A stretch of DNA of 64,000 nucleotides from Candidatus Cloacimonadota bacterium (GTDB lineage Bacteria; Cloacimonadota; Cloacimonadia; Cloacimonadales; TCS61). A program made the translations under genes and the position numbers. Each line of letters starts with the position of its first letter. Position 1 is the first letter of the stretch. The DNA lies in assembly GCA_030445745.1 (NCBI GenBank), contig JASUTE010000002.1, positions 143,655-207,654 of the forward strand, written 5' to 3'. Under the pieces are notes generated by a model, which had not been told where the DNA came from, did no database searches, and saw only the letters and a program-made list of their open reading frames with translations. Shown here in pieces: positions 1 to 64,000 of this stretch.

Positions 1-176
1 ATCTTGTTTTTATTATAGGGGGAGTTTATGGTTTGTCGACAGATATTCTAAAACGAGCAAATTTAGTTTTAGCATTTTCCAAATTCACCTTTACTCACCA
101 AATGATAAGATTGCTATTTATGGAGCAGATCTACCGTGCCTTTACCATAATAAATAATAAAAAATATCACTATTAG
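1..176 (+). CDS. rlmH: RlmH, 3' end only (23S rRNA pseudouridine-1915 N3-methyltransferase)
   Basis: The window opens inside this gene, so only about the last 57 codons are present, read from base 3 to the TAG at 174-176. It is too short for the ORF track. The translation contains [27 protein letters not shown] and a terminal NNKKYHY. This matches the SPOUT-class RlmH C-terminus, where the GGxxG knot segment binds SAM and the extreme C-terminal Tyr/His residues lie in the active site. RlmH methylates a pseudouridine in helix 69 of 23S rRNA in assembled ribosomes. The next gene starts two bases after the stop, so the two are probably co-transcribed. Assignment rests on motif recognition alone. 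Confidence 0.85.
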
Positions 177-178
177 CT

Positions 179-526
179 ATGAAATGGACTAAAGAGCTTT
201 TTACAGATCTTAGGATAATGATTATCGTACTGGTTACGGTGGTTATTAGTTTAAGTACCTACAGCATCATGAACTGGATATTCATAAAAATAAATGAGCC
301 GGATAATAGGATAAGGATAGATAAGTTTGAAGAAAGCTATGAAAGCCCAAGAACTAATTTTCCACCAGAAGAGCCAAAGGAAGATAAGGGTTCGGTCGGT
401 AGAATAAAAACCAAGCAAAATATAGGTCGCTGGGTTCATCCTGCCATAGTTATTATTATTTCGGTTATAGTAGTAGTACTTTTTTTGGGAGTTTTAGTGG
501 TGGCTTTTGTATCAAGATTTTTATAA
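179..526 (+). CDS. small membrane protein of unknown function
   Basis: This is a 115-residue protein I do not recognise. It has two hydrophobic segments (about residues 12-35 and 88-112) separated by a charged, proline-containing linker of about 50 residues. That suggests a bitopic inner-membrane hairpin protein. It starts two bases after the rlmH stop and ends 11 bases before the start of the C25 peptidase, with AAGGAGG just upstream of that next start. It is therefore probably in one transcript with rlmH and the peptidase. A role in export or maturation of the peptidase is possible from position only. Confidence 0.6.
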   Translation: MKWTKELFTDLRIMIIVLVTVVISLSTYSIMNWIFIKINEPDNRIRIDKFEESYESPRTNFPPEEPKEDKGSVGRIKTKQNIGRWVHPAIVIIISVIVVVLFLGVLVVAFVSRFL

Positions 527-537
527 GGAGGAAAAGT

Positions 538-3500
538 ATGTCCAAAAAAATAGTTATTTACCTCTTAGCTTTTATTGCAGTTAGTTTACATGCCTTTACC
601 CTAGAATACTTTCCTAAAAAACCAGCTATAGATGTAGTTGGGGGATTTTCGGTAATATCGAATTTACAAGCATATGAAGATAAACCTGGAGCTCCTATGT
701 TACCTCTGGAAACCATATTTATAAAATTACCGAATGGAGAAAAAATAGGCGATATTGAGATTGTTTACGAAAATGAAGAAAACATAAGATTAAAAAAAGC
801 ATTAAAACCTATTCAACGTCAGCAACCACTTCTTTCTAGTAAAAATTTAGGAATCATTCCACCACAGCAGCCATATTACTCGCAAGAACGATTTCCAGCG
901 GAAAAATTGATAAGTAGTGGGCACGGGTACAGCGGGAATAGTAAAATTGGTAGGATTAGTTTTTATAGTGCCCAGTATTTACCACTTCAAAAAACATTGG
1001 TTTTTCCGCAGAAAATAATTATAAACTATGAATTAATTCCAGATCCAGCTCAGAGGAAAAATAAGTTACCAGATAGTTTTGCCAGTTGGCAAATCCAACA
1101 AAACATGGGAATAAAAGTAAACAGAGATGCACCAGAACCGGTATATTTGTTGGTTTTACCTGAACAATTTCTTGCAGCTTACCAACCACTTATAGAATGG
1201 CGACAAAAACAAGGCATTAATGTATTGGTGGGAATTTATGAAGAAATAGTTGCTAACAGAAGCGGGGTAGATGAACAACAGATGCTGCGCGATTATGTTC
1301 GAGATAAATACCAGGAATATGGCGTTTCACATCTCACAATCGGAGCAGATGATTCTATAATTCCTAGCCGCATAACTTTTGCTTTCGATTGCAATTATGG
1401 CTCGCAGATCGATGAAAACGAATTACTCTGCGATATGTATTTTGGATGTTTAGATGGTAGCTGGGATGCTAATGGCAATCAAATTTATGGCGAAGATGAT
1501 GATAATCCCGATTATTTGGCAGAAGTTTTTGTATCGCGAATACCAGCTGAAAATTCCTTTCAGGTTAGTAGCTATGTAGAAAAATTAATCGGTTATGAAC
1601 AGGGAAATATTGAAGAATACCAAAAAGCAGGTGGATTTTCCATGGAGTTGTGGAGTGGCTCGAATAGCCAAGTATGCCAACAATTTATCTACGATAAATA
1701 TTTTCCAGATGACTATGAGATCGATTTTTTGTATGGACAAAATAATAACGATGAAAATGCTTATGATTTAATAAATTCAAATTTAAATTGTGCTCAACAT
1801 ACAGGTCATGGTTGGTTTACTGTTTTAAGTTTGGAAGATGGCAATATAAACCAGAATAATTTGTATAATATGCAGAACGACTGGGGTGGAATTTTTTATT
1901 CTATTGGATGTTGGACAGCTGCTTTAGACTATGATGCCATTGGTGAAGATATTGTACGCAAATTAGACTCAGGGTTTTTAGGTTATATAGGTAATTCACG
2001 CTATGGCTGGGGAGCTCCGGCTGCTCCTGGGTTTGGCTTTTCTGAATTCTATCAAAAAGAGATGTTTCGTCTATTTTTCCAAGAAGAAATTTATGATTTA
2101 GCAGCACTGAATTATTCTCAAAAAATTCCCTATTTCCCTTATTTTTCAGGGAAATCTATCTATAAATGGGTAGGTTATGAATTGAATGCTCTGGGTGACA
2201 GTTTTTGTCGATTTTATAATCAGAATCCGGCAGAAATGCAATTAACTGCAATAAATTTAATAGATTCTGTAAAAGTAAAAGTCTATTCGGAAGAATCTCC
2301 GGTAGCGAATGCTGTGGTTACTATAGGTAACCATCAAGGTAAAACAGACCGAAATGGCGAGATTTGCCTTCCCTATACTGAGCAAGTAGTTTCAGCTTAT
2401 AAATATGGATATAAATTTTTGCAAACAGAGCTTGCAGACATTTTTTCTAATTATGAATTGACTATAGACACAGAATTGGAACTTGCCTACGAGCAGGGAG
2501 AGCAATTTCAAGTTGAATCTGTTTTTTACAACAATACAAATGAAAATGTAGATTTTGAGATAAACTATTGCTACAATGAAGCTGATATTCAATTGGAGCA
2601 AATAGGCCAACAGCCAGAATCGGTAGAAGCTAACTCTAATGTTAACTTGGCACCTGTACAAATTTATCTGAAGTCAATTGCAGAAAGCTATCAAATGCAG
2701 GACGGAAAGATTATTCCTTTTATATTACAAGTTACCGATCCAGATTCTGGAGAAATTTTAGCGCAACATACCTTTAAATTCAAAATTGCAGCTCCCGCCT
2801 TCCAAATAAGAAATTTGCAGTGGGCAAATTACAGTTTGGAAGCAGGCGGTGTTAACGATTTTTATTTCGAATTGCATAACATTGGCTCTATTGGGGCAGA
2901 AAATGTGCAGATAGATTTTGTTTCTGATAGTGAATGGATAAGTTTTGCAGAATCTAGCATAATTTGGCCAGAAATAATTGAGCCAGGAGAATATGCCATA
3001 ATCTCCAATCAATTGCAAATTGATGCAGATAGTCCTGAAGAATGGTGGTCTAATCTACAACTTGAAATAGCTTCACAAGAATATCTTTTCTCACAGAATA
3101 TCAATTTACCTCAAGATAGTTTTGGCTATTTCAATGATTTTGAAACCAATTTCGACTGGACAAGCTCTGAATACTGGCAACTTGTAGACACCTATGCTTT
3201 CCAAGGTGAAAATTCTCTCTCATGCCGTCCACAAAATATTGGATATTATGCCGCTACTTCCGATTATTTCTATTTTCTTTCAGGTATGGAGCTGTCATTT
3301 AAATATCGCTACAAAATGCCTATGTATGGTGAAGATGGATTTTATGTGCGTTTATTAAGCGAAACTCGTGTTGATACACTGATCTTTCTAGGTGCTGGGG
3401 GAGCGCTACCGCCTGAAAACAAAGATGGTGACTATATCGAATCTGACTGGAAGGGTTATAGCCTAAATATTGAAGATTTAACAACTGCAACTTGGCAGGA

Positions 3501-3900
3501 AGGTGAACTTTTCCAAATAGACTTCTTGTTTAGTTTCCCTGTATTGGAAGAGGGATTCAATGATTATGGAAATATGCCACAGATAGGTATTTTTCTTGAT
3601 CAGCTTGCTCTTTCCAGAGCTGGTAATGTAAACAATGAAAACGAGGAAGTATTACTAACAAATAAGCTGCAATTGTATCCTAATCCATTTAATCCCATAT
3701 TGAATATCAAAATAGAATCAGAAAAGTCTGCAACACTAAATATATTCAACGTTAAAGGACAGAAAGTTGCTGTTTTGCAAAAGCAAGCAGAAGAGCAAAA
3801 TCTAAAATGGAATGCTGCTAAAATGAGTTCAGGAATTTATTTTATAAGATGGCAACACGAGGGTAAAACTATCACTAAGAAAAGTTTGTTGCTAAAATAA
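538..3900 (+). CDS. secreted gingipain-like cysteine peptidase (family C25) with type IX-like sorting domain
   Basis: This is a 1,120-residue exported protein. It has a signal peptide (residues 1-19, KKIVIYLLAFIAVSLHAF), a propeptide-like region to about residue 190 and a C25 peptidase domain at about 200-570. The likely catalytic His is H424 in HTGHGW and the catalytic Cys is C458 in YSIGCW, matching the His/Cys dyad of gingipains. Beta-rich Ig-like and jelly-roll regions follow. The last ~85 residues form a type A sorting domain (YPNPFNP at about 1047, then NIFNVKGQKV, GIYFIRW and a lysine-rich tail). In Bacteroidota such domains direct export through the type IX system. SD AAGGAGG lies 5 bases before ATG. 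Substrate specificity cannot be read from the sequence. Confidence 0.88.
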   Translation: MSKKIVIYLLAFIAVSLHAFTLEYFPKKPAIDVVGGFSVISNLQAYEDKPGAPMLPLETIFIKLPNGEKIGDIEIVYENEENIRLKKALKPIQRQQPLLSSKNLGIIPPQQPYYSQERFPAEKLISSGHGYSGNSKIGRISFYSAQYLPLQKTLVFPQKIIINYELIPDPAQRKNKLPDSFASWQIQQNMGIKVNRDAPEPVYLLVLPEQFLAAYQPLIEWRQKQGINVLVGIYEEIVANRSGVDEQQMLRDYVRDKYQEYGVSHLTIGADDSIIPSRITFAFDCNYGSQIDENELLCDMYFGCLDGSWDANGNQIYGEDDDNPDYLAEVFVSRIPAENSFQVSSYVEKLIGYEQGNIEEYQKAGGFSMELWSGSNSQVCQQFIYDKYFPDDYEIDFLYGQNNNDENAYDLINSNLNCAQHTGHGWFTVLSLEDGNINQNNLYNMQNDWGGIFYSIGCWTAALDYDAIGEDIVRKLDSGFLGYIGNSRYGWGAPAAPGFGFSEFYQKEMFRLFFQEEIYDLAALNYSQKIPYFPYFSGKSIYKWVGYELNALGDSFCRFYNQNPAEMQLTAINLIDSVKVKVYSEESPVANAVVTIGNHQGKTDRNGEICLPYTEQVVSAYKYGYKFLQTELADIFSNYELTIDTELELAYEQGEQFQVESVFYNNTNENVDFEINYCYNEADIQLEQIGQQPESVEANSNVNLAPVQIYLKSIAESYQMQDGKIIPFILQVTDPDSGEILAQHTFKFKIAAPAFQIRNLQWANYSLEAGGVNDFYFELHNIGSIGAENVQIDFVSDSEWISFAESSIIWPEIIEPGEYAIISNQLQIDADSPEEWWSNLQLEIASQEYLFSQNINLPQDSFGYFNDFETNFDWTSSEYWQLVDTYAFQGENSLSCRPQNIGYYAATSDYFYFLSGMELSFKYRYKMPMYGEDGFYVRLLSETRVDTLIFLGAGGALPPENKDGDYIESDWKGYSLNIEDLTTATWQEGELFQIDFLFSFPVLEEGFNDYGNMPQIGIFLDQLALSRAGNVNNENEEVLLTNKLQLYPNPFNPILNIKIESEKSATLNIFNVKGQKVAVLQKQAEEQNLKWNAAKMSSGIYFIRWQHEGKTITKKSLLLK

Positions 3901-3927
3901 ATTAGCAATAATACAAAGGAAGGAATT

Positions 3928-4302
3928 ATGATAGAAAAATTGATTGAACAGGCAAAAAAAGCCTCATTAAATGCATATGCACCTTATTCAGGATTTAAGG
4001 TAGGGGCTGCTCTGCTTACTAAGTCGGGGAAAATATTTACGGGCTGCAATGTGGAAAATTCCTCCTATGGATTAACCAATTGTGCGGAACGAACTGCGAT
4101 TTTCAAAGCGGTTAGCGAAGGCGAAAAAGAGTTTGAACATCTGGTCATCTATGTAGATTCCCCCAAACTCTTTACTCCCTGCGGCGCTTGCCGACAAGTA
4201 ATTAGTGAATTTTCCCAGGAGCTACCGGTTACCATTATTTCCCAAAACGAAAACTTGGAAACGGATATGGGAAAACTTTTGCCATATACTTTCAAGTTGT
4301 AA
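3928..4302 (+). CDS. cdd: cytidine deaminase
   Basis: This 124-residue protein has the normal length of the homotetrameric cytidine deaminases. It converts cytidine and deoxycytidine to uridine and deoxyuridine in pyrimidine salvage. The zinc site is complete: C52 and catalytic E54 in NCAERTAI, and C85 and C88 in PCGACRQV. The substrate-binding GCNVENSSYG segment is present at 39-48. SD AAGGAAGG lies 6 bases upstream of the ATG. It follows the C25 peptidase gene by 27 bases and may share its transcript, but the functions are unrelated. Start and family are secure. Confidence 0.96.
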   Translation: MIEKLIEQAKKASLNAYAPYSGFKVGAALLTKSGKIFTGCNVENSSYGLTNCAERTAIFKAVSEGEKEFEHLVIYVDSPKLFTPCGACRQVISEFSQELPVTIISQNENLETDMGKLLPYTFKL

Positions 4303-4325
4303 TATTTAACACTATCAACAAAAGT

Positions 4326-4353
4326 TTGCTTTTTCTGGGGAAAGCTTTATAAT
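4326..4353 (+). promoter_or_regulatory. putative sigma-70-type promoter of trxB
   Basis: TTGCTT (4326-4331) and a perfect TATAAT (4348-4353) are separated by 16 bases in the cdd-trxB gap. They would give a transcript starting about 25 bases before the trxB ATG. This suggests trxB is transcribed separately from the upstream genes. Read by eye only. Confidence 0.55.
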
Positions 4354-4385
4354 AGTAATTAAAACATTGGGAATGGAGTAAGGGA

Positions 4386-5312
4386 ATGAAATATGATGTA
4401 GCAATTATTGGAGCTGGGCCTGGCGGGCTTAGTGCAGCTGTATATGCAGCGCGTGGCGGCTTAAAGACAGTAGTTTTTGAAAAAGGTGTGGTAGGCGGGC
4501 AAATAGTTTTAACTGCCGAAGTAGAAAATTATCCCGGGTTTGCAGAATCTTTGAGTGGATTTGAACTCATAGATAAGATGAAAAAGCAAGTTGAAAAATT
4601 CAAGGCAGAGATAAAAGAGGAAGAGGTAAAAGCTATAGGCTTAGAAGGCTTGTGCAAGATTATCGAAACTAGCTCAGGTACATATCGAGCAAAATCGGTT
4701 ATATTGGCTACAGGTGCGCACCCACGTAAATTAAATGTACCGGGAGAGGAAAAATATACAGGACGAGGAGTTTCTTACTGTGCTACCTGCGACGGCGCTC
4801 TCTATCGAGATAAGATAGTTGCAGTGGTTGGCGGAGGAGACTCTGCTGTTGAAGAAGCTATGTTTCTTACCCGCTTTGCTAAAAAAGTTTATTTAATTCA
4901 CCGCCGCGATCAGTTACGTGCTGTGAAAATTTTACAGGAGAGAGCTTTTAAAAATAACAAGATAGAGATTATCTGGGATACAGTTATTCAAGGGATAGAT
5001 GGTGGCGAGCAGCTGGAGAAATTACATCTCTACAATCGTAAAACTGAAGAATTTAAAACTCTAAAGATAGATGGCTTATTTGTTTATGTAGGAATTATTC
5101 CCAACAATGAGCTGATAGAATCGCGCATCGATTTGAATGAACATGGATTTATTATTACCGATGAAGAGATGCATACCAATATTCCTGGCATCTATGCAGC
5201 TGGTGATATTGTCGATAAACCTTTAAGACAGGTTGTTACAGCCGCTGGTGAAGGTGCTACAGCAGCTTTCAGTGCCGAAAAATGGATTCAAGAGCATATA
5301 GATAAATTCTAA
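4386..5312 (+). CDS. trxB: thioredoxin-disulfide reductase
   Basis: This 308-residue FAD/NADPH enzyme reduces oxidised thioredoxin in the cytoplasm. Visible features are an N-terminal FAD-binding GAGPGG (residues 9-14), the redox-active CATC (C132, C135) in YCATCDGALY, the NADPH-binding GGGDSA (149-154) and a C-terminal FAD motif around GIYAAGDI. Length and order match low-molecular-weight bacterial TrxB. It has its own TATAAT promoter upstream and ends in a hairpin shared with the convergent operon. No thioredoxin gene is adjacent. Confidence 0.96.
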   Translation: MKYDVAIIGAGPGGLSAAVYAARGGLKTVVFEKGVVGGQIVLTAEVENYPGFAESLSGFELIDKMKKQVEKFKAEIKEEEVKAIGLEGLCKIIETSSGTYRAKSVILATGAHPRKLNVPGEEKYTGRGVSYCATCDGALYRDKIVAVVGGGDSAVEEAMFLTRFAKKVYLIHRRDQLRAVKILQERAFKNNKIEIIWDTVIQGIDGGEQLEKLHLYNRKTEEFKTLKIDGLFVYVGIIPNNELIESRIDLNEHGFIITDEEMHTNIPGIYAAGDIVDKPLRQVVTAAGEGATAAFSAEKWIQEHIDKF

Positions 5313-5316
5313 AGAT

Positions 5317-5348
5317 AAAAAAAGGGCATCCTTATCGGATGCCTATTT
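5317..5348 (-). terminator. terminator between trxB and the rod-shape operon
   Basis: The hairpin GGCATCC / GGATGCC (5325-5331 and 5337-5343) has a 5-base loop. Reading the minus strand it is followed by a run of seven T, so it is a good intrinsic terminator for the mre-rodA operon. On the plus strand it is followed by TATTTGTTT and may also stop trxB transcription. Confidence 0.75.
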
Positions 5349-5350
5349 GT

Positions 5351-5620
5351 TTATTCAGCTATTTCGAAATCGTCAATTTTTTTACCATCCACATATAAAA
5401 TTTTGGGATTTTCCGGTGCACCACTCTTTTTTATCTTATCAGTATCATCCTCTTCGGCCAAGCGCCATATTTCCCAAGATTCATCTTCACCATCTATACA
5501 GAAAGTAACTTTTTTTTCTACAAAGCTATCGATGATAAACTGGATTGCATCAAGCGGTTCTGCTTTAGTTACCGGGACGCTGAATTTCTTTTTGTCGTAT
5601 ACATATTTAGATTTTGCCAT
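5351..5620 (-). CDS. small conserved-looking protein at the end of the rod-shape operon
   Basis: This is an 89-residue, soluble, acidic-ended protein with no signal peptide or membrane segment. I do not recognise its family. The N-terminus is lysine-rich (MAKSKYVYDKKK), and the rest looks like a compact alpha/beta fold with a short LYVDGKKIDDFEI strand-turn-strand at the end. AGGATG-type SD sequence precedes the ATG. It lies 20 bases downstream of rodA on the same strand and ends at the operon terminator, so it is probably the last gene of the mre operon. The antisense ORF 5403-5666 is rejected as a shadow. Confidence 0.7.
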   Translation of the reverse strand: MAKSKYVYDKKKFSVPVTKAEPLDAIQFIIDSFVEKKVTFCIDGEDESWEIWRLAEEDDTDKIKKSGAPENPKILYVDGKKIDDFEIAE

Positions 5621-5640
5621 ACATCCTCCATCTCTTCATT

Positions 5641-6858
5641 TTATAAAAAAATACTTTGCTCTTTAATATACTTCAAAACTAATCCCACAGCTAAGATATT
5701 TATTAACAAATTAGAACCACCATAACTTATAAAGGGCAGAGGAATACCGGTAGTGGGAAGTAAACCGATATTCATTCCTATATTTACAAAAGCCTGAAAG
5801 GCTATATAGGAAATTATACCTACTGCTGCCAGATACATCTCTTTATGCTTTAATTTCCTAATTTGATGAGCTATTCTAAATAAAAACAAAAAATATAAAG
5901 TTAGAAGTATAAGGCAACCAAAAAATCCGAATTCTTCACCTATAACCGAAAAAATAAAATCGGTGTGGTGTTCAGGGAGGAAATTCAAATTTTTCTGAGT
6001 ACCCAACAAAAAGCCTTTGCCCGTAACCTTACCAGAACCAATAGCTATTTTCGATTGGATGATCTGATAACCAGCTCCCAGAGGATCTCTTAAAGGGTTG
6101 ATAAATGTAAGAATGCGATTTTGCTGGTAATCTTTAAGCCCATGCCATAAAATAGGTGTTATAAAAAATATAAAAATATTGATAACAGCTGCAAAACCAA
6201 TAACCACGCTTTTTAAATTAGTTTTATACAACACAAAAACCAAAATTAACAGGTAAATTATGAAAAGTGGAATGGAAAAGGAAAAAACAACACTTAAAAA
6301 AGGACTAATAAATAATACCAGGTAAAACGATGGCAAATCAGAGGCTGCCAAAATTGCCAAAATACTCACTAATAACACTATCACAGTTCCTAAATCCGGT
6401 TCTATTAATATGAGCACAGCCGGAATAAATGTAACTAAAAAAGCTCTAGCAATGATTTTAAAATCAGTAAGATTGGGCTCGGAAATTAGTTTAGCTGTTA
6501 GTAAAATAGTAAGAATTTTTGCTAATTCAGAAGGCTGAAAATTTATTGGGCCCAATAAGATCCAACGATGAGCGCCATTGATAGCTGGCATGAACATCGT
6601 TGCTACCAAGAGCAGCATATTAACTATGTAAAGCGGCACCAGAATAGTATCAATAACAGTATAAGGAATTTTCAGCAGCAAATAAAGTACCAAGAAAGAT
6701 AGAACTATCCAGACTATTTGTTTTAAATAATAATCCTTTGAAATAAAATCAGCGCCTATTTTTTGTGTGGAAGCAGTAAAGATTATCAATACCCCACAGA
6801 TTAGAATTACAGTGAGTATTATAAAAGTTGCCCAGTCGAATTTTTTCATTCCGCTCAT
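5641..6858 (-). CDS. rodA: RodA, peptidoglycan glycosyltransferase of the elongation machinery (SEDS family)
   Basis: This 405-residue polytopic membrane protein has about ten hydrophobic segments and SEDS-family signatures: GAHRWILLGPINFQPSELAK, the EPDLGT segment, and PLPFISYGGSNL near the C-terminus. RodA polymerises glycan strands from lipid II together with its partner PBP2. That partner, mrdA, lies immediately upstream, separated by a single base. Linkage to mreBCD and mrdA rather than to a division cluster favours RodA over FtsW or SpoVE. Confidence 0.95.
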   Translation of the reverse strand: MSGMKKFDWATFIILTVILICGVLIIFTASTQKIGADFISKDYYLKQIVWIVLSFLVLYLLLKIPYTVIDTILVPLYIVNMLLLVATMFMPAINGAHRWILLGPINFQPSELAKILTILLTAKLISEPNLTDFKIIARAFLVTFIPAVLILIEPDLGTVIVLLVSILAILAASDLPSFYLVLFISPFLSVVFSFSIPLFIIYLLILVFVLYKTNLKSVVIGFAAVINIFIFFITPILWHGLKDYQQNRILTFINPLRDPLGAGYQIIQSKIAIGSGKVTGKGFLLGTQKNLNFLPEHHTDFIFSVIGEEFGFFGCLILLTLYFLFLFRIAHQIRKLKHKEMYLAAVGIISYIAFQAFVNIGMNIGLLPTTGIPLPFISYGGSNLLINILAVGLVLKYIKEQSIFL

Positions 6859-6859
6859 T

Positions 6860-8605
6860 TTATTTTTCCCTCAGGTTTCCGTAAAAGCGAACTAATTGTG
6901 CTGCCAAAGGTGCTGCATCGCTACCGCCGCCGCCACCAGCTTCTAAAAATACTGTAAAAGAGATTTCTGGCTCTTCCCAACCAGCATAACCACAAAACCA
7001 GGCGTGAGTAGTATCCGACATATGATTTTCTGCTGAACCAGTTTTTCCATAAACTTTTATGTCTGGTAAACTGGCTGCAGTTCCGGTACCATAGTTTCCA
7101 TTTACTACTTCATAAAGAGCTTCTTGAATTATTTTGATATTTTCGGGAGATACAGGTAGTGATTTAGTTTGTACTTGTTCTGGGTTGGTATCGATAGTTT
7201 TTTGAAAAAGATGGGGAGTATGCCAAAGCCCATTATTAGCTAATGCATTATAGAAGGAACACATCTGCAAAGGTGTTACCAGCAATTCTCCCTGTCCAAT
7301 AGTAAGGTTCACCTTCAAACCAGTAAAACTGATGTTTTTGCCATAGTTTTCGCTATACCACTGGCGGGTGGGGAAAAATCCTGCTCGTTCCATCGGAAGG
7401 TCGATACCCGCTTTCACAGTTAAAAAATTCTGTTTAGTAAAATCGTGAAATTCGGTGAAGGGGATGAGTAGAGAGAGGTCATAAAAATACACATCGCAGG
7501 AATATTTTATTGCATCAGTTAAATTTAGTTTTCCATGTCCCTCTTCATACCAGCATTTATAGTATCTAGGGCCAATTTGCATACCACCGGTGCATTCAGT
7601 TAATTTTGTTTCACGTTCCACTAAGTTATTCTGCAGTCCAAAAAGAGCAGGGATTGGTTTAAAAACAGAACCTGGAGGATAAGTGCCGTGGATAATTCTA
7701 TCCAACATAGGTTTATCTGTATCTTGCAGTATATTTTGCCATTCATTATTGGAAATTCCACCAACAAAAATATTAGGATCGTAGCTGGGAAAACTGGAAT
7801 AAGCTAAAATACCACCAGATTGAACATCCATTACTACTATGCAGCCTTTACCTTTTTCTGATAGTAGAGCATCGGTGTATTGTTGCAATCTGTTATCAAT
7901 AGTTAAAATTAAAGTTTCACCATCAGTAGCTGGTTTGTTCAAGTTATGTTTAAGAAAATCTAAGTTTTTGCCACCAGCATCGACTTGTAAAATTGTATAG
8001 CCTTCCTGCCCGCGTAACCGCTTTTCGTATTGCTTTTCCAGTCCAGTTTTGCCTATCATACTGTTTATTGTGTAGCCTTCAGGCTTTCTTTTTTCATATT
8101 CGCTTTCGCTTATCTTTCCTACATAACCGGTAAAATGGTTAGGATATATATATTCCCTGATATCTTCACTTCTAAAAAACAAAGAGGGGTAGTAATTCTT
8201 CTTTTCAGAAATCTTTACAAATGTTTTGTAATCAATATTTTGGAAGAGTAGGATATCATGATAGAGGCGGAATCGATTTTGGTATATAATCTGTTCGATC
8301 TCTTCTGGGGTTTTGGGAAAATTGGTCGCCAAAAAATTTATCAGTGCTTTTTTATCTTCTATCTTGCCAGGGGTCATATACAAATTTCGGGAAGGTTTAT
8401 TCACAGCTATGGGTTCGTAGTTCCTATCGTAGATCTCACCGCGAACAGGCTTTATTTTTTTTAATCTAACAAAGTTGTTTTGGGCAATCTCGGCATACTT
8501 TTCTCCATTCAAAATCTGGATTTTGTAAAGAGTAAATATTATTAGCAGATATAGCCCAAGCAAAGCAAATTTCAAAAAAATGCTAAATTGTTTTCTTTTA
8601 TACAT
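6860..8605 (-). CDS. mrdA: penicillin-binding protein 2 (elongation transpeptidase)
   Basis: This 581-residue class B PBP has one N-terminal membrane anchor (about residues 10-29), a dimerisation/pedestal region with RGEIYDRN, and a C-terminal transpeptidase domain. The active site is complete: SxxK as SVFK near S313 (PPGSVFKPIP), SxD as SCD in KYSCDVYF (PBP2 enzymes use S-x-D here), and KTG in YGKTGSAEN. It cross-links peptidoglycan with RodA during rod elongation. The start overlaps the mreD stop by 8 bases and the stop lies one base before rodA, so translation is probably coupled. Confidence 0.96.
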   Translation of the reverse strand: MYKRKQFSIFLKFALLGLYLLIIFTLYKIQILNGEKYAEIAQNNFVRLKKIKPVRGEIYDRNYEPIAVNKPSRNLYMTPGKIEDKKALINFLATNFPKTPEEIEQIIYQNRFRLYHDILLFQNIDYKTFVKISEKKNYYPSLFFRSEDIREYIYPNHFTGYVGKISESEYEKRKPEGYTINSMIGKTGLEKQYEKRLRGQEGYTILQVDAGGKNLDFLKHNLNKPATDGETLILTIDNRLQQYTDALLSEKGKGCIVVMDVQSGGILAYSSFPSYDPNIFVGGISNNEWQNILQDTDKPMLDRIIHGTYPPGSVFKPIPALFGLQNNLVERETKLTECTGGMQIGPRYYKCWYEEGHGKLNLTDAIKYSCDVYFYDLSLLIPFTEFHDFTKQNFLTVKAGIDLPMERAGFFPTRQWYSENYGKNISFTGLKVNLTIGQGELLVTPLQMCSFYNALANNGLWHTPHLFQKTIDTNPEQVQTKSLPVSPENIKIIQEALYEVVNGNYGTGTAASLPDIKVYGKTGSAENHMSDTTHAWFCGYAGWEEPEISFTVFLEAGGGGGSDAAPLAAQLVRFYGNLREK

Positions 8606-9083
8606 CTATCCAAACCCTAAGACGGTCGAGTAAAATGAAAAAATAGACCATAATAAAACAAATAGCAGTGTTATAGAAAACAGAAATAATATTAGAAGTA
8701 AGGATCTTAGTTGCAGGCGAGTTTGTTAAGATAAAGAAAAATGTGTAAAATAGGTCATTTAAGAATACCAGTAGAAAGATACTGAAAATAACTACAGAGA
8801 ACTTTGCCTTATTAATACTTTTATGGAAATTACTCACTAAAAAAGCGATTACAGTTAAAGAAAGTGCATTCAGCCCGATGATACCTGGATAGTTCAAATC
8901 GAAGGCTAAGCCCAAAAAGAAGGCAAATATCATAACGCCGTTAGCACTTAGGCGCAAGGCCAAGAATATAACGAAGGGAATAAGAAAATTGGGGATATTA
9001 TGCATAATTGCCAAAGAGGGAGCAATTAGGATCTGAAAATATATCAGAATTATGGCAGCTAAAATATATTTTACTATTCTCAT
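8598..9083 (-). CDS. mreD: MreD, rod shape-determining membrane protein
   Basis: This 161-residue, very hydrophobic protein has about five predicted transmembrane segments, the usual length and topology of MreD. Sequence conservation in the family is low, so the call depends on position between mreC and mrdA as well as topology. MreD joins MreB, MreC, RodA and PBP2 in the elongasome. Here the usual mreC-mreD adjacency is interrupted by a CofE-family gene. Confidence 0.88.
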   Translation of the reverse strand: MRIVKYILAAIILIYFQILIAPSLAIMHNIPNFLIPFVIFLALRLSANGVMIFAFFLGLAFDLNYPGIIGLNALSLTVIAFLVSNFHKSINKAKFSVVIFSIFLLVFLNDLFYTFFFILTNSPATKILTSNIISVFYNTAICFIMVYFFILLDRLRVWIDV

Positions 9084-9086
9084 CGT

Positions 9087-9764
9087 TTATTTAATTTCTC
9101 TAATTATACAAATAGGAGTCAATTCAGCAGCTTGACCCTGAGGGTTATCTTTCATTATAGTTTCCAATAATAGGCTGTTAATTCCCGAACTTTTCCCAAT
9201 TACCCAGCTCCCGCCAATATCATTTATATCCATTATAGCTGTTTCAAAGCCAAATTTATCACAAATTTTTCGAGCTACTTTATCCGGTTGGGCTGGCCCC
9301 TTTATAACACAGTTTTCATAGGGAGGTACTGGGGAGGTGGTAGCAGCATCTATCAGAGCGGCTTGTTTACCAGCAATTCTATAAAAATCTCCCTTGCGAC
9401 CTATTAATTTACCTAAAGCACCGCCAGCAGCTGCCAACAATATTCTAAAACTGCCTACCTCGTCGATAGCACATTGCATGCTGGTTGGAGCGCGTAAACC
9501 AATACCATATTCCACATTAGCCACAAAAGGCCATAGAATTTTAGCTAAGAATCCTACTTTAATTTGGGAAACAGGTATGGCTCTACCTTGTGTGATTGCC
9601 AAGGGACTTTCACTGATAGTTATAATATCACCAGTTTGCAAAATAGGAACAGCATAATGTTCTATCACATCCAAAATGTCGTCTTTCTCATTAAGGATCT
9701 TGGTTTTCACCAAAATTCTCTGAAAGGTTTTTCCTGCTACATTAATTTGTGAACTCGTGTTCAT
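9087..9764 (-). CDS. coenzyme F420:L-glutamate ligase-like (CofE-family) protein inside the mre operon
   Basis: This 225-residue protein resembles the CofE/F420-0:gamma-glutamyl ligase fold. Matching segments are GDIITISESPLAITQGR, a glycine-rich LGKLIGRKGDFYRIAG, and INDIGGSWVIG, a variant of the DxNDLG metal-site segment. In F420-producing microbes the family ligates glutamate to F420-0 using GTP. I see no F420 genes here, so the substrate is probably something else. The start overlaps the mreC stop by 23 bases and the stop lies 3 bases before mreD, so it is tightly built into the rod-shape operon. A cell-wall-linked glutamate ligase role is conceivable but unproven. Confidence 0.75.
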   Translation of the reverse strand: MNTSSQINVAGKTFQRILVKTKILNEKDDILDVIEHYAVPILQTGDIITISESPLAITQGRAIPVSQIKVGFLAKILWPFVANVEYGIGLRAPTSMQCAIDEVGSFRILLAAAGGALGKLIGRKGDFYRIAGKQAALIDAATTSPVPPYENCVIKGPAQPDKVARKICDKFGFETAIMDINDIGGSWVIGKSSGINSLLLETIMKDNPQGQAAELTPICIIREIK

Positions 9765-10527
9765 AACTAATGTCCTTCTTATCCAACAAAATTATCACCT
9801 GGTTCAGCTTACTAGGTTCCACAAAAGGCTTTATCTTTGCTTGGATATAAATTTTATCGGGAGAACGATCGATACCTGAAACTATACCAACCGGGTAATT
9901 TTTGGGAAATATTGTAGAGATATTGGAAGTCACAACGCTATCGCCCAAAGCGATGTCAGCACCAGGCTTTATTTGGCTCATATAGGAATTTTGAAAATTA
10001 TCCGATTCTAAAAGGCCTTGCAGGTTATTTCTTTTCAGCATAACGCTTAGTTTAAAATTGGAATGGTTAAAAGGTAGAATAATAGAATAATTTTGCAACG
10101 AATTAATAGTTTTTCCTACTATTCCTTGGTTAGAAATTACTGGAAGCTCCGCTAATACACCAGCAGATATACCTTTATCCACCACCAGATTTTTCTCCCT
10201 GTAGAGCCCTGTGTAGCCAATTATATCTGCAATAACGTAGTTTTCTGTACCAACAGTAAAAGTAAAATCTATATTTTCTACTGTTTCCAAATAGTTTTCT
10301 AACTGGTTTAGTTCAATGGTTTTTTGTGCCAATTCTTGTTGCAAAGTTCTGTTCATATCCCGCAAATCGGTTAATTCCTCTATTTTATTCAAACTATTTA
10401 CAAACGGTAGATAGAGCGTTTTCCCTATAAATTGTGCTTTTGCTACTCTTTTTTCATGATTACCCGAAAGCAGAAATAATGCTAGGATAATTAATACAGC
10501 TAGAGTACCACTTTTTTTCACGATCAA
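9742..10527 (-). CDS. mreC: MreC, rod shape-determining protein
   Basis: This 261-residue protein has a short cytoplasmic N-terminus, one membrane anchor (about residues 8-22), a coiled-coil segment (about 50-85, ELTDLRDMNRTLQQELAQKT) and a periplasmic beta-barrel domain. That is the standard MreC layout. MreC bridges the cytoplasmic MreB filament to PBP2 in the periplasm. Its start overlaps the mreB stop as ATGA, indicating translational coupling. Length is within the family range. Confidence 0.93.
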   Translation of the reverse strand: MIVKKSGTLAVLIILALFLLSGNHEKRVAKAQFIGKTLYLPFVNSLNKIEELTDLRDMNRTLQQELAQKTIELNQLENYLETVENIDFTFTVGTENYVIADIIGYTGLYREKNLVVDKGISAGVLAELPVISNQGIVGKTINSLQNYSIILPFNHSNFKLSVMLKRNNLQGLLESDNFQNSYMSQIKPGADIALGDSVVTSNISTIFPKNYPVGIVSGIDRSPDKIYIQAKIKPFVEPSKLNQVIILLDKKDISYEHEFTN

Positions 10528-11561
10528 TTTTCTATTTTTTTAATTAAAACTTCTCGATAATCATCCAAATTATCCATTATGCGGCCACTACCTTTTACCA
10601 CGCAAATAAGTGATTCAGGAATGACGTGAACAGGCAAATCGACTGCCTCCTGCAGTTTGCGATCTAATCCTTTTAATTGGGCTCCACCTCCAGTAAGAAT
10701 TATCCCACGGTCAGCAATATCAGCTGCCAATTCTGGAGCCGTTTTTTCAAATAAGCGTTTTACAGCATCTATCATGGAAAGCACGGTTTCTGACAACGCT
10801 TCTCGTATTTCTTCCGAGGTAACTTCTACTGTAATAGGATAACCTGTGATAATATCACGGCCACGTACTTCCATTTTTAGTTCTTGTTCCAAAGGAAAAG
10901 CCGACCCGATCTGTTTTTTTATGTTTTCGGCTGTTAGTGTACCTACAAAAATGTTATTTTTCTTTCGCAGATAGCTTATAATATCCTGATCCATTTTATC
11001 GCCACCAATACGAATGGAACTGTGGACCACGATATGCGATAGCGATATTACTGCTATCTCAGTGGTGCCACCACCTATATCCATTACCAGGTTTCCCTGA
11101 GGTTTGTGGATAGGTAAATCGGCACCAATTGCCGCTGCTACCGGCTCGGAAACTAAATGTACTTCCCTGGCACCAGCATGCAAAGCACTGTCTCGTACAG
11201 CTCGTTTTTCCACTTCAGTAATGCCGGAAGGAACACAAACCACCACGCGCGGTTTAATTAGAAAACGTTTCTTCTGCGCCCGCAATATCAAGTTGCGCAG
11301 CATCAACTCGGTTACTTGAAAATCGGCGATAACGCCATCTTTTAATGGCTTTATTACCCTTACTTCTTCCGGGTTCTTGCCCAGCATATCTTTGGCATCT
11401 TGACCTATGGCGATTAATTTTTTATTATCATTGGAAACGGCAACTACCGATGGTTCATCGATAACTATACCTACACCCTTGCGGTATACTAAAGTGTTTG
11501 CTGTCCCCAAATCGATCGCTATATCGTTAGAGAAAAAATCGTTCAGTCCTTTAAATAACAT
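10524..11561 (-). CDS. mreB: MreB, actin-like rod-shape protein
   Basis: This 345-residue actin-fold ATPase has IDLGTANTLVY (phosphate 1), VMDIGGGTTEIAVIS (phosphate 2) and GIILTGGGAQLKGLDR (adenosine). MreB filaments under the membrane direct elongation by RodA/PBP2. It is the first gene of the operon mreB-mreC-CofE-like-mreD-mrdA-rodA-small ORF. A GGAGG SD lies 5 bases before ATG. A TTGACT box about 110 bases upstream is the best promoter candidate. The N-terminal FFSNDIAIDLGTAN matches the MreB membrane-proximal start. Confidence 0.98.
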   Translation of the reverse strand: MLFKGLNDFFSNDIAIDLGTANTLVYRKGVGIVIDEPSVVAVSNDNKKLIAIGQDAKDMLGKNPEEVRVIKPLKDGVIADFQVTELMLRNLILRAQKKRFLIKPRVVVCVPSGITEVEKRAVRDSALHAGAREVHLVSEPVAAAIGADLPIHKPQGNLVMDIGGGTTEIAVISLSHIVVHSSIRIGGDKMDQDIISYLRKKNNIFVGTLTAENIKKQIGSAFPLEQELKMEVRGRDIITGYPITVEVTSEEIREALSETVLSMIDAVKRLFEKTAPELAADIADRGIILTGGGAQLKGLDRKLQEAVDLPVHVIPESLICVVKGSGRIMDNLDDYREVLIKKIEN

Positions 11562-11648
11562 AAATCCTCCGAGAGTTTGTAAGTATCAGAAGCCAAGTTA
11601 GATTGCTAAATTTCTGGCAAATTCGCTCTTTCGCTCCTGCTCCTATCT

Positions 11649-11677
11649 AAAAAACAAATAATAAGTTTTTAAGTCAA
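11649..11677 (-). promoter_or_regulatory. possible -35 box of the mreB operon
   Basis: On the minus strand a TTGACT lies at 11677-11672. At the usual 17-base spacing there is only a T-tract (11654-11649) rather than TATAAT. The same arrangement recurs upstream of dnaE and the tRNAs (see findings). Weak evidence. Confidence 0.3.
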
Positions 11678-11719
11678 GTAATATTAACTGCTAGTGCCAA
11701 AAAGATCTTACAATAAAAA

Positions 11720-11746
11720 ATAGCAGTCTTTTGGCAGGAGTGCTAA
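11720..11746 (+). promoter_or_regulatory. CIRCE operator (HrcA-binding site) upstream of htpG
   Basis: The sequence ATAGCAGTC - 9 bases - GAGTGCTAA matches the CIRCE consensus TTAGCACTC-N9-GAGTGCTAA. The right arm is perfect and the left arm matches at 7 of 9 positions. It lies just upstream of a TTGACA box and about 70 bases before the htpG start, as expected for HrcA repression relieved by heat shock. hrcA itself is not in the window. Confidence 0.75.
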
Positions 11747-11753
11747 AAATTTT

Positions 11754-11781
11754 TTGACAAATCTGCAGCCCGATTTATTTT
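11754..11781 (+). promoter_or_regulatory. putative htpG promoter
   Basis: TTGACA (11754-11759) and TATTTT (11776-11781) are 16 bases apart. They lie immediately downstream of the CIRCE element and 35 bases before the htpG ATG. The -35 is perfect and the -10 matches 4 of 6. Confidence 0.5.
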
Positions 11782-11815
11782 ATCTCTTAAATTAACCGAA
11801 GAGAAGGAGTAGCTT

Positions 11816-13813
11816 ATGGTTCAAGATAGCAAAGGAAAACTTTCCATTCATACTGAAAATATCTTTCCTATTATTAAAAAATGGCTCTATTCCGAGCACG
11901 ATATTTTTCTGCGTGAACTTATTTCCAATGCAGTAGATGCTATGGAAAAAAGGCGTGCGATAGATCCGAGTGTGGATCCTAAAGAGTTAAAAGTTGAATT
12001 AAAAATTAAAAAAGGGAAAAAAGCTCTGGAGATAATTGATTATGGTATCGGAATGACAGCTAACGAAATAAAAAAATATATAAATCAGATAGCTTTTTCC
12101 GGTGCTGAAGATTTTATTAAAAAATACAAAGACAAACAATCTTCCATAATTGGTCATTTTGGATTGGGTTTCTATTCCGCTTTCATGGTTTCCAAAAAGG
12201 TAACTATCGATTCTCTTTCCTACAAAAAAAATTCAAAACCTGCTTATTGGGAATGCGAAGGCAAAACCGAATACATTTTGAAAGAGGGAAAAAGGAAAAA
12301 ACCAGGTACTACCGTTACCGTTTATTTTAACGACGACAATAAGCAGTATTTGGAAGAAGCCAAGATAAAAGAGTTGGTGCAAAAATACAGTAACTTTATG
12401 CCTTTCCCAATCGTGATGGGCAAAGAAACCTTGAATATTAAAGAAGCTTTGTGGAACAAAAAACCCGATAAGTTGAAAGACAAAGACTATAAAGAATTTT
12501 ACAAAAAATTGTTCAACGACTACCAGGATCCACTTTTCTGGATCCATCTAAATGTGGATTTTCCCTTTAATTTAAAAGGGATTTTGTATTTTCCACCGCT
12601 TAGAAATCAGATCGATATAAACCAAGGGGAAGTGAAACTTTTCTGCAACAATGTGTTTGTAGCCGACAACCTGAAACAGATAATTCCAGATTTCTTGCTG
12701 TTGTTAAAGGGCGGAATCGATATTCCCGATATTCCTTTGAACGTTTCTCGTAGTTTCTTACAGGAAGATGCTACCGTGCGCAAGATATCTCAGTATATCA
12801 TCAAGAAAATAGCTGATAGCCTGAAAGATATCTTTAAAAATGAGCGGAAACGGTACGAAGATTTCTGGCCCGATATCCAGAATTTCATTAAATATGGTAT
12901 TCTTACTAATGACAAATTCTCGGAAGCAATGCATAAATACATTCTGTTTAAAACCACGCAGGGCGATTACATTACAGTGCAGGAATATTTAGATAGAAAT
13001 AAGACAGATGAAAAACCTCGCAAAATTTACTACGCTGCTAGCGAAGACACTCAGGTTTCATATATAAATTTGATGAAAGAGCAAGGCCTCGAAATTATTT
13101 ACAGCGATTCTATTATGGATAATCACATCTTCCAGCAGCTGGAAACCAAGTTGGGAAATGTTTCCTTTGTCCGCGTGGATTCCGAAATAAACGAAAAACT
13201 GGTGGATTCCGAACATAAAGAGGTGGTAGATACCAATAATAAAACACAATCGGAAAAGATAAAAGAGATCTTTGATAAAACTCTGAACGACAATATTGAA
13301 GCAGCTTTCAATAAAGATTCCTATACCGATTTTATCAAGAAATATCCCGATGCGGTTACCACACTTTCACCCTATATTCGTACCGACAAAGATTTTACGT
13401 ACATCAAACCTTACGATATCCCGCCAGCAGTGCGCGAAAAACTGGGTAAAGAAGCTTTCAATGCTATTATGGAAAAAGTGAATCTGACTATTACCACTCA
13501 GGTGAAACATCTGAAAACAAAGGATATTCCGGCTATGCTGGTTTTCAACGAATTTATGCGCCGCTTCCAAGAAATGAACAGTTTGTATAGACAAGAACAA
13601 CCAGATATGCTACAAAATCACTCCATTATTGTGAATGCTTCCAATAAAACAGTACAAAAAATTGTGAAATTATACGAAGAAGGTAAAACTGATAAGGTAA
13701 AAACTTTAGTACACTACATTCACGATTTGGCTATGCTGGAGCAGAAACAATTTACCGGTAAAGAACTGCAGCAATTCATTTCCCAGGCAAATAAAGTTCT
13801 GCAAATGGTTTAA
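11816..13813 (+). CDS. htpG: HtpG, bacterial Hsp90 chaperone
   Basis: This 665-residue ATP-dependent dimeric chaperone carries the GHKL ATP-binding motifs: ELISNAVDAMEKR (about residue 36), DYGIGMTANEI (about 80) and GHFGLGFYSAFMV (about 120). The middle domain follows, including the catalytic-loop segment around NVSRSFLQ, and then the C-terminal dimerisation domain. It has no eukaryotic MEEVD tail. SD GAAGGAG lies 7 bases before ATG. A CIRCE operator and TTGACA box upstream indicate heat-shock control by HrcA. The gene ends in a strong intrinsic terminator, so it is probably monocistronic. Confidence 0.97.
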   Translation: MVQDSKGKLSIHTENIFPIIKKWLYSEHDIFLRELISNAVDAMEKRRAIDPSVDPKELKVELKIKKGKKALEIIDYGIGMTANEIKKYINQIAFSGAEDFIKKYKDKQSSIIGHFGLGFYSAFMVSKKVTIDSLSYKKNSKPAYWECEGKTEYILKEGKRKKPGTTVTVYFNDDNKQYLEEAKIKELVQKYSNFMPFPIVMGKETLNIKEALWNKKPDKLKDKDYKEFYKKLFNDYQDPLFWIHLNVDFPFNLKGILYFPPLRNQIDINQGEVKLFCNNVFVADNLKQIIPDFLLLLKGGIDIPDIPLNVSRSFLQEDATVRKISQYIIKKIADSLKDIFKNERKRYEDFWPDIQNFIKYGILTNDKFSEAMHKYILFKTTQGDYITVQEYLDRNKTDEKPRKIYYAASEDTQVSYINLMKEQGLEIIYSDSIMDNHIFQQLETKLGNVSFVRVDSEINEKLVDSEHKEVVDTNNKTQSEKIKEIFDKTLNDNIEAAFNKDSYTDFIKKYPDAVTTLSPYIRTDKDFTYIKPYDIPPAVREKLGKEAFNAIMEKVNLTITTQVKHLKTKDIPAMLVFNEFMRRFQEMNSLYRQEQPDMLQNHSIIVNASNKTVQKIVKLYEEGKTDKVKTLVHYIHDLAMLEQKQFTGKELQQFISQANKVLQMV

Positions 13814-13822
13814 AACTACTTG

Positions 13823-13850
13823 ACGGCTTGCTTCGGCAGGCCGTTTTTTT
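13823..13850 (+). terminator. htpG intrinsic terminator
   Basis: The hairpin ACGGCTTGC-TTCG-GCAGGCCGT (one G-T pair) is followed by seven T. The loop is a stable TTCG-type tetraloop. It starts about 10 bases after the htpG stop. Confidence 0.88.
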
Positions 13851-13858
13851 AATACATT

Positions 13859-13892
13859 TTGGTTAGCAAAATTCTCTTGCGGTGCTAGCCAA
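13859..13892 (+). repeat. inverted repeat before the threonine aldolase gene
   Basis: TTGGTTAGCA and TGCTAGCCAA (9 of 10 paired) flank a 14-base loop in the htpG-ltaE gap. It could be an operator or a leader hairpin. Nothing in the sequence decides between them. Confidence 0.4.
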
Positions 13893-13933
13893 ATTTACTA
13901 ACTTTAAAATTTATTAAAAAGTAGGAGATGATT

Positions 13934-14962
13934 ATGAGTAATAAGCGAGGATTTGCCAGCGATAATAATTCCGGAGTACATCCGCGGCTGTTGCAGGCAT
14001 TGCAACAAGTTAATGTTGGCCACACCATTGCTTACGGCGATGATGACTATACCCACGCGGCGCAAAATTTATTAAAACAACATTTTGGAGAAACAGCACA
14101 GAGCTTTTTCGTGTACAACGGCACTGCGGCTAATGTGCTTTCCCTAAAAGCTATGACCAATTCCTTCAATTCAATCATCTGTGCCGAAACAGCGCATATA
14201 AACGTGGATGAATGCGGGGCACCCGAAAAATTTACTGGCAGCAAACTGCTTAGTGTGGAAACTCCCGATGGCAAATTAACCCCACAGCTTATAAAAAAAC
14301 ATCTGCATGGGTTTGGATTTGAACACCATTCCCAACCTAAAGTGATCTCGATAACTCAATCTACCGAAATGGGCACGGTTTATACTCCTGCCGAAATAAA
14401 GGAGTTGACCGATTTTGCTCACAAACAGGGATTGTTGGTGCACATGGATGGTGCTCGCCTTTCCAATGCTGCTGCTTATTTGAATCTAAGTTTCCAGCAG
14501 ATAACCGCTGATGTAGGTATAGACGCTGTTTCCTTTGGCTGTACTAAAAATGGTGGTATGTTCGGCGAAGCTATCATCTTCTTCCGACCAGAGCTGGCAG
14601 CAAATTTTAAATATTATAGGAAACAGGGTATGCAGTTGGCTTCCAAGATGCGCTTTATATCTGCCCAGTACACTGAATTGCTAAAAGATGGTCTTTGGCA
14701 TCAGTTAGCTAGCCATTCCAACCAGATGGCGCAAAAATTGGCAAAAGAAGTTGCCCAAATTCCTCAAATAAAAATAACTCAGAAGGTGGAAGCGAACGGT
14801 GTTTTTGCCATTATCCCACCCCGGATAATTCCGCAGTTGCAGGCAGAATATTTCTTTTATATGTGGGATGAACACAACAATGAAGTGCGCTGGATGACCT
14901 CTTTCGATACCCAGCCCGAAGATATCGACAACTTTGTGGCCAAAATAAAGGAGTTGCTATGA
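13934..14962 (+). CDS. ltaE: low-specificity L-threonine aldolase (PLP-dependent)
   Basis: This 342-residue fold-type I PLP enzyme cleaves threonine or allo-threonine to glycine and acetaldehyde. Visible features are [11 protein letters not shown] (cofactor-ring aspartate), SFGCTKNGG (Schiff-base lysine) and the N-terminal [11 protein letters not shown]. The ORF track starts at 13928, but the AGGAG SD directly abuts that ATG. The ATG at 13934 has a normal 6-base spacing, so I use it. The stop overlaps the macrodomain gene start as ATGA. Other beta-eliminating lyases are a less likely alternative. Confidence 0.9.
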
Positions 14963-15471
14963 GAAACAGGATAAAAGTTTATTTAGGTGACATTACCAAG
15001 TTGGAAGTGGACGCCATTGTGAACGCTGCCAATCGCAGCTTGCTGGGTGGTGGTGGTGTGGATGGCGCTATTCACCGCGCTGCCGGCAAACAGCTTTTGG
15101 CCGAATGCAAAACTTTGGGTGGTTGCCAAACAGGTGAAGCTAAGCTAACCAAGGGGTATAATTTGCCGGCTAAATTTGTTATTCACACAGTTGGCCCAGT
15201 TTGGCGAGGTGGAAACAACCGAGAAACAGAGCTTTTGGCAAATTGCTATCGGAATAGTTTGCAACTGGCTGTGCAAAACGAAGTTAAAACAATTGCTTTC
15301 CCAGCAATAAGTACCGGTGTGTACGGTTTCCCTAAGCAAAAAGCAGCCCAAATTGCCCTACGCGAAGTTGCCAATTTCCTAAAAAACAACAAACAGCTCA
15401 AGCAGGTAATTTTTGTATGTTTTGATAACGAAAATTACCAGATCTATCAACAGGGATTAGATGAAATATAG
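14959..15471 (+). CDS. macrodomain protein (O-acetyl-ADP-ribose / ADP-ribosyl hydrolase type)
   Basis: This 170-residue single macrodomain belongs to the MacroD/YmdB-like class. It has [26 protein letters not shown] (ADP-ribose-binding and catalytic loop) and the second loop [12 protein letters not shown]. Relatives remove ADP-ribose from proteins or deacetylate O-acetyl-ADP-ribose. The start overlaps threonine aldolase by 4 bases and the stop overlaps the HAD gene by 11 bases, so translation is coupled across three genes. No ADP-ribosyltransferase or sirtuin gene is adjacent. Confidence 0.93.
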
Positions 15472-16135
15472 ATGCATTTTACTCGACCATGACGATACTT
15501 CTGTAAACAGTACTGCTACTATTCATTATCCTGCTTACTGCGAAATTATGAATACCCTTCGGAGTGATGAACCAGAACTAAAGCAGGATCTGGAAGGCTG
15601 GTTCCTAAAAAATTTCGATCCCGGCGTGGGAGATTACTACCAAAAAGAACTGCAATTCAGTTTGGAAGAACAGAAGCAGGAATATGCAATGTGGCGTAGC
15701 TATACCGAAAACAAAGAGTTGTTACCCGAGTTTTATGAAGGTGTTTTGGAAATTATTCGCGAATTTCAGCAAAAGGGAGGTATAGTAGCCGTTTGTTCCC
15801 ATTCGGAAGCCGATATCATTGAAAATCATTATCGTAAAAAGGGGAATGGCATTTTCCCAGACCTCATTTTTGGTTGGAACGATGATCATAGCAAGATGAA
15901 ACCAGAGGTTTATCCGGTAGAAGTAGTGCAGCAAAGATATAACCTGAACCCAGAGCAAATTTTGGTGGTAGATGACCTGAAACCGGGCTACATGATGGCT
16001 AGGCTGGCTGGAGTGGATTTTGCCGCTGCCGGCTGGGCGCACAACATCGAACCTATTGCTAAGTTCATGCGCCAGCATGCCGATTATTATCTGGAAACAG
16101 TGGCTGAACTTAGAGAAATTATTTGGGAAAATTAG
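15461..16135 (+). CDS. HAD-superfamily phosphatase
   Basis: This 224-residue haloacid dehalogenase-type hydrolase has motif [12 protein letters not shown] (nucleophile and acid/base aspartates), motif II around VAVCSHS, a lysine-containing segment ([10 protein letters not shown]) and motif [13 protein letters not shown] helical cap lies between motifs I and II (about residues 20-95). The substrate cannot be predicted, though sugar or nucleotide phosphates are usual. It overlaps the macrodomain gene by 11 bases, which raises the possibility that it acts on an ADP-ribose-derived phosphate. That is inference only. Confidence 0.85.
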
Positions 16136-16137
16136 CA

Positions 16138-16794
16138 ATGGGAAAGATAAAATTCGTTACTACCAGAGATGGCTCGCAAACAGCCTACAACCAGCAGGCA
16201 GATGAACATTACCATTCAGTAACAGGTGCAATAGAAGAAGCTTTTGAAAAATATGTAAAACCACTGCAAATAACCGACGGAATGTGTATTTTGGACTACT
16301 GTTTTGGTTTGGGTTACAACAGCATTGCTGCTACTGCGCAGCATTCCAACCTGCAAATTACAGCTTTGGAAAAGGATATCCAGATAGTGCGTGCTATGAA
16401 AAAAGTGGCTCCCCCTGCGCCTATTTCCCATAAATATGAAATTTTTAGCGACCTAGCTGAGCAAAATATTATTAAAGATAACGATAATAATGTTATCAAG
16501 CTAATTTTGGGCGATGTTTTCCAAACTTTACCTACCTTGCCCGATGAATTTTTCGATAGAGTTTTTTTTGACCCGTTTTCTCCTACTAAACAACCGGAGA
16601 TGTGGAACTTGCAAATATTTAACTTGGTGTATGCTAAACTGAAAGCTGGCGGTAAATTAGCCACCTACAGTTGTGCCAAAATGGTGCGTAACAATATGCG
16701 CTATGCGGGTTTTAGAGTGTACGATGGCCCCCAGGTTGGCCGCAAAAGTCCAGCTACCATAGCTGTAAAAGTAAAAAAGACTTGCCTAAAATAA
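16138..16794 (+). CDS. MnmC-like SAM-dependent methyltransferase domain protein
   Basis: This protein of about 218 residues resembles the methyltransferase half of MnmC (tRNA 5-aminomethyl-2-thiouridine methyltransferase). It has the N-terminal TRDGSQTAYNQQADEHYHS, motif I LDYCFGLGYNS and VFFDPFSPTKQPEMW. The FAD-dependent half of MnmC is absent. Stand-alone relatives exist and may act on tRNA wobble uridine, but target specificity is unproven. The ORF track starts at 16123, inside the HAD gene. I prefer the ATG at 16138, three bases after that stop, because conserved sequence begins there. Confidence 0.8.
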   Translation: MGKIKFVTTRDGSQTAYNQQADEHYHSVTGAIEEAFEKYVKPLQITDGMCILDYCFGLGYNSIAATAQHSNLQITALEKDIQIVRAMKKVAPPAPISHKYEIFSDLAEQNIIKDNDNNVIKLILGDVFQTLPTLPDEFFDRVFFDPFSPTKQPEMWNLQIFNLVYAKLKAGGKLATYSCAKMVRNNMRYAGFRVYDGPQVGRKSPATIAVKVKKTCLK

Positions 16795-16840
16795 TTTTAT
16801 TCTAAAATTGTGTTAAGAATAACCTATATAAGGAATTTTT

Positions 16841-17878
16841 ATGCTGGAACGAATTTCTACTCCCGATGAATTACCTGGTGAAAAGGATTTTGATAGAACC
16901 CTAAGGCCAAAATCTCTGGATGAATTTGTAGGACAAGAGAAGATCAAGGAGATTTTGGAGATAGCTATACAAGCCACCAAACTTAGGAAGGAGCCGCTGG
17001 ACCATGTGCTGTTCTATGGCCCGCCTGGTTTGGGGAAAACCACTTTGGCCTATATCATTGCCAATGAATTGGGGGCCGATGTGAAGGTAAGCGCCGGCCC
17101 TGTTTTGGAAAAAGCTTCCGATTTGGCTGGAATTCTTACTAACCTGCAGCGCAACGATGTGTTTTTTATCGATGAAATCCACCGCTTGAACCATGTGGTA
17201 GAAGAATATATGTATCCGGCTATCGAAGATTTCGAGATGGAGATAATAATCGACAGCGGACCTAGTGCGCGTTCTTTGAATATCGATATCGAGCCCTTTA
17301 CCCTGATAGGAGCAACTACCAGAGCAGGTTTGCTAACCTCGCCCCTGCGGGCACGTTTTGGCTTAGTGCTGCGGCTGAACTACTACGACAGCGCCAGCAT
17401 CGAGAAGATTATTAAGCGCTCTGCTAAACTGCTAAAGGTGTCTATCGAACAAGAAGGCGCTACCGAAATAGCCCGCCGTAGCCGCGGTACACCAAGGGTG
17501 GCCAACCGCCTTTTGCGCCGAGTGCGCGACTATGCCCAAATAAAAGGCGATGGCGTGATAACCAAAGATATAGCCATGAAAGCTCTGAAGATGCTGAATG
17601 TAGACAATGCAGGGCTGGACGAGATGGACAAAAAGATAATAACTACTATAATAGAAAACTACCAGGGTGGGCCGGTAGGACTGAAAACCATGGCTGTAGC
17701 TGTGGGCGAAGATGCCGGCACTATTGAAGAGATCTACGAACCTTATCTGATACAGCAGGGTTTTTTGGATAGAACTCCCCAGGGACGTAAGGCTACTTGG
17801 AAAGCTTACAAACATTTTGGGCGCACTCCACAAGAAGAGCAAATTTCTATATTTGAGGAGTCTGATGATAAAAGCTAA
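16841..17878 (+). CDS. ruvB: RuvB, Holliday junction branch-migration ATPase
   Basis: This 345-residue AAA+ motor forms hexamers that RuvA places on Holliday junctions. It has Walker [12 protein letters not shown] (about residue 59), Walker [10 protein letters not shown], sensor 1 GATTRAG, arginine-finger region LRARFG and a C-terminal winged helix ([18 protein letters not shown]). Length is standard. ruvA and ruvC are not in the window. The 3' end overlaps the next gene by 14 bases. Confidence 0.98.
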
Positions 17879-18425
17879 GTTAATTATCCTAGCACTTTTT
17901 TTCTGCACTATGTTACATTCTCTCGATTTTCGAGATTACAACTGGGGTGATTCTAAGGAAGAAGTTTTAAAGACAGAACAAAGAGAACCGCTATTAAACC
18001 AGAAAGAATTTTTGGTATATGAGGGGGTGGTAGCTAAGTTTCCAGCTACAATTATCTATACTTTTTTGGAAGATGAATTGGTGCGCGGCATGTATGTGTT
18101 GCAAACCGAGTACGAAAAAAATAACGACTATATTATGGATTTTTTCTATTTGCAAAAATTATTGACCCAGCTATATGGCAAGCCCATGGAGGAACTGGAT
18201 ATCACCAAATCGATGGTAGAGAAGGATAGGCGAGGGCGCTACGGCAAAGAGATAGCCCAGGGCGAACGTATTTTGCAAAACAAATGGAAGTTGGAACGCA
18301 CCTTGATTATTTTGACCTTAGATGGTAAAGAAAATAAACTAAGTACCAGGGTAAATTATTCTTCCTTTTTCCTGCTGGAACACCTGCAGAAAAAACAGAG
18401 AGAAGATTTGCTGCGCGGATTATAA
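17865..18425 (+). CDS. exported protein of unknown function downstream of ruvB
   Basis: This 186-residue protein has a signal peptide ([19 protein letters not shown]) followed by [16 protein letters not shown]. The latter resembles exported proteins of unknown function in which a short W-G motif follows the signal sequence. The ORF track begins at 17817 inside ruvB. I choose the ATG at 17865 because GAGGAG lies 5 bases upstream and a signal peptide begins there. It overlaps ruvB by 14 bases. Probably periplasmic, with no catalytic motif seen. Confidence 0.75.
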
Positions 18426-18536
18426 TTTCCAATTTCCTACTAATTATTGAAATTTGTAGTAATTTGATATTCCTAAAAAACGGCAATAAAGCCTATTCCA
18501 ATTGAAAATAAATAATTAAAAATAAGAGGTAAAAAA

Positions 18537-19358
18537 ATGTTTTATGGAGAGATGTTAAACGAATTGATGAGCAGAAAAAATACTAATCCAGTAAACCAGA
18601 TGTATCTACAAGAGATAATGATAAAGTGGAAAAATTTTGCCAAGTTGGCCGAAAGAGAAGATAAGCCAGCCAATGAGGAACTTACCAGCGCTTTGGAAGA
18701 GTTCATTGCGGCAGTTTCTAATAAGAAATATAATTATAACCCACAAACAAAAAATGGTTTTACTAAAAATTCACCTATTTTTTCTGCACTCTATTTAGCC
18801 GACCTTATTACTATCTTTATTCAACGGACTGGTTTCTTGCAAAACAGAGGTGTGGATTGGGGATTTCAGCAGTTTAGTAAAAATATCCATTTTGCTCCCA
18901 CCACCCTGAACGAAATGCACAAAGAACCTGGGTTCACGTGTGAAAATTCCGATTCTGTATTGCAACTAGCACAAAAACTCGATTTTAGAGTTAGACCAAG
19001 CGGAAGACGCAATATGAATAAGTATCAGCTGGTATTCCCGTTGGTTACCTTCCATCTTTTCCGTAACCTCACCAGCGAGGATTTGGAAATAAGCAAACAA
19101 TATGCTAAAGAAGCTAAGGCTACTTTCGAGCGTTCTAAATCCTTAGTTGTTTGCGAGACTGTGGACGAGAACTTTATTCCCGAGATAAAAGACTGCGACA
19201 TCGATATGATATTCGTGCTGCGCAAACAGTTCAAACGTAAGAAGATTAACAAGATCGACCCGGGGGTGCTCTACAAAATGGAAAGTATTTTAAGAAGTTA
19301 TTTATTTGAAGAGAATTCCCTGGTTGAACAATTCCAAAATAAAGGATATATCGACTAA
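18537..19358 (+). CDS. unknown soluble protein upstream of urocanate hydratase
   Basis: This 273-residue protein has no signal peptide or membrane segment, and I do not recognise its family. It looks mostly alpha-helical, with a charged C-terminal half (KQFKRKKINKIDPG). SD AGAGGT lies about 8 bases before ATG. The stop is 20 bases before hutU, which has its own GGAG SD, so the two genes are likely co-transcribed. The upstream ~110 bases are AT-rich with no clear promoter. Nothing links it to histidine degradation except position. Confidence 0.65.
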   Translation: MFYGEMLNELMSRKNTNPVNQMYLQEIMIKWKNFAKLAEREDKPANEELTSALEEFIAAVSNKKYNYNPQTKNGFTKNSPIFSALYLADLITIFIQRTGFLQNRGVDWGFQQFSKNIHFAPTTLNEMHKEPGFTCENSDSVLQLAQKLDFRVRPSGRRNMNKYQLVFPLVTFHLFRNLTSEDLEISKQYAKEAKATFERSKSLVVCETVDENFIPEIKDCDIDMIFVLRKQFKRKKINKIDPGVLYKMESILRSYLFEENSLVEQFQNKGYID

Positions 19359-19378
19359 AAAATATAAAAGGAGACGTT

Positions 19379-21412
19379 ATGAAAAACTTTGATATTTCTA
19401 ATGCAATGACCATTAAATTGGATAGCAATTTGCCCGAGTATCCCGAATTTGAAAAGGGAATTCGGCGAGCACCACGCCGCGAGATGGATTTGAACCAGCA
19501 GGAGATAGAGCTGGCCCTGAAAAATGCCCTGCGCTATATTCCCACCGAGCTGCACGAAAAACTGGCTCCCGAGTTTTTGGATGAGCTAATGACCCACGGA
19601 CATATTTATGGCTATCGCTACCGGCCCCAAGGCCATATCTATGGCAAACCGGTAGACCAGTACAAGGGCAAATGTTTGGAAGGAAAAGCGTTCCAGGTGA
19701 TGATAGATAACAACCTGGATTTCGAAATAGCGCTTTATCCCTATGAATTGGTAACTTATGGCGAAACAGGTTCTGTGTGCCAAAACTGGATGCAGTACAG
19801 GTTGATAAAGAAATACTTGGAAAATCTGACCCACGAAAACACTCTGGTTTGCATGAGCGGACATCCTTTGGGCTTGTTCAAATCTTCGCCACAGGCACCA
19901 CGAGTAATAAACACCAACGGACTTATGATAGGGCAGTTCGACAACCAACACGACTTTAACCGCGCCAATGCTTTGGGCGTGGCAAACTATGGCCAAATGA
20001 CGGCTGGGGGCTGGATGTACATAGGCCCTCAGGGAATAGTGCATGGAACTTATAACACCATTCTTATTGCCGGCCGCCAAAAGCTGGGTGTGCCCGAAGA
20101 TGGTGACTTGCATGGTAAACTTTTTGTATCTTCTGGTTTAGGCGGCATGAGCGGAGCTCAGCCCAAAGCAGTTGAAATTGCCCGCGGAGTAGGTGTTTTT
20201 GCCGAAGTAGATAGCTCACGTATAGAAACCCGTCACAAACAGGGCTGGGTTAGCAAGATTACAGATTCTGCCGCTGAAGCTTTTAAAATTGCTCAGGAAT
20301 ACATAAAAAAGGAAGAAGCGATGTCTATTGCCTACCACGGCAATATCGTGGATCTGCTGGAATATGCCGCCGATAACCAGGTGCATATCGATTTACTTTC
20401 CGACCAAACTTCCTGCCATGCTGCCTATGAAGGTGGCTATTGCCCGCAGGGGCTTAGCTTCCAAGAGCGTACCCAAATGCTGGCGGAAGATAGAGAGAAA
20501 TTTATAAAACTGGTAAATCAATCTTTGCGCAAGCATTTTAAAGTTATTAAGAAACTGGTAGCTGCTGGTACTTATTTCTTCGACTACGGCAACAGCTTTT
20601 TGAAAGCAGTTTTTGATGCTGGAGTGAAAGAAGTTGCTAAAAATGGCAAAAATACCTACGACGGCTTCATCTTCCCCAGCTATGTGGAAGATATCCTGGG
20701 GCCGGAATTGTTTGACTACGGTTATGGTCCCTTCCGCTGGGTCTGCCTTTCTGGCAAAGAGGAAGACCTGATAAAAACCGATATGACAGCAGCGGGAATT
20801 ATAAAAAATTGCCGTCCCCAATTGCGCTACCAAGATCGCGACAACTATATTTGGGTAAAAGATGCCATGAAAAACAAACTGGTAGTGGGAACGCAGGCGC
20901 GCATTTTGTACCAAGATGCACCTGGGCGCTTGGCAATAGCGTTAAAATTCAACCAGATGGTGAAAGCTGGCGAGATTGGGCCAGTGATGCTGGGACGTGA
21001 CCACCACGATACCGGCGGCACCGACAGTCCCTATCGCGAAACTTCTAACATAAAAGATGGTTCCAACATTATGGCTGAAATGAGCACCGAATGCTACGCC
21101 GGTAATGCTGCTCGCGGCATGAGCATGGTTACTCTACACAATGGTGGCGGAGTGGGAATTGGTAAAGTTTCCAACAGCGGCTTTGGCATGGTGCTGGATG
21201 GCAGCAAGCGCGTGGACGAGATATTGCAGCGGGCTTTCCCCTGGGATGTGATGTGTGGTGTGGCTCGCCGAGCCTGGGCGCGGAATCCGCATTCTATAGA
21301 AACTGCCATTGAACATAACCAGAAGTTCAAAAATACCGACCACATTACCCTGCCCTACCAGGCAGATGAAAATTACCTTAAAAACCTGGTAGCAGCTAAA
21401 CTGAAAAAATAG
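19379..21412 (+). CDS. hutU: urocanate hydratase
   Basis: This 677-residue urocanase uses tightly bound NAD+ to hydrate urocanate to 4-imidazolone-5-propionate, the second step of histidine degradation. Visible signatures are LFVSSGLGGMSGAQPKA (NAD-binding region), DLLSDQTSCH and LGRDHHDTGGTDSPYRET. It belongs to the long form of the family (about 670 residues) rather than the ~555-residue Pseudomonas type. No hutH, hutI or hutG is in the window, so the rest of the pathway must be elsewhere. Codon usage here is more GC-rich than in neighbouring genes, consistent with high expression. Confidence 0.97.
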   Translation: MKNFDISNAMTIKLDSNLPEYPEFEKGIRRAPRREMDLNQQEIELALKNALRYIPTELHEKLAPEFLDELMTHGHIYGYRYRPQGHIYGKPVDQYKGKCLEGKAFQVMIDNNLDFEIALYPYELVTYGETGSVCQNWMQYRLIKKYLENLTHENTLVCMSGHPLGLFKSSPQAPRVINTNGLMIGQFDNQHDFNRANALGVANYGQMTAGGWMYIGPQGIVHGTYNTILIAGRQKLGVPEDGDLHGKLFVSSGLGGMSGAQPKAVEIARGVGVFAEVDSSRIETRHKQGWVSKITDSAAEAFKIAQEYIKKEEAMSIAYHGNIVDLLEYAADNQVHIDLLSDQTSCHAAYEGGYCPQGLSFQERTQMLAEDREKFIKLVNQSLRKHFKVIKKLVAAGTYFFDYGNSFLKAVFDAGVKEVAKNGKNTYDGFIFPSYVEDILGPELFDYGYGPFRWVCLSGKEEDLIKTDMTAAGIIKNCRPQLRYQDRDNYIWVKDAMKNKLVVGTQARILYQDAPGRLAIALKFNQMVKAGEIGPVMLGRDHHDTGGTDSPYRETSNIKDGSNIMAEMSTECYAGNAARGMSMVTLHNGGGVGIGKVSNSGFGMVLDGSKRVDEILQRAFPWDVMCGVARRAWARNPHSIETAIEHNQKFKNTDHITLPYQADENYLKNLVAAKLKK

Positions 21413-21429
21413 GAAAAATTATAGAACTG

Positions 21430-21466
21430 GCTCCCCCTGCAGCAGTGGCTGTGGGGGGCGAGTTTT
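21430..21466 (+). terminator. probable hutU terminator
   Basis: An imperfect G/C-rich hairpin starts about 18 bases after hutU. CTCCCCC pairs with GGGGGCGAG and an inner CAGC pairs with GCTG. It is followed by TTTT. The structure was judged by eye. Confidence 0.5.
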
Positions 21467-21746
21467 GAAGGTGGCAATCAGTGGGAGCCAATTTGGGTTG
21501 AACGAAGTGGAAGCGTATATTCGATATTATAATTATAGGATCGTGTTTGTATCATAATCAGAGGAACTTATTAATTGCTTTTAAAAATTGTTCAAAAGCA
21601 AACAAAGCTTTATCCTTAATTCGAAGAGTCTTGCCGGCTTATCTAGCCGTTTTGTCTCGCCGAAGAGTAACGAAGGCGGAAGTCCTGTGAAGGCAGAAGT
21701 CTTGTGCCAAGGCGGAATGAGTTAAGAAATTTTAATTTGTAAAATT
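21467..21746. other. gene-poor gap with short tandem repeats
   Basis: I see no gene in this stretch. At 21673-21717 a 17-base unit AAGGCGGAAGTCCTGTG is followed directly by a second copy (AAGGCAGAAGTCTTGTG, two differences) and a partial third (AAGGCGGAA). Just upstream is GCCGGCTTATCTAGCCG, a possible small hairpin. The base composition is more GC-rich than the flanking intergenic DNA, suggesting a decayed gene or a remnant of an inserted element. Confidence 0.5.
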
Positions 21747-21983
21747 CTAATTCAACTCAATTTCCAAATATGCTCCTGATCCTGGGTCAATATAAACAGA
21801 ATCAGTAAAAGATGAGTTGTACCCTTCGGAAAACGCCCAAATTTTAATATAGTTAGTCAACTTGCCATAACCTTCAAAATCGCCGAATTCATCAAAAATC
21901 TCAACTATGTTATCATCAAAATGAAAGGCAAAGTCATTGTAAGGTATCTCGAATTTTCCCTTAGAATTAGAATAGTCCAGCAC
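21747..21983 (-). pseudogene. probable 3' remnant of a secreted or lipoprotein gene
   Basis: This is a 78-codon ORF with a GTG start and no SD. Its translation looks like the last strands of a beta-rich extracellular domain (WAFSEGYNSSFTDSVYIDPGSGAYLEIELN). The frame is closed by a TGA shortly upstream of the GTG, and no signal peptide is found in any frame nearby. I therefore read it as the truncated C-terminus of a lost gene rather than an intact small protein. The further gap to 22132 (about 150 bases) shows no feature. Confidence 0.4.
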
Positions 21984-22132
21984 GACTCGCTTTTTTCAAT
22001 TAACATTATGTGTCTTTACGGACGCAGTTAAGTTGACACTCCCAAAAGTTATTAAATGGGTGAATTAGAATCGAGTTTTAAAGTGGAATTCAATGATTAT
22101 AAAATTTTATTATATCAGTATTCTTCGATGAA

Positions 22133-22549
22133 TCAGTTGTAAGAAATCACTGCTGTCCTGATGTTATTCTGCAAATTAAATTTTATTTTCAAAGTATTTG
22201 GAGGCAGTAATTCCTCTGCTACTTCCGGCCATTCTATTATGGTTATGCCGCTTTCGAACAGTTCTTCTAAACCTAATTCCAAAACCTCTTCCCAAGAGGT
22301 AAGTCGGTAAAGATCCAGATGAAATATGGGGATTTTACCTCGGTATTCATTCATCAAAACGTAACTGGGGCTACTTACCACTTCCGAAACACCCAGAAAT
22401 TTGCATAATTTTTGAGTAAAGAAGGTTTTACCTGTTCCTAACTGGCCGTAAAGTGCCAAAACACTGCCTTTAACTAGCTGTTTAGCGATCTTTCTGGCCA
22501 GCTCTCTGGTATCTTCTTTGCTATTTAAATTTATTTCTTGGGTTTGCAT
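22133..22549 (-). CDS. tsaE: TsaE, ATPase for tRNA t6A modification
   Basis: This 138-residue P-loop protein has Walker A GQLGTGKTFF, SPSYVLMNEY and HLDLYRL, all hallmarks of TsaE. It drives the TsaB-TsaD-TsaC cycle that makes threonylcarbamoyladenosine at position 37 of ANN-decoding tRNAs. Length is normal for the family. The start overlaps the end of porX by 19 bases on the same strand, so the two are probably translationally coupled. No other tsa gene is in the window. Confidence 0.95.
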   Translation of the reverse strand: MQTQEINLNSKEDTRELARKIAKQLVKGSVLALYGQLGTGKTFFTQKLCKFLGVSEVVSSPSYVLMNEYRGKIPIFHLDLYRLTSWEEVLELGLEELFESGITIIEWPEVAEELLPPNTLKIKFNLQNNIRTAVISYN

Positions 22550-24084
22550 ATTGCCAAAGGTAGCATCACCTCTTCCATAGAAACACCGCCATGTTGGAAA
22601 GTGCCGCTGTAAGTTTTCTGATATTGATGAAATGCATTGGGATAAACAAAGAAATAATCTTCCTTACAGAAGGCTATATTATCCACAATATTTCGCTGTG
22701 GCAGACCAAATTTTTCGGGTTCTTTCAGCAAATAGGAATGTTTGTCTTCTAATCCCAGGTTTTTACCTTGTTTGTAGCGAACAGTGGTAGTGGTATTGCG
22801 ATCTCCAATAATTTTGGCAGCACGATTAACTTTTATGGAACCATGATCGGTGGTAATAATGGCTGTTGCACCTTGTTTACTTATCAGTTTTAAGGTTTCA
22901 TAAAAAGTGGAGTGCAAAAACCAGTGTTTAGTAAAAGCGCGTAAAGCTGATTCATCGGGAATTGTTTCCTGTAGAATTCGGTTTTGGGAACGATGGTGCG
23001 CTAAAAGATCTAGAAAATTATACACTAACACAACTAGTTTCTCATTGTGCCAGTTTTCTACTTTGCGTAGCACGTAGTTGCCTTCTTCTATCGAGAAGAT
23101 CTTTATGTATTTACTCTTTTCTAACTGCTGTCCTAAATCTTTTAAATGCGCATCTAACAGCTGATGTTCATTGCGGTTGCGGCTATTATCGGAATCTGCC
23201 GATTCTACCCAATATTTGGGAAAGTTGCGAGCAATATCTATTGGCAATAGACCACTAAAAATGGAGTTTCTGGAATAGGGAGTAGCACTGGGTAAAATGG
23301 AATTATATAGATTCAAGTCTACATCGAAAAGTTCCTGTAAATAAGGCTCTAATACCATATATTGATCAAGTCGCATGCAATCTAACACAATAAAATAAAC
23401 TGGATAATCGTTATTAATTTCTGGTACCACATACTCCGAAATTAAATCAAAGGAAAAATCTGGGCGGTCATCGGATTGTAGCCACTTAGGGTAGTTTTCT
23501 AAATAATAATCACAAAACTCACTATTACAGTTCAATTTTTCCAAGAAATGTGTCTGAGCTAAGTTTTGGTCTTCCACCTCATCTATCGTCAATTCCCAGC
23601 GGCAGAGCTGGCTGTAGAGGTCTTGCCACTCTTTCCAGTCTGGAGCTTCGAATAATTTGCGGTTCAAATTAGCAGAAAATTGGGCATAATCAGCCCCCAC
23701 CCGGTTGCGTTTGATCTCTTCCGATTGGAAGATTTTCTTAATAGCCATAATTATCTGATTAGGATTGATGGGCTTTATCAAATAATCGGCAATCTGGCCG
23801 GCTATGGCATTTTCCATCAAGCCCTCTTCTTCACTTTTGGTAACCATTATTACCGGCAGGTTAGGTTTTACTTTTTTTATCTCGCGCAGAGTGCTAAGGC
23901 CGTCCATACCAGGCATCATTTCATCCAATAATATCAAATCATAAGAATTATTGCGTGTCATTTCTATGGCATCAGCACCATTGCTGGCGGTGTCTACCAG
24001 ATAGTCTTTTTCTTGTAAAAACAACAAAAAAGGCTTTAAATGTTGGATTTCGTCGTCAACCCATAGAATCTTTAGTTGCTGCAT
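22531..24084 (-). CDS. porX: PorX-like response regulator (receiver + PglZ domain)
   Basis: This 517-residue protein has an N-terminal CheY-like receiver: acidic pair WVDDE at residues 9-12, phospho-acceptor D54 in LLDEMMPG, and conserved lysine in VTKSEE. A C-terminal PglZ/alkaline-phosphatase-superfamily domain follows, with VLDCMRLDQY, SATPYSRNSIFSG and TTDHGSIKVNR metal-site motifs. This matches the length and order of PorX, which with a histidine kinase (PorY) and a sigma factor controls type IX secretion in Porphyromonas. No kinase gene is adjacent. Three sorting-domain proteins elsewhere in the window fit this role. Confidence 0.8.
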   Translation of the reverse strand: MQQLKILWVDDEIQHLKPFLLFLQEKDYLVDTASNGADAIEMTRNNSYDLILLDEMMPGMDGLSTLREIKKVKPNLPVIMVTKSEEEGLMENAIAGQIADYLIKPINPNQIIMAIKKIFQSEEIKRNRVGADYAQFSANLNRKLFEAPDWKEWQDLYSQLCRWELTIDEVEDQNLAQTHFLEKLNCNSEFCDYYLENYPKWLQSDDRPDFSFDLISEYVVPEINNDYPVYFIVLDCMRLDQYMVLEPYLQELFDVDLNLYNSILPSATPYSRNSIFSGLLPIDIARNFPKYWVESADSDNSRNRNEHQLLDAHLKDLGQQLEKSKYIKIFSIEEGNYVLRKVENWHNEKLVVLVYNFLDLLAHHRSQNRILQETIPDESALRAFTKHWFLHSTFYETLKLISKQGATAIITTDHGSIKVNRAAKIIGDRNTTTTVRYKQGKNLGLEDKHSYLLKEPEKFGLPQRNIVDNIAFCKEDYFFVYPNAFHQYQKTYSGTFQHGGVSMEEVMLPLAICKPKK

Positions 24085-24143
24085 ATCAATCTCCTTTTCC
24101 TAATAAGATAATCTAATAGCAAATTGCAGCAACTACCTCCTTG

Positions 24144-24758
24144 TTAAACTTGTGGTTCTTGTTCTTTTTCAAAACGGCGTTTTCTTTGGTTAATTTTGCT
24201 GCGCATCTCATCCAGATCGGAATCTTGGAAAAAGAGTGCTAAGTTGAAATTAAGTTCTTTGCGGCTGCAATTGAAAAAGTTTAGCATCTTTTCGAAAAAT
24301 TGCTCTACATAAATATCTTGCAGTGTTTTTTCTTGCTCTTTTTTCTTTTTACGCAAATCTTTTATTTCTTCGCGTAAATCCACAGTTGGTTTATTTTCAG
24401 CTTTTTCTAACCATTCCTCGCTTTCCTGGTAGCTGGCATCTTTCACAAATGGTTTTATCATGTTCAATTTATCCAAACCAATTTCCTTAACCGAAGTTTC
24501 GTCTATATCTAATTTTTGTATGTATAACTCATAAATTCCTATTAGTTTGGAAGCAAAAGAGCCTGCCATATTGAATTCATTTTCTACAAAATCTTTGAAT
24601 TTCTTATAACCTTTGCGTTTAAAAAGCTTAGTACGTTTTATTTCCGAAAGAAGTTGTCCCATCGAGACAAAATTATCTTCCATAGTTTTTTTTAAATTTG
24701 TTACAGCTTGCATCTTTTCATCAGCAGTCATTTCCACATTTTTGAAATCTGTATTCAT
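24144..24758 (-). CDS. unknown coiled-coil protein
   Basis: This 204-residue, highly charged, helical protein has a likely coiled coil at about residues 125-150 (DLREEIKDLRKKKKEQEK). The N-terminal half (LLSEIKRTKLFKRKGYKKFKDFVENEF...SFASKLIGIYEL) resembles the helical, helix-turn-helix-like segments of phage or plasmid DUF3102-type proteins. I cannot assign a family. SD AAGGAAAG precedes ATG at 7 bases. It sits between panB and porX on the same strand. A nucleic-acid-binding role is a guess. Confidence 0.65.
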   Translation of the reverse strand: MNTDFKNVEMTADEKMQAVTNLKKTMEDNFVSMGQLLSEIKRTKLFKRKGYKKFKDFVENEFNMAGSFASKLIGIYELYIQKLDIDETSVKEIGLDKLNMIKPFVKDASYQESEEWLEKAENKPTVDLREEIKDLRKKKKEQEKTLQDIYVEQFFEKMLNFFNCSRKELNFNLALFFQDSDLDEMRSKINQRKRRFEKEQEPQV

Positions 24759-24776
24759 AAACTTTCCTTTCTAAAT

Positions 24777-25577
24777 TTATATTGGAAAATATATATGTTC
24801 GGAAGCAGGAAAATCAAGGTTTCTAACTTCAGTAACATATTTTGCCAATTTTTGGGGAATTTCCTTTTCCAAGTTGGCATATTTTTTTACAAATTTGGGT
24901 GTAAAATCTGCCATTCCCAGAATATCGTGATAAACCAGAACTTGGCCATCGCAATATCTGCCAGCGCCAATTCCAATGGTGGGAATTTTGAGTTCTTTGG
25001 TAATCTGCTGTCCCAGTTTTTCGGGGATACCTTCTAGCACCAGCATAAAAGCGCCAGCATCCTGAATATCACGGGCCTGTTGTAATATTTTTTCAGAATC
25101 GGCATCTTTTTTGCCCTGAACCACATAACCGCCAAAGGTGTTTATAGATTGCGGAGTAAGCCCCAGGTGCGCCACAACCGGAATTTCGCAATCGGTGATC
25201 GCTTTAATAGCTTCTATCCTGCTGGCAGAGCCACCTTCCAATTTTACCGCATTGGCATCTGCTTCCAAAATTAGCCGTGCCGCATTTTTCTTGGTTTCTT
25301 CCAGGCTAACATGGTAGCTCATGAAGGGCATATCGGCCACTATGAATGTATCGGTGGCACCGCGGCGGGTAGCTTTGGTATGATGAATGATGTCTGCCAT
25401 GGTCACTTTTAGTGTATTTGGATAACCTAAAACCACCATTCCCAGGCTGTCACCTACCAAGATCATGTCTACCCCGGCTAATTGGGCATATTTGCCGGAA
25501 GGATAATCGTAGGCTGTTATCATCACGATTTTCTTTCCCCTTTTCTTCATTTTTTTAAAAGATCTTGTTGATAACAT
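24777..25577 (-). CDS. panB: 3-methyl-2-oxobutanoate hydroxymethyltransferase
   Basis: This 266-residue TIM-barrel enzyme makes ketopantoate from alpha-ketoisovalerate and 5,10-methylene-THF, the first step of pantothenate synthesis. Mg2+ ligand segments VGDSLGMV and VADMPFMS are present, as are VKLEGG and the catalytic-glutamate region VLEGIP. Length is standard. panC and panD are not adjacent. coaBC, which acts later in CoA synthesis, lies about 12 kb away in this window. GGAGG SD lies 6 bases before ATG. Confidence 0.96.
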   Translation of the reverse strand: MLSTRSFKKMKKRGKKIVMITAYDYPSGKYAQLAGVDMILVGDSLGMVVLGYPNTLKVTMADIIHHTKATRRGATDTFIVADMPFMSYHVSLEETKKNAARLILEADANAVKLEGGSASRIEAIKAITDCEIPVVAHLGLTPQSINTFGGYVVQGKKDADSEKILQQARDIQDAGAFMLVLEGIPEKLGQQITKELKIPTIGIGAGRYCDGQVLVYHDILGMADFTPKFVKKYANLEKEIPQKLAKYVTEVRNLDFPASEHIYFPI

Positions 25578-25614
25578 ATCTCCTCCAGCTTATCTTTATT
25601 ATTTAAAATCCAAA

Positions 25615-26151
25615 CTAAAGTTTTTTCCCTAAGTAGCGTTCTTTTTCGCTGTAAATGCAGCCGCAATATTGCTGGCGATACATCTTTTTTTGTTTAGAAA
25701 GTTTGATGCCCTCTTTCCAATACTCTCTAAAATCTTCGTAATAAAATTTCATACCATAATCTTGTGCTAAAGCCTGGCCGATCTCTTTGATGAGCTGGTG
25801 GTTTTGGAACTTGCTGTACAGCAGGGTAGTGCTGAAGGCATCGAACTTGCCTTTTTTGGCAATTATTGCCGTATATTTCAGGCGGTCGTAGTAGCAATGT
25901 CGGCAACGGGAAGCTTCGCGATAAGCGCTTTTGCGCAGGAACTCTTCCAAATTGTATTCATCTTTTATAATGCTGGGAATATTTTCCTGAGCCAAAAAAT
26001 CTTGCAGGGTTTGCAGGCGCTTTTGGTTTTCCAAATAAGGATGAATATTGGGATTATACCAAAAAGCCCAAACCTCGTGCTGTGCCATTTTTAAATGTTT
26101 ATGCGGAGCTACAAAGCAAGGCGCACAGCAAACATGCACTAAAAGTCTCAT
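25615..26151 (-). CDS. queH: QueH, epoxyqueuosine reductase
   Basis: This 178-residue protein has the family signature HVCCAPC near the N-terminus, a CRHC motif (about residue 80) and CGC near the C-terminus. These cysteines ligate an Fe-S cluster and an additional metal in QueH. QueH reduces epoxyqueuosine to queuosine in tRNA and replaces the cobalamin enzyme QueG in many bacteria. It pairs with queA at 40.6 kb, which makes epoxyqueuosine, so the window holds the last two steps of queuosine synthesis. It overlaps no neighbour. It starts 3 bases after the stop of the acyl-CoA dehydrogenase gene. Confidence 0.93.
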   Translation of the reverse strand: MRLLVHVCCAPCFVAPHKHLKMAQHEVWAFWYNPNIHPYLENQKRLQTLQDFLAQENIPSIIKDEYNLEEFLRKSAYREASRCRHCYYDRLKYTAIIAKKGKFDAFSTTLLYSKFQNHQLIKEIGQALAQDYGMKFYYEDFREYWKEGIKLSKQKKMYRQQYCGCIYSEKERYLGKKL

Positions 26152-26154
26152 TAT

Positions 26155-27303
26155 CTATCTAAATTCTTTTAGCAGGTTGGAAGCAATGATATTACGCTGA
26201 ATTTGGTTGGTGCCTTCATAGATTTGAGTTATCTTAGCATCGCGCATCATTTTTTCTACCGGATATTCCTTCATGTAACCGTAGCCACCAAGGATTTGGA
26301 CAGCATCGGTAGTTACTTTCATAGCCATGTCGGAGGCAAATACTTTGCACATCGCCGATTCTTTGGAATATTTTTTACTTCCTGCATCTATCATACGGGC
26401 TGTTTGCATCACCAGTGCACGAGCAGCTTCAATTTGGGTTGCCATGTCGGCTAGCATGAATTGTACACCTTGGAAGCTGGAAACAGATTTGCCAAACTGA
26501 TGGCGCTCTTTGGAATAACGGGCAGCTTCTTCATAAGCACCCTGGGCAATTCCAACTGCTTGTGAACCAACCATAGGACGAGATTTATCGAAAGTTTTCA
26601 TAGCTATCATAAAGCCCATGCCTTCACGGCCTATCAGGTTTTCTTTGGGAATGCGGCAGTTATCGAAAATAAGTTCGCGGGTAGCTGAGCCACGGATACC
26701 CATTTTGTCTTCTTTCTTACCAAAACTAAAACCTTCAGTGCCTTTTTCTACTATGAAGCAGGAAGCACCACGGGCGCCTTTAGTTTTATCGGTAAGAGCA
26801 AAAACTGAGTAAATATCAGCTTCCCCACCGTTGGTTATCCACTGTTTGGTACCGTTCAGCACATAGTAGTCGCCATCTTTGGTAGCCGTGGTTTCAATGC
26901 CGCCAGCATCGGAACCAGCATTGGCTTCGGTAAGTGCAAAAGCTGCCAGTTTTTCACCATTAGCAATTAGAGGCAGGTATTTTTGTTTTTGCTCTTCATT
27001 TCCAGAAATTAAAATAGGATATGAACCTAAACCAGTGGCGCCTAAAGCCAAACTAATTCCACCACACACTCGGCTAAGTTCTTCGGTAACAATGGCCAGA
27101 TCCACTACTTTGCCGCTTATACCATCGTATTCTTCGGGAACAAGAACGGCAAACAGGTCAGTCTGCTTGAAAACTTCTACGATTTCCCAGGGAAATTCAT
27201 TTGTTTCATCATATTTAGCGCGTACAGGTTTAATGCGTTCCTCGGCAACCTGACGTGCGATTTCTTTTATCTCTTGCTGATCTTCAGTTAAAAAATAATC
27301 CAT
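26155..27303 (-). CDS. acyl-CoA dehydrogenase (short/medium-chain or butyryl-CoA type)
   Basis: This is a 382-residue flavoenzyme. It has the FAD-binding FALTEANAGSD and WITNGGEADIY segments and the catalytic glutamate in QIYEGTNQIQRN. The C-terminal four-helix domain includes the ADP-binding QILGGYGYMKEYP. Length and motifs match butyryl-CoA and glutaryl-CoA-type dehydrogenases, which oxidise short acyl-CoAs or, with electron bifurcation, reduce crotonyl-CoA. The ORF track starts at 27351, but GGAGG lies 6 bases before the ATG at 27303 and the family's MDYFLTEDQQ begins there. No etfAB is adjacent. Substrate is not decidable. Confidence 0.92.
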   Translation of the reverse strand: MDYFLTEDQQEIKEIARQVAEERIKPVRAKYDETNEFPWEIVEVFKQTDLFAVLVPEEYDGISGKVVDLAIVTEELSRVCGGISLALGATGLGSYPILISGNEEQKQKYLPLIANGEKLAAFALTEANAGSDAGGIETTATKDGDYYVLNGTKQWITNGGEADIYSVFALTDKTKGARGASCFIVEKGTEGFSFGKKEDKMGIRGSATRELIFDNCRIPKENLIGREGMGFMIAMKTFDKSRPMVGSQAVGIAQGAYEEAARYSKERHQFGKSVSSFQGVQFMLADMATQIEAARALVMQTARMIDAGSKKYSKESAMCKVFASDMAMKVTTDAVQILGGYGYMKEYPVEKMMRDAKITQIYEGTNQIQRNIIASNLLKEFR

Positions 27304-27557
27304 TATGCCTCCTAAAAATATTCTTTTGAATACCACTTCTGTGGAAAGCAAAATTCGTCAAGGTAAATGTTATCTCCAAAGTGTCAGATTTACTTGCAAA
27401 TAAAGCAAATTAGAAGATTAAGAATTTTATTCATAAAAGTTAGCACTCTGCCTATAATAAAAATTTTGACAGCGAAATTTGCTAGAGTAAATTAAACAGT
27501 AAATAATTTGAAATTAAAAATCCAGCAAATTGGGAATTTATAGGAAGGAGAATGCCA

Positions 27558-28400
27558 ATGAAGAGAATTGGAGCCCATGTAAGTGCAACTGGTGGAGTAG
27601 AAAATGCACCTTTGAATGCTGCCGAAATAAACGCAACAGCTTTTGCTTTATTCACCAAGAATCAGCGTCGTTGGCAGGCCAAACCGCTCACCAAAAAGAA
27701 TATACAGGGATTCAAAGAAAACTGTCAGAAACATAATTATCAAATGCGACATATTCTTCCCCACAGCAGCTATCTCATCAATTTAGCCCATCCCGAAAAG
27801 GATAAATTGCAGAAATCGCGGAATGCGTTTCTTTCCGAACTGAAAAGATGCGAGCAATTAGGTTTACAGAAGCTCAACTTTCACCCAGGCAGCAGTTTAG
27901 GAAAGAAATCAGAAACAGAGAGCTTGAAAACAGTGGCAGAATCCATAAACTGGGCATTAGCACAAACTGAATTTATTACAGCAGTTATCGAAAATACAGC
28001 TGGACAGGGTAACACATTGGGTTACAGTTTTCAGCAGCTGGCAGAAATTATTGAGCAGGTGAAAAACAAAGAGCGGGTTGGAGTTTGTATAGACACCTGT
28101 CACATGTTTGCCGCCGGCTACGATATTAGCTCGCGAAAAGCTTTCGAAAAAACATTTCAGAAATTTGATGAAATCGTAGGATTTTCCTATTTACAGGGAA
28201 TGCACCTGAACGATATAAAAACAGAGCTAGCTAGTAAAAAAGACAGGCATGCTTCCCTGGGACAGGGCAATATTGGCTGGGACGGTTTTAAATTTATAGT
28301 TCAAGATACAAGATTTGATGAAATTCCGCTAATTTTGGAAACGCCGCAGCCCGAAATTTGGCCACAGGAAATAGAACAACTAAAAAAGCTGAGCAAGTAA
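27558..28400 (+). CDS. nfo: endonuclease IV
   Basis: This 280-residue TIM-barrel AP endonuclease cleaves 5' of abasic sites in base-excision repair. Trinuclear zinc-site motifs are visible: [11 protein letters not shown] at the N-terminus, [24 protein letters not shown] and MHLNDIK. Two ATGs are possible. AAGGAG lies only one base before the first (27552) but 7 bases before the second (27558), which starts MKRIGAHVS as in relatives. I therefore use 27558. A TTGACA box at 27466 is a candidate -35. Confidence 0.96.
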
Positions 28401-30812
28401 CTAGAGTAGCGAATAGGGATCGATATCAACAATATATTTGACTTTTGCGCTAAATTTTAGATTATTGTGTAAAAAATTAGTAGCTTGTGAAATTATTTTT
28501 ACAGTTGGTGCTTTTATTATTACATGCTGACGGAATTTGTTTTGCAAGCGCGGCATAGGTGCTGCGATAGGACCTAATATTGTAATTCTGCCGGGGAATT
28601 GTCTTTTCAAATATTCAAAATGGCGTTTATTTCTATTTACCTGCCGAATCAAGTCATTTTCATTTGTCGAGGTTATTAAAACCCGGGCTAATTTGTGAAA
28701 TGGCGGATAATTCAGCGCTTTACGTAGTGCCAGCTCCTCTTCAGCAAATTGGCGGAAGTTTTGCTGCATCGCCAAATCTATGGCGTAATGTTCGGGATTA
28801 TAAGTTTGAATAACTACTTCACCCGCTTTTTCTCCGCGACCAGCCCGACCGGCAACTTGGGTTAAAAGCTGGAAGGTACGTTCAGAAGCCCTAAAATCTG
28901 GAATATTCAGGCCAATATCGGCAGAAACAACTCCCACCAGCGTCACGTTGTGGAAATCTAAACCTTTAGCTATCATTTGTGTACCCAGCAAAATATCCAC
29001 ATAACCCTGTTGCATATTCTGGAACATGGCGTTATAGCTTTCTTTACGATGAGCACTATCTGAATCCATTCGCAAGATTTTAGCATTGGGAAAATGCAAT
29101 TGCAGTTCTTTTTCCAACTGCTGGGTGCCTGCAGCTCCAAAACGGAAAAGATAACTACCACATTTAGGGCATTTTCGAGGCATAGGTTTGCTTAAACCGC
29201 AGTAGTGACACACCAGTTTTTGGCTGTGGCTATGAAAGTTCATGCTAACATCGCAATTGGTACATTCAAATAGTTCGCCACAGGATAAGCACTGCACGAA
29301 AGAGGAATGTCCACGCCGGTTTTGCAGTAAGATTATCTGCTCTTTTTTTTGCAATCTGTCTTCAATTTTGTCTAGCAGTGTTTGCGAAAAAGAACTTTCC
29401 GGTTCTTTGTTGCTGCGCATATCGATTATGTCTACACTGGGAAGTTGGTAGGCAAGAGGGCGTTTTTCCAAAGTTAGCAGGGTGTATTTTGCGTTCAGTG
29501 TATTTTGCCAGCTTTCCAAAGAAGGTGTGGCACTTCCTAAAATTACTACAGCATTGTTTTGCTTAGCGCGGACAATGGCAATATCGCGGCCATTATAGCG
29601 GGGAGTTTGGTCTTGTTTGTAGCTGCCTTCATGTTCTTCGTCTACTATTATCACACCGATGTTTTGCAACGGAGCAAAAATAGCACTGCGTGCACCAATT
29701 ACTATCTGGCATTTACCACTGCTGATTTTTTTCCATTCCTGCCAGCGCTGGCGGTCGTTCAAGTGGCTGTGTAGAATAGCAATTTCTTGCCCGAAAGCAG
29801 CAAAGAAGCGCTCTACCATCTGTGGAGTAAGCGAGATTTCGGGGACCAGCATTAGTGCGGATTTGCCCTGTTGTAAGGCTTGTTTTATTACTTGAATATA
29901 AACTTCTGTTTTGCCGCTACCGGTTATACCATACAGCAAAAAAGTACGAAATATCTTTTGCTTCATTGCTTGCAGAATTGCTTCGATAGCGGAGTTTTGC
30001 TCAGCTGTCAGCTTGATTTTTTTTGGTTTTGGAGGTTGTTTTTTGAAGTCAAAACCTGTTTCTACCTCTCGTGGTTCGATAGATAGCAATCCTTTATTGC
30101 GCAGAGCTTTCACAATAGAATAACTGAATTTTTTTGCAATTTTGGCGAGGGCAAAATCATTTCCCAAATTTTTCATGAAGTTGTAAGCTTCACTTTGTTT
30201 TTTAGTTAGTATGGGAATAGCTTCTACTTCCGATAAAATAACAAAGTTTGCCACTTTTTTCTTTATTTTACTATCGAAGCTACGCTTTATCTCTATAATT
30301 CCGTCTGCTTCTAATTGTTCTATCCAAAATTGGAAATTTTGCTGCTTGGAATTTTCTTTCAGCTGTTCTATCTCTGTCCATTCAGTTACTTTTAACTGGG
30401 CAATTAGGGCTTCAGCTTTTGGGGGAATCTTATTATGTGATTTAGCAGTTAATTTAACCTTTTGCTGTACTTGAATATTGAAGGCAGCAGGCAGCATAGC
30501 AGCCAAAGCTTGGCCGTGGCTTACAGCGTAATACTGGCTTATCCAGCCAGCTAATTGCAAAATATCTGAGCTAAGTGCGGGCACTTGATCTACCACTTCC
30601 CACACACTTTTTATTTTATAATCGGAGTGTGGGGGCTCGGTTTCTTCCCATACAATTCCAGTGTGGTGGGTGTGGTTGAAAGGTACCACGACCCTACAGC
30701 CAGGTTTAAGCTTACTATGGTGTTTGTAAGTGAAATTTTTAGCTACCCGGATAGGTAGTGCAACTTCGTAGAAAAATTCTTTTTGACAATTCTGTTCATC
30801 TTTTTTATTCAT
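28401..30812 (-). CDS. priA: PriA, primosomal helicase (replication restart)
   Basis: This protein of about 803 residues is a 3'-5' helicase that reloads the replisome at stalled forks. It has an N-terminal 3'BD domain, Walker A GITGSGKTE, DEEH box VDEEHEGSYKQD, a zinc-binding region with four paired cysteine motifs (CLSC, CTNC, CHYC, CPKC) and helicase motif VI QVAGRAGRG. The ORF track extends to 30896, but the extra 28 residues do not resemble PriA and overlap yraN. The ATG at 30812 (MNKKDEQN) fits the family better. It is divergent from yraN with only 6 bases between starts. Confidence 0.95.
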   Translation of the reverse strand: MNKKDEQNCQKEFFYEVALPIRVAKNFTYKHHSKLKPGCRVVVPFNHTHHTGIVWEETEPPHSDYKIKSVWEVVDQVPALSSDILQLAGWISQYYAVSHGQALAAMLPAAFNIQVQQKVKLTAKSHNKIPPKAEALIAQLKVTEWTEIEQLKENSKQQNFQFWIEQLEADGIIEIKRSFDSKIKKKVANFVILSEVEAIPILTKKQSEAYNFMKNLGNDFALAKIAKKFSYSIVKALRNKGLLSIEPREVETGFDFKKQPPKPKKIKLTAEQNSAIEAILQAMKQKIFRTFLLYGITGSGKTEVYIQVIKQALQQGKSALMLVPEISLTPQMVERFFAAFGQEIAILHSHLNDRQRWQEWKKISSGKCQIVIGARSAIFAPLQNIGVIIVDEEHEGSYKQDQTPRYNGRDIAIVRAKQNNAVVILGSATPSLESWQNTLNAKYTLLTLEKRPLAYQLPSVDIIDMRSNKEPESSFSQTLLDKIEDRLQKKEQIILLQNRRGHSSFVQCLSCGELFECTNCDVSMNFHSHSQKLVCHYCGLSKPMPRKCPKCGSYLFRFGAAGTQQLEKELQLHFPNAKILRMDSDSAHRKESYNAMFQNMQQGYVDILLGTQMIAKGLDFHNVTLVGVVSADIGLNIPDFRASERTFQLLTQVAGRAGRGEKAGEVVIQTYNPEHYAIDLAMQQNFRQFAEEELALRKALNYPPFHKLARVLITSTNENDLIRQVNRNKRHFEYLKRQFPGRITILGPIAAPMPRLQNKFRQHVIIKAPTVKIISQATNFLHNNLKFSAKVKYIVDIDPYSLL

Positions 30813-30818
30813 AAATTT

Positions 30819-31175
30819 ATGAGTACCTCGAAAATTATTAGCGGCAAAACAGGCGAAGAAAAGGCAAAAAATTTTCTTCTTAATCTGGGTTACCAAATAT
30901 TAAAAACCAATTACCATTCAGCCTATGGCGAAATCGATATTATCGCCCAGGACGAGGAAGAATTAGTTTTTGTGGAAGTAAAGACCAGAGCCAAAGATCC
31001 CGAAACAGCTTTTTCCAGTGTATCGCGTAGCAAACAACGTAAACTGGTGAAAACAGCAGCTAATTTTCTGGCACGCAATCCTCAATATCAGGAGAGTTTT
31101 ACTCGCTTTGATGTAATAGCTGTTATTAACAAAACAAGCGAGATAATTCATCTTAAAGATGCTTTTACTCCCTGA
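30819..31175 (+). CDS. YraN/UPF0102-family nuclease-like protein
   Basis: This 118-residue protein has the family signature GEIDIIAQDEEELVFVEVKTR, a PD-(D/E)XK-like active site, followed by the conserved VSRSKQRKLVKTAANFL. A Holliday-junction resolvase-like fold is presumed for this family, but the cellular role is unsettled. The ORF track starts at 30783. The ATG at 30819 gives MSTSKIISGKTGEEKA, as in relatives. There is no SD and only 6 bases separate it from the divergent priA start, so its mRNA may be leaderless or nearly so. It ends exactly where the convergent GWxTD gene ends. Confidence 0.88.
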   Translation: MSTSKIISGKTGEEKAKNFLLNLGYQILKTNYHSAYGEIDIIAQDEEELVFVEVKTRAKDPETAFSSVSRSKQRKLVKTAANFLARNPQYQESFTRFDVIAVINKTSEIIHLKDAFTP

Positions 31176-32501
31176 TTATTGTAAATCAGCAGTATCAAAA
31201 TCTTCTCCCATATAAGATTCCCATTGGGGCAGAGTATTTTCATCATCATCGCCTTCACTGTATATCAAGCGGAATTTACCTGTAGATTGCAGATCCAAAA
31301 ACAGGTAAGTTCTATTCAGCTGACCGCGGTATTTCCAAATCTCATAGTCTCTACTGGCATAGGCAGTTAGCACTCCGGTTGTACCTTTTTCAATGGTGTG
31401 TGGTTTTCCATTTTTAATGTAAATTCTACCTACATCGGTTTTCCAGCCATCTTCAAAATGCGAATAGTTCCTATTTACATAATTCACGCGTTCTCGTATT
31501 AGTTGCAGAAACTCATTTTCCTTGGTTGTAGGGTTAGGGTCCTGACTATTCCAAAAACGTTCAACATAGTTTTTTTGGGAAACTTTACTAAGATTTTGAA
31601 AATGCTTGTATTCACTGGGTTGCAAAAAATAACGCAAGATCTGAAAATCATCTTCCCAGTTGGTAAATAGACGGGGATATTTATGCACTTTGGTTTTAAT
31701 ACTAAAAAAATCTTCTCGCGCTTGTTTTATACCAGTGGTATTGTCGGTTACGCTGACCACCAGTTTATAAAAACCATCTTCCAAATCTGAGATATCGATT
31801 TTTTTTATACATTCTAATCTGTTGCCGTTTTCTATTATGCGCTCTTTGCTATCTTCCCAAACCAAATCTTCTTTTTTGTAGAGCTCTACTTTTTCAAGAA
31901 TATCATATTGGTTATCTTCATTGGAAAACAAATTTTGCAACTGATAGTAAACATTTACATTCTTGTAATTATTTTTATCGAAAATATGGCTAGGTTCCAC
32001 CATGAACAGGTTACCATTTCTATGGAATTTCTGCATATAATCGGAAGTGTCAGCAACCACATCTGAAGAAAATTCCAAGTCGCTTATTAAAGCATCTGAA
32101 GGTAATGTTTGAAAAGCATAATTCCATATTTTTTGTTTATCTCCATTGGAAAATGTAAGCTGAATATGGTAGCCAGATTTACTTAAAGTAAGCGAAACTT
32201 TATCGAAAAAAGAATCATCAGTAAGAGTTTTTACCTGATTTGTTACGATTATATTATTATTAAAAGTTTTGTCATAGAGTAGTTTTTCACCGGCCGTAAT
32301 CTGCATATTCACTTGCAATTCAGCCAGAAATCCGTATTCATTTTTTTTGAATTCTAAAGAGTTGTAGGGAACCTGATAATTGATTTGTAATTCAGTGCCT
32401 TGGGCTGCAAAAAATCTATTTTCATCAACATTTACCATAAGTTCCTCTGCTGCTATGCTTAAGCTAAATAAAAGCAAAACAAATATTAAGAATTTTTTCA
32501 T
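31176..32501 (-). CDS. exported GWxTD-domain protein
   Basis: This 441-residue protein has a signal peptide (MKKFLIFVLLLFSLSIAA) and ends in a GWxTD domain, visible as HFEDGWKTDVGRIYIKNGKP preceded by RFWNSQDPNPTTKENEF. GWxTD domains occur in exported proteins of FCB-group and Acidobacteria-like bacteria; their function is not established. The middle is beta-rich. I use the ATG at 32501 because AGAAAGAGGG lies 6 bases upstream and the signal peptide starts there. The ORF track's 32522 overlaps dnaE. It is the gene downstream of dnaE. Confidence 0.88.
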   Translation of the reverse strand: MKKFLIFVLLLFSLSIAAEELMVNVDENRFFAAQGTELQINYQVPYNSLEFKKNEYGFLAELQVNMQITAGEKLLYDKTFNNNIIVTNQVKTLTDDSFFDKVSLTLSKSGYHIQLTFSNGDKQKIWNYAFQTLPSDALISDLEFSSDVVADTSDYMQKFHRNGNLFMVEPSHIFDKNNYKNVNVYYQLQNLFSNEDNQYDILEKVELYKKEDLVWEDSKERIIENGNRLECIKKIDISDLEDGFYKLVVSVTDNTTGIKQAREDFFSIKTKVHKYPRLFTNWEDDFQILRYFLQPSEYKHFQNLSKVSQKNYVERFWNSQDPNPTTKENEFLQLIRERVNYVNRNYSHFEDGWKTDVGRIYIKNGKPHTIEKGTTGVLTAYASRDYEIWKYRGQLNRTYLFLDLQSTGKFRLIYSEGDDDENTLPQWESYMGEDFDTADLQ

Positions 32502-32514
32502 ATGAACCCTCTTT

Positions 32515-35500
32515 CTAGTCAATTTTCACTATTGGTTTTTTAATACTGTTTTGGTTAATAAAATCTATTATATTCTCATCAGGGAAGATGTTCAGATTAT
32601 TTGGGTGTAATTTGAGGTTTTTGAATTTTTTAGAGGTGACTTTAAAGAATACTTTGAAGTGTCCTTTACTTTTCTGGAACAATTCCTTAGTTTTACGGCC
32701 AAAATCAGCATTCAGTTTATTAGCATCCAGGAAGATATTAATAGTTCCACTTAAATTATTGCGAAGCTCATCGAAAGTTAAAATCTGTTTAGGAAGCAGA
32801 CGCAAAAAAGTTTCGTTACCCCCGTTGTTGTAGTTGGAACGGTTTCCTACCAAAAAAAGTTCTGCATTTTCTTTCAATTTATCGGCAAATTTTTCATAGG
32901 TACTGTTAAAAACAGCAGCTTCAAATTTACCAGTTAGGTCTTCCATAGTTAAAATAGCAAAAGGATTGCTGTTTTTATCTGTTTTTTTGGTTATCTCGGC
33001 TACCACCCCAGCGATGTAAATCTGGTTAGGTAGTTTTTTGTTATCTTGCTCAGCATATTTAGCTTTGCTGTTCACCAATAAATCTAATATTTTTTTATGC
33101 TTATTTAAAGGATGTCCTGACCAATAAAAACCCAGCACTTGTTTTTCTTGTTTTAGTTTAAAATTTAAACTCCAAGGTTCCACTGTTTCCAATTTGGGCA
33201 TATAGTCAGAGTTGTCATCATCTTCAAATGAATTAAACAGCATAATTTGCCCGCGCTTCTTTTCTGTTTGTACATTACTGGCATAATCCAAAGCTCTTTC
33301 AATTGCAGCGTAATTTTCAGCACGAGTACCTTCCAGGTCATCTAAAGCTCCGGCTGAAATCAAACTCTCTAACACGGTTTTATTCACGCACATTGCATCT
33401 ATGCGGTTGCATAAATTAAAGATATTATCAAAGGCACCATTTTTCTTTCTTTCTGCTAAAATAGAATCGATAGCTGCCATACCCACATTTTTAATAGCTT
33501 TTAACCCAAACAAAATTTTGTTTTTATGAACAGCAAATTCACATTCACTGCGGTTTATGCTGGGTGGAATAACTTCTATACCCATATTTTTACATTCATC
33601 TATGAAATAGGGAATCTTGGTGGGATTGTTTTCTAAAGAAAGTAAGGCAGCCATAAATTCAACTGGATAATGCGCTTTTAGGTAAGCTGTTTGGAAGGCA
33701 ACATAGGCATATGCGGTGGCATGACTTTTATTGAAAGCGTATTTGGCAAATTCTTGCCAGTTACTCCAAATTTTTTCGATAATATGGTCTGGTACACCAT
33801 TTTGGCGAGCGCCATCGACGAATTTCACCTTCAGTTTGGCCATCAAGTTCCGTTTTTTCTTACCCATAGCTTTACGCAGGGTGTCTGCTTCTGCGCCACT
33901 CATACCGCCCAGATCGCGGGCTACCTGCATCACCTGCTCTTGGTAAACTGTTACCCCGTAGGTTTCTTTTAAAGCATTTTCCATAAGTGGATGGATATAG
34001 GTAACCTTTTTTCTACCATGTTTACGGTCGATATAATCGGAAATGAACTGCATTGGGCCCGGACGGTAGAGAGCCACCATAGCAATTAAATCTTCAAATT
34101 GATTGGGCTTTAATTCGCATAAGTATTTTTTCATACCGGCAGATTCAAATTGAAAAACTCCGTCGGTTTGGCCATTTGCTAGCAGTTCATAAGACTTTTT
34201 ATCGGTAAGATCTACATTTTCTATATCTACCTGCTTATTTTGTGATTTCTCAATGAGTTGGAGAGTTTTTTTGATGATACTAAGAGTTTTTAATCCCAAA
34301 ATATCCATCTTCAGCATTTTCAGCTCATCCAGCCATTTACCTTCGTATTGAACCACAACTACTGGGTCAGAGCCTTTCTGTGTGGTTATAGCCAGAGGTA
34401 CATAATTTTTTAGATCTCCGGGAGCTATAACCACGCCAGCAGCGTGAATTCCAATATGACGTACTAAACCTTCTAAAACTTGTGAATATTTTAGAATAGA
34501 TTTATAGAGATCGTTTTGCTGCATAAATTCTTTGAATTCTGGAGATTCTTTTAAAGCTTGTTCGAGTGTAATTTTGGGTGTGTCTGGAATAAGTTTGGTG
34601 ATTTCGTTGCTTACCGAAGCTTTCACTTTCATTACTCTGGCTACGTCTTTTATTACAGTTTTAGCGCCCAGAGTTCCAAAGGTAACAATTTGAGTTACGC
34701 TGCTACGACCATATTTTTGCACTACATAATCTATCATCTTGCTGCGGTCGTTGGCATCGAAATCGATGTCGATATCGGGCATTCCAATTCTTTCAGGATT
34801 TAAAAAACGTTCGAAAAAGAGATTATATTTGAGTGGATCGATCTGGGTTATTCCCAAAAGATAGGAAACTATGCTTCCTGCTGCTGAACCACGTCCGGGT
34901 CCTACCGGAACATCCATCTTTCTAGCAGCATCTACCAAATCTTTCACCACCAAAAAATAGCCATCAAAACCCATTTTATGAATAACTGAAAGCTCATAAT
35001 CGATGCGTTTTGAAATTGTTTCAGTCACCTCGCTATATTTTTTCTTGGCAGCTTCGTAGCAAAGTGCTTTTAGGAAGGCTTGCATATCTGCAAATTCGGC
35101 TGGTACGTCTACTTCGGGTAATAAAAAATCATTGTAGTCCAGTTCCAGATTTATTTGTTCAGCAATTTTCACCGTATTTTCATAAGCTTGCGGCAAATTG
35201 GGATACAGCTGGCGCATTTCTGCTTCGTTCTTAAAATAAAGTTCAGGAGATTCATATTTCATGCGGTTCTGGTCGTCTAGGGTTTTACCAGTTTGAATGC
35301 ATAAAAGCACATCATGCGCTTGGTAGTCTTCCTTTTCCAAGTAGTGGCAATCGTTGGTTACCACCAGCTCGGTATTTGTTTTCTGGGCTAGCTCGATAAT
35401 TTTGGGATATACATTTTTTTCATCTTCCAGGCCGTGATCTTGAATTTCCAGATAAAAATTGTCACCAAAGGTAGATTTATAAAATTCCAAAGCTTCTTCA

Positions 35501-35958
35501 GCTTCTTGTTGCCGGCCCTGTAGTAATAAATTGGGAATTTCACCTTGAATACAAGCGCTTAGACAGATCAAACCTTCCGAAAATTGCTGTAAAAGTAATT
35601 TATTTATCCGGGGTTTATAATAAAAACCTTCTAAATAGGCAATGGATGAAAGTTGCATTAGGTTTTTGTAACCCTTTAAATTTTTGGCTAACAAAACCAG
35701 ATGGTAGCGCCTTTCTTTCTTAGATTCTTCTGTTCCCAGTGCTCCGTTTATAATGTAAGTTTCGATTCCAATAATAGGCTTGATGCCTTTTTTTTGGGCT
35801 GTTTTGTAAAAATCAATAGCTCCGTACATATTGCCGTGATCCGTTATTGCAACAGCTGGCATATTGTTTTTCAAAGCCAAATCAATCATTTTATCTACTC
35901 GGCAGGCACCGTCCAATATACTATACTGAGTGTGATTGTGCAAATGTACAAAACTCAT
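32515..35958 (-). CDS. dnaE: DNA polymerase III alpha subunit
   Basis: This is the 1,147-residue replicative polymerase of the DnaE1 type. It has an N-terminal PHP domain (FVHLHNHTQYSILDG), the C-family polymerase core with catalytic acidic residues in MPDIDIDFD, the fingers region GPGRGSAAGS, a helix-hairpin-helix (about residues 830-870) and an OB fold (QIYIAGVVAEITKK). No error-prone DnaE2 features are seen. The stop is 14 bases before the start I chose for the GWxTD gene. AAGGA lies before the ATG, and a TTGACA box lies about 95 bases upstream on the minus strand. Confidence 0.98.
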   Translation of the reverse strand: MSFVHLHNHTQYSILDGACRVDKMIDLALKNNMPAVAITDHGNMYGAIDFYKTAQKKGIKPIIGIETYIINGALGTEESKKERRYHLVLLAKNLKGYKNLMQLSSIAYLEGFYYKPRINKLLLQQFSEGLICLSACIQGEIPNLLLQGRQQEAEEALEFYKSTFGDNFYLEIQDHGLEDEKNVYPKIIELAQKTNTELVVTNDCHYLEKEDYQAHDVLLCIQTGKTLDDQNRMKYESPELYFKNEAEMRQLYPNLPQAYENTVKIAEQINLELDYNDFLLPEVDVPAEFADMQAFLKALCYEAAKKKYSEVTETISKRIDYELSVIHKMGFDGYFLVVKDLVDAARKMDVPVGPGRGSAAGSIVSYLLGITQIDPLKYNLFFERFLNPERIGMPDIDIDFDANDRSKMIDYVVQKYGRSSVTQIVTFGTLGAKTVIKDVARVMKVKASVSNEITKLIPDTPKITLEQALKESPEFKEFMQQNDLYKSILKYSQVLEGLVRHIGIHAAGVVIAPGDLKNYVPLAITTQKGSDPVVVVQYEGKWLDELKMLKMDILGLKTLSIIKKTLQLIEKSQNKQVDIENVDLTDKKSYELLANGQTDGVFQFESAGMKKYLCELKPNQFEDLIAMVALYRPGPMQFISDYIDRKHGRKKVTYIHPLMENALKETYGVTVYQEQVMQVARDLGGMSGAEADTLRKAMGKKKRNLMAKLKVKFVDGARQNGVPDHIIEKIWSNWQEFAKYAFNKSHATAYAYVAFQTAYLKAHYPVEFMAALLSLENNPTKIPYFIDECKNMGIEVIPPSINRSECEFAVHKNKILFGLKAIKNVGMAAIDSILAERKKNGAFDNIFNLCNRIDAMCVNKTVLESLISAGALDDLEGTRAENYAAIERALDYASNVQTEKKRGQIMLFNSFEDDDNSDYMPKLETVEPWSLNFKLKQEKQVLGFYWSGHPLNKHKKILDLLVNSKAKYAEQDNKKLPNQIYIAGVVAEITKKTDKNSNPFAILTMEDLTGKFEAAVFNSTYEKFADKLKENAELFLVGNRSNYNNGGNETFLRLLPKQILTFDELRNNLSGTINIFLDANKLNADFGRKTKELFQKSKGHFKVFFKVTSKKFKNLKLHPNNLNIFPDENIIDFINQNSIKKPIVKID

Positions 35959-36052
35959 TGCTAATCCTTCTAAGTTATTATATTTAAAAAAGATAAAGTT
36001 GCTTTATATTTTGCTACTTTACTTCCTTTAAAAAACTGTGAGTGTGATTTTG

Positions 36053-36058
36053 TGTCAA
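36053..36058 (-). promoter_or_regulatory. possible -35 box for dnaE in the 35959-36130 gap
   Basis: On the minus strand TTGACA is followed 17 bases later by TTTTTTAAAGG, with no TATAAT. It is the only promoter-like sequence I see in this gap. The same box recurs upstream of other genes here. Confidence 0.35.
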
Positions 36059-36130
36059 ACATTTTAAGCTACGCAAAGAAGGTGCTAATTTTAATTCATT
36101 ATTAGAAGGTTAATTAGAAGAAGGATAAAT

Positions 36131-36691
36131 TTAGAAATTCCATTTTTGGAAGGATACAATTTTCTTTTTGGGAAGTCGGTGTTTACTTCTGGCAAATTTA
36201 GAAACAGTTTTAGAGTAGAATGATTTTTTTTGTTTGGGATAGCCAAAAGGACTCATCGCTACAATTTTGGTCTTTTCAGGGATACCCAGAATATTTTTTA
36301 CCTGTTGTTCATTGAAAGCAGCCAACCAGCAACTGCCAACACCATGATGCCAGGCCATCAGCATCATTTGTTGGAAGGCGATTGCCACATCTACCAGATA
36401 ATAAGGCTGTTGGTTTAAGTGGCAGCTATCTTTGGGATTGGCACAAGCTACAACGACCAGCGGTGCTTTTTTAATGAAAAAATTCACTGTTCCAATAAAA
36501 CCACTTTGCAGTGCCAATTTTTTTATCAAATTAGGATCATCTACGAAGATAAAGCGCCAGGGCTGTTTATTCTGGCAGGAAGGAGCTACTTGCGCAGCCA
36601 CTATCATATCGTCGATTACTTCTGCTGGAACAGGTGTAGAACTAAAATCTCGGATACTTTTGCGAGAGAGAATTATTTCTTTGCAATTCAT
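36131..36691 (-). CDS. nitroreductase-family flavoprotein
   Basis: This 186-residue FMN-dependent oxidoreductase has the N-terminal SRKSIRDFSSTPV (FMN phosphate contacts), VAPSCQNKQPWRF and the C-terminal VAMSPFGYPKQKK. These are standard in small nitroreductases. It probably reduces quinones, nitroaromatics or related acceptors with NAD(P)H. The physiological substrate is unknown. It is downstream of the DUF6588-like gene on the same strand but separated from it by a terminator-like hairpin. Confidence 0.9.
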   Translation of the reverse strand: MNCKEIILSRKSIRDFSSTPVPAEVIDDMIVAAQVAPSCQNKQPWRFIFVDDPNLIKKLALQSGFIGTVNFFIKKAPLVVVACANPKDSCHLNQQPYYLVDVAIAFQQMMLMAWHHGVGSCWLAAFNEQQVKNILGIPEKTKIVAMSPFGYPKQKKSFYSKTVSKFARSKHRLPKKKIVSFQKWNF

Positions 36692-36702
36692 AATAAATTC
36701 TA

Positions 36703-36734
36703 AAAGCCTGCTACTTTTAAAAGTAACAGGCTTT
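36703..36734 (-). terminator. hairpin terminator after the DUF6588-like gene
   Basis: AAAGCCTG and CAGGCTTT flank an inner TACTTTT/AAAAGTA pair, giving a near-continuous 15-base-pair stem. On the minus strand it is followed by TTTTAG, and it starts about 8 bases after the gene's stop. Confidence 0.65.
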
Positions 36735-36741
36735 GCTATAT

Positions 36742-37824
36742 TTAGAAACTTATACCAATGCCAGTGGTGAATGAATTATAATCTGCAATATTATAATCGG
36801 CATTAAAGCTAAAAGCTCCAACTTTTGCATTGAATCCAACTATAAAGCGATAGGTGTTATCGCCATCTAAATCGAATTTAATTTGCTGAACAAGTTCTTC
36901 CTCGGTAGGATTATCGGCCGCTTGCAGTACATAATCATATTTAAATTCCATATTCGAACTTTCCAGCATAAATCCTCCGTAAGGTGTAATACTCAACATT
37001 CCCGGTCCGAATTGTTTGCTTATATTAAAACCTCCTGAAATAGCGCTGGCTTCTACAATATCACCCAATTTCATCGTTTGAGTGTTAAAGGCAAAACCAA
37101 CATCCACTGGTAGCGGCACCATTAACCACGATTTTATGTTATGTTCTACACCAAAACCAAAATAACTTAATTCGCCTAGTTCTTTATCTATTTCCATAGC
37201 TGGCAGATAGCGGAAAGTTGCCCTGGTTCCCCAAACAGTTCCAATACTTAATTGGGGAGTGAAAAGCGGAAGTAAAGGTGGATCTTCCATAAGCCCGGTT
37301 ACCTGAGTTAATTCAAAAGTTTCAGGAGAGATATCTTGCTGATATGTTTGACCCTCAAATTCATAACTTATAGTCTCACCATTAAAGATGATCTGTACAT
37401 TTTCATCTTCAGGCCCAATAACAGTTGGGCCGTTCATATCAACTGTAAAATCTTGAGTGATAATTGAATTGATAAGCATTTGGCGATGTTCTTCAGGAAG
37501 TGTTACATCTTCGATGAGTATCTCTGCTTGGTCTTTGGTAAAACGAAATTTACCACTGGTATTAAAATGTTGGTTCTCATCTTGGAACATACTTCCCATA
37601 AAAATTGCACCAAATTCAAAATCTAAACCCAGAAATTTTGCTTTAGGCGCATTATGGAACCAGCCACCATTCATGTTGGAACCAAAGGCTGACACTATCG
37701 GTGAAACATAACTTTTGGCTGCTTGACCCGATAAGTTGTCCAAAGTGGTTTCCAAATCGGAGTTTTCAGCCAATAACACGGCTGCTACTGTAAGAATTAT
37801 TAAAATTGTAACTAATCTTTTCAC
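36742..37824 (-). CDS. outer-membrane beta-barrel protein, DUF6588-like
   Basis: This 360-residue protein has a signal peptide (MKRLVTILIILTVAAVLLAE) and YVSPIVSAFGSNMNGGWFHNAPKAK. The latter closely resembles the N-terminal signature of DUF6588 proteins of FCB bacteria. The rest alternates hydrophobic and polar residues and ends in an aromatic (GIGISF), typical of outer-membrane barrels. It was probably inserted by the Bam machinery. Function unknown. A TTGACA box (37873-37878, minus) precedes it, and it ends in a strong hairpin. Confidence 0.75.
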   Translation of the reverse strand: MKRLVTILIILTVAAVLLAENSDLETTLDNLSGQAAKSYVSPIVSAFGSNMNGGWFHNAPKAKFLGLDFEFGAIFMGSMFQDENQHFNTSGKFRFTKDQAEILIEDVTLPEEHRQMLINSIITQDFTVDMNGPTVIGPEDENVQIIFNGETISYEFEGQTYQQDISPETFELTQVTGLMEDPPLLPLFTPQLSIGTVWGTRATFRYLPAMEIDKELGELSYFGFGVEHNIKSWLMVPLPVDVGFAFNTQTMKLGDIVEASAISGGFNISKQFGPGMLSITPYGGFMLESSNMEFKYDYVLQAADNPTEEELVQQIKFDLDGDNTYRFIVGFNAKVGAFSFNADYNIADYNSFTTGIGISF

Positions 37825-37947
37825 TTTTCCTCCTTGCTCACTTTATTCCATTTAGCTATTTTTATTTAAAAGTGTCAATAGAATAAAAATCTTTACAAAA
37901 TAGGCTTTAAGCCAAAAATGTATGTAAAACACTGATTTGAGGTCGAT

Positions 37948-39108
37948 ATGTTGCAAGGTAAAAAGATATTATTGGGAATAACAGGTGGTATAGCTGCTTA
38001 TAAAGCTGTAGATCTGGTAAGTAAACTGAAAAAGCAGGGTGCCGATGTTAAGGTGATAATGACAAAATCAGCAGCTGAGTTCATTACACCCCTAACCTTG
38101 GAAACTCTTTCGGGACAACCGGTTGCTATGGATATGTTCAAAGGCTATATTCAGCACATAACTTGGGCCGATTGGGCAGATCTTATGGTGGTTGCTCCTG
38201 CTACTGCCAACATTATAGGAAAAACAGCCAATGGGATAGCTGATGACCTTCTGAGTACGACCATTATGGCTTGCCAAGCACCTAAATTTATTGTTCCAGC
38301 TATGAACATTCACATGTACGAAAACCCCATTGTGCAAGAGAATATGCAAAATTTAAAGGAAAAAGGGTATCTGTTCATGGAGCCTGAGGTGGGTACACTG
38401 GCTTGCGGTTACGAGGGTAAAGGCCGATTTCCGCAAATACAGGAGATTATCTACCATATTCGCACCTATCTGGAATATAACCCAGATCTTACTGGCCAAA
38501 AAATTCTGATAACAGCAGGGGCCAGTGTAGAAAAATTAGATCCTATGCGCTTTATTAGTAATTTTTCTAGTGGCAAAATGGGTTTAGCACTGGCTAGAGC
38601 TGCTCATATTCGAGGTGCACAAGTTAAACTGGTGCATAGCAAGTTGGAACAAACTCCACCTGAATATATAGAAAGTATTCCAGCGCTTACTGCTTCCCAA
38701 ATGTACGAACAAGTGCAACAAGATTTTCCTAATTATAATACAACTTTTATGGTAGCTGCAGTTAGCGATTTTACTCCGGCCAAAATTTCCCAGCAAAAAA
38801 TAAAAAAAACAGAAAATGAACTGGAATTGAAGCTAAAAAGAACTCCTGATATTTTAAAAACTCTGGGAGAGCAAAAACAGACAAATCAAAAACTTATTGG
38901 TTTTGCTGCTGAATCGGAAAATTTGGTGCAAAATGGCCAGAAAAAGCTGCAACAGAAAAATTTGGATTGCATCGTGATAAATAATTTGCAGGTAAGCGGC
39001 CAAGATGATACAAGTGTAATAATTCTAAACGAAAAGAAGCTAGAAAAAATAACTGGTGATAAATTTATGGTAGCAAATAAAATATTGGATTTTGTTTATG
39101 GGAAATAA
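37948..39108 (+). CDS. coaBC: bifunctional phosphopantothenoylcysteine decarboxylase / ligase
   Basis: This 386-residue fusion catalyses two steps of CoA synthesis. The N-terminal CoaC flavoprotein has GITGGIAAYKA, PAMNIHMYENP and the active-site loop LACGYEGKGR. The C-terminal CoaB synthetase has ITAGASVEKLDPMRFISNFSSGKMG and the catalytic lysine region KIKKTENELELKLKRTPDIL. Order and length are standard. It heads a plus-strand run coaBC-SDR-DUF3108-queA-birA in which each start overlaps or closely follows the previous stop. No strong SD is seen (GAGGTC 7 bases upstream). Confidence 0.96.
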   Translation: MLQGKKILLGITGGIAAYKAVDLVSKLKKQGADVKVIMTKSAAEFITPLTLETLSGQPVAMDMFKGYIQHITWADWADLMVVAPATANIIGKTANGIADDLLSTTIMACQAPKFIVPAMNIHMYENPIVQENMQNLKEKGYLFMEPEVGTLACGYEGKGRFPQIQEIIYHIRTYLEYNPDLTGQKILITAGASVEKLDPMRFISNFSSGKMGLALARAAHIRGAQVKLVHSKLEQTPPEYIESIPALTASQMYEQVQQDFPNYNTTFMVAAVSDFTPAKISQQKIKKTENELELKLKRTPDILKTLGEQKQTNQKLIGFAAESENLVQNGQKKLQQKNLDCIVINNLQVSGQDDTSVIILNEKKLEKITGDKFMVANKILDFVYGK

Positions 39109-39850
39109 AACGTTAATAATCACAGGTGCTAATGGTAATGTTGGCTCCTATTTAGCTAGCAGGTTTTTGCAGCGGGGGCGTAAACTCATATTAATAGTAC
39201 ACAAAAATAAACAGCGTATAGAAGATTTGGAAGCTACTAATCCGCAAACAGTTAGGGTTTTGGCAGCCGATCTGAGTAAATTGGAAAGGGTGAAGCAAAA
39301 ATTTGATCAAATAATAGAGCAAACAGGCTGGCAACCTACCGAACTTATTCACACCAGCACCGCCCGTAGCCACGATTTTCAAGCTTTGGTAAATACCGAT
39401 GAACACCTGTGGCAGCGTATTTTAATGGTAAACATAATGGGAACTTACAATATTCTAAAAACCGTGCTTCCCTATTTTAAGCAAAAAAAATATGGGCGTA
39501 TTGTGCTGTTTGGTTCCAATGTTTCGCGCATTGGCCTCCCACGTGGTACAGCTTACTCCGCTTCCAAAGCAGCAATTTCCAATTTGTGTCGTTCGGTAGC
39601 GGTGGAAGAAGCAACAGATAAAATAATTATTAATACAATTTCGCCAGGGCCTATAAAAATTGACGAGAGTCATTTTTCAGAGAGCTATCGTAAGTTCCGG
39701 GAAGAATATTATAAAGAAAAATTAAAGGAGATACCTTTGAAAAGGTGTGCTACTTTCGAAGATATTTTCGGTCTCTGTCGGTTTCTTATTTCGGAAGAGA
39801 ACAGCTACATTACAGGTGAAGAATTTTTCGTAACAGGCGGCAAGTTATGA
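39098..39850 (+). CDS. SDR-family oxidoreductase (FabG-like)
   Basis: This 250-residue Rossmann-fold protein has NAD(P)-binding TGANGNVGSYLA, a VLFGSNVSR segment (catalytic serine region), YSASKAA (catalytic YxxxK) and the INTISPGPI motif. It is most like 3-oxoacyl-ACP reductases and related SDRs, but the operon partners do not indicate a substrate. The ORF track starts at 39092. The ATG at 39098 (MGNKTLIITG) fits the family better and overlaps coaBC by 11 bases. The stop overlaps the DUF3108 gene as ATGA. Confidence 0.88.
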   Translation: MGNKTLIITGANGNVGSYLASRFLQRGRKLILIVHKNKQRIEDLEATNPQTVRVLAADLSKLERVKQKFDQIIEQTGWQPTELIHTSTARSHDFQALVNTDEHLWQRILMVNIMGTYNILKTVLPYFKQKKYGRIVLFGSNVSRIGLPRGTAYSASKAAISNLCRSVAVEEATDKIIINTISPGPIKIDESHFSESYRKFREEYYKEKLKEIPLKRCATFEDIFGLCRFLISEENSYITGEEFFVTGGKL

Positions 39851-40596
39851 GAAAGATTTTTCTAATTTTGCTGGTTTTATTTTCTCTGCAAATAGTTTCG
39901 GCTTACGAAATAGGTGAAAAATTGCAGTTTGAAGTTAAATATGGTCTTATTCCAGCTGGACACGCCAGTTTAACCGCTAGCGATACTTCCTACTTTCAAA
40001 AACCAGCAATAAAAGTGACTTCTTTGGCCAAAACCAATAAATTTTTCGATAATATTTACAAAGTTAGAGACGAAATAACTTCTGTATTTGCCCAAAATTC
40101 CCAATATAGTTACAAATTTTGGAAAAGACTGCAAGAGGGGTCCTATCGGCAAAATCGCATCCATCTTTATTATCCGGAACTAAATTATACTATGTATATG
40201 AAATATAGTTATAAAAAGCGCAAATTCAATAACACCAAGTTGGAAATTCCAGAGAATACTCACGATATTTTAAGCGCCTTTTATTGGTTTAGAACCCAGG
40301 AATTTGCAGTTGGCGATACACTGAAGATCAATGTAGCTGTAGACGGAAGTAGCTACAAGGCGCTAGTGCTCGTTCAAGATTTAGAAAATATCGAAACTGA
40401 TTTTGGTGAGCTCGAGTGCTTTAAAATAGAGCCAAAGTTGGAAGGCGAAGCGATTTTCAAACAGACAGGTAATATCTATATTTGGCTAACTAACGATGAA
40501 TACAAAATTCCCATGTTATTGGAAAGTAAAATAATTTTTGGGCACTTCAGAGCAATATTAAGAGATGGCGAAAAAATTCCTTACCAAAAAAAGTAG
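39847..40596 (+). CDS. exported DUF3108-family protein
   Basis: This 249-residue protein has a signal peptide (MRKIFLILLVLFSLQIVSA) followed by YEIGEKLQFEVKYGLIPAGHASLTA, the characteristic opening of DUF3108 proteins. The rest is beta-rich and probably periplasmic. The family is common in Gram-negative bacteria and its function is unknown. It is translationally coupled to the SDR gene (ATGA), and its 3' end contains the start of queA. Confidence 0.85.
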   Translation: MRKIFLILLVLFSLQIVSAYEIGEKLQFEVKYGLIPAGHASLTASDTSYFQKPAIKVTSLAKTNKFFDNIYKVRDEITSVFAQNSQYSYKFWKRLQEGSYRQNRIHLYYPELNYTMYMKYSYKKRKFNNTKLEIPENTHDILSAFYWFRTQEFAVGDTLKINVAVDGSSYKALVLVQDLENIETDFGELECFKIEPKLEGEAIFKQTGNIYIWLTNDEYKIPMLLESKIIFGHFRAILRDGEKIPYQKK

Positions 40597-41605
40597 TTAT
40601 TACTATCACTTACCCCCAGAATTGATAGCGCAGTATCCCAAAGATAAACGAGATGAGTCGCTTTTACTATGTTTAGATAGAAAAACGGGCAAAATAGAGC
40701 ATACCAAGTTTAAAAAAATAACTAACTATTTCCATAAAGGCGATGTGCTGGTGCTTAACAAAACCAAAGTTATTCCAGCCAGACTGCTTGGGCATAAAAC
40801 TACCGGTGCTAAAGTGGAGATTTTTCTGTTAAACCAGAAAAGTAGTGATAGCTGGGAATGTTTAGTAAAACCTGGTAGAAAATTAAAAATTGGTTCAAGG
40901 GTGGAGATTGCCAAAGATTTCACTGCCCAGGTTATCGATTATGCCCAAGAGGGAGCACGTATTGTGAAATTCAACTGGCAGGGAGATTTTTGGGATAATT
41001 TGGAAAAATACGGCAAAATGCCACTACCTCCATACATCAAAAGAGAAGCCGAAGATAAAGATAAGCAAACCTACCAGACGGTTTATGCAAAAGTTCGCGG
41101 CTCGGTGGCGGCGCCTACCGCTGGTCTGCATTTCACACAGCAGATTTTGGCAGAATTGGCAGCAAAAGGGGTGGAAATAGTGGAAGTTATCTTGGATGTT
41201 GGTTTAGGCACTTTTCGGCCAGTGAAAACAGATGATATCCAATATCATAAGATGCACAGTGAACACTGCCAAATAAGCCAGCATACAGCTCAACGCATTA
41301 ACTTGGCCAAAGATGAAGGTAGGCGGGTTATCGCAGTGGGAACCACCAGCACTCGTACTCTGGAAAGTTTTGCCGAAAACAACCGAGTGCAAGCCGGCTC
41401 GCATTGGACCGATATTTTTATCTATCCCGGTAAGAAAATACAAATAATTGACGGCTTGCTTACCAATTTTCACATGCCTGAATCCACTTTGTTGATGCTG
41501 GTTTCGGCTTTTGCTGGCTACGAAAACATAATGAATGCATATAAAATAGCTGTAGAGAAAAAATATCGCTTTTTTAGCTACGGCGATGCGATGCTGATTA
41601 TCTAG
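40565..41605 (+). CDS. queA: QueA, S-adenosylmethionine:tRNA ribosyltransferase-isomerase
   Basis: This 346-residue enzyme transfers and rearranges the ribosyl moiety of SAM onto preQ1-tRNA to give epoxyqueuosine. Signatures are YHLPPELIAQYPKDKRDESLL at the N-terminus, KVIPARLLG, GSVAAPTAGLHFT and NFHMPESTLLMLVSAFAG. Length is normal. It starts 32 bases inside the DUF3108 gene with no strong SD, so translation may depend on the upstream gene. queH in this window does the next step. Confidence 0.96.
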   Translation: MAKKFLTKKSSYYYHLPPELIAQYPKDKRDESLLLCLDRKTGKIEHTKFKKITNYFHKGDVLVLNKTKVIPARLLGHKTTGAKVEIFLLNQKSSDSWECLVKPGRKLKIGSRVEIAKDFTAQVIDYAQEGARIVKFNWQGDFWDNLEKYGKMPLPPYIKREAEDKDKQTYQTVYAKVRGSVAAPTAGLHFTQQILAELAAKGVEIVEVILDVGLGTFRPVKTDDIQYHKMHSEHCQISQHTAQRINLAKDEGRRVIAVGTTSTRTLESFAENNRVQAGSHWTDIFIYPGKKIQIIDGLLTNFHMPESTLLMLVSAFAGYENIMNAYKIAVEKKYRFFSYGDAMLII

Positions 41606-41612
41606 GAGAAGT

Positions 41613-42362
41613 ATGCCAAATTTTGAACATTCCTTTTACGATGAAATTTATACTTATAGCAGTTTAAATAGCACAAATAAACAAGCTGAGAAATTAATTA
41701 AACAGCGCAGCGCTGTGGGTAATTTCCTAATATTGGCAAATGAACAAACCGGAGGTAGAGGCCGCAGGTCAAATCGCTGGTTTTCACCTGTTGGTGGGCT
41801 TTGGTTTTCGGTTGGTTTATATAGCTTGAATGTAAATAGCAGCCTATCCGTTTACGCAGGCATTTGTATGCACAAAGTTTTGCAAGATATGTTTCCTGAA
41901 CAGGAATTCAAATTAAAATGGCCCAATGATCTCTACTGTAATGGCAAAAAAGTGGGTGGAATTCTAACTCAGTATTTGGATAAATATAAATATCATATCG
42001 TGGGAATAGGCTTGAACACAAACTTTACTGATTTAGAAGAAGACATCACAGATTTGGCAACCACTCTGCGGAGGGAAACAGCAAAAGAAATAGATAATAC
42101 GACGATCCTGACCAAATTTTCCGATATTTTTGCGATGAATTTACCTGAATTAATGGAAACCGGTAAACTAGATGCAGCCTATTTCAATCAATTTTCACTA
42201 CTAAAAAACAAAAAAATAACTTTAGATACAGATTTTGATAAATTCACTGGTGTAAGCAAAGGCATCAATAAGAAAGGTGCTATTTTATTGGAAATTGCCC
42301 CTGCTATGGTACAACCTTTTTATGCAGGCACTATTAGCGAATTCGAAAAAGGGGACAGCTAG
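41613..42362 (+). CDS. birA: biotin-[acetyl-CoA-carboxylase] ligase
   Basis: This 249-residue protein contains the BPL/LplA catalytic core with the biotinyl-AMP loop GGRGRRSNRWFSP and KWPNDLYCNGKKVGGIL. The short C-terminal domain follows. It attaches biotin to carboxyl-carrier proteins. It lacks the N-terminal winged helix of E. coli BirA, so it is a ligase without the repressor function. AGGAGAAG lies 2-3 bases before the ATG. Last gene of the coaBC run. Confidence 0.93.
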   Translation: MPNFEHSFYDEIYTYSSLNSTNKQAEKLIKQRSAVGNFLILANEQTGGRGRRSNRWFSPVGGLWFSVGLYSLNVNSSLSVYAGICMHKVLQDMFPEQEFKLKWPNDLYCNGKKVGGILTQYLDKYKYHIVGIGLNTNFTDLEEDITDLATTLRRETAKEIDNTTILTKFSDIFAMNLPELMETGKLDAAYFNQFSLLKNKKITLDTDFDKFTGVSKGINKKGAILLEIAPAMVQPFYAGTISEFEKGDS

Positions 42363-42373
42363 AAGCCGTCCCC
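42346..42373 (-). terminator. terminator of the TonB-dependent receptor gene
   Basis: GGGGAC and GTCCCC form a hairpin (42351-42373). On the minus strand it is followed by TTTTTC. It lies about 10 bases after the receptor's stop and inside the 3' end of the convergent birA. Confidence 0.7.
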
Positions 42374-42381
42374 AATAATAG

Positions 42382-44826
42382 CTAGAAACTCATTCTTAAA
42401 CCAGCCATAAAGTTACGTCCTGGCCCAGGATAATAGTAATTTTCCTGCGCCCAAGCATCATAATAGCCAGAAGTTTCGTATTCCTTGTCCAATAAATTGT
42501 TAGCGTGCAAAGTTAGTGTTACATTTGCTAAATCGAACAGCTGGGTTAAATCGTAGTTAAAATTGAAATTAACCAAAGTGTAAGGATCTACCACTCTGTT
42601 GTCATTCTCGGTGTTGTCCAGGTACTGTTTACCCACGTATTGCAGTTGTAAGCCTGTTTCGAAGTTACTACCCAGGTAGGAAAGTTTTCCCGAACTTAGA
42701 ATATTAGGGAAACCAGTTATTTGGTTGCCGCTGAAATCAAGCGCTACCGTATTCCCATTTTCATCCCAATCATACATAGTGAATTCTTCAAAATAGTTAT
42801 CGTTGTAGGAAAAATTACCTGAAAAAGCCAGGTTATAAGGTAGATAGCTGTTCAAAGATAGTTCTATGCCGCGATGTACCGTTTTGTCGGCATTACCGCG
42901 GATTGGCTGGCTATCATCATCAACCGTGCCGTAGGGAACGATCTCGTCCCGGAAATTCATCCAAAACAGATTGACTTTGAAAAGTAGGTCTGGGGTTTGA
43001 TAACCAAAACCCAGTTCATAATCGATCAGTTTTTCCGGTTTCACCTGCGGATCTTGCCATTTTAAATGATCGATTTGGCCACTTGCTGTGTAAACTGTAT
43101 CTACTGTGGAAAATAAAGGTTGTACTCCCAGATCATCGGGGCCATCCCAGGTGTCGTATAGTTCGTCATCGGTTGGTTCACGTTGAGCTTGCGAAATATT
43201 TCCGTAAATATTCCAATTTTCATTTAGGTTGTAGTTCACACCAAAACGAGGATTAAAGAAGCTGTAATCAACTTCGTAAGAATTCAACAGAGCTCCGCTA
43301 AAGTTGCCCTCTTCTTTTTGTTGGAATTCATAGGTGATGTACTGGTAGTAAAGGTTTAACATCAGGTTAAGTTTAGGGTTCAGCTTATATTCTTCATTAG
43401 CAAAAAAGGTGAGATATTTTTTATCGCCGGTGTAGTTGTAGTAATGTTGTCCAGGTTGGAAATCTTCTACAGCCGCGGGTGGGTTAAGCAGTTTTTCTAC
43501 TTTGCCCCAGTGGTCGCTATCAAATAAGCTCAGATAACTACCCAGCGTTAGTTCGCCCTGCCTATGTTGCCAGTTCATTCTACCTACCCAGCCATATTGA
43601 TTTTTTTCAACCCATTTTTGTCGAACCAAATCAGATTCCAAGCTGTCAGGTTCACTACAAAGACCATATTCCCACAGGTCTTCGTCATCTTCCAACTGTT
43701 CATAATAACCTTTTCCTTTAATATAAAATAGGCTGTTATCCAAATTTAATTTAGAATTCAGTTGATAGCTTTGATGAAGTTCCAAATGAGGTTGATCAAA
43801 ATCATCTATTTCATTTTTGTAAGTAATAGGATTATGCTGGTGATTTTCTTGTAAATCCGCTTCAGAAGATGCATCCCAGGCAGCATGAGTTAGTTCATTA
43901 CCACCATAAAAATTCAATTCAGTAAGCGAATGTTCCGACTTACGGGTTATATTAGTAAAATAAGACCATAACTCGCTGGCAGAGTTATCTCGATAGCCGT
44001 CCGATTCCATTTTGGAAAGGCGCAAGTTCAGGTTCCATTTAGGGGACAAGTTGTAGTTGAATTTCGCTCCCACTTTATAGGAGTTGTAACTGCCGTAATT
44101 AGAAAATAGCTCGAATTTATCTTTCTGCTGGAAGCTGCTGGTTTGCAGGTTTAGTGAACCGCCAAAGGCGGAAACGCCGTACAGCGAGCTTCCTACGCCA
44201 CGTTGGAATTGAATGTTGTCGATACTTTCAGCCAGATCGGGCATATCTATCCAATAAACTTGATGATCTTCCGGATCGTTCAAGGGAATTCCGTTTATCA
44301 TCACACCAATGTGTTTTTGATCGAAACCCCGTACTTTTAGGTAGGAATATCCCATACCACTGCCAGCATCGGAATAAGCATAAACATTGGGCATTTCATC
44401 GATAAGCAAAGGCAAGTCTTGGCCGTAATTACTCTTTTGTATCTCGTTTTTCGATAAATTGGAAAAAGTAACCGGAGTTTCCCGCGGTTTAGCTCTGGTG
44501 GCTGCTACTTTTATGCCTGCTTGCCTAGTAGGTTTGGGTATTAACTGAATATTTAGGCTAGATTCCAGCGGAACAGTAATTGCAATCGTCTTTTCCTGAT
44601 AACCAATTCTTTTAAAATTAAGTTCATAGTCACCTGCAGGTATGTCTCGGAAGAGGAATTTGCCCTCTTCATCGCTGTAGGCGAGTTTTTCGGCCTGGTC
44701 GATAGTAATACCAACCGAAACGATGGGTTCCTGGGTTTTGCTGTCGGTTATTTTGCCCCAAATTGTATCGGCAAAAATAACTTGTACTGCTAAGATGAAC
44801 AGCAATAAAACCACATTTTTTTTCAT
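42382..44826 (-). CDS. TonB-dependent outer-membrane receptor, predicted thiamine/thiamine-precursor uptake
   Basis: This 814-residue receptor has a signal peptide (MKKNVVLLLFILAVQVIFA), a carboxypeptidase-regulatory-like domain (about 20-95, IWGKITDSKTQEPIVSV), a plug domain (about 115-220, MPNVYAYSDAGSG..SYLKVRGFDQKHIGVMINGIPLN quoted in parts) and a ~22-strand barrel ending in an aromatic (GLRMSF). The ATG at 44826 is preceded by AAAGGAGGA, so I prefer it to the track's 44856. A TPP riboswitch with its own terminator lies in the leader, so TPP should switch it off. Together with ykoEDC nearby this predicts thiamine or a precursor as the ligand. Bacteroides has similar riboswitch-controlled receptors. 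Confidence 0.9.
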   Translation of the reverse strand: MKKNVVLLLFILAVQVIFADTIWGKITDSKTQEPIVSVGITIDQAEKLAYSDEEGKFLFRDIPAGDYELNFKRIGYQEKTIAITVPLESSLNIQLIPKPTRQAGIKVAATRAKPRETPVTFSNLSKNEIQKSNYGQDLPLLIDEMPNVYAYSDAGSGMGYSYLKVRGFDQKHIGVMINGIPLNDPEDHQVYWIDMPDLAESIDNIQFQRGVGSSLYGVSAFGGSLNLQTSSFQQKDKFELFSNYGSYNSYKVGAKFNYNLSPKWNLNLRLSKMESDGYRDNSASELWSYFTNITRKSEHSLTELNFYGGNELTHAAWDASSEADLQENHQHNPITYKNEIDDFDQPHLELHQSYQLNSKLNLDNSLFYIKGKGYYEQLEDDEDLWEYGLCSEPDSLESDLVRQKWVEKNQYGWVGRMNWQHRQGELTLGSYLSLFDSDHWGKVEKLLNPPAAVEDFQPGQHYYNYTGDKKYLTFFANEEYKLNPKLNLMLNLYYQYITYEFQQKEEGNFSGALLNSYEVDYSFFNPRFGVNYNLNENWNIYGNISQAQREPTDDELYDTWDGPDDLGVQPLFSTVDTVYTASGQIDHLKWQDPQVKPEKLIDYELGFGYQTPDLLFKVNLFWMNFRDEIVPYGTVDDDSQPIRGNADKTVHRGIELSLNSYLPYNLAFSGNFSYNDNYFEEFTMYDWDENGNTVALDFSGNQITGFPNILSSGKLSYLGSNFETGLQLQYVGKQYLDNTENDNRVVDPYTLVNFNFNYDLTQLFDLANVTLTLHANNLLDKEYETSGYYDAWAQENYYYPGPGRNFMAGLRMSF

Positions 44827-44844
44827 TTTTAGTCCTCCTTTAAC

Positions 44845-44886
44845 ACAAAAAGCCATAATACCAGCGAATGTGGAATTATGGCTTTT
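44845..44886 (-). terminator. riboswitch-controlled terminator
   Basis: A perfect 12-base-pair stem (AAAAGCCATAAT / ATTATGGCTTTT) is followed on the minus strand by a T-run and lies between the TPP aptamer and the SD. Its 15-base loop contains CGCTGGT. That is complementary to ACCAGCG at the 3' side of the aptamer, so aptamer folding and antitermination look mutually exclusive. Confidence 0.85.
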
Positions 44887-44887
44887 C

Positions 44888-44978
44888 TAAAATTTTCCTC
44901 CGCTGGTTTTACCCAGATCAGGTTCAAGGGTATGATCTCAACCTCTACTACCAGAGGCACCCCTAATTTTACCTAAAT
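44888..44978 (-). promoter_or_regulatory. TPP riboswitch (THI element) aptamer
   Basis: On the minus strand the conserved core reads GGGGTGCC, then a CCTCT/AGAGG stem, TTGAGATCATACCCTTGAAC, CTGATCTGG and ACCAGCGGAGGAAA. Flanking AAAATT/AATTTT can form P1. These are the diagnostic TGAGA, CCTGATC and P2-P5 elements of the TPP aptamer. It precedes the TonB receptor, and a TTGACA box at 45036-45041 (minus) is the candidate promoter. Confidence 0.95.
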
Positions 44979-45099
44979 TTGTGCTTTAAAGAACAACAGA
45001 GGCTACAAAACAAAAATCCATCTTAGGTGTTTGATTGTCAAAACAATTATTAGGAATCTACTTTTCACCAAAAAGTTTATGCCATCAGATTGGGCTTAA

Positions 45100-45489
45100 T
45101 TATAGTAGTTCGATCAGTAATTTTAGCTTACTGATGAACCTATTAGGAATTTTACCAGCAACAGAAAGAGGGGCGAGGATGTTTTTACCTCTTACGCCAA
45201 CCTCCAGTTTATCTTCCTTGAAAATTAAAATAAAAAAGTAGTTAGCGGAAAATATTGAGATAATGCCGGTTAAAACAACCTGGTTTTCTTCCAGATATTC
45301 TAATTTCAAATGCTTATCAGCCACCAGTTGAGATACGATTTTATAAAAATCTTTCAGGGTATAGGGAAAATCGAGCGTAAATTTCTTCCCGAATTTTTTA
45401 TCAACCTGTTTCTTGGGATTCTGCAGTTCGGAGAGGATGATAAGGATTATAGTACCTATAACTGGTACAATTAAATATTTCCAAAACAA
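45100..45489 (-). CDS. small membrane-anchored protein of unknown function
   Basis: This 129-residue protein has one N-terminal hydrophobic segment (WKYLIVPVIGTIILIILS) and a soluble alpha/beta remainder with YFFILIFKEDKLEVGVRGK. I do not recognise it. AAAGGAGG lies 5-6 bases before the ATG. It is on the same strand as the lipoprotein gene upstream (about 75 bases away) and stops about 60 bases before the TTGACA box of the riboswitch transcript. The overlapping plus-strand ORF 45035-45241 is a shadow. Confidence 0.65.
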   Translation of the reverse strand: MFWKYLIVPVIGTIILIILSELQNPKKQVDKKFGKKFTLDFPYTLKDFYKIVSQLVADKHLKLEYLEENQVVLTGIISIFSANYFFILIFKEDKLEVGVRGKNILAPLSVAGKIPNRFISKLKLLIELL

Positions 45490-45565
45490 GTTTACCTCCT
45501 TTGTTTTTAATCTATTAAGTCTTTTTCATATTTCATAACTCATTTTAATCTATGTATATAAAAAA

Positions 45566-46282
45566 TTACATAGCTTCTGGATAAAAATAATCATAGACGT
45601 ATGATGCCGCCGCTCCAACAATTGGGCCTGTTATCCAGCCGGCACCTCCACCTGCTGCACCGCCAATAATAATGCCAAATGAATCTGCAAGAGATGAACC
45701 CATACCATAATAAGAAGGATTAGGGTTACCGTTATATTCTGAATAAAAAACATCAAAAAAAGCAGCATTTAATTCTGGATAATTAGTATTCTGGTGTAAA
45801 TTATTAATATCAGCAAGAATATCGGATATGCTATCTTTGTTTTTATAAGAATTTATTATTGGTAATAATTCCAAGACATTGGGCGGCAATATGTTATCAG
45901 AATAATCCCAATTTAGTATATTGGCATCTAAGTATGAATTATTATCTATTTGTATATAGTAATCTTCATAAAAACTAATGATTTTATTTCTAACCGATTC
46001 ACTATCAAATTGTAGATTGGTATCTTTTTTTAAAGAAATAATACAAGTATCTAAAATAGCTTGAATCTTATTTTCCGATAATAGTCCTTGATAAATATAG
46101 GTTTCACTAATATCGCTGTTAGTTAAATTATCGAATATAAGATTATGACATTGAACAGAATTAACACTTTGTTTGATTGTTAGATTGTCTTCATTCTGTG
46201 TGATTTGTGTTTTTGACTCACATGATACGACGATAATAAAAATAATACATAATAAACATAATAAATTGATTTTCTTTAGCAT
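45566..46282 (-). CDS. lipoprotein with glycine-rich C-terminus, unknown function
   Basis: This is a 238-residue protein whose signal peptide ends in a lipobox (IIFIIVVSC, cysteine at residue 21), so it is probably membrane-anchored by lipid. A charged, helical middle region follows. The last ~45 residues are unusual: a glycine/alanine-rich hydrophobic stretch GGAAGGGAGWITGPIVGAA followed by YVYDYFYPEAM. It resembles GxxxG-type membrane-inserting helices found in toxins, bacteriocins and glycine-zipper lipoproteins. SD AAGGAAAT precedes the ATG. I do not know its function. Confidence 0.65.
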   Translation of the reverse strand: MLKKINLLCLLCIIFIIVVSCESKTQITQNEDNLTIKQSVNSVQCHNLIFDNLTNSDISETYIYQGLLSENKIQAILDTCIISLKKDTNLQFDSESVRNKIISFYEDYYIQIDNNSYLDANILNWDYSDNILPPNVLELLPIINSYKNKDSISDILADINNLHQNTNYPELNAAFFDVFYSEYNGNPNPSYYGMGSSLADSFGIIIGGAAGGGAGWITGPIVGAAASYVYDYFYPEAM

Positions 46283-46554
46283 AATTTCCTTCTCTTTTTG
46301 CTATTAATCAATCCTTCTATATATATATATACGATAAAAATATTAAAAGGGGACGAAAACTGTAATAATTGCATACGAAAAAAGCAGTTACAAATATCTA
46401 AAAAAACAAACAAATAAAATATTATAAATATATTATACGCATTCTTAAAATTTTACTCAAGAAAAAAAGTGTGAAATTGTCAAGAATTAATGAATAAATC
46501 AAAATCAGTTGACGTAAAAATGCTGGATATAATTTTACTCTTGCAGGTAGAAAA
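46283..46554. other. AT-rich intergenic region upstream of ykoE
   Basis: This stretch is strongly AT-rich and includes an (AT) run at about 46320-46331. At 46528-46533 there is a perfect TATAAT, with TTGACG 13 bases before it (shorter than normal spacing). Together they are the best promoter candidate for ykoEDC. I see no TPP aptamer core in this region on either strand. Confidence 0.5.
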
Positions 46555-47121
46555 ATGAAAAAACTAAAAATAACTGAAATTGTATTTATAGCAGTAGTTG
46601 CTGCTGCCATGGGAGTTTTCTGGTGGGGATACACTTTTGTGTACGATCTGCTGAAACCGGTTTTAAAACCTTTAGCTTTGGAAAATTTAATGACGGGAAT
46701 TTGGTTAATGGGAGCTGTGTTTTTCCCTTACATTATAAGGAAGCCGGGCAGTGCACTTTTGGGTGAAACCGCCGCTGCATTTGTGCAGGGTTTTATCGCC
46801 CGCTGGGGGCTTACTTCGCTTATTTGGGGCTTCGGGCAGGCTATTTTTGTGGAGATTTTCTTCTTAGCCCTGCGCTATAAAAAATGGAGTGTTTTCTATC
46901 TGATGATTGCCGGTATGATCTCAGCAGTTTCATCGTTCTTCCTTTCCTATTTTTGGGAAAAATGGTATTTATTGGAATCTTCCTACGTGCTAACCCAATT
47001 TCTCTGTTTCCTTATTACAGGAACATTTTTGGCAGCTCTGCTTTCCAGATTTATTGCCGATCGCCTGAAAAAAACTGGTATTCTGAACCAATTTGCTATA
47101 ATGAGAGATAGTTTTGAGTGA
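46555..47121 (+). CDS. ykoE: YkoE-like S-component of a thiamine/HMP ECF transporter
   Basis: This 188-residue integral membrane protein has about five or six hydrophobic segments. Its opening GVFWWGYTFVYDLLKPVLKPLALENLMTGIW (quoted in parts) and FPYIIRKPGSALLGETAAAFVQG are characteristic of YkoE, the substrate-binding subunit of the YkoEDC thiamine or hydroxymethylpyrimidine transporter. It is followed by the ATPase and T-component genes with overlaps of 8 and 20 bases. The TPP-riboswitch receptor about 1.7 kb upstream on the other strand supports the substrate. GCAGGTAG lies 6 bases before ATG. Confidence 0.85.
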   Translation: MKKLKITEIVFIAVVAAAMGVFWWGYTFVYDLLKPVLKPLALENLMTGIWLMGAVFFPYIIRKPGSALLGETAAAFVQGFIARWGLTSLIWGFGQAIFVEIFFLALRYKKWSVFYLMIAGMISAVSSFFLSYFWEKWYLLESSYVLTQFLCFLITGTFLAALLSRFIADRLKKTGILNQFAIMRDSFE

Positions 47122-48466
47122 ATTATACAAAATTAAAGATTTCCAGTTTCAATATCCCAATAGTAAGAGTGTTTTAGTTTACAGCGGAACCAATTTTATT
47201 AACGAAAATGAGACTCTGTTGTTGCGCGGGCCTTCTGGTTCCGGTAAATCTACCCTCTTGTATGCGCTGAAGGGCTTTTTACCAAATACCATTTATGGGA
47301 AAATGACGGGTGAGGTACTATTTCGCAACCAATCGATTAGCCAACTTAGTAGAAAACAAAAAGCTCAGATAGGTTTTCTATTTCAAAATCCTGCTGCGCA
47401 GATGCTAAGCAGAACAGTTTGGCAGGAGTTAGCTTTTGGCATGGAAAATCTGGAATTTGCTGCTTATCAAATAAAAGAAAAGATAACCGAATATGCCAAA
47501 ATTTTTGGAATAGGCGAGCTTTTATCACGCCAGGTAAGTGAACTTTCAGGTGGCGAAAAACAAAAAATTGCCCTACTCTCTATTTTGCTAATGCAGCCCC
47601 AGGTTATTTTATTCGACGAACCTACAGCCTTTCTGGATCCGGACTCTGCTCAGCATTTTATAGAGGTTTTTAACCAAATAGTGCATAACAAAACTATCGT
47701 GATTGTGGAACATAATCTGCAATATTTACAAAAAGTTGTCGATCGCTCTTTGTGGATAGATAACCAGGGAATAGTGCAGCAAATTCCACTACAGCAGATC
47801 GACTGGGATTATAAATTTCCCAAGTTACAGCTTGTCTCTACAGGAAAAACCATATTGGAAATTTCAGAATTGAATTTTGCTTATAAACCAGAAAAGCCGA
47901 TTTTGACAGGTTTGAACTTGGAGGTGAAACAGGGAGAAATAGTTGGCATAGTTGGTAGGAACGGAGCTGGTAAATCTACACTGCTTAAATTGCTGGCAGC
48001 TATTTTAAAGCCAAATTCAGGTAAAATTGTAGTGTTTGGCAAAAAAATCAATAAATATCATTATAAAGAGCTTTATAAATTAGTAGGCTTGTTATTCCAA
48101 AATCCCGAAAATCACTTTTTGTACGAAACAGCGGCTAAGGAAGTACAGAACGATTTGACAGTTTTAGCAAAATTTCTGCTGAAAAATTCTGCTAATAATA
48201 ATCCTTTCAATCTTTCCGAAGGTGAGAAAAGACGACTTTCTTTAGCTATCCAGCAGAAATTGGAGCGCCAGATATTTTTATGGGATGAACCTACTTTTGG
48301 TCAGGATAGAAAGAATAAAGAGATCTTGATAGAGCTTTTGGCAAAAATGCAAAAAGCAGGTAAAACTTTTATAATTGTAAGTCACGATAGACCTTTTTTG
48401 GATGCTGTTTGTAGCAGAATTTTGGCATTAAAAGACGGAAAATTATATGAACAGCAAAAAGATTAA
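47114..48466 (+). CDS. ykoD: YkoD-like tandem ATPase of the ECF transporter
   Basis: This 450-residue protein contains two ABC ATPase domains fused in tandem. The first has Walker A GPSGSGKST, Q-loop FQNPAAQ, signature LSGGEKQK and Walker B ILFDEPTA. The second has GRNGAGKST, LFQNPENH, LSEGEKRRLS and IFLWDEPTFG. Fused EcfA1/EcfA2 ATPases of this kind energise ECF transporters. The start codon is TTG at 47114, overlapping ykoE by 8 bases. No ATG lies nearby in frame, so the TTG start is probably real. Confidence 0.92.
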   Translation: MSELYKIKDFQFQYPNSKSVLVYSGTNFINENETLLLRGPSGSGKSTLLYALKGFLPNTIYGKMTGEVLFRNQSISQLSRKQKAQIGFLFQNPAAQMLSRTVWQELAFGMENLEFAAYQIKEKITEYAKIFGIGELLSRQVSELSGGEKQKIALLSILLMQPQVILFDEPTAFLDPDSAQHFIEVFNQIVHNKTIVIVEHNLQYLQKVVDRSLWIDNQGIVQQIPLQQIDWDYKFPKLQLVSTGKTILEISELNFAYKPEKPILTGLNLEVKQGEIVGIVGRNGAGKSTLLKLLAAILKPNSGKIVVFGKKINKYHYKELYKLVGLLFQNPENHFLYETAAKEVQNDLTVLAKFLLKNSANNNPFNLSEGEKRRLSLAIQQKLERQIFLWDEPTFGQDRKNKEILIELLAKMQKAGKTFIIVSHDRPFLDAVCSRILALKDGKLYEQQKD

Positions 48467-49190
48467 TGACGTAAGTATCTTTTTTATTGCTTTGCTGTAT
48501 ATTTTGCCTGCTCTATTTGCCGAAAATAGCGTTTTTCTGCTGCTGGTTTGCGCACTGGCATTTATTAATTTAAATTTGGTAAGGAATTTGAACTACAAAT
48601 TTTTGGGGATTTTTTTATTAGTGCTGGCAATACCGCTTATTTCTGTGTTTATTTCTGTTCTTATAAATTCCAAATTAACGGCAAATAGCCAGGTTCTCTT
48701 CCAGATAGGAAGTCGGCTTATTTACGATACCAGCTGGCATAATGCTGTGTTTTTAACTGTGCGCACGTTTGTGCTTTCGTTTATCTCTGTTTCCTATTTA
48801 TTGGGAATAGATTACGATGATTTTGTGTATTCATTGATGCGAAACCTGAAATTGCCGGTGAGCATTGGTTTTGCCCTCTTAGCTACTTTTAATGCTTTCA
48901 GTTTTATGCGTCAGGAGTTTCAAAGAATAAGATTAGCCTACAAAATGCGTTTTCAAAAGAAGAAATTATCGCTACTGCTTATTTTTCCTGTTTTGGTTAG
49001 TGCTGGGCGTTATGCTTATTATGCCGGATTAAGCATGGAAAGTCGGGGTTTGCAGGCAGAACGAACTTATCTGCGAAAACACAAGTTTACCTTTTGGGAT
49101 ACTGTGCTGATTCTTTCCAATTTGGTGTTATTAGCAATATTAGTGTATATTTTTTGGGAAAAAGGAAGTTTGCAACTACGTTTGAAATAA
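48447..49190 (+). CDS. ykoC: YkoC-like transmembrane T-component of the ECF transporter
   Basis: This 247-residue membrane protein has about five hydrophobic segments. The EcfT-type coupling helices are visible as RIRLAYKMR and a second basic/alanine motif, SAGRYAYYAGLSMESRG, which contact the ATPases. It starts 20 bases inside ykoD, completing a translationally coupled ykoE-ykoD-ykoC operon. Length fits EcfT proteins. It ends next to the terminator hairpin of the convergent tRNA operon. Confidence 0.88.
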   Translation: MNSKKINDVSIFFIALLYILPALFAENSVFLLLVCALAFINLNLVRNLNYKFLGIFLLVLAIPLISVFISVLINSKLTANSQVLFQIGSRLIYDTSWHNAVFLTVRTFVLSFISVSYLLGIDYDDFVYSLMRNLKLPVSIGFALLATFNAFSFMRQEFQRIRLAYKMRFQKKKLSLLLIFPVLVSAGRYAYYAGLSMESRGLQAERTYLRKHKFTFWDTVLILSNLVLLAILVYIFWEKGSLQLRLK

Positions 49191-49215
49191 AAAAAAGCCG
49201 TTCCAATGAACGGCT
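49188..49215 (-). terminator. terminator of the tRNA operon
   Basis: AGCCGTTC-CAAT-GAACGGCT gives an 8-base-pair stem with a 4-base loop. On the minus strand it is followed by eight or more T. It lies 5 bases beyond the tRNA-Leu 3' end and may also limit read-through from ykoC. Confidence 0.85.
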
Positions 49216-49219
49216 AATA

Positions 49220-49308
49220 TGGTACCAGAGGCCGGACTTGAACCGGCACGGTATTGAAATACCGAGGGATTTTAAGTCCCTTGTGTCTACCAATTCCACC
49301 ACTCCGGC
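49220..49308 (-). tRNA. tRNA-Leu (anticodon TAA)
   Basis: On the minus strand it starts GCCGGAGTGG, contains the anticodon loop CTTAAAA (TAA) within GGGACTTAAAATCCC, has the long variable arm of class II tRNAs, and a GGTTCAAGTCC T-arm. The acceptor 3' strand CTCTGGT pairs with two G-T wobbles, and CCA is encoded. Confidence 0.95.
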
Positions 49309-49322
49309 AAAACACTTATCAA

Positions 49323-49396
49323 TGGAGGCGACACCCGGATTCGAACCGGGGATAAGGATTTTGCAGACCCTTGCCTTACCACTTGGCGATGTCGCC
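49323..49396 (-). tRNA. tRNA-Cys (anticodon GCA)
   Basis: On the minus strand GGCGACA pairs with TGTCGCC. The anticodon stem-loop reads GGGTCTGCAAAATCC (GCA) and the T-arm GGTTCGAATCC. CCA is encoded, with T before it as discriminator base, normal for bacterial cysteine tRNA. Confidence 0.95.
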
Positions 49397-49408
49397 TGAT
49401 ATAAAAAA

Positions 49409-49483
<75 letters not shown>

Positions 49484-49523
49484 TACCGCGCAAAAGCAAA
49501 AAACTTTATTAACAGTTAGCCTG

Positions 49524-50075
49524 TCAACTATTTTTTCTGCTTTCACTAAATATTTCAGCACTGAAGCGGAAAATCTGGGTACTGCTTTCTTTCCAGCAAT
49601 TTCCATGCAGGCCAGCTTTGCGGCAAGTTTGCTCTAAAAAAGTCTCTACATCCCAATTCCATTCTGTAGCCACCTGAGGTAGCAATAACCCGGAATTGAA
49701 GCCATTCCGTATCAGCAGGCCATGCTTACCAATTTTTATATCTTCTTTGGATTCTACTTTTTCTAGTGGAGTAAGAAGAGAGATCTCAATGTCAATTTGG
49801 TCTAATTCATCTTTCTGCAAAGCTGGGAAGCGCGGATCTTGGAAGGCAGCGGCTATTGCCATTTCTTTTATAGTATCGTAGATGGATTTTATACCTTCTA
49901 TATAACCTATGCAACCACGTAATTGGCCATGTTTATGCAAAGTTACAAAAGCTCCGCGTTTTTTCTTATAGAAATCATCTGCAGGGCATTCCAATTTTTC
50001 GGAACTGCCATACAGCTTATTTTTTATGGTGTTACGGGCTAGCTTCAGTAGAAAATCTTTATGTTCTTGTTTCAT
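49524..50075 (-). CDS. amrA: AMMECR1-domain protein (AmmeMemoRadiSam system protein A)
   Basis: This 183-residue protein has the AMMECR1 signature GAFVTLHKHGQLRGCIGYIEG followed by AIAAAFQDPRFPAL and DIEISLLTPLE. In prokaryotes it occurs with MEMO-type and radical-SAM proteins in a system of unknown biochemical role. Here a MEMO gene lies two genes upstream. The radical-SAM member is not in the window. It starts one base after the cNMP/FHA gene stop, so the three genes form an operon. Confidence 0.92.
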   Translation of the reverse strand: MKQEHKDFLLKLARNTIKNKLYGSSEKLECPADDFYKKKRGAFVTLHKHGQLRGCIGYIEGIKSIYDTIKEMAIAAAFQDPRFPALQKDELDQIDIEISLLTPLEKVESKEDIKIGKHGLLIRNGFNSGLLLPQVATEWNWDVETFLEQTCRKAGLHGNCWKESSTQIFRFSAEIFSESRKNS

Positions 50076-50076
50076 A

Positions 50077-50862
50077 TTAAATTATTATTTTAAATTTTAT
50101 CTTAGCATCTTTAGGGCCCAGATAAACAGTATTTTCACCAGAGGCCAAAATCACTTTCCGTTTATTACGATGAGAACCGATTTTTTCTTTATTCACAATA
50201 CTGCCAGTAGCGCTACCTTGATCTTGGAAATAGTAAGTTCCGAAGCTACGCTGAAGTACAAAATGCGAACGAGAAATATTGTAAGGCGCTTTATCTTGCA
50301 GATATAGGTTGTTGCGATGGAAAAGTCCGTCCGAGCGTTTTTGCGAATATCTTCCTACATAGAAGGGGAATTTTTTTATCTCGACACTGCTCATACCATT
50401 CAAGGCACGCACAGCCCGATGAGAGTCTGCTACCAGCAAGAGTTTTCCAAATCTCTGATTTCGTAAGTTTTCTTCGGTTTCTGTTTTGGGTTCAAGTTCT
50501 GTTAAGCGGTTACTATTTTGGCGAATGAGCTCGGCCATAGATTGCATTATTGGAAAAACTTTTTTGCCTATTTCTGTATTCAAAAGCTGTTCAAATATTT
50601 CAGGTTTTATAATCTCTACCACTAAATTTGTTTTGGCTGTTACCGTGGCCTGGCGCGGGCTGTCCTGTATTACCCCCAGTTCACCGAAAATTTCGCCTTC
50701 ATCCAAAGTAGCTATGTAAACTCGGGCTTGGTTATCGTTTAGTTTAGTAACCTCAACTTGACCGGAAATTATCAGAAATATTTTATCCGATTTATCGCCT
50801 TCCTTTATTACTACTTCTCCAGCAGTGTAGTGCCTAATCTCATTACTATTAAACTTTTTCAT
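50077..50862 (-). CDS. cyclic-nucleotide-binding plus FHA-domain protein
   Basis: This 261-residue protein has no membrane segment. Residues 1-120 form a cNMP-binding domain with GEIFGELGVIQDSPRQATVTA, the phosphate-binding cassette (GELG...RQA). Residues ~170-261 form an FHA domain: YVGRYSQKR, ISRSHFVLQRS, YYFQDQGSATGSIVN. FHA domains bind phosphothreonine. There is no DNA-binding domain, so it is probably an adaptor that links a nucleotide signal to a phosphorylated partner. It lies between the MEMO and AMMECR1 genes with gaps of 9 and 1 bases. The large kinase at 55 kb could supply a phosphoprotein partner, by inference only. Confidence 0.88.
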   Translation of the reverse strand: MKKFNSNEIRHYTAGEVVIKEGDKSDKIFLIISGQVEVTKLNDNQARVYIATLDEGEIFGELGVIQDSPRQATVTAKTNLVVEIIKPEIFEQLLNTEIGKKVFPIMQSMAELIRQNSNRLTELEPKTETEENLRNQRFGKLLLVADSHRAVRALNGMSSVEIKKFPFYVGRYSQKRSDGLFHRNNLYLQDKAPYNISRSHFVLQRSFGTYYFQDQGSATGSIVNKEKIGSHRNKRKVILASGENTVYLGPKDAKIKFKIII

Positions 50863-50871
50863 ATATTTTCC

Positions 50872-51696
50872 TTATCTATAAATTATAGATGAAAGATAGC
50901 CAACAACCTGACTATTATCGTAACTGATATCACCAGAATGATAGTAGCATAAATTGTCAACCTGATTATACCCCGTGAGCTTAGCTAGATGTAGTAAAAA
51001 TAGGATGGGACCAAAACCGCAAGCTTCAATTTGGTGCGTGAATATCTGTCTTTCTATTTCATCTGTATCTTTGTTTTTCACCAATTCTGCAAGTTGGGAA
51101 TCCATTTTAGAAGCTAATTCGGCATTATGATAGTGGGAAAGGTCGCTACTGGCTACAAACAGGGTTTCTGCTAATTTATCTTGGAAAAGCTCGAATAATT
51201 TTTTAGCTAAATTGCTGCTGTTTTCATTGTTCTGGCGACCTATTAAAATCGGAACTATCTCTGCATCTGGATTCAAATGTTGGATAAAAGGTATTTGGAT
51301 TTCCAGAGAATTTTCGTTATAAAAAGCATTTTCTTCAAATTCAAAGTGAGGGAAATCCAGCAGTTTTTGTACTATTTCCGTGTTGATTTTAGCTTTACCC
51401 AGCGGAGTTTGATAGTAATCGTAATCTCCCACTGAATATTCAAAATGGTTGTATTGATGGCTGGCTGCAACTATAACCACAGTCTTTTTGTTTTTGTTCA
51501 TTGCAGCTTGGAAACCGTGGGCAGCGCATTTACCCGAGTAGGGATAACCCGCATGAGGTGAGATTATTCCCAATGGATGCTGGTAACTTTTTTCTAACTT
51601 AGCATTTTGTAAATAGTCGGCAATTTGGTTTTGCAGCTTTTGCGGGTTAGCTGTATAAAAACTACCAGCTAATTCACTTTGTTTAATTTTGTCCAT
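50872..51696 (-). CDS. amrB: MEMO-family protein (AmmeMemoRadiSam system protein B)
   Basis: This 274-residue protein belongs to the MEMO family, related to class III aromatic dioxygenases. Visible segments are LAGSFYTANPQKLQ, SPHAGYPYSGKCAAHGF, SLEIQIPFIQHL, VASSDLSHYHN and ACGFGPI. Histidines in the second and fourth are metal-site candidates. Enzymatic activity is uncertain for the family. It is the first gene of the MEMO-cNMP/FHA-AMMECR1 operon, with AAGGAG 5 bases before ATG. Confidence 0.92.
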   Translation of the reverse strand: MDKIKQSELAGSFYTANPQKLQNQIADYLQNAKLEKSYQHPLGIISPHAGYPYSGKCAAHGFQAAMNKNKKTVVIVAASHQYNHFEYSVGDYDYYQTPLGKAKINTEIVQKLLDFPHFEFEENAFYNENSLEIQIPFIQHLNPDAEIVPILIGRQNNENSSNLAKKLFELFQDKLAETLFVASSDLSHYHNAELASKMDSQLAELVKNKDTDEIERQIFTHQIEACGFGPILFLLHLAKLTGYNQVDNLCYYHSGDISYDNSQVVGYLSSIIYR

Positions 51697-51835
51697 CTTT
51701 GACTCCTTTCGAAGAAAAATAATATTTCCATAATTGGTGTAAACTACAAATAGAGCTAATGCTATTTAATTTCTTTTGACAAAATAGCTTAACTTGGAAT
51801 ATTAATCAACAAATTTTTGTAAAAAGCGAGAAAAT

Positions 51836-53548
51836 ATGAAAAGAATAGCAATTACCACTGGAGATCCTGCTGGAATTGGCCCAGAAATTACTGCCAAAGC
51901 CCTGCGCTTTTATCCTTTGAATGCAGAGGTATGCTGGGTGGTATATGGAAAACTGCCCACACTTGCTGGCGGAAATAAAATTAGGAAAATAAGTAATGTG
52001 GAAGAGGCTGCGGAAGCTTCCCATATTTATTGGATAGAGATAGACGATGAAGATGTTAAGAGTGCGAAACCAAGCCAAAAATCTGGTAAAATAGCTTGGC
52101 AGATTTTAGAAAGATGTGTGCAAGATATTAAAGCAAATCAAATAGATGCCGTGGTAACTGCGCCAATTTCCAAAGAGCAAATTAGAAAAAATGAGCCGGA
52201 GTTTATTGGGCACACAGAATTTTTTGCTAGAAAATTTCATTCAGAAGTGATAATGAGCTTTTGGTGTCCAGATTTCAATGTTAGTTTACTCAGTACTCAC
52301 ATCTCATTGCGAGAAGTAACAAAGATTTTCCAAGCAAACAATATTGAACGAAAGCTTAGACTGATATACAATGAAACCGAGAAATACGCTTCTGGTAGTC
52401 GTTATGCTATGCTGGCAGTTAATCCACATGCAGGTGAAGCAGGTGCTTTTGGGGAAGAAGAGGCAATTTTACAACAAGTTCTTAAAAAATTACAAAAGCA
52501 AGGAATTCGTATTGATGGTCCTTTTCCGGCCGATGCCTTTTTTGCTAGGAAAGCACAAAACTATGATATGATAATCTCCGCTTATCACGACCAGGGGTTA
52601 ATTCCTTTCAAGCAGATTGCAGATAACAGGGGAGTGAATGTAACCCTTGGATTGCCATTTGTGCGAACTTCGGTTGACCACGGAACAGCTTTTGATATTG
52701 CTGGAAAGGGCAGAGCCAGTGCTGAAAGCATGGAACAGTCTATGTACTGGGCTGAAAGTAAATTGGTGGATGTGCAAGAAATAAATAATTATAGTGTTTT
52801 TGCACAATATTACGATGAATTCATGGAACATGTTCCCTATGAAAAATGGATAAAACTGATTTTGCGTATTTTTATAAAACAAAAACAGAGTAATCCCAAA
52901 AGTTGTTTGGAACTTGCTTGTGGAACTGCAAATGTAGCAATTAGGTTGGTAAGAAGAGGAGTTAGAATAGATGCTTGCGATATTTCACCACAGATGTTGA
53001 AAGTAGCCGCAGCAAAATCGCCAAAGCCTTATCTGTTCCAACACGATATGCTGCAAAAACTTCCTGCAAAAAAATATGATTTAGTTCTACTACTTTTCGA
53101 TAGTATCAATTATTTACATAATGGGAAACAGATGAAGCAATTATTAGAAAATGTGTATGAAACTTTGTTACCTGGCGGTATTTTTGTTTTTGATATAAGC
53201 ACACTGAAAAATACAATAGAAAATTTTGAAAATTATTTTGACCTCAAAGATAGTGAAAATGAATTTATAGTGCATATTAGTGAGTTTTTACCTGAAAATA
53301 GGGAACAGAAAACCACTCTTAATTTCTTTGTTAAAAAGCATGGGTTTTATAAGAGATACAAAGAAGTTCATAGGCAGAAAATCTTTACAGTAAACGAAAT
53401 AAGAGAATTTATAGGGAAGACAAAATTCGATTTAATTGGGATTTATGAAGCAGAAAGGCAAAAGAACTATTTAAATGCAAATTTGAAAAAGTTAGATAAA
53501 AAATTCTTCCGTCTGTTTTTTGTATTAGAAAAAGGTATTGATGAATAG
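51836..53548 (+). CDS. PdxA (4-hydroxythreonine-4-phosphate dehydrogenase) fused to a SAM-dependent methyltransferase
   Basis: This 570-residue single ORF joins two enzymes. Residues ~1-310 are PdxA-like, with TGDPAGIGPEIT, the metal-ligand histidines in GHTEFFA, VNPHAGEAGAFG and AYHDQGLIPFK, and SVDHGTAFDIAG. Residues ~318-570 are a class I methyltransferase, with the entry helix NNYSVFAQYYDEFMEHVPYEKW, motif I LELACGTANVAIRL (about 355), DACDISPQML and LLPGGIFVFDIST. PdxA oxidises 4-phosphohydroxy-L-threonine in vitamin B6 synthesis, and similar proteins act on other phosphosugars. The frame is open throughout, with no stop at the junction. GCGAGAAA precedes the ATG and a TTGACA lies at 51776. 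The 3' end overlaps rnhB. Confidence 0.88.
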   Translation: MKRIAITTGDPAGIGPEITAKALRFYPLNAEVCWVVYGKLPTLAGGNKIRKISNVEEAAEASHIYWIEIDDEDVKSAKPSQKSGKIAWQILERCVQDIKANQIDAVVTAPISKEQIRKNEPEFIGHTEFFARKFHSEVIMSFWCPDFNVSLLSTHISLREVTKIFQANNIERKLRLIYNETEKYASGSRYAMLAVNPHAGEAGAFGEEEAILQQVLKKLQKQGIRIDGPFPADAFFARKAQNYDMIISAYHDQGLIPFKQIADNRGVNVTLGLPFVRTSVDHGTAFDIAGKGRASAESMEQSMYWAESKLVDVQEINNYSVFAQYYDEFMEHVPYEKWIKLILRIFIKQKQSNPKSCLELACGTANVAIRLVRRGVRIDACDISPQMLKVAAAKSPKPYLFQHDMLQKLPAKKYDLVLLLFDSINYLHNGKQMKQLLENVYETLLPGGIFVFDISTLKNTIENFENYFDLKDSENEFIVHISEFLPENREQKTTLNFFVKKHGFYKRYKEVHRQKIFTVNEIREFIGKTKFDLIGIYEAERQKNYLNANLKKLDKKFFRLFFVLEKGIDE

Positions 53549-54158
53549 TATGATCTACAAAAATGAAGAAAAGTTTAGAAAACAGTATGGTATGATTGCG
53601 GGAGTAGATGAAGCTGGGCGCGGGCCTCTCGCCGGTCCCGTTGTAGTAGCTGCTGTAATATTGCAGTCTGGAGATAAGTTTGCCAAACTAAACGATTCCA
53701 AAAAACTAACAGCCAAAGTGCGAGCAGAACTTTTTCCAATCATAAAACAGAAAGCGATAAAATATAGTATTATAGAGGTATCGCCAGCCCAAATCGATGA
53801 AATGAACATTTTGCAGGCTACCTTATGGGGAATGCAGCAAGCTGTGGCAGAATTGGCAGAAAAGGATATTTTTAGTTTAATTGACGGAAATAGGGTGCCA
53901 AAGGGATTGTTGGGTGCAGCAGAAGCAATGGTGAAAGGTGATAGCCGTTTTGCTTCCATAGCTGCTGCTTCTATTTTGGCTAAAGTTCACCGAGATAATT
54001 TAATGCTGAAACTGCACGAGCGATTTCCTGAGTATAATTTTGCCAAAAACAAAGGCTATCCTACCAAAGAACATATGGCCGCTATCCGCAAATATGGCAT
54101 TACTCCTTTTCATCGGAAAAGTTACAGACCTGTACAGCAGTATACGTTCAATTTTTAA
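53541..54158 (+). CDS. rnhB: ribonuclease HII
   Basis: This 205-residue enzyme removes ribonucleotides from DNA. The active-site residues appear in GVDEAGRGPLAGPVV (Asp-Glu) and in the later segments VKGDSRFASIAAASILAKV and LHERFPEYNFAKNKGYPTKEH. The ORF track starts with a TTG at 53538. I use the ATG three bases later (53541), still inside the pdxA-fusion gene, with AAAAAGGT upstream. A third ATG at 53550 is also possible. It ends at a bidirectional hairpin. Confidence 0.95.
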   Translation: MNSMIYKNEEKFRKQYGMIAGVDEAGRGPLAGPVVVAAVILQSGDKFAKLNDSKKLTAKVRAELFPIIKQKAIKYSIIEVSPAQIDEMNILQATLWGMQQAVAELAEKDIFSLIDGNRVPKGLLGAAEAMVKGDSRFASIAAASILAKVHRDNLMLKLHERFPEYNFAKNKGYPTKEHMAAIRKYGITPFHRKSYRPVQQYTFNF

Positions 54159-54161
54159 AAT

Positions 54162-54187
54162 AAAAAAAGCCAGCTGGAGTAGCTGGC
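54162..54187 (-). terminator. terminator of the 54.2 kb lipoprotein gene
   Basis: GCCAGCT-GGAGT-AGCTGGC (7 base pairs) is followed on the minus strand by seven T. It lies about 20 bases after the lipoprotein stop and also just after rnhB. Confidence 0.75.
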
Positions 54188-54209
54188 CTAAAATTTATTG
54201 CAATTCAAG

Positions 54210-54854
54210 CTATTTCATTTCAATTTGCATTTCACCAGGATTATTTCGAGGAGTGAATTCTACTTTTTTGCCACCAGCGGGATGAGCAGCTTTTTTGAAG
54301 CCATCATATGCGAAGATGGTAGTTACATCCAATTCAATATATTCGTTCATAGCTACAAATACATTGCCCCAATCGTCCACTAGCTGAATATCCCAAAATC
54401 CAGGGCTAACAGTCCAAGTGATACTCTCTCCAGGACCGATATCACTAGATATTTGGTTGTTTCCCCAATATTGGTCGTCACTATCAGAAATATAAACTTC
54501 TTCGATATAAAAAATATTGGAATTGTTCCAAATAGTAATGGCTCCGCCATCAGCATAAATCTTGAATTTCTTGCTTTCACCTGCCTCAATAGAAAACTCA
54601 ATGTCACTAGTGAAAACATGATAACCGCTATAATCAATTTCTACATCTTTTTCTTCTACACCAAAGATATTAGAAGAAAGCTCCCACGATTTTTCGTAAT
54701 CTTGATTTGCCTCTAAAGTAATTTCGTTACCGTGATTAATTCTAAACCAGACATCATCGTTACTGTTATTTACCACGGTTAGTTCCCCGTTATCTGTACA
54801 ACCGATGAGTACTAAAGCTAGCAATAAAATGGTAAAAATACCAAGCTTCTCCAT
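54210..54854 (-). CDS. lipoprotein with beta-sandwich repeats, unknown function
   Basis: This 214-residue protein has a signal peptide ending in a lipobox (LVLIGC, then TDNGELTVVN), so it is a predicted lipoprotein. The body is a pair of similar beta-rich units: one begins GELTVVNNSNDDVWFRINHG, the other carries IYVSDSDD/WGN-type strands. These resemble binding modules with aromatic turns. I do not recognise a family. I use the ATG at 54854 because AAAGGAGG lies 6 bases upstream and the signal sequence begins there. It is divergent from the kinase gene. Confidence 0.8.
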   Translation of the reverse strand: MEKLGIFTILLLALVLIGCTDNGELTVVNNSNDDVWFRINHGNEITLEANQDYEKSWELSSNIFGVEEKDVEIDYSGYHVFTSDIEFSIEAGESKKFKIYADGGAITIWNNSNIFYIEEVYISDSDDQYWGNNQISSDIGPGESITWTVSPGFWDIQLVDDWGNVFVAMNEYIELDVTTIFAYDGFKKAAHPAGGKKVEFTPRNNPGEMQIEMK

Positions 54855-54978
54855 AAATCCTCCTTTTATATTATACCAAACCAGAGACATAGTAACAAAT
54901 TACGCAAGAAGTTTTTGTAAAAATGAGTTGTATTCAGCAAGAGGTGGGGATAAAGAATTGACAAGAAACGTAACAATA

Positions 54979-57900
54979 ATGAAACTAGTAGATATGAAAA
55001 AGATAAGAAAAATTGGAGAAGGTGCTTTTGCTCAGGTTTGGCTGATGCAAAAGCAAAGTGGAGAAAAGGTAGTAGTAAAACATTTTCAAAAAGACCACAT
55101 AGAGCAGGCTAGAAGAGAGTATCTCTTCCTTAAAACTGTGGCTTCTGCTCAGGTCGTGCAGGTTTATGGCTTTAACGAAGAGCAGGGGCAGCTAGAGCTG
55201 GAATATGTTTCTGGAGAAAAGCCAGAGCCATTTTCCAATCCGGCAAAGCACTCTGTTTGGATGACCCATCTGGCTTCGGTAATTTCCAAGATACATTCGT
55301 ATGGAATTTGTTACAACGACCTGAAACCAGATAATGTGATCGATCGGGAAGGCAAACCAGTGCTGATAGATTTTGGTTTAGCAACTCCTGCTAGATATCA
55401 AGATGGAATCTTTCGGGGTAGTCTGGGCTATGCAGCTCCCGAAAAGATATTTTTCCAAACAAATTCGCAAGCAGCCGATGTTTTTAGCTGGGCGCTTTTA
55501 TATATTTATCTAATTTCAGGAAATTTGCCAGCAGAAGATTTGGGTTTAGAAGTTTATAAAGAACTCTTGCAAGATGACGAGAAGTGGCAGAGCTATTTTA
55601 AAAAATATATAGATAATAAGCTGATCGTTAGCTGTTTGGCTCTGGAGCCTAGGAAGCGGCCCTCCATGGCAGAAGTAACTTATGAGCTGGCTCGGGAAAA
55701 TAATTTGGATTTGGAATATTTGGAAGAAGAGCTTGTAAGCAACAAACTGTTTGATGCTCAACATGAAGCGGTGAGACAACTAACTGAAACCGGCAGATTG
55801 AATTATGATAATGCCGATGAAATCGATAAAATATTGGATAGAGCTGTGTTGTGGGCAGAGTCTACTCGGAAAAGAGCTGTAATTTTAAAAGAAACAGACT
55901 ATGTTTGGCAGCCAGAGTTATTTTTTGGTGAGATATCTGAAGAAAAGATAGCCGAGGATGAAATTGAGCAATTATTACAGGCATCAGCTTCCCAAATTAT
56001 TTTGGTACGCGATGACCCGCAAATTCGCACAGAACTTTTTGATAAATTAGCAGCTAAAAAGGAATTTTGGCAACTGCAAAAAGCAAATTATAGCGATTTG
56101 GGAAATGTAAGCCAAGCTGAGATGAAAACTTTTGCTGACCAGCATCAGATAGAAGTTGGGCTTGAAGATTACCAACCAGCTCGGCCCGGTTTCGCTAGAA
56201 TCTGGTTACAAAGCAAAATAGGTGTATATGCGTCAGCTTCCCAACAAACAAAAGATCTTATCCTTATTCTTTCTCGAATGTCTGCTCCATTACCGCTTAG
56301 TTTATTGCAAGAAATTGCTAAGGATAACTCTTTGGGGGAAGTTCTAGCTCAGCCAGAGGTTAGTTTTCAGGGAGATGCTATAATCTATACAGGCCAGCCG
56401 GTTTCCGGTGAGTTGAACTTAAAATTTGCCAATGAATTATACGATTTAGCTCAAAAGCATAAAGAAATTAAAACAGCTATGCAACTGGCCTTTTTACTGG
56501 GTGAAAAACAGCAGGCATTGGAATTACTTCAGGAAAATATTGAAAATTATATTCAGCTTGAGTATTACAATTCAGCCTACCAGACTTTACAGGTTATGAA
56601 AGCAAAATTGGGAGATTTACCGTTAAATCTGCAGAAAAAAGAGGCTTTTCTTTTGCGCAAACAGGGGAAGTTGGAAGCTGCTTTAAATTGCTATGAAGCA
56701 ATAGAAGTGGATGATAAAGACATGCAATTTGCAGTTTTGGCAGCAGATAAAGCAGTGGTTTTGCAGGAATTAGGAAGATTGGCAGAGGCAGCTGAGATTT
56801 ACAAAAATCTACTGCAAATTTTTAAGGAAAATAACAAAAATAAGGATTATTTGCGTACATTGAACAATTTGGGAGTGGTTGAAGTTCAGGATAATAATTT
56901 TGCTGGTGCTCAGAAAACTTTTTTGCAGCTTTTGGAAACAGCTCAAAACTACAGCGATAAACAATTTATCACTATGGCACATTTGAATTTGGCAGATGTG
57001 TTTTTACGCCAGGCTGAATGGAAACGCAGCTTACTGCAGGCGCAAACCGCTGCCGAACTAGGTGCAAAGTTTGGGAAAAAGAACATTGAAATTTGGGCAC
57101 AAATATATGGAATGCAGGCGCAATGGGGTTTAGGTAAATTCGAGCTTCTGCCCCAAATTATTGAGAAATTGATTGAAGATGAACAACTGCAGGAAAATGC
57201 ACAGTTATACTGCAGTCTACTGATTACCAGCTTGAATATAGCAGCAGCTTTAGAGGAAAAGTTGAGTGAAAAAATATATGAAATTATTAATACCCGGCAA
57301 TTCCAGTTAACTCCTGATGAAAAGGTGGAGATTTTCTGGTATTCTATTCGTACCCAAAATTACTATCAGGCCAATCAGCTTATAGAGCAGCTTCCCAATA
57401 GCTACCTGCAAGATTTGGCGGCAGCTTTACTGAGTTCCCAACAGGAGCAGGTTTTACAAAAATTGCAAGACCTGGCCTTGCAAAACGATATTTTTTTGCT
57501 GTTGAATACAGCTTTTCAAATCATGCAGAGTGGGCTAGTAGATAAAATTAAGTTTTGGCCAGAAATTAACAAATATGAGCAGCTTCACTCGTTTGCTCCT
57601 TTCCAACTTATAAAAAAAGAAACACAAGTGGCTTCCCCCAAAGCGGGTATGGATATGCTTTGGGAAATTATCTCGAAAATACACAGTAACGAAACTTTCC
57701 AAAATACCATGCAGACAGTTTTGGCAGGCATTATTAAAATAGGAAAATTGCAAAGGGCAGTCTTTTTTGCTTTTCAAGAAGATAATATAGAACCTGTGGT
57801 GGGATTAAACTCGGAGTTAGAATCTATCGACATGGAAACGCTTTCGATAAGTACTACAATTCTGCAGGAAACGCTGAAATTGGGTGAAACTAGATATTTT

Positions 57901-59127
57901 TATGACCTGCAGGAAGATATTCCTTTCGATATCCATTCCAGCATTTTTGGGCTAGGTTTAAGAACAGCTGTGTGCTATCCGTTGATTGTTAACAACAGGA
58001 TAGAAGGTGTAATTTATGCCGATACTACTAACGATCGGAGGTTTGATGAAGTAGAACAGAATCTACTGCAAACCGTTTTTGCGCAAGCTAAAATAGCTTT
58101 GGAAAAAACAAAGAAGATAGAAAATTTGAAAACTCAACAACAACGTAGTTTACCTGATAACCAAATTTTCCCAGAAATTATTGGAAATAGCAAAGAGATG
58201 CAACAAATTTATGAAGTTATGAAAACTGTGGGCGAACATAACGTAAATGTGTTGATAACCGGTCCTACTGGGAGCGGTAAGGAGTTAATTGCCAGAGCGT
58301 TGCATAACGAATATAACGCTGAAGCACCTTTTATCCCTGTTAATTGTGCTGCTATTCCTGAAAACTTGCTGGAGAGCGAGCTTTTTGGCTATGCAAAAGG
58401 AGCTTTTACTGGTGCCGACCGCAATCGCAAAGGTAAAATAGAAGCTGCGCATGGCGGAACACTGTTTTTAGATGAAATAGCCGAATTACCTGCTGTGCTA
58501 CAGGCTAAATTGCTACGAGTGCTACAAGAAAGAGTAATCACACCACTTGGCTCCAACCAAGAAATTCCAATCTCTATTCGACTTATTTGTGCTACAAACC
58601 AAGATATCGAAGCAATGGTGGAAAAAGGGAGCTTTCGCCAGGATCTCTTCTATCGTATCAACGTGGTTTCTATAAAAATGCCTCCATTAAAGGATAGAAA
58701 AGATGACATTTTGCCGTTAGCAGAATATTTTCTGCAAAGATATAACAAAAAGTTCGGCAAAAATATTAAATCAATTTCCAACGATTCTGCTCGCTTGCTT
58801 TTGAATCATAATTGGCCTGGCAATGTACGGCAACTGGAAAATTTGGTGGAAAAGGCAGTGCTGATGTCCTCGGGTGATTTTCTGGAAGTGCAGAATTTAC
58901 TCAAAACCGATAACCTGAAACTCTTCTCTGCCGATGAGCCAATCCCCTCTGATTGGCAGGAGTATAAAAAATATCGCAAAAGATTCGTTGACCAGCTGGA
59001 CAGGCGTTTTGCAAAAAAAATAATCACGGAAAATAATGGTAATATTCACCGTGCCAGCCAGCAAGCTCATATTCCCCGTCCCCAAATCTACCGCATACTT
59101 AACAAAAAAGTTACAGAGAAACAATAA
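54979..59127 (+). CDS. fused Ser/Thr protein kinase - TPR - GAF - sigma-54 activator (enhancer-binding protein)
   Basis: This protein has about 1,382 residues from the chosen start. In order: a Hanks-type kinase (1-260) with GEGAFAQVW, VVKHF lysine K34, catalytic D114 in YNDLKPDNV (non-RD), DFG D131 and APE. Then a long helical TPR-like region (about 560-760) and a GAF-like domain (about 890-1045). A sigma-54 AAA+ domain (about 1085-1310) follows, with Walker A GPTGSGKE and the sigma-54-contacting GAFTGA (about 1141). A Fis-type helix-turn-helix closes it (HRASQQAHIPRPQIYRIL). It should open promoters bound by sigma-54 RNA polymerase. The ORF track starts at 54805 inside the divergent lipoprotein gene. 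A TTG at 54958 with AAGAGGTGGGG upstream is an alternative start. A consensus sigma-54 promoter lies 209 bases after the stop. Confidence 0.9.
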   Translation: MKLVDMKKIRKIGEGAFAQVWLMQKQSGEKVVVKHFQKDHIEQARREYLFLKTVASAQVVQVYGFNEEQGQLELEYVSGEKPEPFSNPAKHSVWMTHLASVISKIHSYGICYNDLKPDNVIDREGKPVLIDFGLATPARYQDGIFRGSLGYAAPEKIFFQTNSQAADVFSWALLYIYLISGNLPAEDLGLEVYKELLQDDEKWQSYFKKYIDNKLIVSCLALEPRKRPSMAEVTYELARENNLDLEYLEEELVSNKLFDAQHEAVRQLTETGRLNYDNADEIDKILDRAVLWAESTRKRAVILKETDYVWQPELFFGEISEEKIAEDEIEQLLQASASQIILVRDDPQIRTELFDKLAAKKEFWQLQKANYSDLGNVSQAEMKTFADQHQIEVGLEDYQPARPGFARIWLQSKIGVYASASQQTKDLILILSRMSAPLPLSLLQEIAKDNSLGEVLAQPEVSFQGDAIIYTGQPVSGELNLKFANELYDLAQKHKEIKTAMQLAFLLGEKQQALELLQENIENYIQLEYYNSAYQTLQVMKAKLGDLPLNLQKKEAFLLRKQGKLEAALNCYEAIEVDDKDMQFAVLAADKAVVLQELGRLAEAAEIYKNLLQIFKENNKNKDYLRTLNNLGVVEVQDNNFAGAQKTFLQLLETAQNYSDKQFITMAHLNLADVFLRQAEWKRSLLQAQTAAELGAKFGKKNIEIWAQIYGMQAQWGLGKFELLPQIIEKLIEDEQLQENAQLYCSLLITSLNIAAALEEKLSEKIYEIINTRQFQLTPDEKVEIFWYSIRTQNYYQANQLIEQLPNSYLQDLAAALLSSQQEQVLQKLQDLALQNDIFLLLNTAFQIMQSGLVDKIKFWPEINKYEQLHSFAPFQLIKKETQVASPKAGMDMLWEIISKIHSNETFQNTMQTVLAGIIKIGKLQRAVFFAFQEDNIEPVVGLNSELESIDMETLSISTTILQETLKLGETRYFYDLQEDIPFDIHSSIFGLGLRTAVCYPLIVNNRIEGVIYADTTNDRRFDEVEQNLLQTVFAQAKIALEKTKKIENLKTQQQRSLPDNQIFPEIIGNSKEMQQIYEVMKTVGEHNVNVLITGPTGSGKELIARALHNEYNAEAPFIPVNCAAIPENLLESELFGYAKGAFTGADRNRKGKIEAAHGGTLFLDEIAELPAVLQAKLLRVLQERVITPLGSNQEIPISIRLICATNQDIEAMVEKGSFRQDLFYRINVVSIKMPPLKDRKDDILPLAEYFLQRYNKKFGKNIKSISNDSARLLLNHNWPGNVRQLENLVEKAVLMSSGDFLEVQNLLKTDNLKLFSADEPIPSDWQEYKKYRKRFVDQLDRRFAKKIITENNGNIHRASQQAHIPRPQIYRILNKKVTEKQ

Positions 59128-59335
59128 AGATACATATCTATTTAAATCCTATTTGCTTCAGAGTTGGCTCGGTATTATTTGCAAAAAGAGCGAGTATTTG
59201 AGTGATAAACGTTTCAATAATGTAACAGACAGTTGAACTCACTTTTTATTAATTTTGTGAAATTAAAACGATATTAATCCCTTATCCAAGGGCTATAAGC
59301 GCTTTCTTAAAAAATTATTGCCTGTAATGATGGGT
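59128..59335. other. intergenic region upstream of the sigma-54 promoter, with candidate activator site
   Basis: I see no gene here. At 59279-59299 two overlapping inverted repeats occur, CCCTT-ATCC-AAGGG and CTTAT-N9-ATAAG, followed by AAGCGCTT (a palindrome). They lie about 65-85 bases upstream of the predicted transcription start, where enhancer-binding proteins commonly bind. This is inference. Confidence 0.4.
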
Positions 59336-59352
59336 TTGGCACGCTGATTGCT
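59336..59352 (+). promoter_or_regulatory. sigma-54 (RpoN) -24/-12 promoter
   Basis: TTGGCACG-CTGA-TTGCT matches the consensus YTGGCACG-N4-TTGCW at every defined position, with GG and GC 12 bases apart. It lies 38 bases before the ATG of the following secreted protein gene. I saw no other match of this quality in the window by eye. Confidence 0.9.
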
Positions 59353-59390
59353 CTATATTTTGCTAAATCGATTAAATTTAGGAGGAAATT

Positions 59391-61829
59391 ATGAAACGAT
59401 TAATGATTTTGTTAGCAGTTCTGGCAACATTTGCACTCTCTGCTGCAACTATTTCAGGTAATGTTACTACAGAACTTCCCGATAGTGTTCTTACGGTTAC
59501 TGCTCTACAACCAGGCAATCCACAGGGACATGTAAGCGTGGAAGTAGAAGACGGTACTTATGTTATCGAGGAATTGGAATTGGGAACTTATTATGTTAAG
59601 TTAGAAGCATTAGGAGCTCATCTTTTTTATGATGGAGTTTTGTTCATGGAAGATGCAACTCCTATCGAACTAACAGAAGCAAATCCCCAGGCGAGTGAGA
59701 TTAATTTTAATTTAGAAACTCCAGAATTGGGAGCAATAATTGGTAATGTTATGGGATGTGGGAGTTGTCCGGAGGGACCTCCGAGCGGCAGCGTGAAACT
59801 TTATGATATGCTACCTTCCGAAGCAGGAGCAGAAGCGATTGCAGAATATGAATTAGAAACTACTCATTATGCCTTTACAGAATTAGAATTTGGAACTTAT
59901 TATGTTGGGCTTTTCTGGGAAGGCCAGGATCCAATTTATTATGAAGATACTGCTGATCCAGCTTTAGCGACAGCCATTGAATTGAGTATAGAAAATCCAG
60001 TAGCTCACGAAATCAATTTCGATTTGGGTGAAACACCCGAACTTGGCATGATTGCAGGATTTGTAGATGGCGTTATGATGCCAAATAGCTATACAGTTGC
60101 ACTTTACGATCAATTGCCAGTAGAGCCAGAGATTGAACCAGTAGCTGAAGATAATGTAAATGGACACCACTATGCATTCCATAATATTGAATTTGGAACA
60201 TACTACCTTAAATGTTACCACGAAGATGGTGAAGTACAATACTATGATATGCAGGAAGATCCTAATAACGCAACTGCTGTAGAAGTAAATGTAGAAAATC
60301 CAGTAGCACTGGGAATCAACTTTGCTATGGAAGGTAATTTTTCAGGAAGCGGTACAATAACAGGTATGGTAACCGATCAGAATGCCGAACCTATCTTTGA
60401 AGCTGTTGTACATTTACATCGTGTGAATAATGGTGGCAACCAGGGAGGGATGCCAAATTTCCCTCATGTAGCTTTAACCGCAGAAAACGGTATATATTCC
60501 TTAGAGAATATCCCAGCCGGAGAATATTACGTAAAAGTGACTAAGGATGGGTTCTTCCCTGAGTTTTATGAAGAAGCTTCACATTGGCAAGATGCTACTA
60601 TAATCACCATAGAAGATGATTCTGAATTAACCATAGATTTCAGTTTAGATAGCTTAGCGTTCTATCAACTCAGCGGAGTTGTTTTAGATGCTGCTGGAAA
60701 TCCACTAGAGGGAACTGTCGTATTTGCCAAAGGTTCAAATTGCCAAAATCCAGGTAATCCGCTCAACTTGAATGGCCCTACAGCCGAAACAGATGCTGAA
60801 GGAAACTATACATTAGAATTAGCTACAGGAGATTATATTGTTGGAGCTCTAGCAATTTCAGGTGAACAGCAATCTATTCAGTTCTACGATCATAAAACAA
60901 ATCCCTTGGAAGCAGATATAGTAACTGTGGAAAGCGATTTGGAAGGTATAAATTTTGATCTTCCCGAACCTGCTTCCTATGAAAACAGTCTATCTGGTGT
61001 GGTAAGCTTGGAAGGAGAGCCAGCAGCTAATGCAGTTATTGTAGCCATGAGCTCTGATCAAACATTTGCCACTACAGTATTAGCAAATGAAAATGGCTAT
61101 TACGAATTTTCACTACCGGCAAACGAATACTACTTAGCTGCAAATGCTGAAGGTGGTTTGAATACATTCTATCCTGGTGTTATTAATTTCCAAGCAGCAG
61201 AAACAGTTGAAGTTACCGGTGTAGTTACAGATATTAATTTCGAAATCATTCCTCAAGCAGGTGGTGGATATTTTGTCGTAGATGGCTATGTGAATGATCC
61301 CAATGGGCAGCCGGTTTACAATACAACAGTTAGCTTTACCGATGCCTATGGCAATGTGGTAGCAACAGCAACAACCGATGCTAGTGGCTATTACGAAACT
61401 GCAGAGCTATCTGTAGGTGAAATAGAAGGATTAGCAACCAAAGTCTTCTATGAATCTGATACCGAAACAATGGAAGTTTATGGCAATACTACGGTAGATT
61501 TCACTATTGAACCTATGGAACAACTGAGCAATGAAGGTACTCCAGATTTACCTAATAAAATAGCAACCCACAACTACCCTAATCCTTTCAATCCAACTAC
61601 CACAATTAGCTTCAATATTCCACAGCAAACCAATGTAAATGTTACTGTTTACAATGTGAAAGGTGAAAAAGTTAAAACCCTGGTTAATTCAGCTCTAAAC
61701 TCAGGTACTCATACTGTTGTTTGGGATGGCGAAGATGATAACCAAAATGCAGTAGCCAGCGGAGTTTATTTCTACAAAGTTAGAACTGAGAACTCTACGG
61801 CTGTTAAAAAGATAATGATGATCAAATAG
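59391..61829 (+). CDS. large secreted carboxypeptidase-regulatory/SdrD-B-like repeat protein with sorting domain
   Basis: This 812-residue exported protein has a signal peptide (MKRLMILLAVLATFALSAA). The body is built of beta-sandwich repeats. Three units of ~95 residues share a motif around ELEFGTYYV/IEFGTYYLK followed by an ENP..A..INF segment. Then come three or four carboxypeptidase-regulatory-like units (GxxTxxxGxYxLxxxPAGEYYV). The C-terminus is a sorting domain (YPNPFNPTTTISF at about 729, then VYNVKGEKVKTL, GVYFYKV, KKIMMIK). It is probably displayed at the cell surface by the type IX-like system. SD AGGAGG lies 6 bases before ATG, behind the sigma-54 promoter. Confidence 0.88.
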   Translation: MKRLMILLAVLATFALSAATISGNVTTELPDSVLTVTALQPGNPQGHVSVEVEDGTYVIEELELGTYYVKLEALGAHLFYDGVLFMEDATPIELTEANPQASEINFNLETPELGAIIGNVMGCGSCPEGPPSGSVKLYDMLPSEAGAEAIAEYELETTHYAFTELEFGTYYVGLFWEGQDPIYYEDTADPALATAIELSIENPVAHEINFDLGETPELGMIAGFVDGVMMPNSYTVALYDQLPVEPEIEPVAEDNVNGHHYAFHNIEFGTYYLKCYHEDGEVQYYDMQEDPNNATAVEVNVENPVALGINFAMEGNFSGSGTITGMVTDQNAEPIFEAVVHLHRVNNGGNQGGMPNFPHVALTAENGIYSLENIPAGEYYVKVTKDGFFPEFYEEASHWQDATIITIEDDSELTIDFSLDSLAFYQLSGVVLDAAGNPLEGTVVFAKGSNCQNPGNPLNLNGPTAETDAEGNYTLELATGDYIVGALAISGEQQSIQFYDHKTNPLEADIVTVESDLEGINFDLPEPASYENSLSGVVSLEGEPAANAVIVAMSSDQTFATTVLANENGYYEFSLPANEYYLAANAEGGLNTFYPGVINFQAAETVEVTGVVTDINFEIIPQAGGGYFVVDGYVNDPNGQPVYNTTVSFTDAYGNVVATATTDASGYYETAELSVGEIEGLATKVFYESDTETMEVYGNTTVDFTIEPMEQLSNEGTPDLPNKIATHNYPNPFNPTTTISFNIPQQTNVNVTVYNVKGEKVKTLVNSALNSGTHTVVWDGEDDNQNAVASGVYFYKVRTENSTAVKKIMMIK

Positions 61830-61831
61830 GG

Positions 61832-61870
61832 AATTATTATTCCGGCGGTTGTCTGCCGCCGGTTTCCCTT
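61832..61870 (+). terminator. hairpin between the two secreted-protein genes
   Basis: CCGGCGG and CCGCCGG pair (61842-61862), with outer GGGAA/TTCCC also able to pair. T-rich sequence follows. It may attenuate transcription into the next gene or mark a transcript end. Confidence 0.55.
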
Positions 61871-61896
61871 TATATTTTTCGTGTATAGGAGGCATC

Positions 61897-63723
61897 ATGA
61901 AGAGAATATATCTTATTTTAATTACTCTATTCTTAGCTGCCAGCAATTTGTTTGCTTTCAGCATAAGTGGAAATGTTTATGACAATAGCGAACCGCAACA
62001 AGCTATTCTGAAGCTCTACGATCAGTTTCCCTGTATGAGTGCAGAACCGGTACAACAAATAGATTCCACAGAAGATGGTTCTTATGAATTTACATTGGAA
62101 GTTTCTGGAGTTTATTATGTGGAAGCTGCTTTATTGGATAACCCCAATTTGGGAATTTTTTATGAAAATAGCCTGCAACCTATAGCAGCAACTCCTATAC
62201 ACATTCACCAGACCAATCCTGAAGTTACAGATATCGATTTTGATTTAGCGCTACTTCCCCAAGCTAATAATTCAATTTCGGGAATAGTTACCGGCAACAA
62301 TGCGACTGTTTTGACTGATGCTACCATAAAGCTGTTCATGTTGGAACCTCCTAACAATCCTCCCATGGTTACTTTTTCCAATGAAAATGGGTACTATGAA
62401 TTTGTGAGCCTGGTAGATGGAGAATACCTGATGCAGGTTCATTATCTTGGTTACCAACCCTATTTCTATGATGGAGCTATGGGTTGGCCACAAGCAGATG
62501 TAATTGTTTTGGAAGATAGCACGCAAGTTACGATCGATCCAGTGTTGACCGCCATGAATACCAATTCTGTTTGCGGTTACGTAGAAGATTTGCAGAGTGG
62601 CGAAGCTTTGGAAGGGGTAGAGATATATGCCCTCAGACAAAATGAACAAAGTAATAATCTTGTCCCTATTCCAAGTGCAGAAACTAATGCGGATGGGCAA
62701 TATTGCCTGGATCTACCAGCTGGTTTCTACCAGTTCTATGCTCAAGACCCGCAAAGTGGCGAGATTCAATTCTATCAGGACGCAGAATCACCATTAAATG
62801 GCGAGTGGGTACTTGTGAATAATGATATTAATAGTATAGATTTTGTTTTGGATACTTCAATAGACGATAATTACTCTGTTTCCGGTAAAATAACTGTTGG
62901 TAACATACCCCCCATAACACCTATTTTAGCGGTTGCAGTTTCCAGCGATGAAGATTGGGAAGATGTAACCATGACCAACAGTGCTGGGGATTATGAATTC
63001 CCCAGCTTACCGGAAGGAGAATATTATATTATGGCTTTCAGCGATCAAAATACTCCCACCTATTACCAAAATGCTATCGATTTCCAGGAAGCTGAACTCG
63101 TAACGGTAGATTCTGATATTAGTAACTTGAATATCGATGTTGAAATACCACAAGAAACAGGATATTATGAGGTTAGCGGCTATGTGAGTGACCAGGAAAA
63201 CCAACCGGTGCAAAATGCTACAGTGCTTTTCCTAGATGAAAATGGCGATGTGGCAGATTTTGCCTTCACCAATGGTTTAGGTGCATATAACAGTCCATAT
63301 TTAAGTGGTTTGAATTACACAGCGATTGCTACTAAAACTTTCTTTACTACGGATATCGAATTAGTAGCTGTTTTGGGAAACCAATCGCAGGACTTTGTTA
63401 TAAATCCAACCCAAACTTCTTATAACACGAATTCGATACCGGAAAATCCATTAGCTCTAAAAGTTTATCCTAATCCTTTTAATCCCAACACAACTATTAG
63501 TTTTAGTTTATCGGAAACAGCTTCCCAGGTGAAATTAGAGATCTATAATGTCAAAGGACAATTAGTAAAAAGTAAAATTTTCCCCTATTTGGAAGCAGGG
63601 TCGCATCACTTTACTTGGAATGCCAAAGATGCTCATGGAGATTCAATCGCTAGCGGTGTGTATCTTCTTAAAATAGCAACAGATAAGATTGTTAGCACGA
63701 AGAAGATGTTGCTACTGCAATAA
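61897..63723 (+). CDS. second secreted repeat protein with sorting domain
   Basis: This 608-residue protein is a shorter paralogue of the preceding one. It has a signal peptide (MKRIYLILITLFLAASNLFA), three or four carboxypeptidase-regulatory-like beta units (for example ISGIVTGNNATVLTDATIK and VSGYVSDQENQPVQNATVLF), and a C-terminal sorting domain (YPNPFNPNTTISF, IYNVKGQLVKS, GVYLLKI, STKKMLLLQ). The ORF track starts at 61849, but TAGGAGG lies 4 bases before the ATG at 61897, where the signal peptide begins. It is 67 bases after its neighbour, possibly in the same sigma-54 transcript. Confidence 0.88.
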   Translation: MKRIYLILITLFLAASNLFAFSISGNVYDNSEPQQAILKLYDQFPCMSAEPVQQIDSTEDGSYEFTLEVSGVYYVEAALLDNPNLGIFYENSLQPIAATPIHIHQTNPEVTDIDFDLALLPQANNSISGIVTGNNATVLTDATIKLFMLEPPNNPPMVTFSNENGYYEFVSLVDGEYLMQVHYLGYQPYFYDGAMGWPQADVIVLEDSTQVTIDPVLTAMNTNSVCGYVEDLQSGEALEGVEIYALRQNEQSNNLVPIPSAETNADGQYCLDLPAGFYQFYAQDPQSGEIQFYQDAESPLNGEWVLVNNDINSIDFVLDTSIDDNYSVSGKITVGNIPPITPILAVAVSSDEDWEDVTMTNSAGDYEFPSLPEGEYYIMAFSDQNTPTYYQNAIDFQEAELVTVDSDISNLNIDVEIPQETGYYEVSGYVSDQENQPVQNATVLFLDENGDVADFAFTNGLGAYNSPYLSGLNYTAIATKTFFTTDIELVAVLGNQSQDFVINPTQTSYNTNSIPENPLALKVYPNPFNPNTTISFSLSETASQVKLEIYNVKGQLVKSKIFPYLEAGSHHFTWNAKDAHGDSIASGVYLLKIATDKIVSTKKMLLLQ

Positions 63724-63744
63724 TAGATGCTTACCTGATTCATG

Positions 63745-63780
63745 AAAAGAGAAGAGTATAGAGGCTTTTCTCTTTTTTTT
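63745..63780 (+). terminator. terminator after the second secreted-protein gene
   Basis: AAAAGAGAA and TTCTCTTTT form a 9-base-pair stem with a 14-base loop, ending in a run of eight T. Confidence 0.75.
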
Positions 63781-64000
63781 TGTATTAATTTTTGGCAGAT
63801 GTAATGGTAAATTTTCTAAAAATTTACAAGAATAAATGAGAAAATTGCAGAGACCAGCATAAAGCCAGAAATTTCTCATAAATTTCTGAAACGGATAATC
63901 CTGGCGGAGAGCCAGGGATTGCTGATTCGAAGAAATGCTATTTCTTCTCATTACAGCGCTACTTCGCAGCTAATTTTGCTAGCAAAATTAGATTCCTGCT
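63781..64000. repeat. gene-free end of window with palindromes
   Basis: I see no gene. At 63970-63991 there is a perfect 22-base palindrome whose half is CTAATTTTGCT. At 63900-63916 CCTGGC-GGAGA-GCCAGG can form a hairpin. The short ORF 63712-63951 on the minus strand is not convincing. The palindrome could be an element end, a regulatory site or a terminator lacking its T-run. Confidence 0.4.

Follow-up and report, generated by a model that had tools for sequence, protein, structure and literature searches.

A conserved PdxA-methyltransferase fusion in Candidatus Cloacimonadota whose PdxA half has probably been kept beyond its catalytic role

Results

Gene organisation and domain structure

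In the window, the 64,000-nucleotide stretch of a Candidatus Cloacimonadota genome analysed here, one open reading frame on the forward strand (51836..53548, ATG to TAG, 570 residues plus stop) joins a PdxA (4-hydroxythreonine-4-phosphate dehydrogenase) to a class I SAM-dependent methyltransferase. PF04166, TIGR00557 and an alignment to 1ps6 place the PdxA domain at 51836..52774 (+; residues 1-313), whilst PF13649, solved relatives and invariant columns place the methyltransferase domain at 52775..53545 (+; residues 314-570). The junction or linker (52763..52789, +; about residues 310-318) is hypervariable in an alignment of relatives. Downstream, rnhB (RNase HII; 53541..54158, +) starts at the ATG at 53541 and shares 8 bases with the end of the fusion, stop included, the ordinary overlap reported in a preliminary description of this DNA. 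Upstream lies a divergent gene (50872..51696, -) which, from its type of sequence, we take to belong to the Memo family; this neighbour is conserved for most fused copies.

The PdxA half is matched by the Pfam PdxA family PF04166 at residues 48-306 (E 2.2e-83) and by the NCBIfam model TIGR00557 at residues 3-307, with 308.6 bits exceeding the equivalog cut-off of 290.35. Six motifs (GDPAGIGPE, GHTE, STH, NPHAGE, HDQG and SVDHGTA) are present and invariant among 20 aligned relatives. The histidines of TH, NPH and HDQ align with those of E. coli PdxA (1ps6), where they bind the metal. The stand-alone E. coli enzyme (1ps6/1ptm) and the fusion share the full domain and all catalytic motifs, and the genome of the window also encodes a PdxJ partner. 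Whereas a stand-alone PdxA ends after about 330 residues, the fused one continues into a C-terminal methyltransferase. The figure of about 330 residues in the preliminary description is right as the usual length of PdxA, but the PdxA half here is a little shorter, at about 311 residues.

The C-terminal half is matched by PF13649 (Methyltransf_25) at residues 358-448 (E 5.3e-14; 53.1 bits against a gathering cut-off of 27) and carries the motifs ELACGTAN, FDSINYL, FVFDIST and E-x-H. The SAM-binding motif I (ELACGTA) is intact, its C-G-T core being invariant in relatives. A phmmer search aligned residues 317-535 with the solved methyltransferase 1y8c (E 1.3e-18), and 3d2l and 1wzn are further solved relatives. 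Because stand-alone relatives of 259-263 residues start where the junction of the fusion lies, the methyltransferase half is complete; together with the 1y8c alignment, this upholds the earlier view of a whole methyltransferase with its motif I intact. An AlphaFold model of all 570 residues is confident for both halves (pLDDT 89.3, pTM 0.86). The frame at 51836-53548 is a complete PdxA and a complete class I methyltransferase with a very short linker between them.

Methyltransferases of the 1y8c/3d2l type, found in Clostridia and others, are stand-alone proteins of about 245-290 residues; the alignment to 1y8c spans the full length of the fused domain, which differs from them in its attachment to PdxA. 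The fused methyltransferase passes no curated family cut-off: among the NCBIfam families compared (daptide methyltransferase, CpaM, UbiE, BioC and others) its best score was 54.4 bits against a cut-off of 175, and its stand-alone relatives likewise fell under the NCBIfam cut-offs. Its family resemblance makes a small molecule the likeliest substrate. The nearest methyltransferases found outside the phylum are stand-alone genes, and in two Clostridia loci the adjoining gene is hslO, not pdxA. An identification with Bacillus yqeM was considered and dropped, as we found no literature for it and the Clostridia neighbours (hslO and others) were not those expected.

Conservation and origin of the fusion

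Besides the window, the whole fusion was found in 28 of the 59 relatives searched within the family and order. These copies are 41-55% identical to it across both halves, and further partial copies end at contig edges. A collection of named genomes agreed with this for Candidatus Cloacimonadota. The fusion followed by rnhB is seen in about 30 other genomes of the phylum, from several families and many independent assemblies. Indeed, rnhB comes next in nearly every fused copy whose contig extends far enough. The junction in relatives consists of 8-12 variable, stop-free residues, and all six catalytic motifs occur in 30/30 full-length PdxA halves. The fusion is real and conserved across the lineage. 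The preliminary description had judged it to be in frame and no frame artefact, had proposed a search of other genomes, and took two separate genes in relatives as a finding that would refute it; the junction is open in about 30 further Cloacimonadota genomes, and most relatives show a single fused frame.

Our literature searches found no earlier description of a PdxA-methyltransferase fusion, and an account of PLP pathways mentions no PdxA fusion (PMC9997740); judged by the literature searched, the fusion is apparently previously undescribed. A likeness exists in the fusions of DUF1537 to PLP genes, in which a PLP-pathway gene likewise carries a second domain (PMC4921024). However, the DUF1537 partner is a kinase recruited to recycle 4-hydroxythreonine (PMC4921024), whereas the partner here is a methyltransferase that outlives PdxA activity.

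Three sets of loci bear on the origin of the fusion. In family f13, which belongs to a different order of the same class, a stand-alone pdxA lies directly before rnhB in 7/7 loci examined, and no methyltransferase of the fusion type was found in that family at E 1e-30. Outside the order, in family f12, one locus (L173) has PdxA fused to the start of the methyltransferase before the contig end cuts it. Genome G039 has PdxA before rnhB, and PdxJ, with the methyltransferase absent; it would represent either a later loss of the methyltransferase or an early branch. The pdxA-rnhB adjacency without a methyltransferase in f13 suggests how the fusion arose. On the simplest reading, a methyltransferase gene was probably inserted between the members of an ancestral pdxA-rnhB pair, and in-frame read-through would then have produced the fusion.

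Vitamin B6 genes in the genome and the phylum

The genome of the window (2.04 Mb, 99.3% complete) was searched for the genes of vitamin B6 synthesis, including the separate pdxA and pdxJ that the preliminary description had asked about. It encodes one PdxJ (C26:24656-25345, E 1.5e-93), whilst the PdxA of the fusion is the only one found, a search for a second pdxA elsewhere in the genome having returned none, and PdxS was not found. PdxJ serves as a signature gene of the DXP-dependent route (PMC9997740). With a single PdxA, PdxJ present and no PdxS, the fused PdxA is therefore the sole candidate for its step in DXP-dependent B6 synthesis, and its half of the protein is probably a working enzyme of that route. 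The alternative PdxS/PdxT route was rejected, as PdxS is absent from this genome and almost everywhere else in the phylum. A single genome of the phylum sample, from family f9, gave a strong full-length PdxS match (G049:C5:44632-45228). The preliminary description had also raised the possibility that the PdxA half acts on another phosphosugar. This is disfavoured by the PdxA equivalog score given above, and an assignment to the PdxA2-type D-threonate 4-phosphate dehydrogenases fails by a wide margin (NF002891, 190.9 bits against a cut-off of 583).

Two further features of the pathway were observed. The C-terminal domain of PdxH (PF10590) was found in 0/125 Cloacimonadota genomes, though many have PdxA and PdxJ; by this measure PNP oxidase is missing across the sample, and its absence from genomes with PdxA and PdxJ is a known hole (PMC9997740). 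Moreover, four genomes (G019, G014, G004 and G026; loci L045, L046, L047 and L048) have a divergent PdxJ scoring about 200 bits, compared with about 310 elsewhere. These four have no PF04166 PdxA, and in them the methyltransferase stands alone before rnhB.

Fate of the PdxA half

In families f9, f10 and f11, the methyltransferase is present in 48 genomes, none of which has a PF04166 match (0/48) and only one of which (G079) has PdxJ. By contrast, 32/39 of the PdxA genomes of families f1-f8 have PdxJ by hand count, those without it being mostly incomplete. Nearly all intact f9-f11 copies nevertheless carry an in-frame N-terminal domain of 194-274 residues ahead of the methyltransferase. Pfam gives no PdxA or other recognised match in these domains, and none of 43 distinct remnants carries any of the six PdxA catalytic motifs. 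An AlphaFold model of one such domain, built from an alignment of 21 of them with PdxA left out, is confident (pLDDT 86, pTM 0.85) and shows the fold common to PdxA, isocitrate dehydrogenase and phosphotransacetylase. As modelled, the f9-f11 domain would be PdxA-like in fold and no PdxA enzyme.

Some copies have gone further. The methyltransferase occurs without any N-terminal domain in genera g5 and g15 and in genome G100, which makes the domain dispensable in some lineages. In g5 and g15, which form one clade near the full fusions in the methyltransferase tree, the PdxA half is lost completely. In G100 (L171, 204-1825), the lone methyltransferase has moved away from rnhB and sits beside what looks by eye like a DUF2007-PyrE-like fusion.

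The f10 copies group together in the same tree. L081 from f11 and L104 from f9 fall among full fusions, L081 grouping with the full fusion L070 (support 89/87). The tree suggests two or three separate decays of the PdxA half, although a single clade of decayed copies is not rejected by the AU test (p 0.104).

Discussion

The methyltransferase persists where PdxA and PdxJ are both gone, and PdxA is also found without the methyltransferase; this fusion need not imply any link between the two reactions. The earlier remark that the pair has no obvious pathway logic is thereby strengthened. We consider it likely that the gene encodes a bifunctional protein with separable halves, the PdxA half being a structural partner of the methyltransferase that was kept after catalysis was lost. 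The N-terminal half would be an active PdxA, working with the separate PdxJ in the DXP-dependent B6 route, and the C-terminal half a class I SAM-dependent methyltransferase with an independent substrate, probably a small molecule. Where B6 synthesis was lost, the PdxA half would have shrunk and lost its whole active site, yet stayed as a folded domain. PdxA is a tight dimer whose active site sits where the two subunits meet (PMC10471632), and since PdxA dimerises so tightly, a domain fused to it would be brought into a dimer as well. The simplest account is that the methyltransferase came to depend on the PdxA domain for dimerisation or for stability and folding, so that the domain may outlive catalysis. 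More tentatively, it is possible that in the Cloacimonadaceae and two further families the PdxA domain became, after B6 loss, a pseudoenzyme that serves the methyltransferase in assembly or regulation, perhaps repeatedly. If so, a biosynthetic enzyme would have ended up, through fusion, as a non-catalytic subunit.

Evidence on selection weighs between this structural role and a neutral one, in which the fusion is meaningless for both halves and the remnant persists for the sole reason that an essential methyltransferase is encoded behind it, downstream of the same start codon. Thirteen pairs of closely related copies were compared, several from the same species and so not all independent, and some with dS near saturation; the dN/dS of the remnant was 0.11-0.44, with all bootstrap intervals below 1. 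The remnant is under purifying selection, constrained less than an enzyme. Its median dN/dS in these pairs is about twice that of the attached methyltransferase (0.24 versus 0.12), whereas the two halves of full fusions have similar medians in nine pairs (PdxA half 0.12, methyltransferase 0.13). The relaxed constraint would suit a passenger, as would the shorter and far more divergent sequence of remnants compared with functional PdxA, and the few lineages in which the methyltransferase stands alone. However, dN/dS well below 1 in 13/13 pairs, of which selection against misfolding could account for a part, and the confident fold predicted for the remnant make a purely neutral passenger rather unlikely.

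A structural partner descended from PdxA also presupposes that the f9-f11 domain is a decayed PdxA, and did not replace PdxA at that position as an unrelated domain or one of phosphotransacetylase type. In a Foldseek search of the PDB, the best E-value indeed belonged to the phosphotransacetylase 1td9 (3.4e-4), and Pfam, as noted, recognises no PdxA. However, PdxA members are among the best matches: 6xmy came behind 1td9 (1.3e-3 for 6xmy), and the PdxA-family structure 8zi8, E. coli PdxA 1ptm (TMq 0.51) and 1ps6 were found along with isocitrate dehydrogenases, 1ptm having the top TM-score among the matches listed. In profile comparisons, the first 40-85 columns were co-linear with the start of PdxA, a weak match (P 2.5e-4 to 1.3e-3 for most profiles, four of them giving 3e-4 to 8e-4, compared with 0.04-0.46 for reversed controls), and the profile of subgroup g37 gave no match to PdxA. 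The start of the domain aligns with the start of PdxA, an ALRF-P stretch included. Because the domain holds the same position with the same rnhB neighbour, and because PdxA was lost together with PdxJ, PdxA is favoured over phosphotransacetylase as its source. Fold, position and the weak N-terminal profile match strongly indicate that the remnant is derived from PdxA, and a swap appears quite improbable.

We give still less credence to a pathway partnership, in which the methyltransferase would act on a B6 intermediate or vitamer and the fusion would channel or protect an unstable metabolite, as pathway or damage control. Precedent exists, since functions have been discovered through fusions between uncharacterised domains and B-vitamin genes, DUF1537 for PLP among them (PMC4921024). 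Furthermore, the product of PdxA is described as highly unstable and its substrate as toxic (PMC10471632), and the missing PdxH leaves a hole in the pathway. Yet the oxidation carried out by PdxH is not replaceable by methyl transfer, the methyltransferase keeps its motifs intact in the 48 genomes without PdxA, 47 of which also lack PdxJ, and G039, with PdxA and PdxJ, lacks the methyltransferase. Finally, a missed stop or an assembly error at the junction has virtually no chance of being right, as the junction is open in the same way in about 30 genomes, which represent independent assemblies and different genera; this refutes it and excludes chance and sequencing error.

The fusion is conserved through much of an uncultured phylum. 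Separate genes, the fusion, a decayed PdxA half and its complete loss together form a clear natural series, in which one can study how fusion ties enzymes to each other and how an enzyme of biosynthesis can become a non-catalytic domain. There is a warning here for annotation too: the protein is neither a PdxA only nor a methyltransferase only, and a fusion alone does not prove a shared pathway.

Two minor observations may be added. Locus L057 (genome G009) comes from a record titled Armatimonadetes bacterium bin.262, yet the genome search assigns it to the family of the window; the public title has probably been misassigned. Elsewhere in the window, a 1440-residue open reading frame (54805-59127) appears by eye, from its translation, to combine a protein-kinase-like N-terminus, a GAF-like part, a sigma-54 activator AAA domain and a helix-turn-helix-like C-terminal end.

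Follow-up and report, generated by a model that had tools for sequence, protein, structure and literature searches.

In the window analysed here (the whole 64,000-nucleotide stretch of DNA), a single gene encodes a sigma-54 activator with its own N-terminal Hanks-type kinase, and is followed by an exact match to the -24/-12 promoter and by two genes for predicted exported surface proteins bearing T9SS type A sorting domains. The architecture, the promoter, a pair of candidate operators, the type of cargo and their conservation are well supported by sequence comparison, and it is quite probable that the activator switches the surface genes through sigma-54. Whether kinase activity triggers that switch is judged to be about evenly balanced.

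In the proposed mechanism the cytoplasmic activator would bind the palindrome GTwwCAnnnnTGwwAC approximately 126 nt 5' of the -24/-12 promoter, and its AAA+ ring would remodel RNA polymerase-sigma-54 to allow transcription of both surface genes, the products of which would be exported by Sec and then carried or anchored by an SprA-type (type IX-like) system. The timing of ring formation would be set by the N-terminal portion (kinase, TPR and GAF); most likely, the TPR/GAF portion would receive a partner or ligand that switches the kinase, leading to phosphorylation of the activator itself or of a linked inhibitor. A twin palindrome at the 5' end of the activator gene would let the activator limit its own synthesis.

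The activator and the surface proteins

The activator gene (54979-59127, + strand) is predicted to encode a protein of 1382 amino acids, although orthologs favour the ATG at 54994 over 54979 as its start. Pfam placed Pkinase (E 1e-29), TPR, GAF_2 (6e-10), Sigma54_activat (6e-70) and AAA_lid domains in this one open reading frame, and the order from the N- to the C-terminus is Pkinase (residues 7-233), a middle region without annotation, TPRs, GAF (906-1042), sigma-54 AAA+ (1067-1232), lid and Fis-like HTH. No HTH was called by Pfam in the product of 54979-59127; the C-terminal ASQQAHIPRPQIYRIL is conserved in the orthologs and is predicted to form the Fis-like HTH. The Sigma54_activat AAA+ domain with its GAFTGA and Walker motifs places the protein among the sigma-54 enhancer-binding proteins, while the Pkinase fold with its K, E, catalytic D, N and DFG Asp identifies a Hanks-type kinase, which is of the non-RD type since the HRD motif reads xND. 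Across 10 activator orthologs of 35-46% identity, both the GAFTGA loop and the kinase residues K34, E47, D114, N119 and D131 were found to be invariant.

An AlphaFold model covering residues 1-873 (mean pLDDT 89, pTM 0.66) was locally confident and consists of the kinase, a region at approximately 255-470 that is first mixed alpha/beta and then helical, and a helical-repeat arm. Matches to the model in the PDB include PknG, many kinases and, at a low whole-model TM-score, the STAND-TPR structure 6mfv (a weak match, TMq 0.30). There was no Pfam NTPase match in the middle region (approximately 255-470), which on the model may be a degenerate STAND-like module. There was also no receiver domain (Pfam) and no transmembrane-like segment in the activator sequence, so any signal must reach the activator inside the cell; the external signal that a preliminary description of this DNA had allowed for is not supported by this.

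When the AAA+-HTH part was compared with NCBIfam, the best match was PrsR (TIGR02915; 348.8 bits, below the cut-off of 502.6), and the activator likewise fell below the equivalog cut-offs of NorR (344.6 against 476 bits) and NifA (326.2 against 528.85 bits). It is a distinct possibility, somewhat short of even, that the activator controls the surface genes while its kinase has other protein targets or serves as a scaffold, and that switching depends on a GAF ligand or TPR partner as in NorR or NifA. The GAF domain lies directly before the AAA+ domain, which is the usual sensing position, and could sense a ligand without involvement of the kinase; both NorR and NifA rank near the top of the NCBIfam matches, and members of the activator clade without a kinase exist (see below). 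Against this, the checked catalytic residues are invariant in the orthologs at 35-46% identity, so that kinase activity is probably under selection.

The two surface genes lie at 59391-61829 and 61897-63723 (both + strand) and are predicted to encode proteins of 812 and 608 amino acids, respectively. Both proteins have hydrophobic, signal-peptide-like N-termini, CarboxypepD_reg repeats and a Por_Secre_tail/T9SS type A domain above cut-off (TIGR04183, 43.5 and 44.7 bits against a cut-off of 23), and the combination of sorting domain and signal peptide marks both as predicted T9SS type A cargo. An SprA homologue in the genome (502 bits, including neighbours in frame) is the basis for assuming a type IX translocon, and there are 70 sorting-domain matches genome-wide. 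The preliminary description had proposed a kinase, TPR-like region, GAF domain, sigma-54 AAA+ motor and HTH in a single gene, and two exported repeat proteins with type IX-like sorting domains; the Pfam domains, the conserved GAFTGA loop and Fis-like C-terminus, and the features of the two surface proteins agree with it on both counts.

Between the surface genes there is a terminator-like hairpin and possible attenuator (61842-61862, + strand; an 8-pair stem with 7 G-C pairs, then TTT), and another terminator-like hairpin lies 3' of the second surface gene (63744-63777), such hairpins being near chance frequency across the region overall. Given these two hairpins, the product of the first surface gene may be made in excess. 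An in-frame TTG at 61849 falls inside the first hairpin, which makes the ATG at 61897 the most likely start of the second surface gene.

Promoter and candidate operators

The sigma-54 promoter TGGCACGCTGATTGCT (59337-59352, + strand) matches the -24/-12 consensus exactly, 209 bases 3' of the activator stop as first described, and occurs at the same place in orthologs; transcription of the surface operon is predicted to start at approximately 59362. The rpoN gene, the presence of which had been put forward as a check on the preliminary description, was found in the same genome (E 3e-51), along with seven strong sigma-54 activator domains. Exact -24/-12 sites number 4 in the 2.04 Mb genome compared to 0.56 expected from base composition, sites with at most one mismatch number 40 compared to 9 for a reversed control pattern, and the chance of an exact site on one strand of the 263-nt intergenic stretch is approximately 3e-5. 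Two of the four exact sites precede sorting-domain genes (the site at 59337-59352 and one before a beta-helix protein on C16) and the remaining two precede an exported PDZ protein and a small hydrophobic protein; as the genome has 70 sorting-domain matches, exact sigma-54 sites do not define a regulon of all such genes.

Two of these other sites also have regulatory genes beside them. The beta-helix sorting-tail gene behind its exact site has response-regulator and sigma-54 activator genes after it (L081:9350-11649, G000:C16), and the exported PDZ gene is followed by genes resembling those for a histidine kinase and for a response regulator of the sigma-54 type (L082:7596-12003, G000:C20).

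The candidate enhancer (UAS) of the surface operon is the palindrome GTTTCAATAATGTAAC (59211-59226, + strand), which is 126 nt 5' of the -24 element and aligns with similar sequences located 90-250 nt 5' of the promoter in relatives. The only other place in the window at which GTNNCANNANTGNNAC occurs is 54970-54985 (+ strand), where the candidate autoregulatory operator GTAACAATAATGAAAC is found. Genome-wide, GTWWCANNNNTGWWAC has two matches, at these same two positions flanking the activator gene, against three for the backwards control. A stricter palindrome, GTTNCANNNNTGNAAC, reached significance only for the window and the relatives closest to it, and the looser form was used for this reason. 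The inverted repeat at 59279-59299 (+ strand), proposed at first as the enhancer, is present and is not conserved in the intergenic alignment; it is probably incidental, and the palindrome at 59211-59226 with its twin at the activator start fits better.

In 14 genomes, the 5' ends of the activator gene and the promoter regions together gave 24 palindrome matches with at most one mismatch compared to 0.92 in shuffles, a density of 5.6 per kb compared to 0.23 per kb in flanks; this enrichment is optimistic, as the pattern was read by eye off these regions and the set includes the close relatives G009/G021 and G080/G081. The operator is conserved in part of the activator family: related palindromes precede the activator gene in G009, G020, G021, G006, G098, G080 and G081, and the palindrome in this form is absent at the activator gene of G015, G001, G004, G019 and G014. 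A few unrelated copies occur elsewhere in the other genomes.

At the 5' end of the activator gene, a TTGACA box and possible -35 element (54958-54963, + strand) is present, and 8 of 10 activator orthologs of the same family have TTGAC spaced comparably from their start codons. The position of the 54970-54985 palindrome between this conserved box and the likely start at 54994 suggests that the activator limits its own synthesis. We infer with good support from these comparisons that the activator would bind the operator and drive the surface operon via sigma-54, and, with weak support, that it may repress its own gene.

No convincing -10 box was seen 5' of the activator gene, and a sigma-70 promoter there is unconvincing beyond the TTGACA box. 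A search of 54000-64000 against Rfam returned nothing. A divergent lipoprotein-like gene (54210-54848, - strand) adjoins the activator gene. In two relatives, pairs of operator-like palindromes 366 bp apart (G009:C50:17931-18312 and G020:C203:5277-5658) could be further targets.

Conservation in related genomes

The full-length fusion was found in 14 of the 125 genomes searched in the phylum (13 orthologs besides the one described here), and a fifteenth genome has an activator fragment at a contig end. A surface gene of the same kind adjoins the fusion in 11 of the 14 genomes, in two gene orders. The order activator, -24/-12 site, surface gene is seen in seven (this genome, G009, G020, G021, G006, G015 and G001, the site in G001 having two mismatches). 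In four of another family (G080, G081, G098 and G099) the surface gene is upstream of the activator, and the sigma-54 site before it is exact in G080 and has two mismatches in G081; G098 and G099 were left outside the promoter count as the available sequence begins inside the surface gene. In G004, G019 and G014 the surface pair is on a different contig from the activator, still behind a sigma-54 site. That site departs from consensus at two positions in G014; in G004 and G019 it is exact and lies 56 nt ahead of the start. An exact site also lies 5' of a surface gene copy in G026, an incomplete genome in which the activator was not detected. Altogether GG-N10-GC was present in 13 of 13 testable surface operons, ten of them with at most one mismatch. 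Relatives retain both the gene order and the -24/-12 site, conservation of which had been another check offered. The description of the locus as a self-contained module stands in part: activator and surface gene are linked in 11 of 14 genomes, but are apart in three relatives, and in four the surface gene is upstream of the activator.

Co-occurrence was assessed across 59 genomes using the family of surface protein 2. Both genes were present in 8 genomes, the surface gene only in 1, neither in 48 and the activator only in 2 (both on truncated contigs), giving a Fisher P of 2e-7 which is optimistic since the genomes share descent. Relative G038 has a different C-terminus, and neither a promoter nor a surface gene lies in the available piece. 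A broader contig scan, dominated by the common AAA+ motif, named no close ortholog but did bring up the Caldithrix and Ignavibacteria records described below. In G014, G019, G004 and G026 a conserved TTGACA lies approximately 13 nt 5' of the -24 element (L209-L212).

It is unlikely that the surface genes are sigma-54-controlled through another enhancer-binding protein and that the kinase-activator is a neighbour with some other target. The genome has other candidates among its seven activator domains, and activator and surface genes are unlinked in three relatives; the adjacency of the two in 11 of 14 genomes (in either of two orders), the matched operators that flank the activator gene and the co-occurrence across the 59 genomes argue for control by the adjacent activator. 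Coincidence, in which an ordinary activator sits beside unrelated surface genes (numerous in this genome, as the 70 matches indicate) and a chance promoter match, is very improbable in view of the small chance of an exact intergenic site and the conservation of site and order in relatives at 35-46% protein identity.

Kinase-less relatives and known systems

In a tree of the AAA+ domain, the fusions and the activators without a kinase from G033, G024 and G027 formed one clade (support 1.0), with the kinase-less TPR activators (660-710 aa) nested inside the fusion clade. Downstream of these, too, lie a sigma-54 site and genes for exported proteins, which carry recognisable sorting tails in those cases where enough contig is available. 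Two tandem cases of this layout lie on G033 C198; the site is exact in G024 (where the contig ends), has three mismatches in G027 and has two on G033 C181, while on G033 C15 a site with one mismatch precedes a receiver-like gene and a gene for an exported protein in which no tail was recognised. As these clade members have much the same layout, the kinase is not needed for it. Caldithrix and Ignavibacteria records (L097:6842-9897 and L111:6926-9978) contain a GAF-type sigma-54 activator gene and, directly after it, a separate gene for a Hanks kinase with PEGA domains, close to sorting-tail proteins, in what is possibly a split version of the fusion; the adjacency of the two genes suggests that the kinase and activator functions go together. 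No site within one mismatch of the sigma-54 consensus was present in the examined Caldithrix/Ignavibacteria stretches. Tentatively, and with a probability placed a little below even, one clade of sigma-54 activators in the phylum would serve T9SS-type surface proteins specifically. Its ancestral form, equipped with its own Ser/Thr kinase, would be a one-polypeptide autoregulated signal-to-promoter relay replacing the usual two-component pair, and its kinase-less descendants would have taken over other surface operons.

The activator has the GAF-AAA+-Fis HTH core in common with NorR and NifA, and differs from them in its extra N-terminal kinase, middle region and TPRs (approximately 890 residues). 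Mycobacterial PknK also combines a kinase, a middle region and a TPR arm in one cytoplasmic regulator. The MalT-type STAND regulators (PMC4381067) are likewise single cytoplasmic proteins with a middle region followed by a TPR arm, and 6mfv is among the model matches. Unlike PknK and these regulators, the activator has a middle region without a Pfam NTPase match, and its output is a sigma-54 AAA+ domain and a Fis-like HTH.

Control of surface components by sigma-54 is an established theme (PMC3162934). In the sprCDBF adhesin operon of Flavobacterium psychrophilum, a sigma-54 promoter 5' of T9SS-secreted surface adhesin genes was tested by reporter and mutagenesis (PMC9723704); the cargo is different, and a fused-kinase activator in cis is not described in the portion of that report drawn on here. 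Aquincola has an RpoN-dependent PEP-CTERM gene with predicted PrsK-PrsR input (PMC9850573), a system that likewise has a sigma-54 promoter and predicted enhancer before a surface protein with a C-terminal sorting domain, but in which a predicted histidine kinase and receiver domain are in two proteins and the tag is PEP-CTERM, compared to a fused Hanks-type kinase and a T9SS-type tag here. In Xanthomonas PknS-EcfK (PMC13147305), a Hanks-type kinase also promotes alternative-sigma transcription of a secretion trait; that kinase is a separate transmembrane protein, its target is an ECF sigma factor and no AAA+ activator is involved. The words sigma54 and RpoN are absent from a review of bacterial Hanks-type kinases (PMC6213207), and a kinase-sigma-54 activator fusion was not found described in the open-licence papers searched. 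The earlier statement that no described system has this exact layout holds for those papers, PMC9723704 and PMC9850573 being close functional precedents. Sigma-54 control of sorted surface proteins is thus already known, and the kinase fusion acting in cis is the part for which the papers searched gave no description.

If the proposal is correct, a Hanks-type kinase feeds straight into sigma-54 transcription in one protein, a route not found described, and surface display in a little-studied bacterial group is tied to a defined switch whose promoter and operator are specific and which could be rebuilt in a laboratory strain. The activator clade would then also be a marker with which to find further surface-protein regulons wherever genomes encode T9SS-type cargo. 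Elsewhere in the genome, a sigma-54 activator gene (L088:12361-13863, G000:C1) lies beside apparent type III CRISPR genes (Cas10 and RAMP-like by eye) and could encode an RtcR-like, CRISPR-linked regulator.
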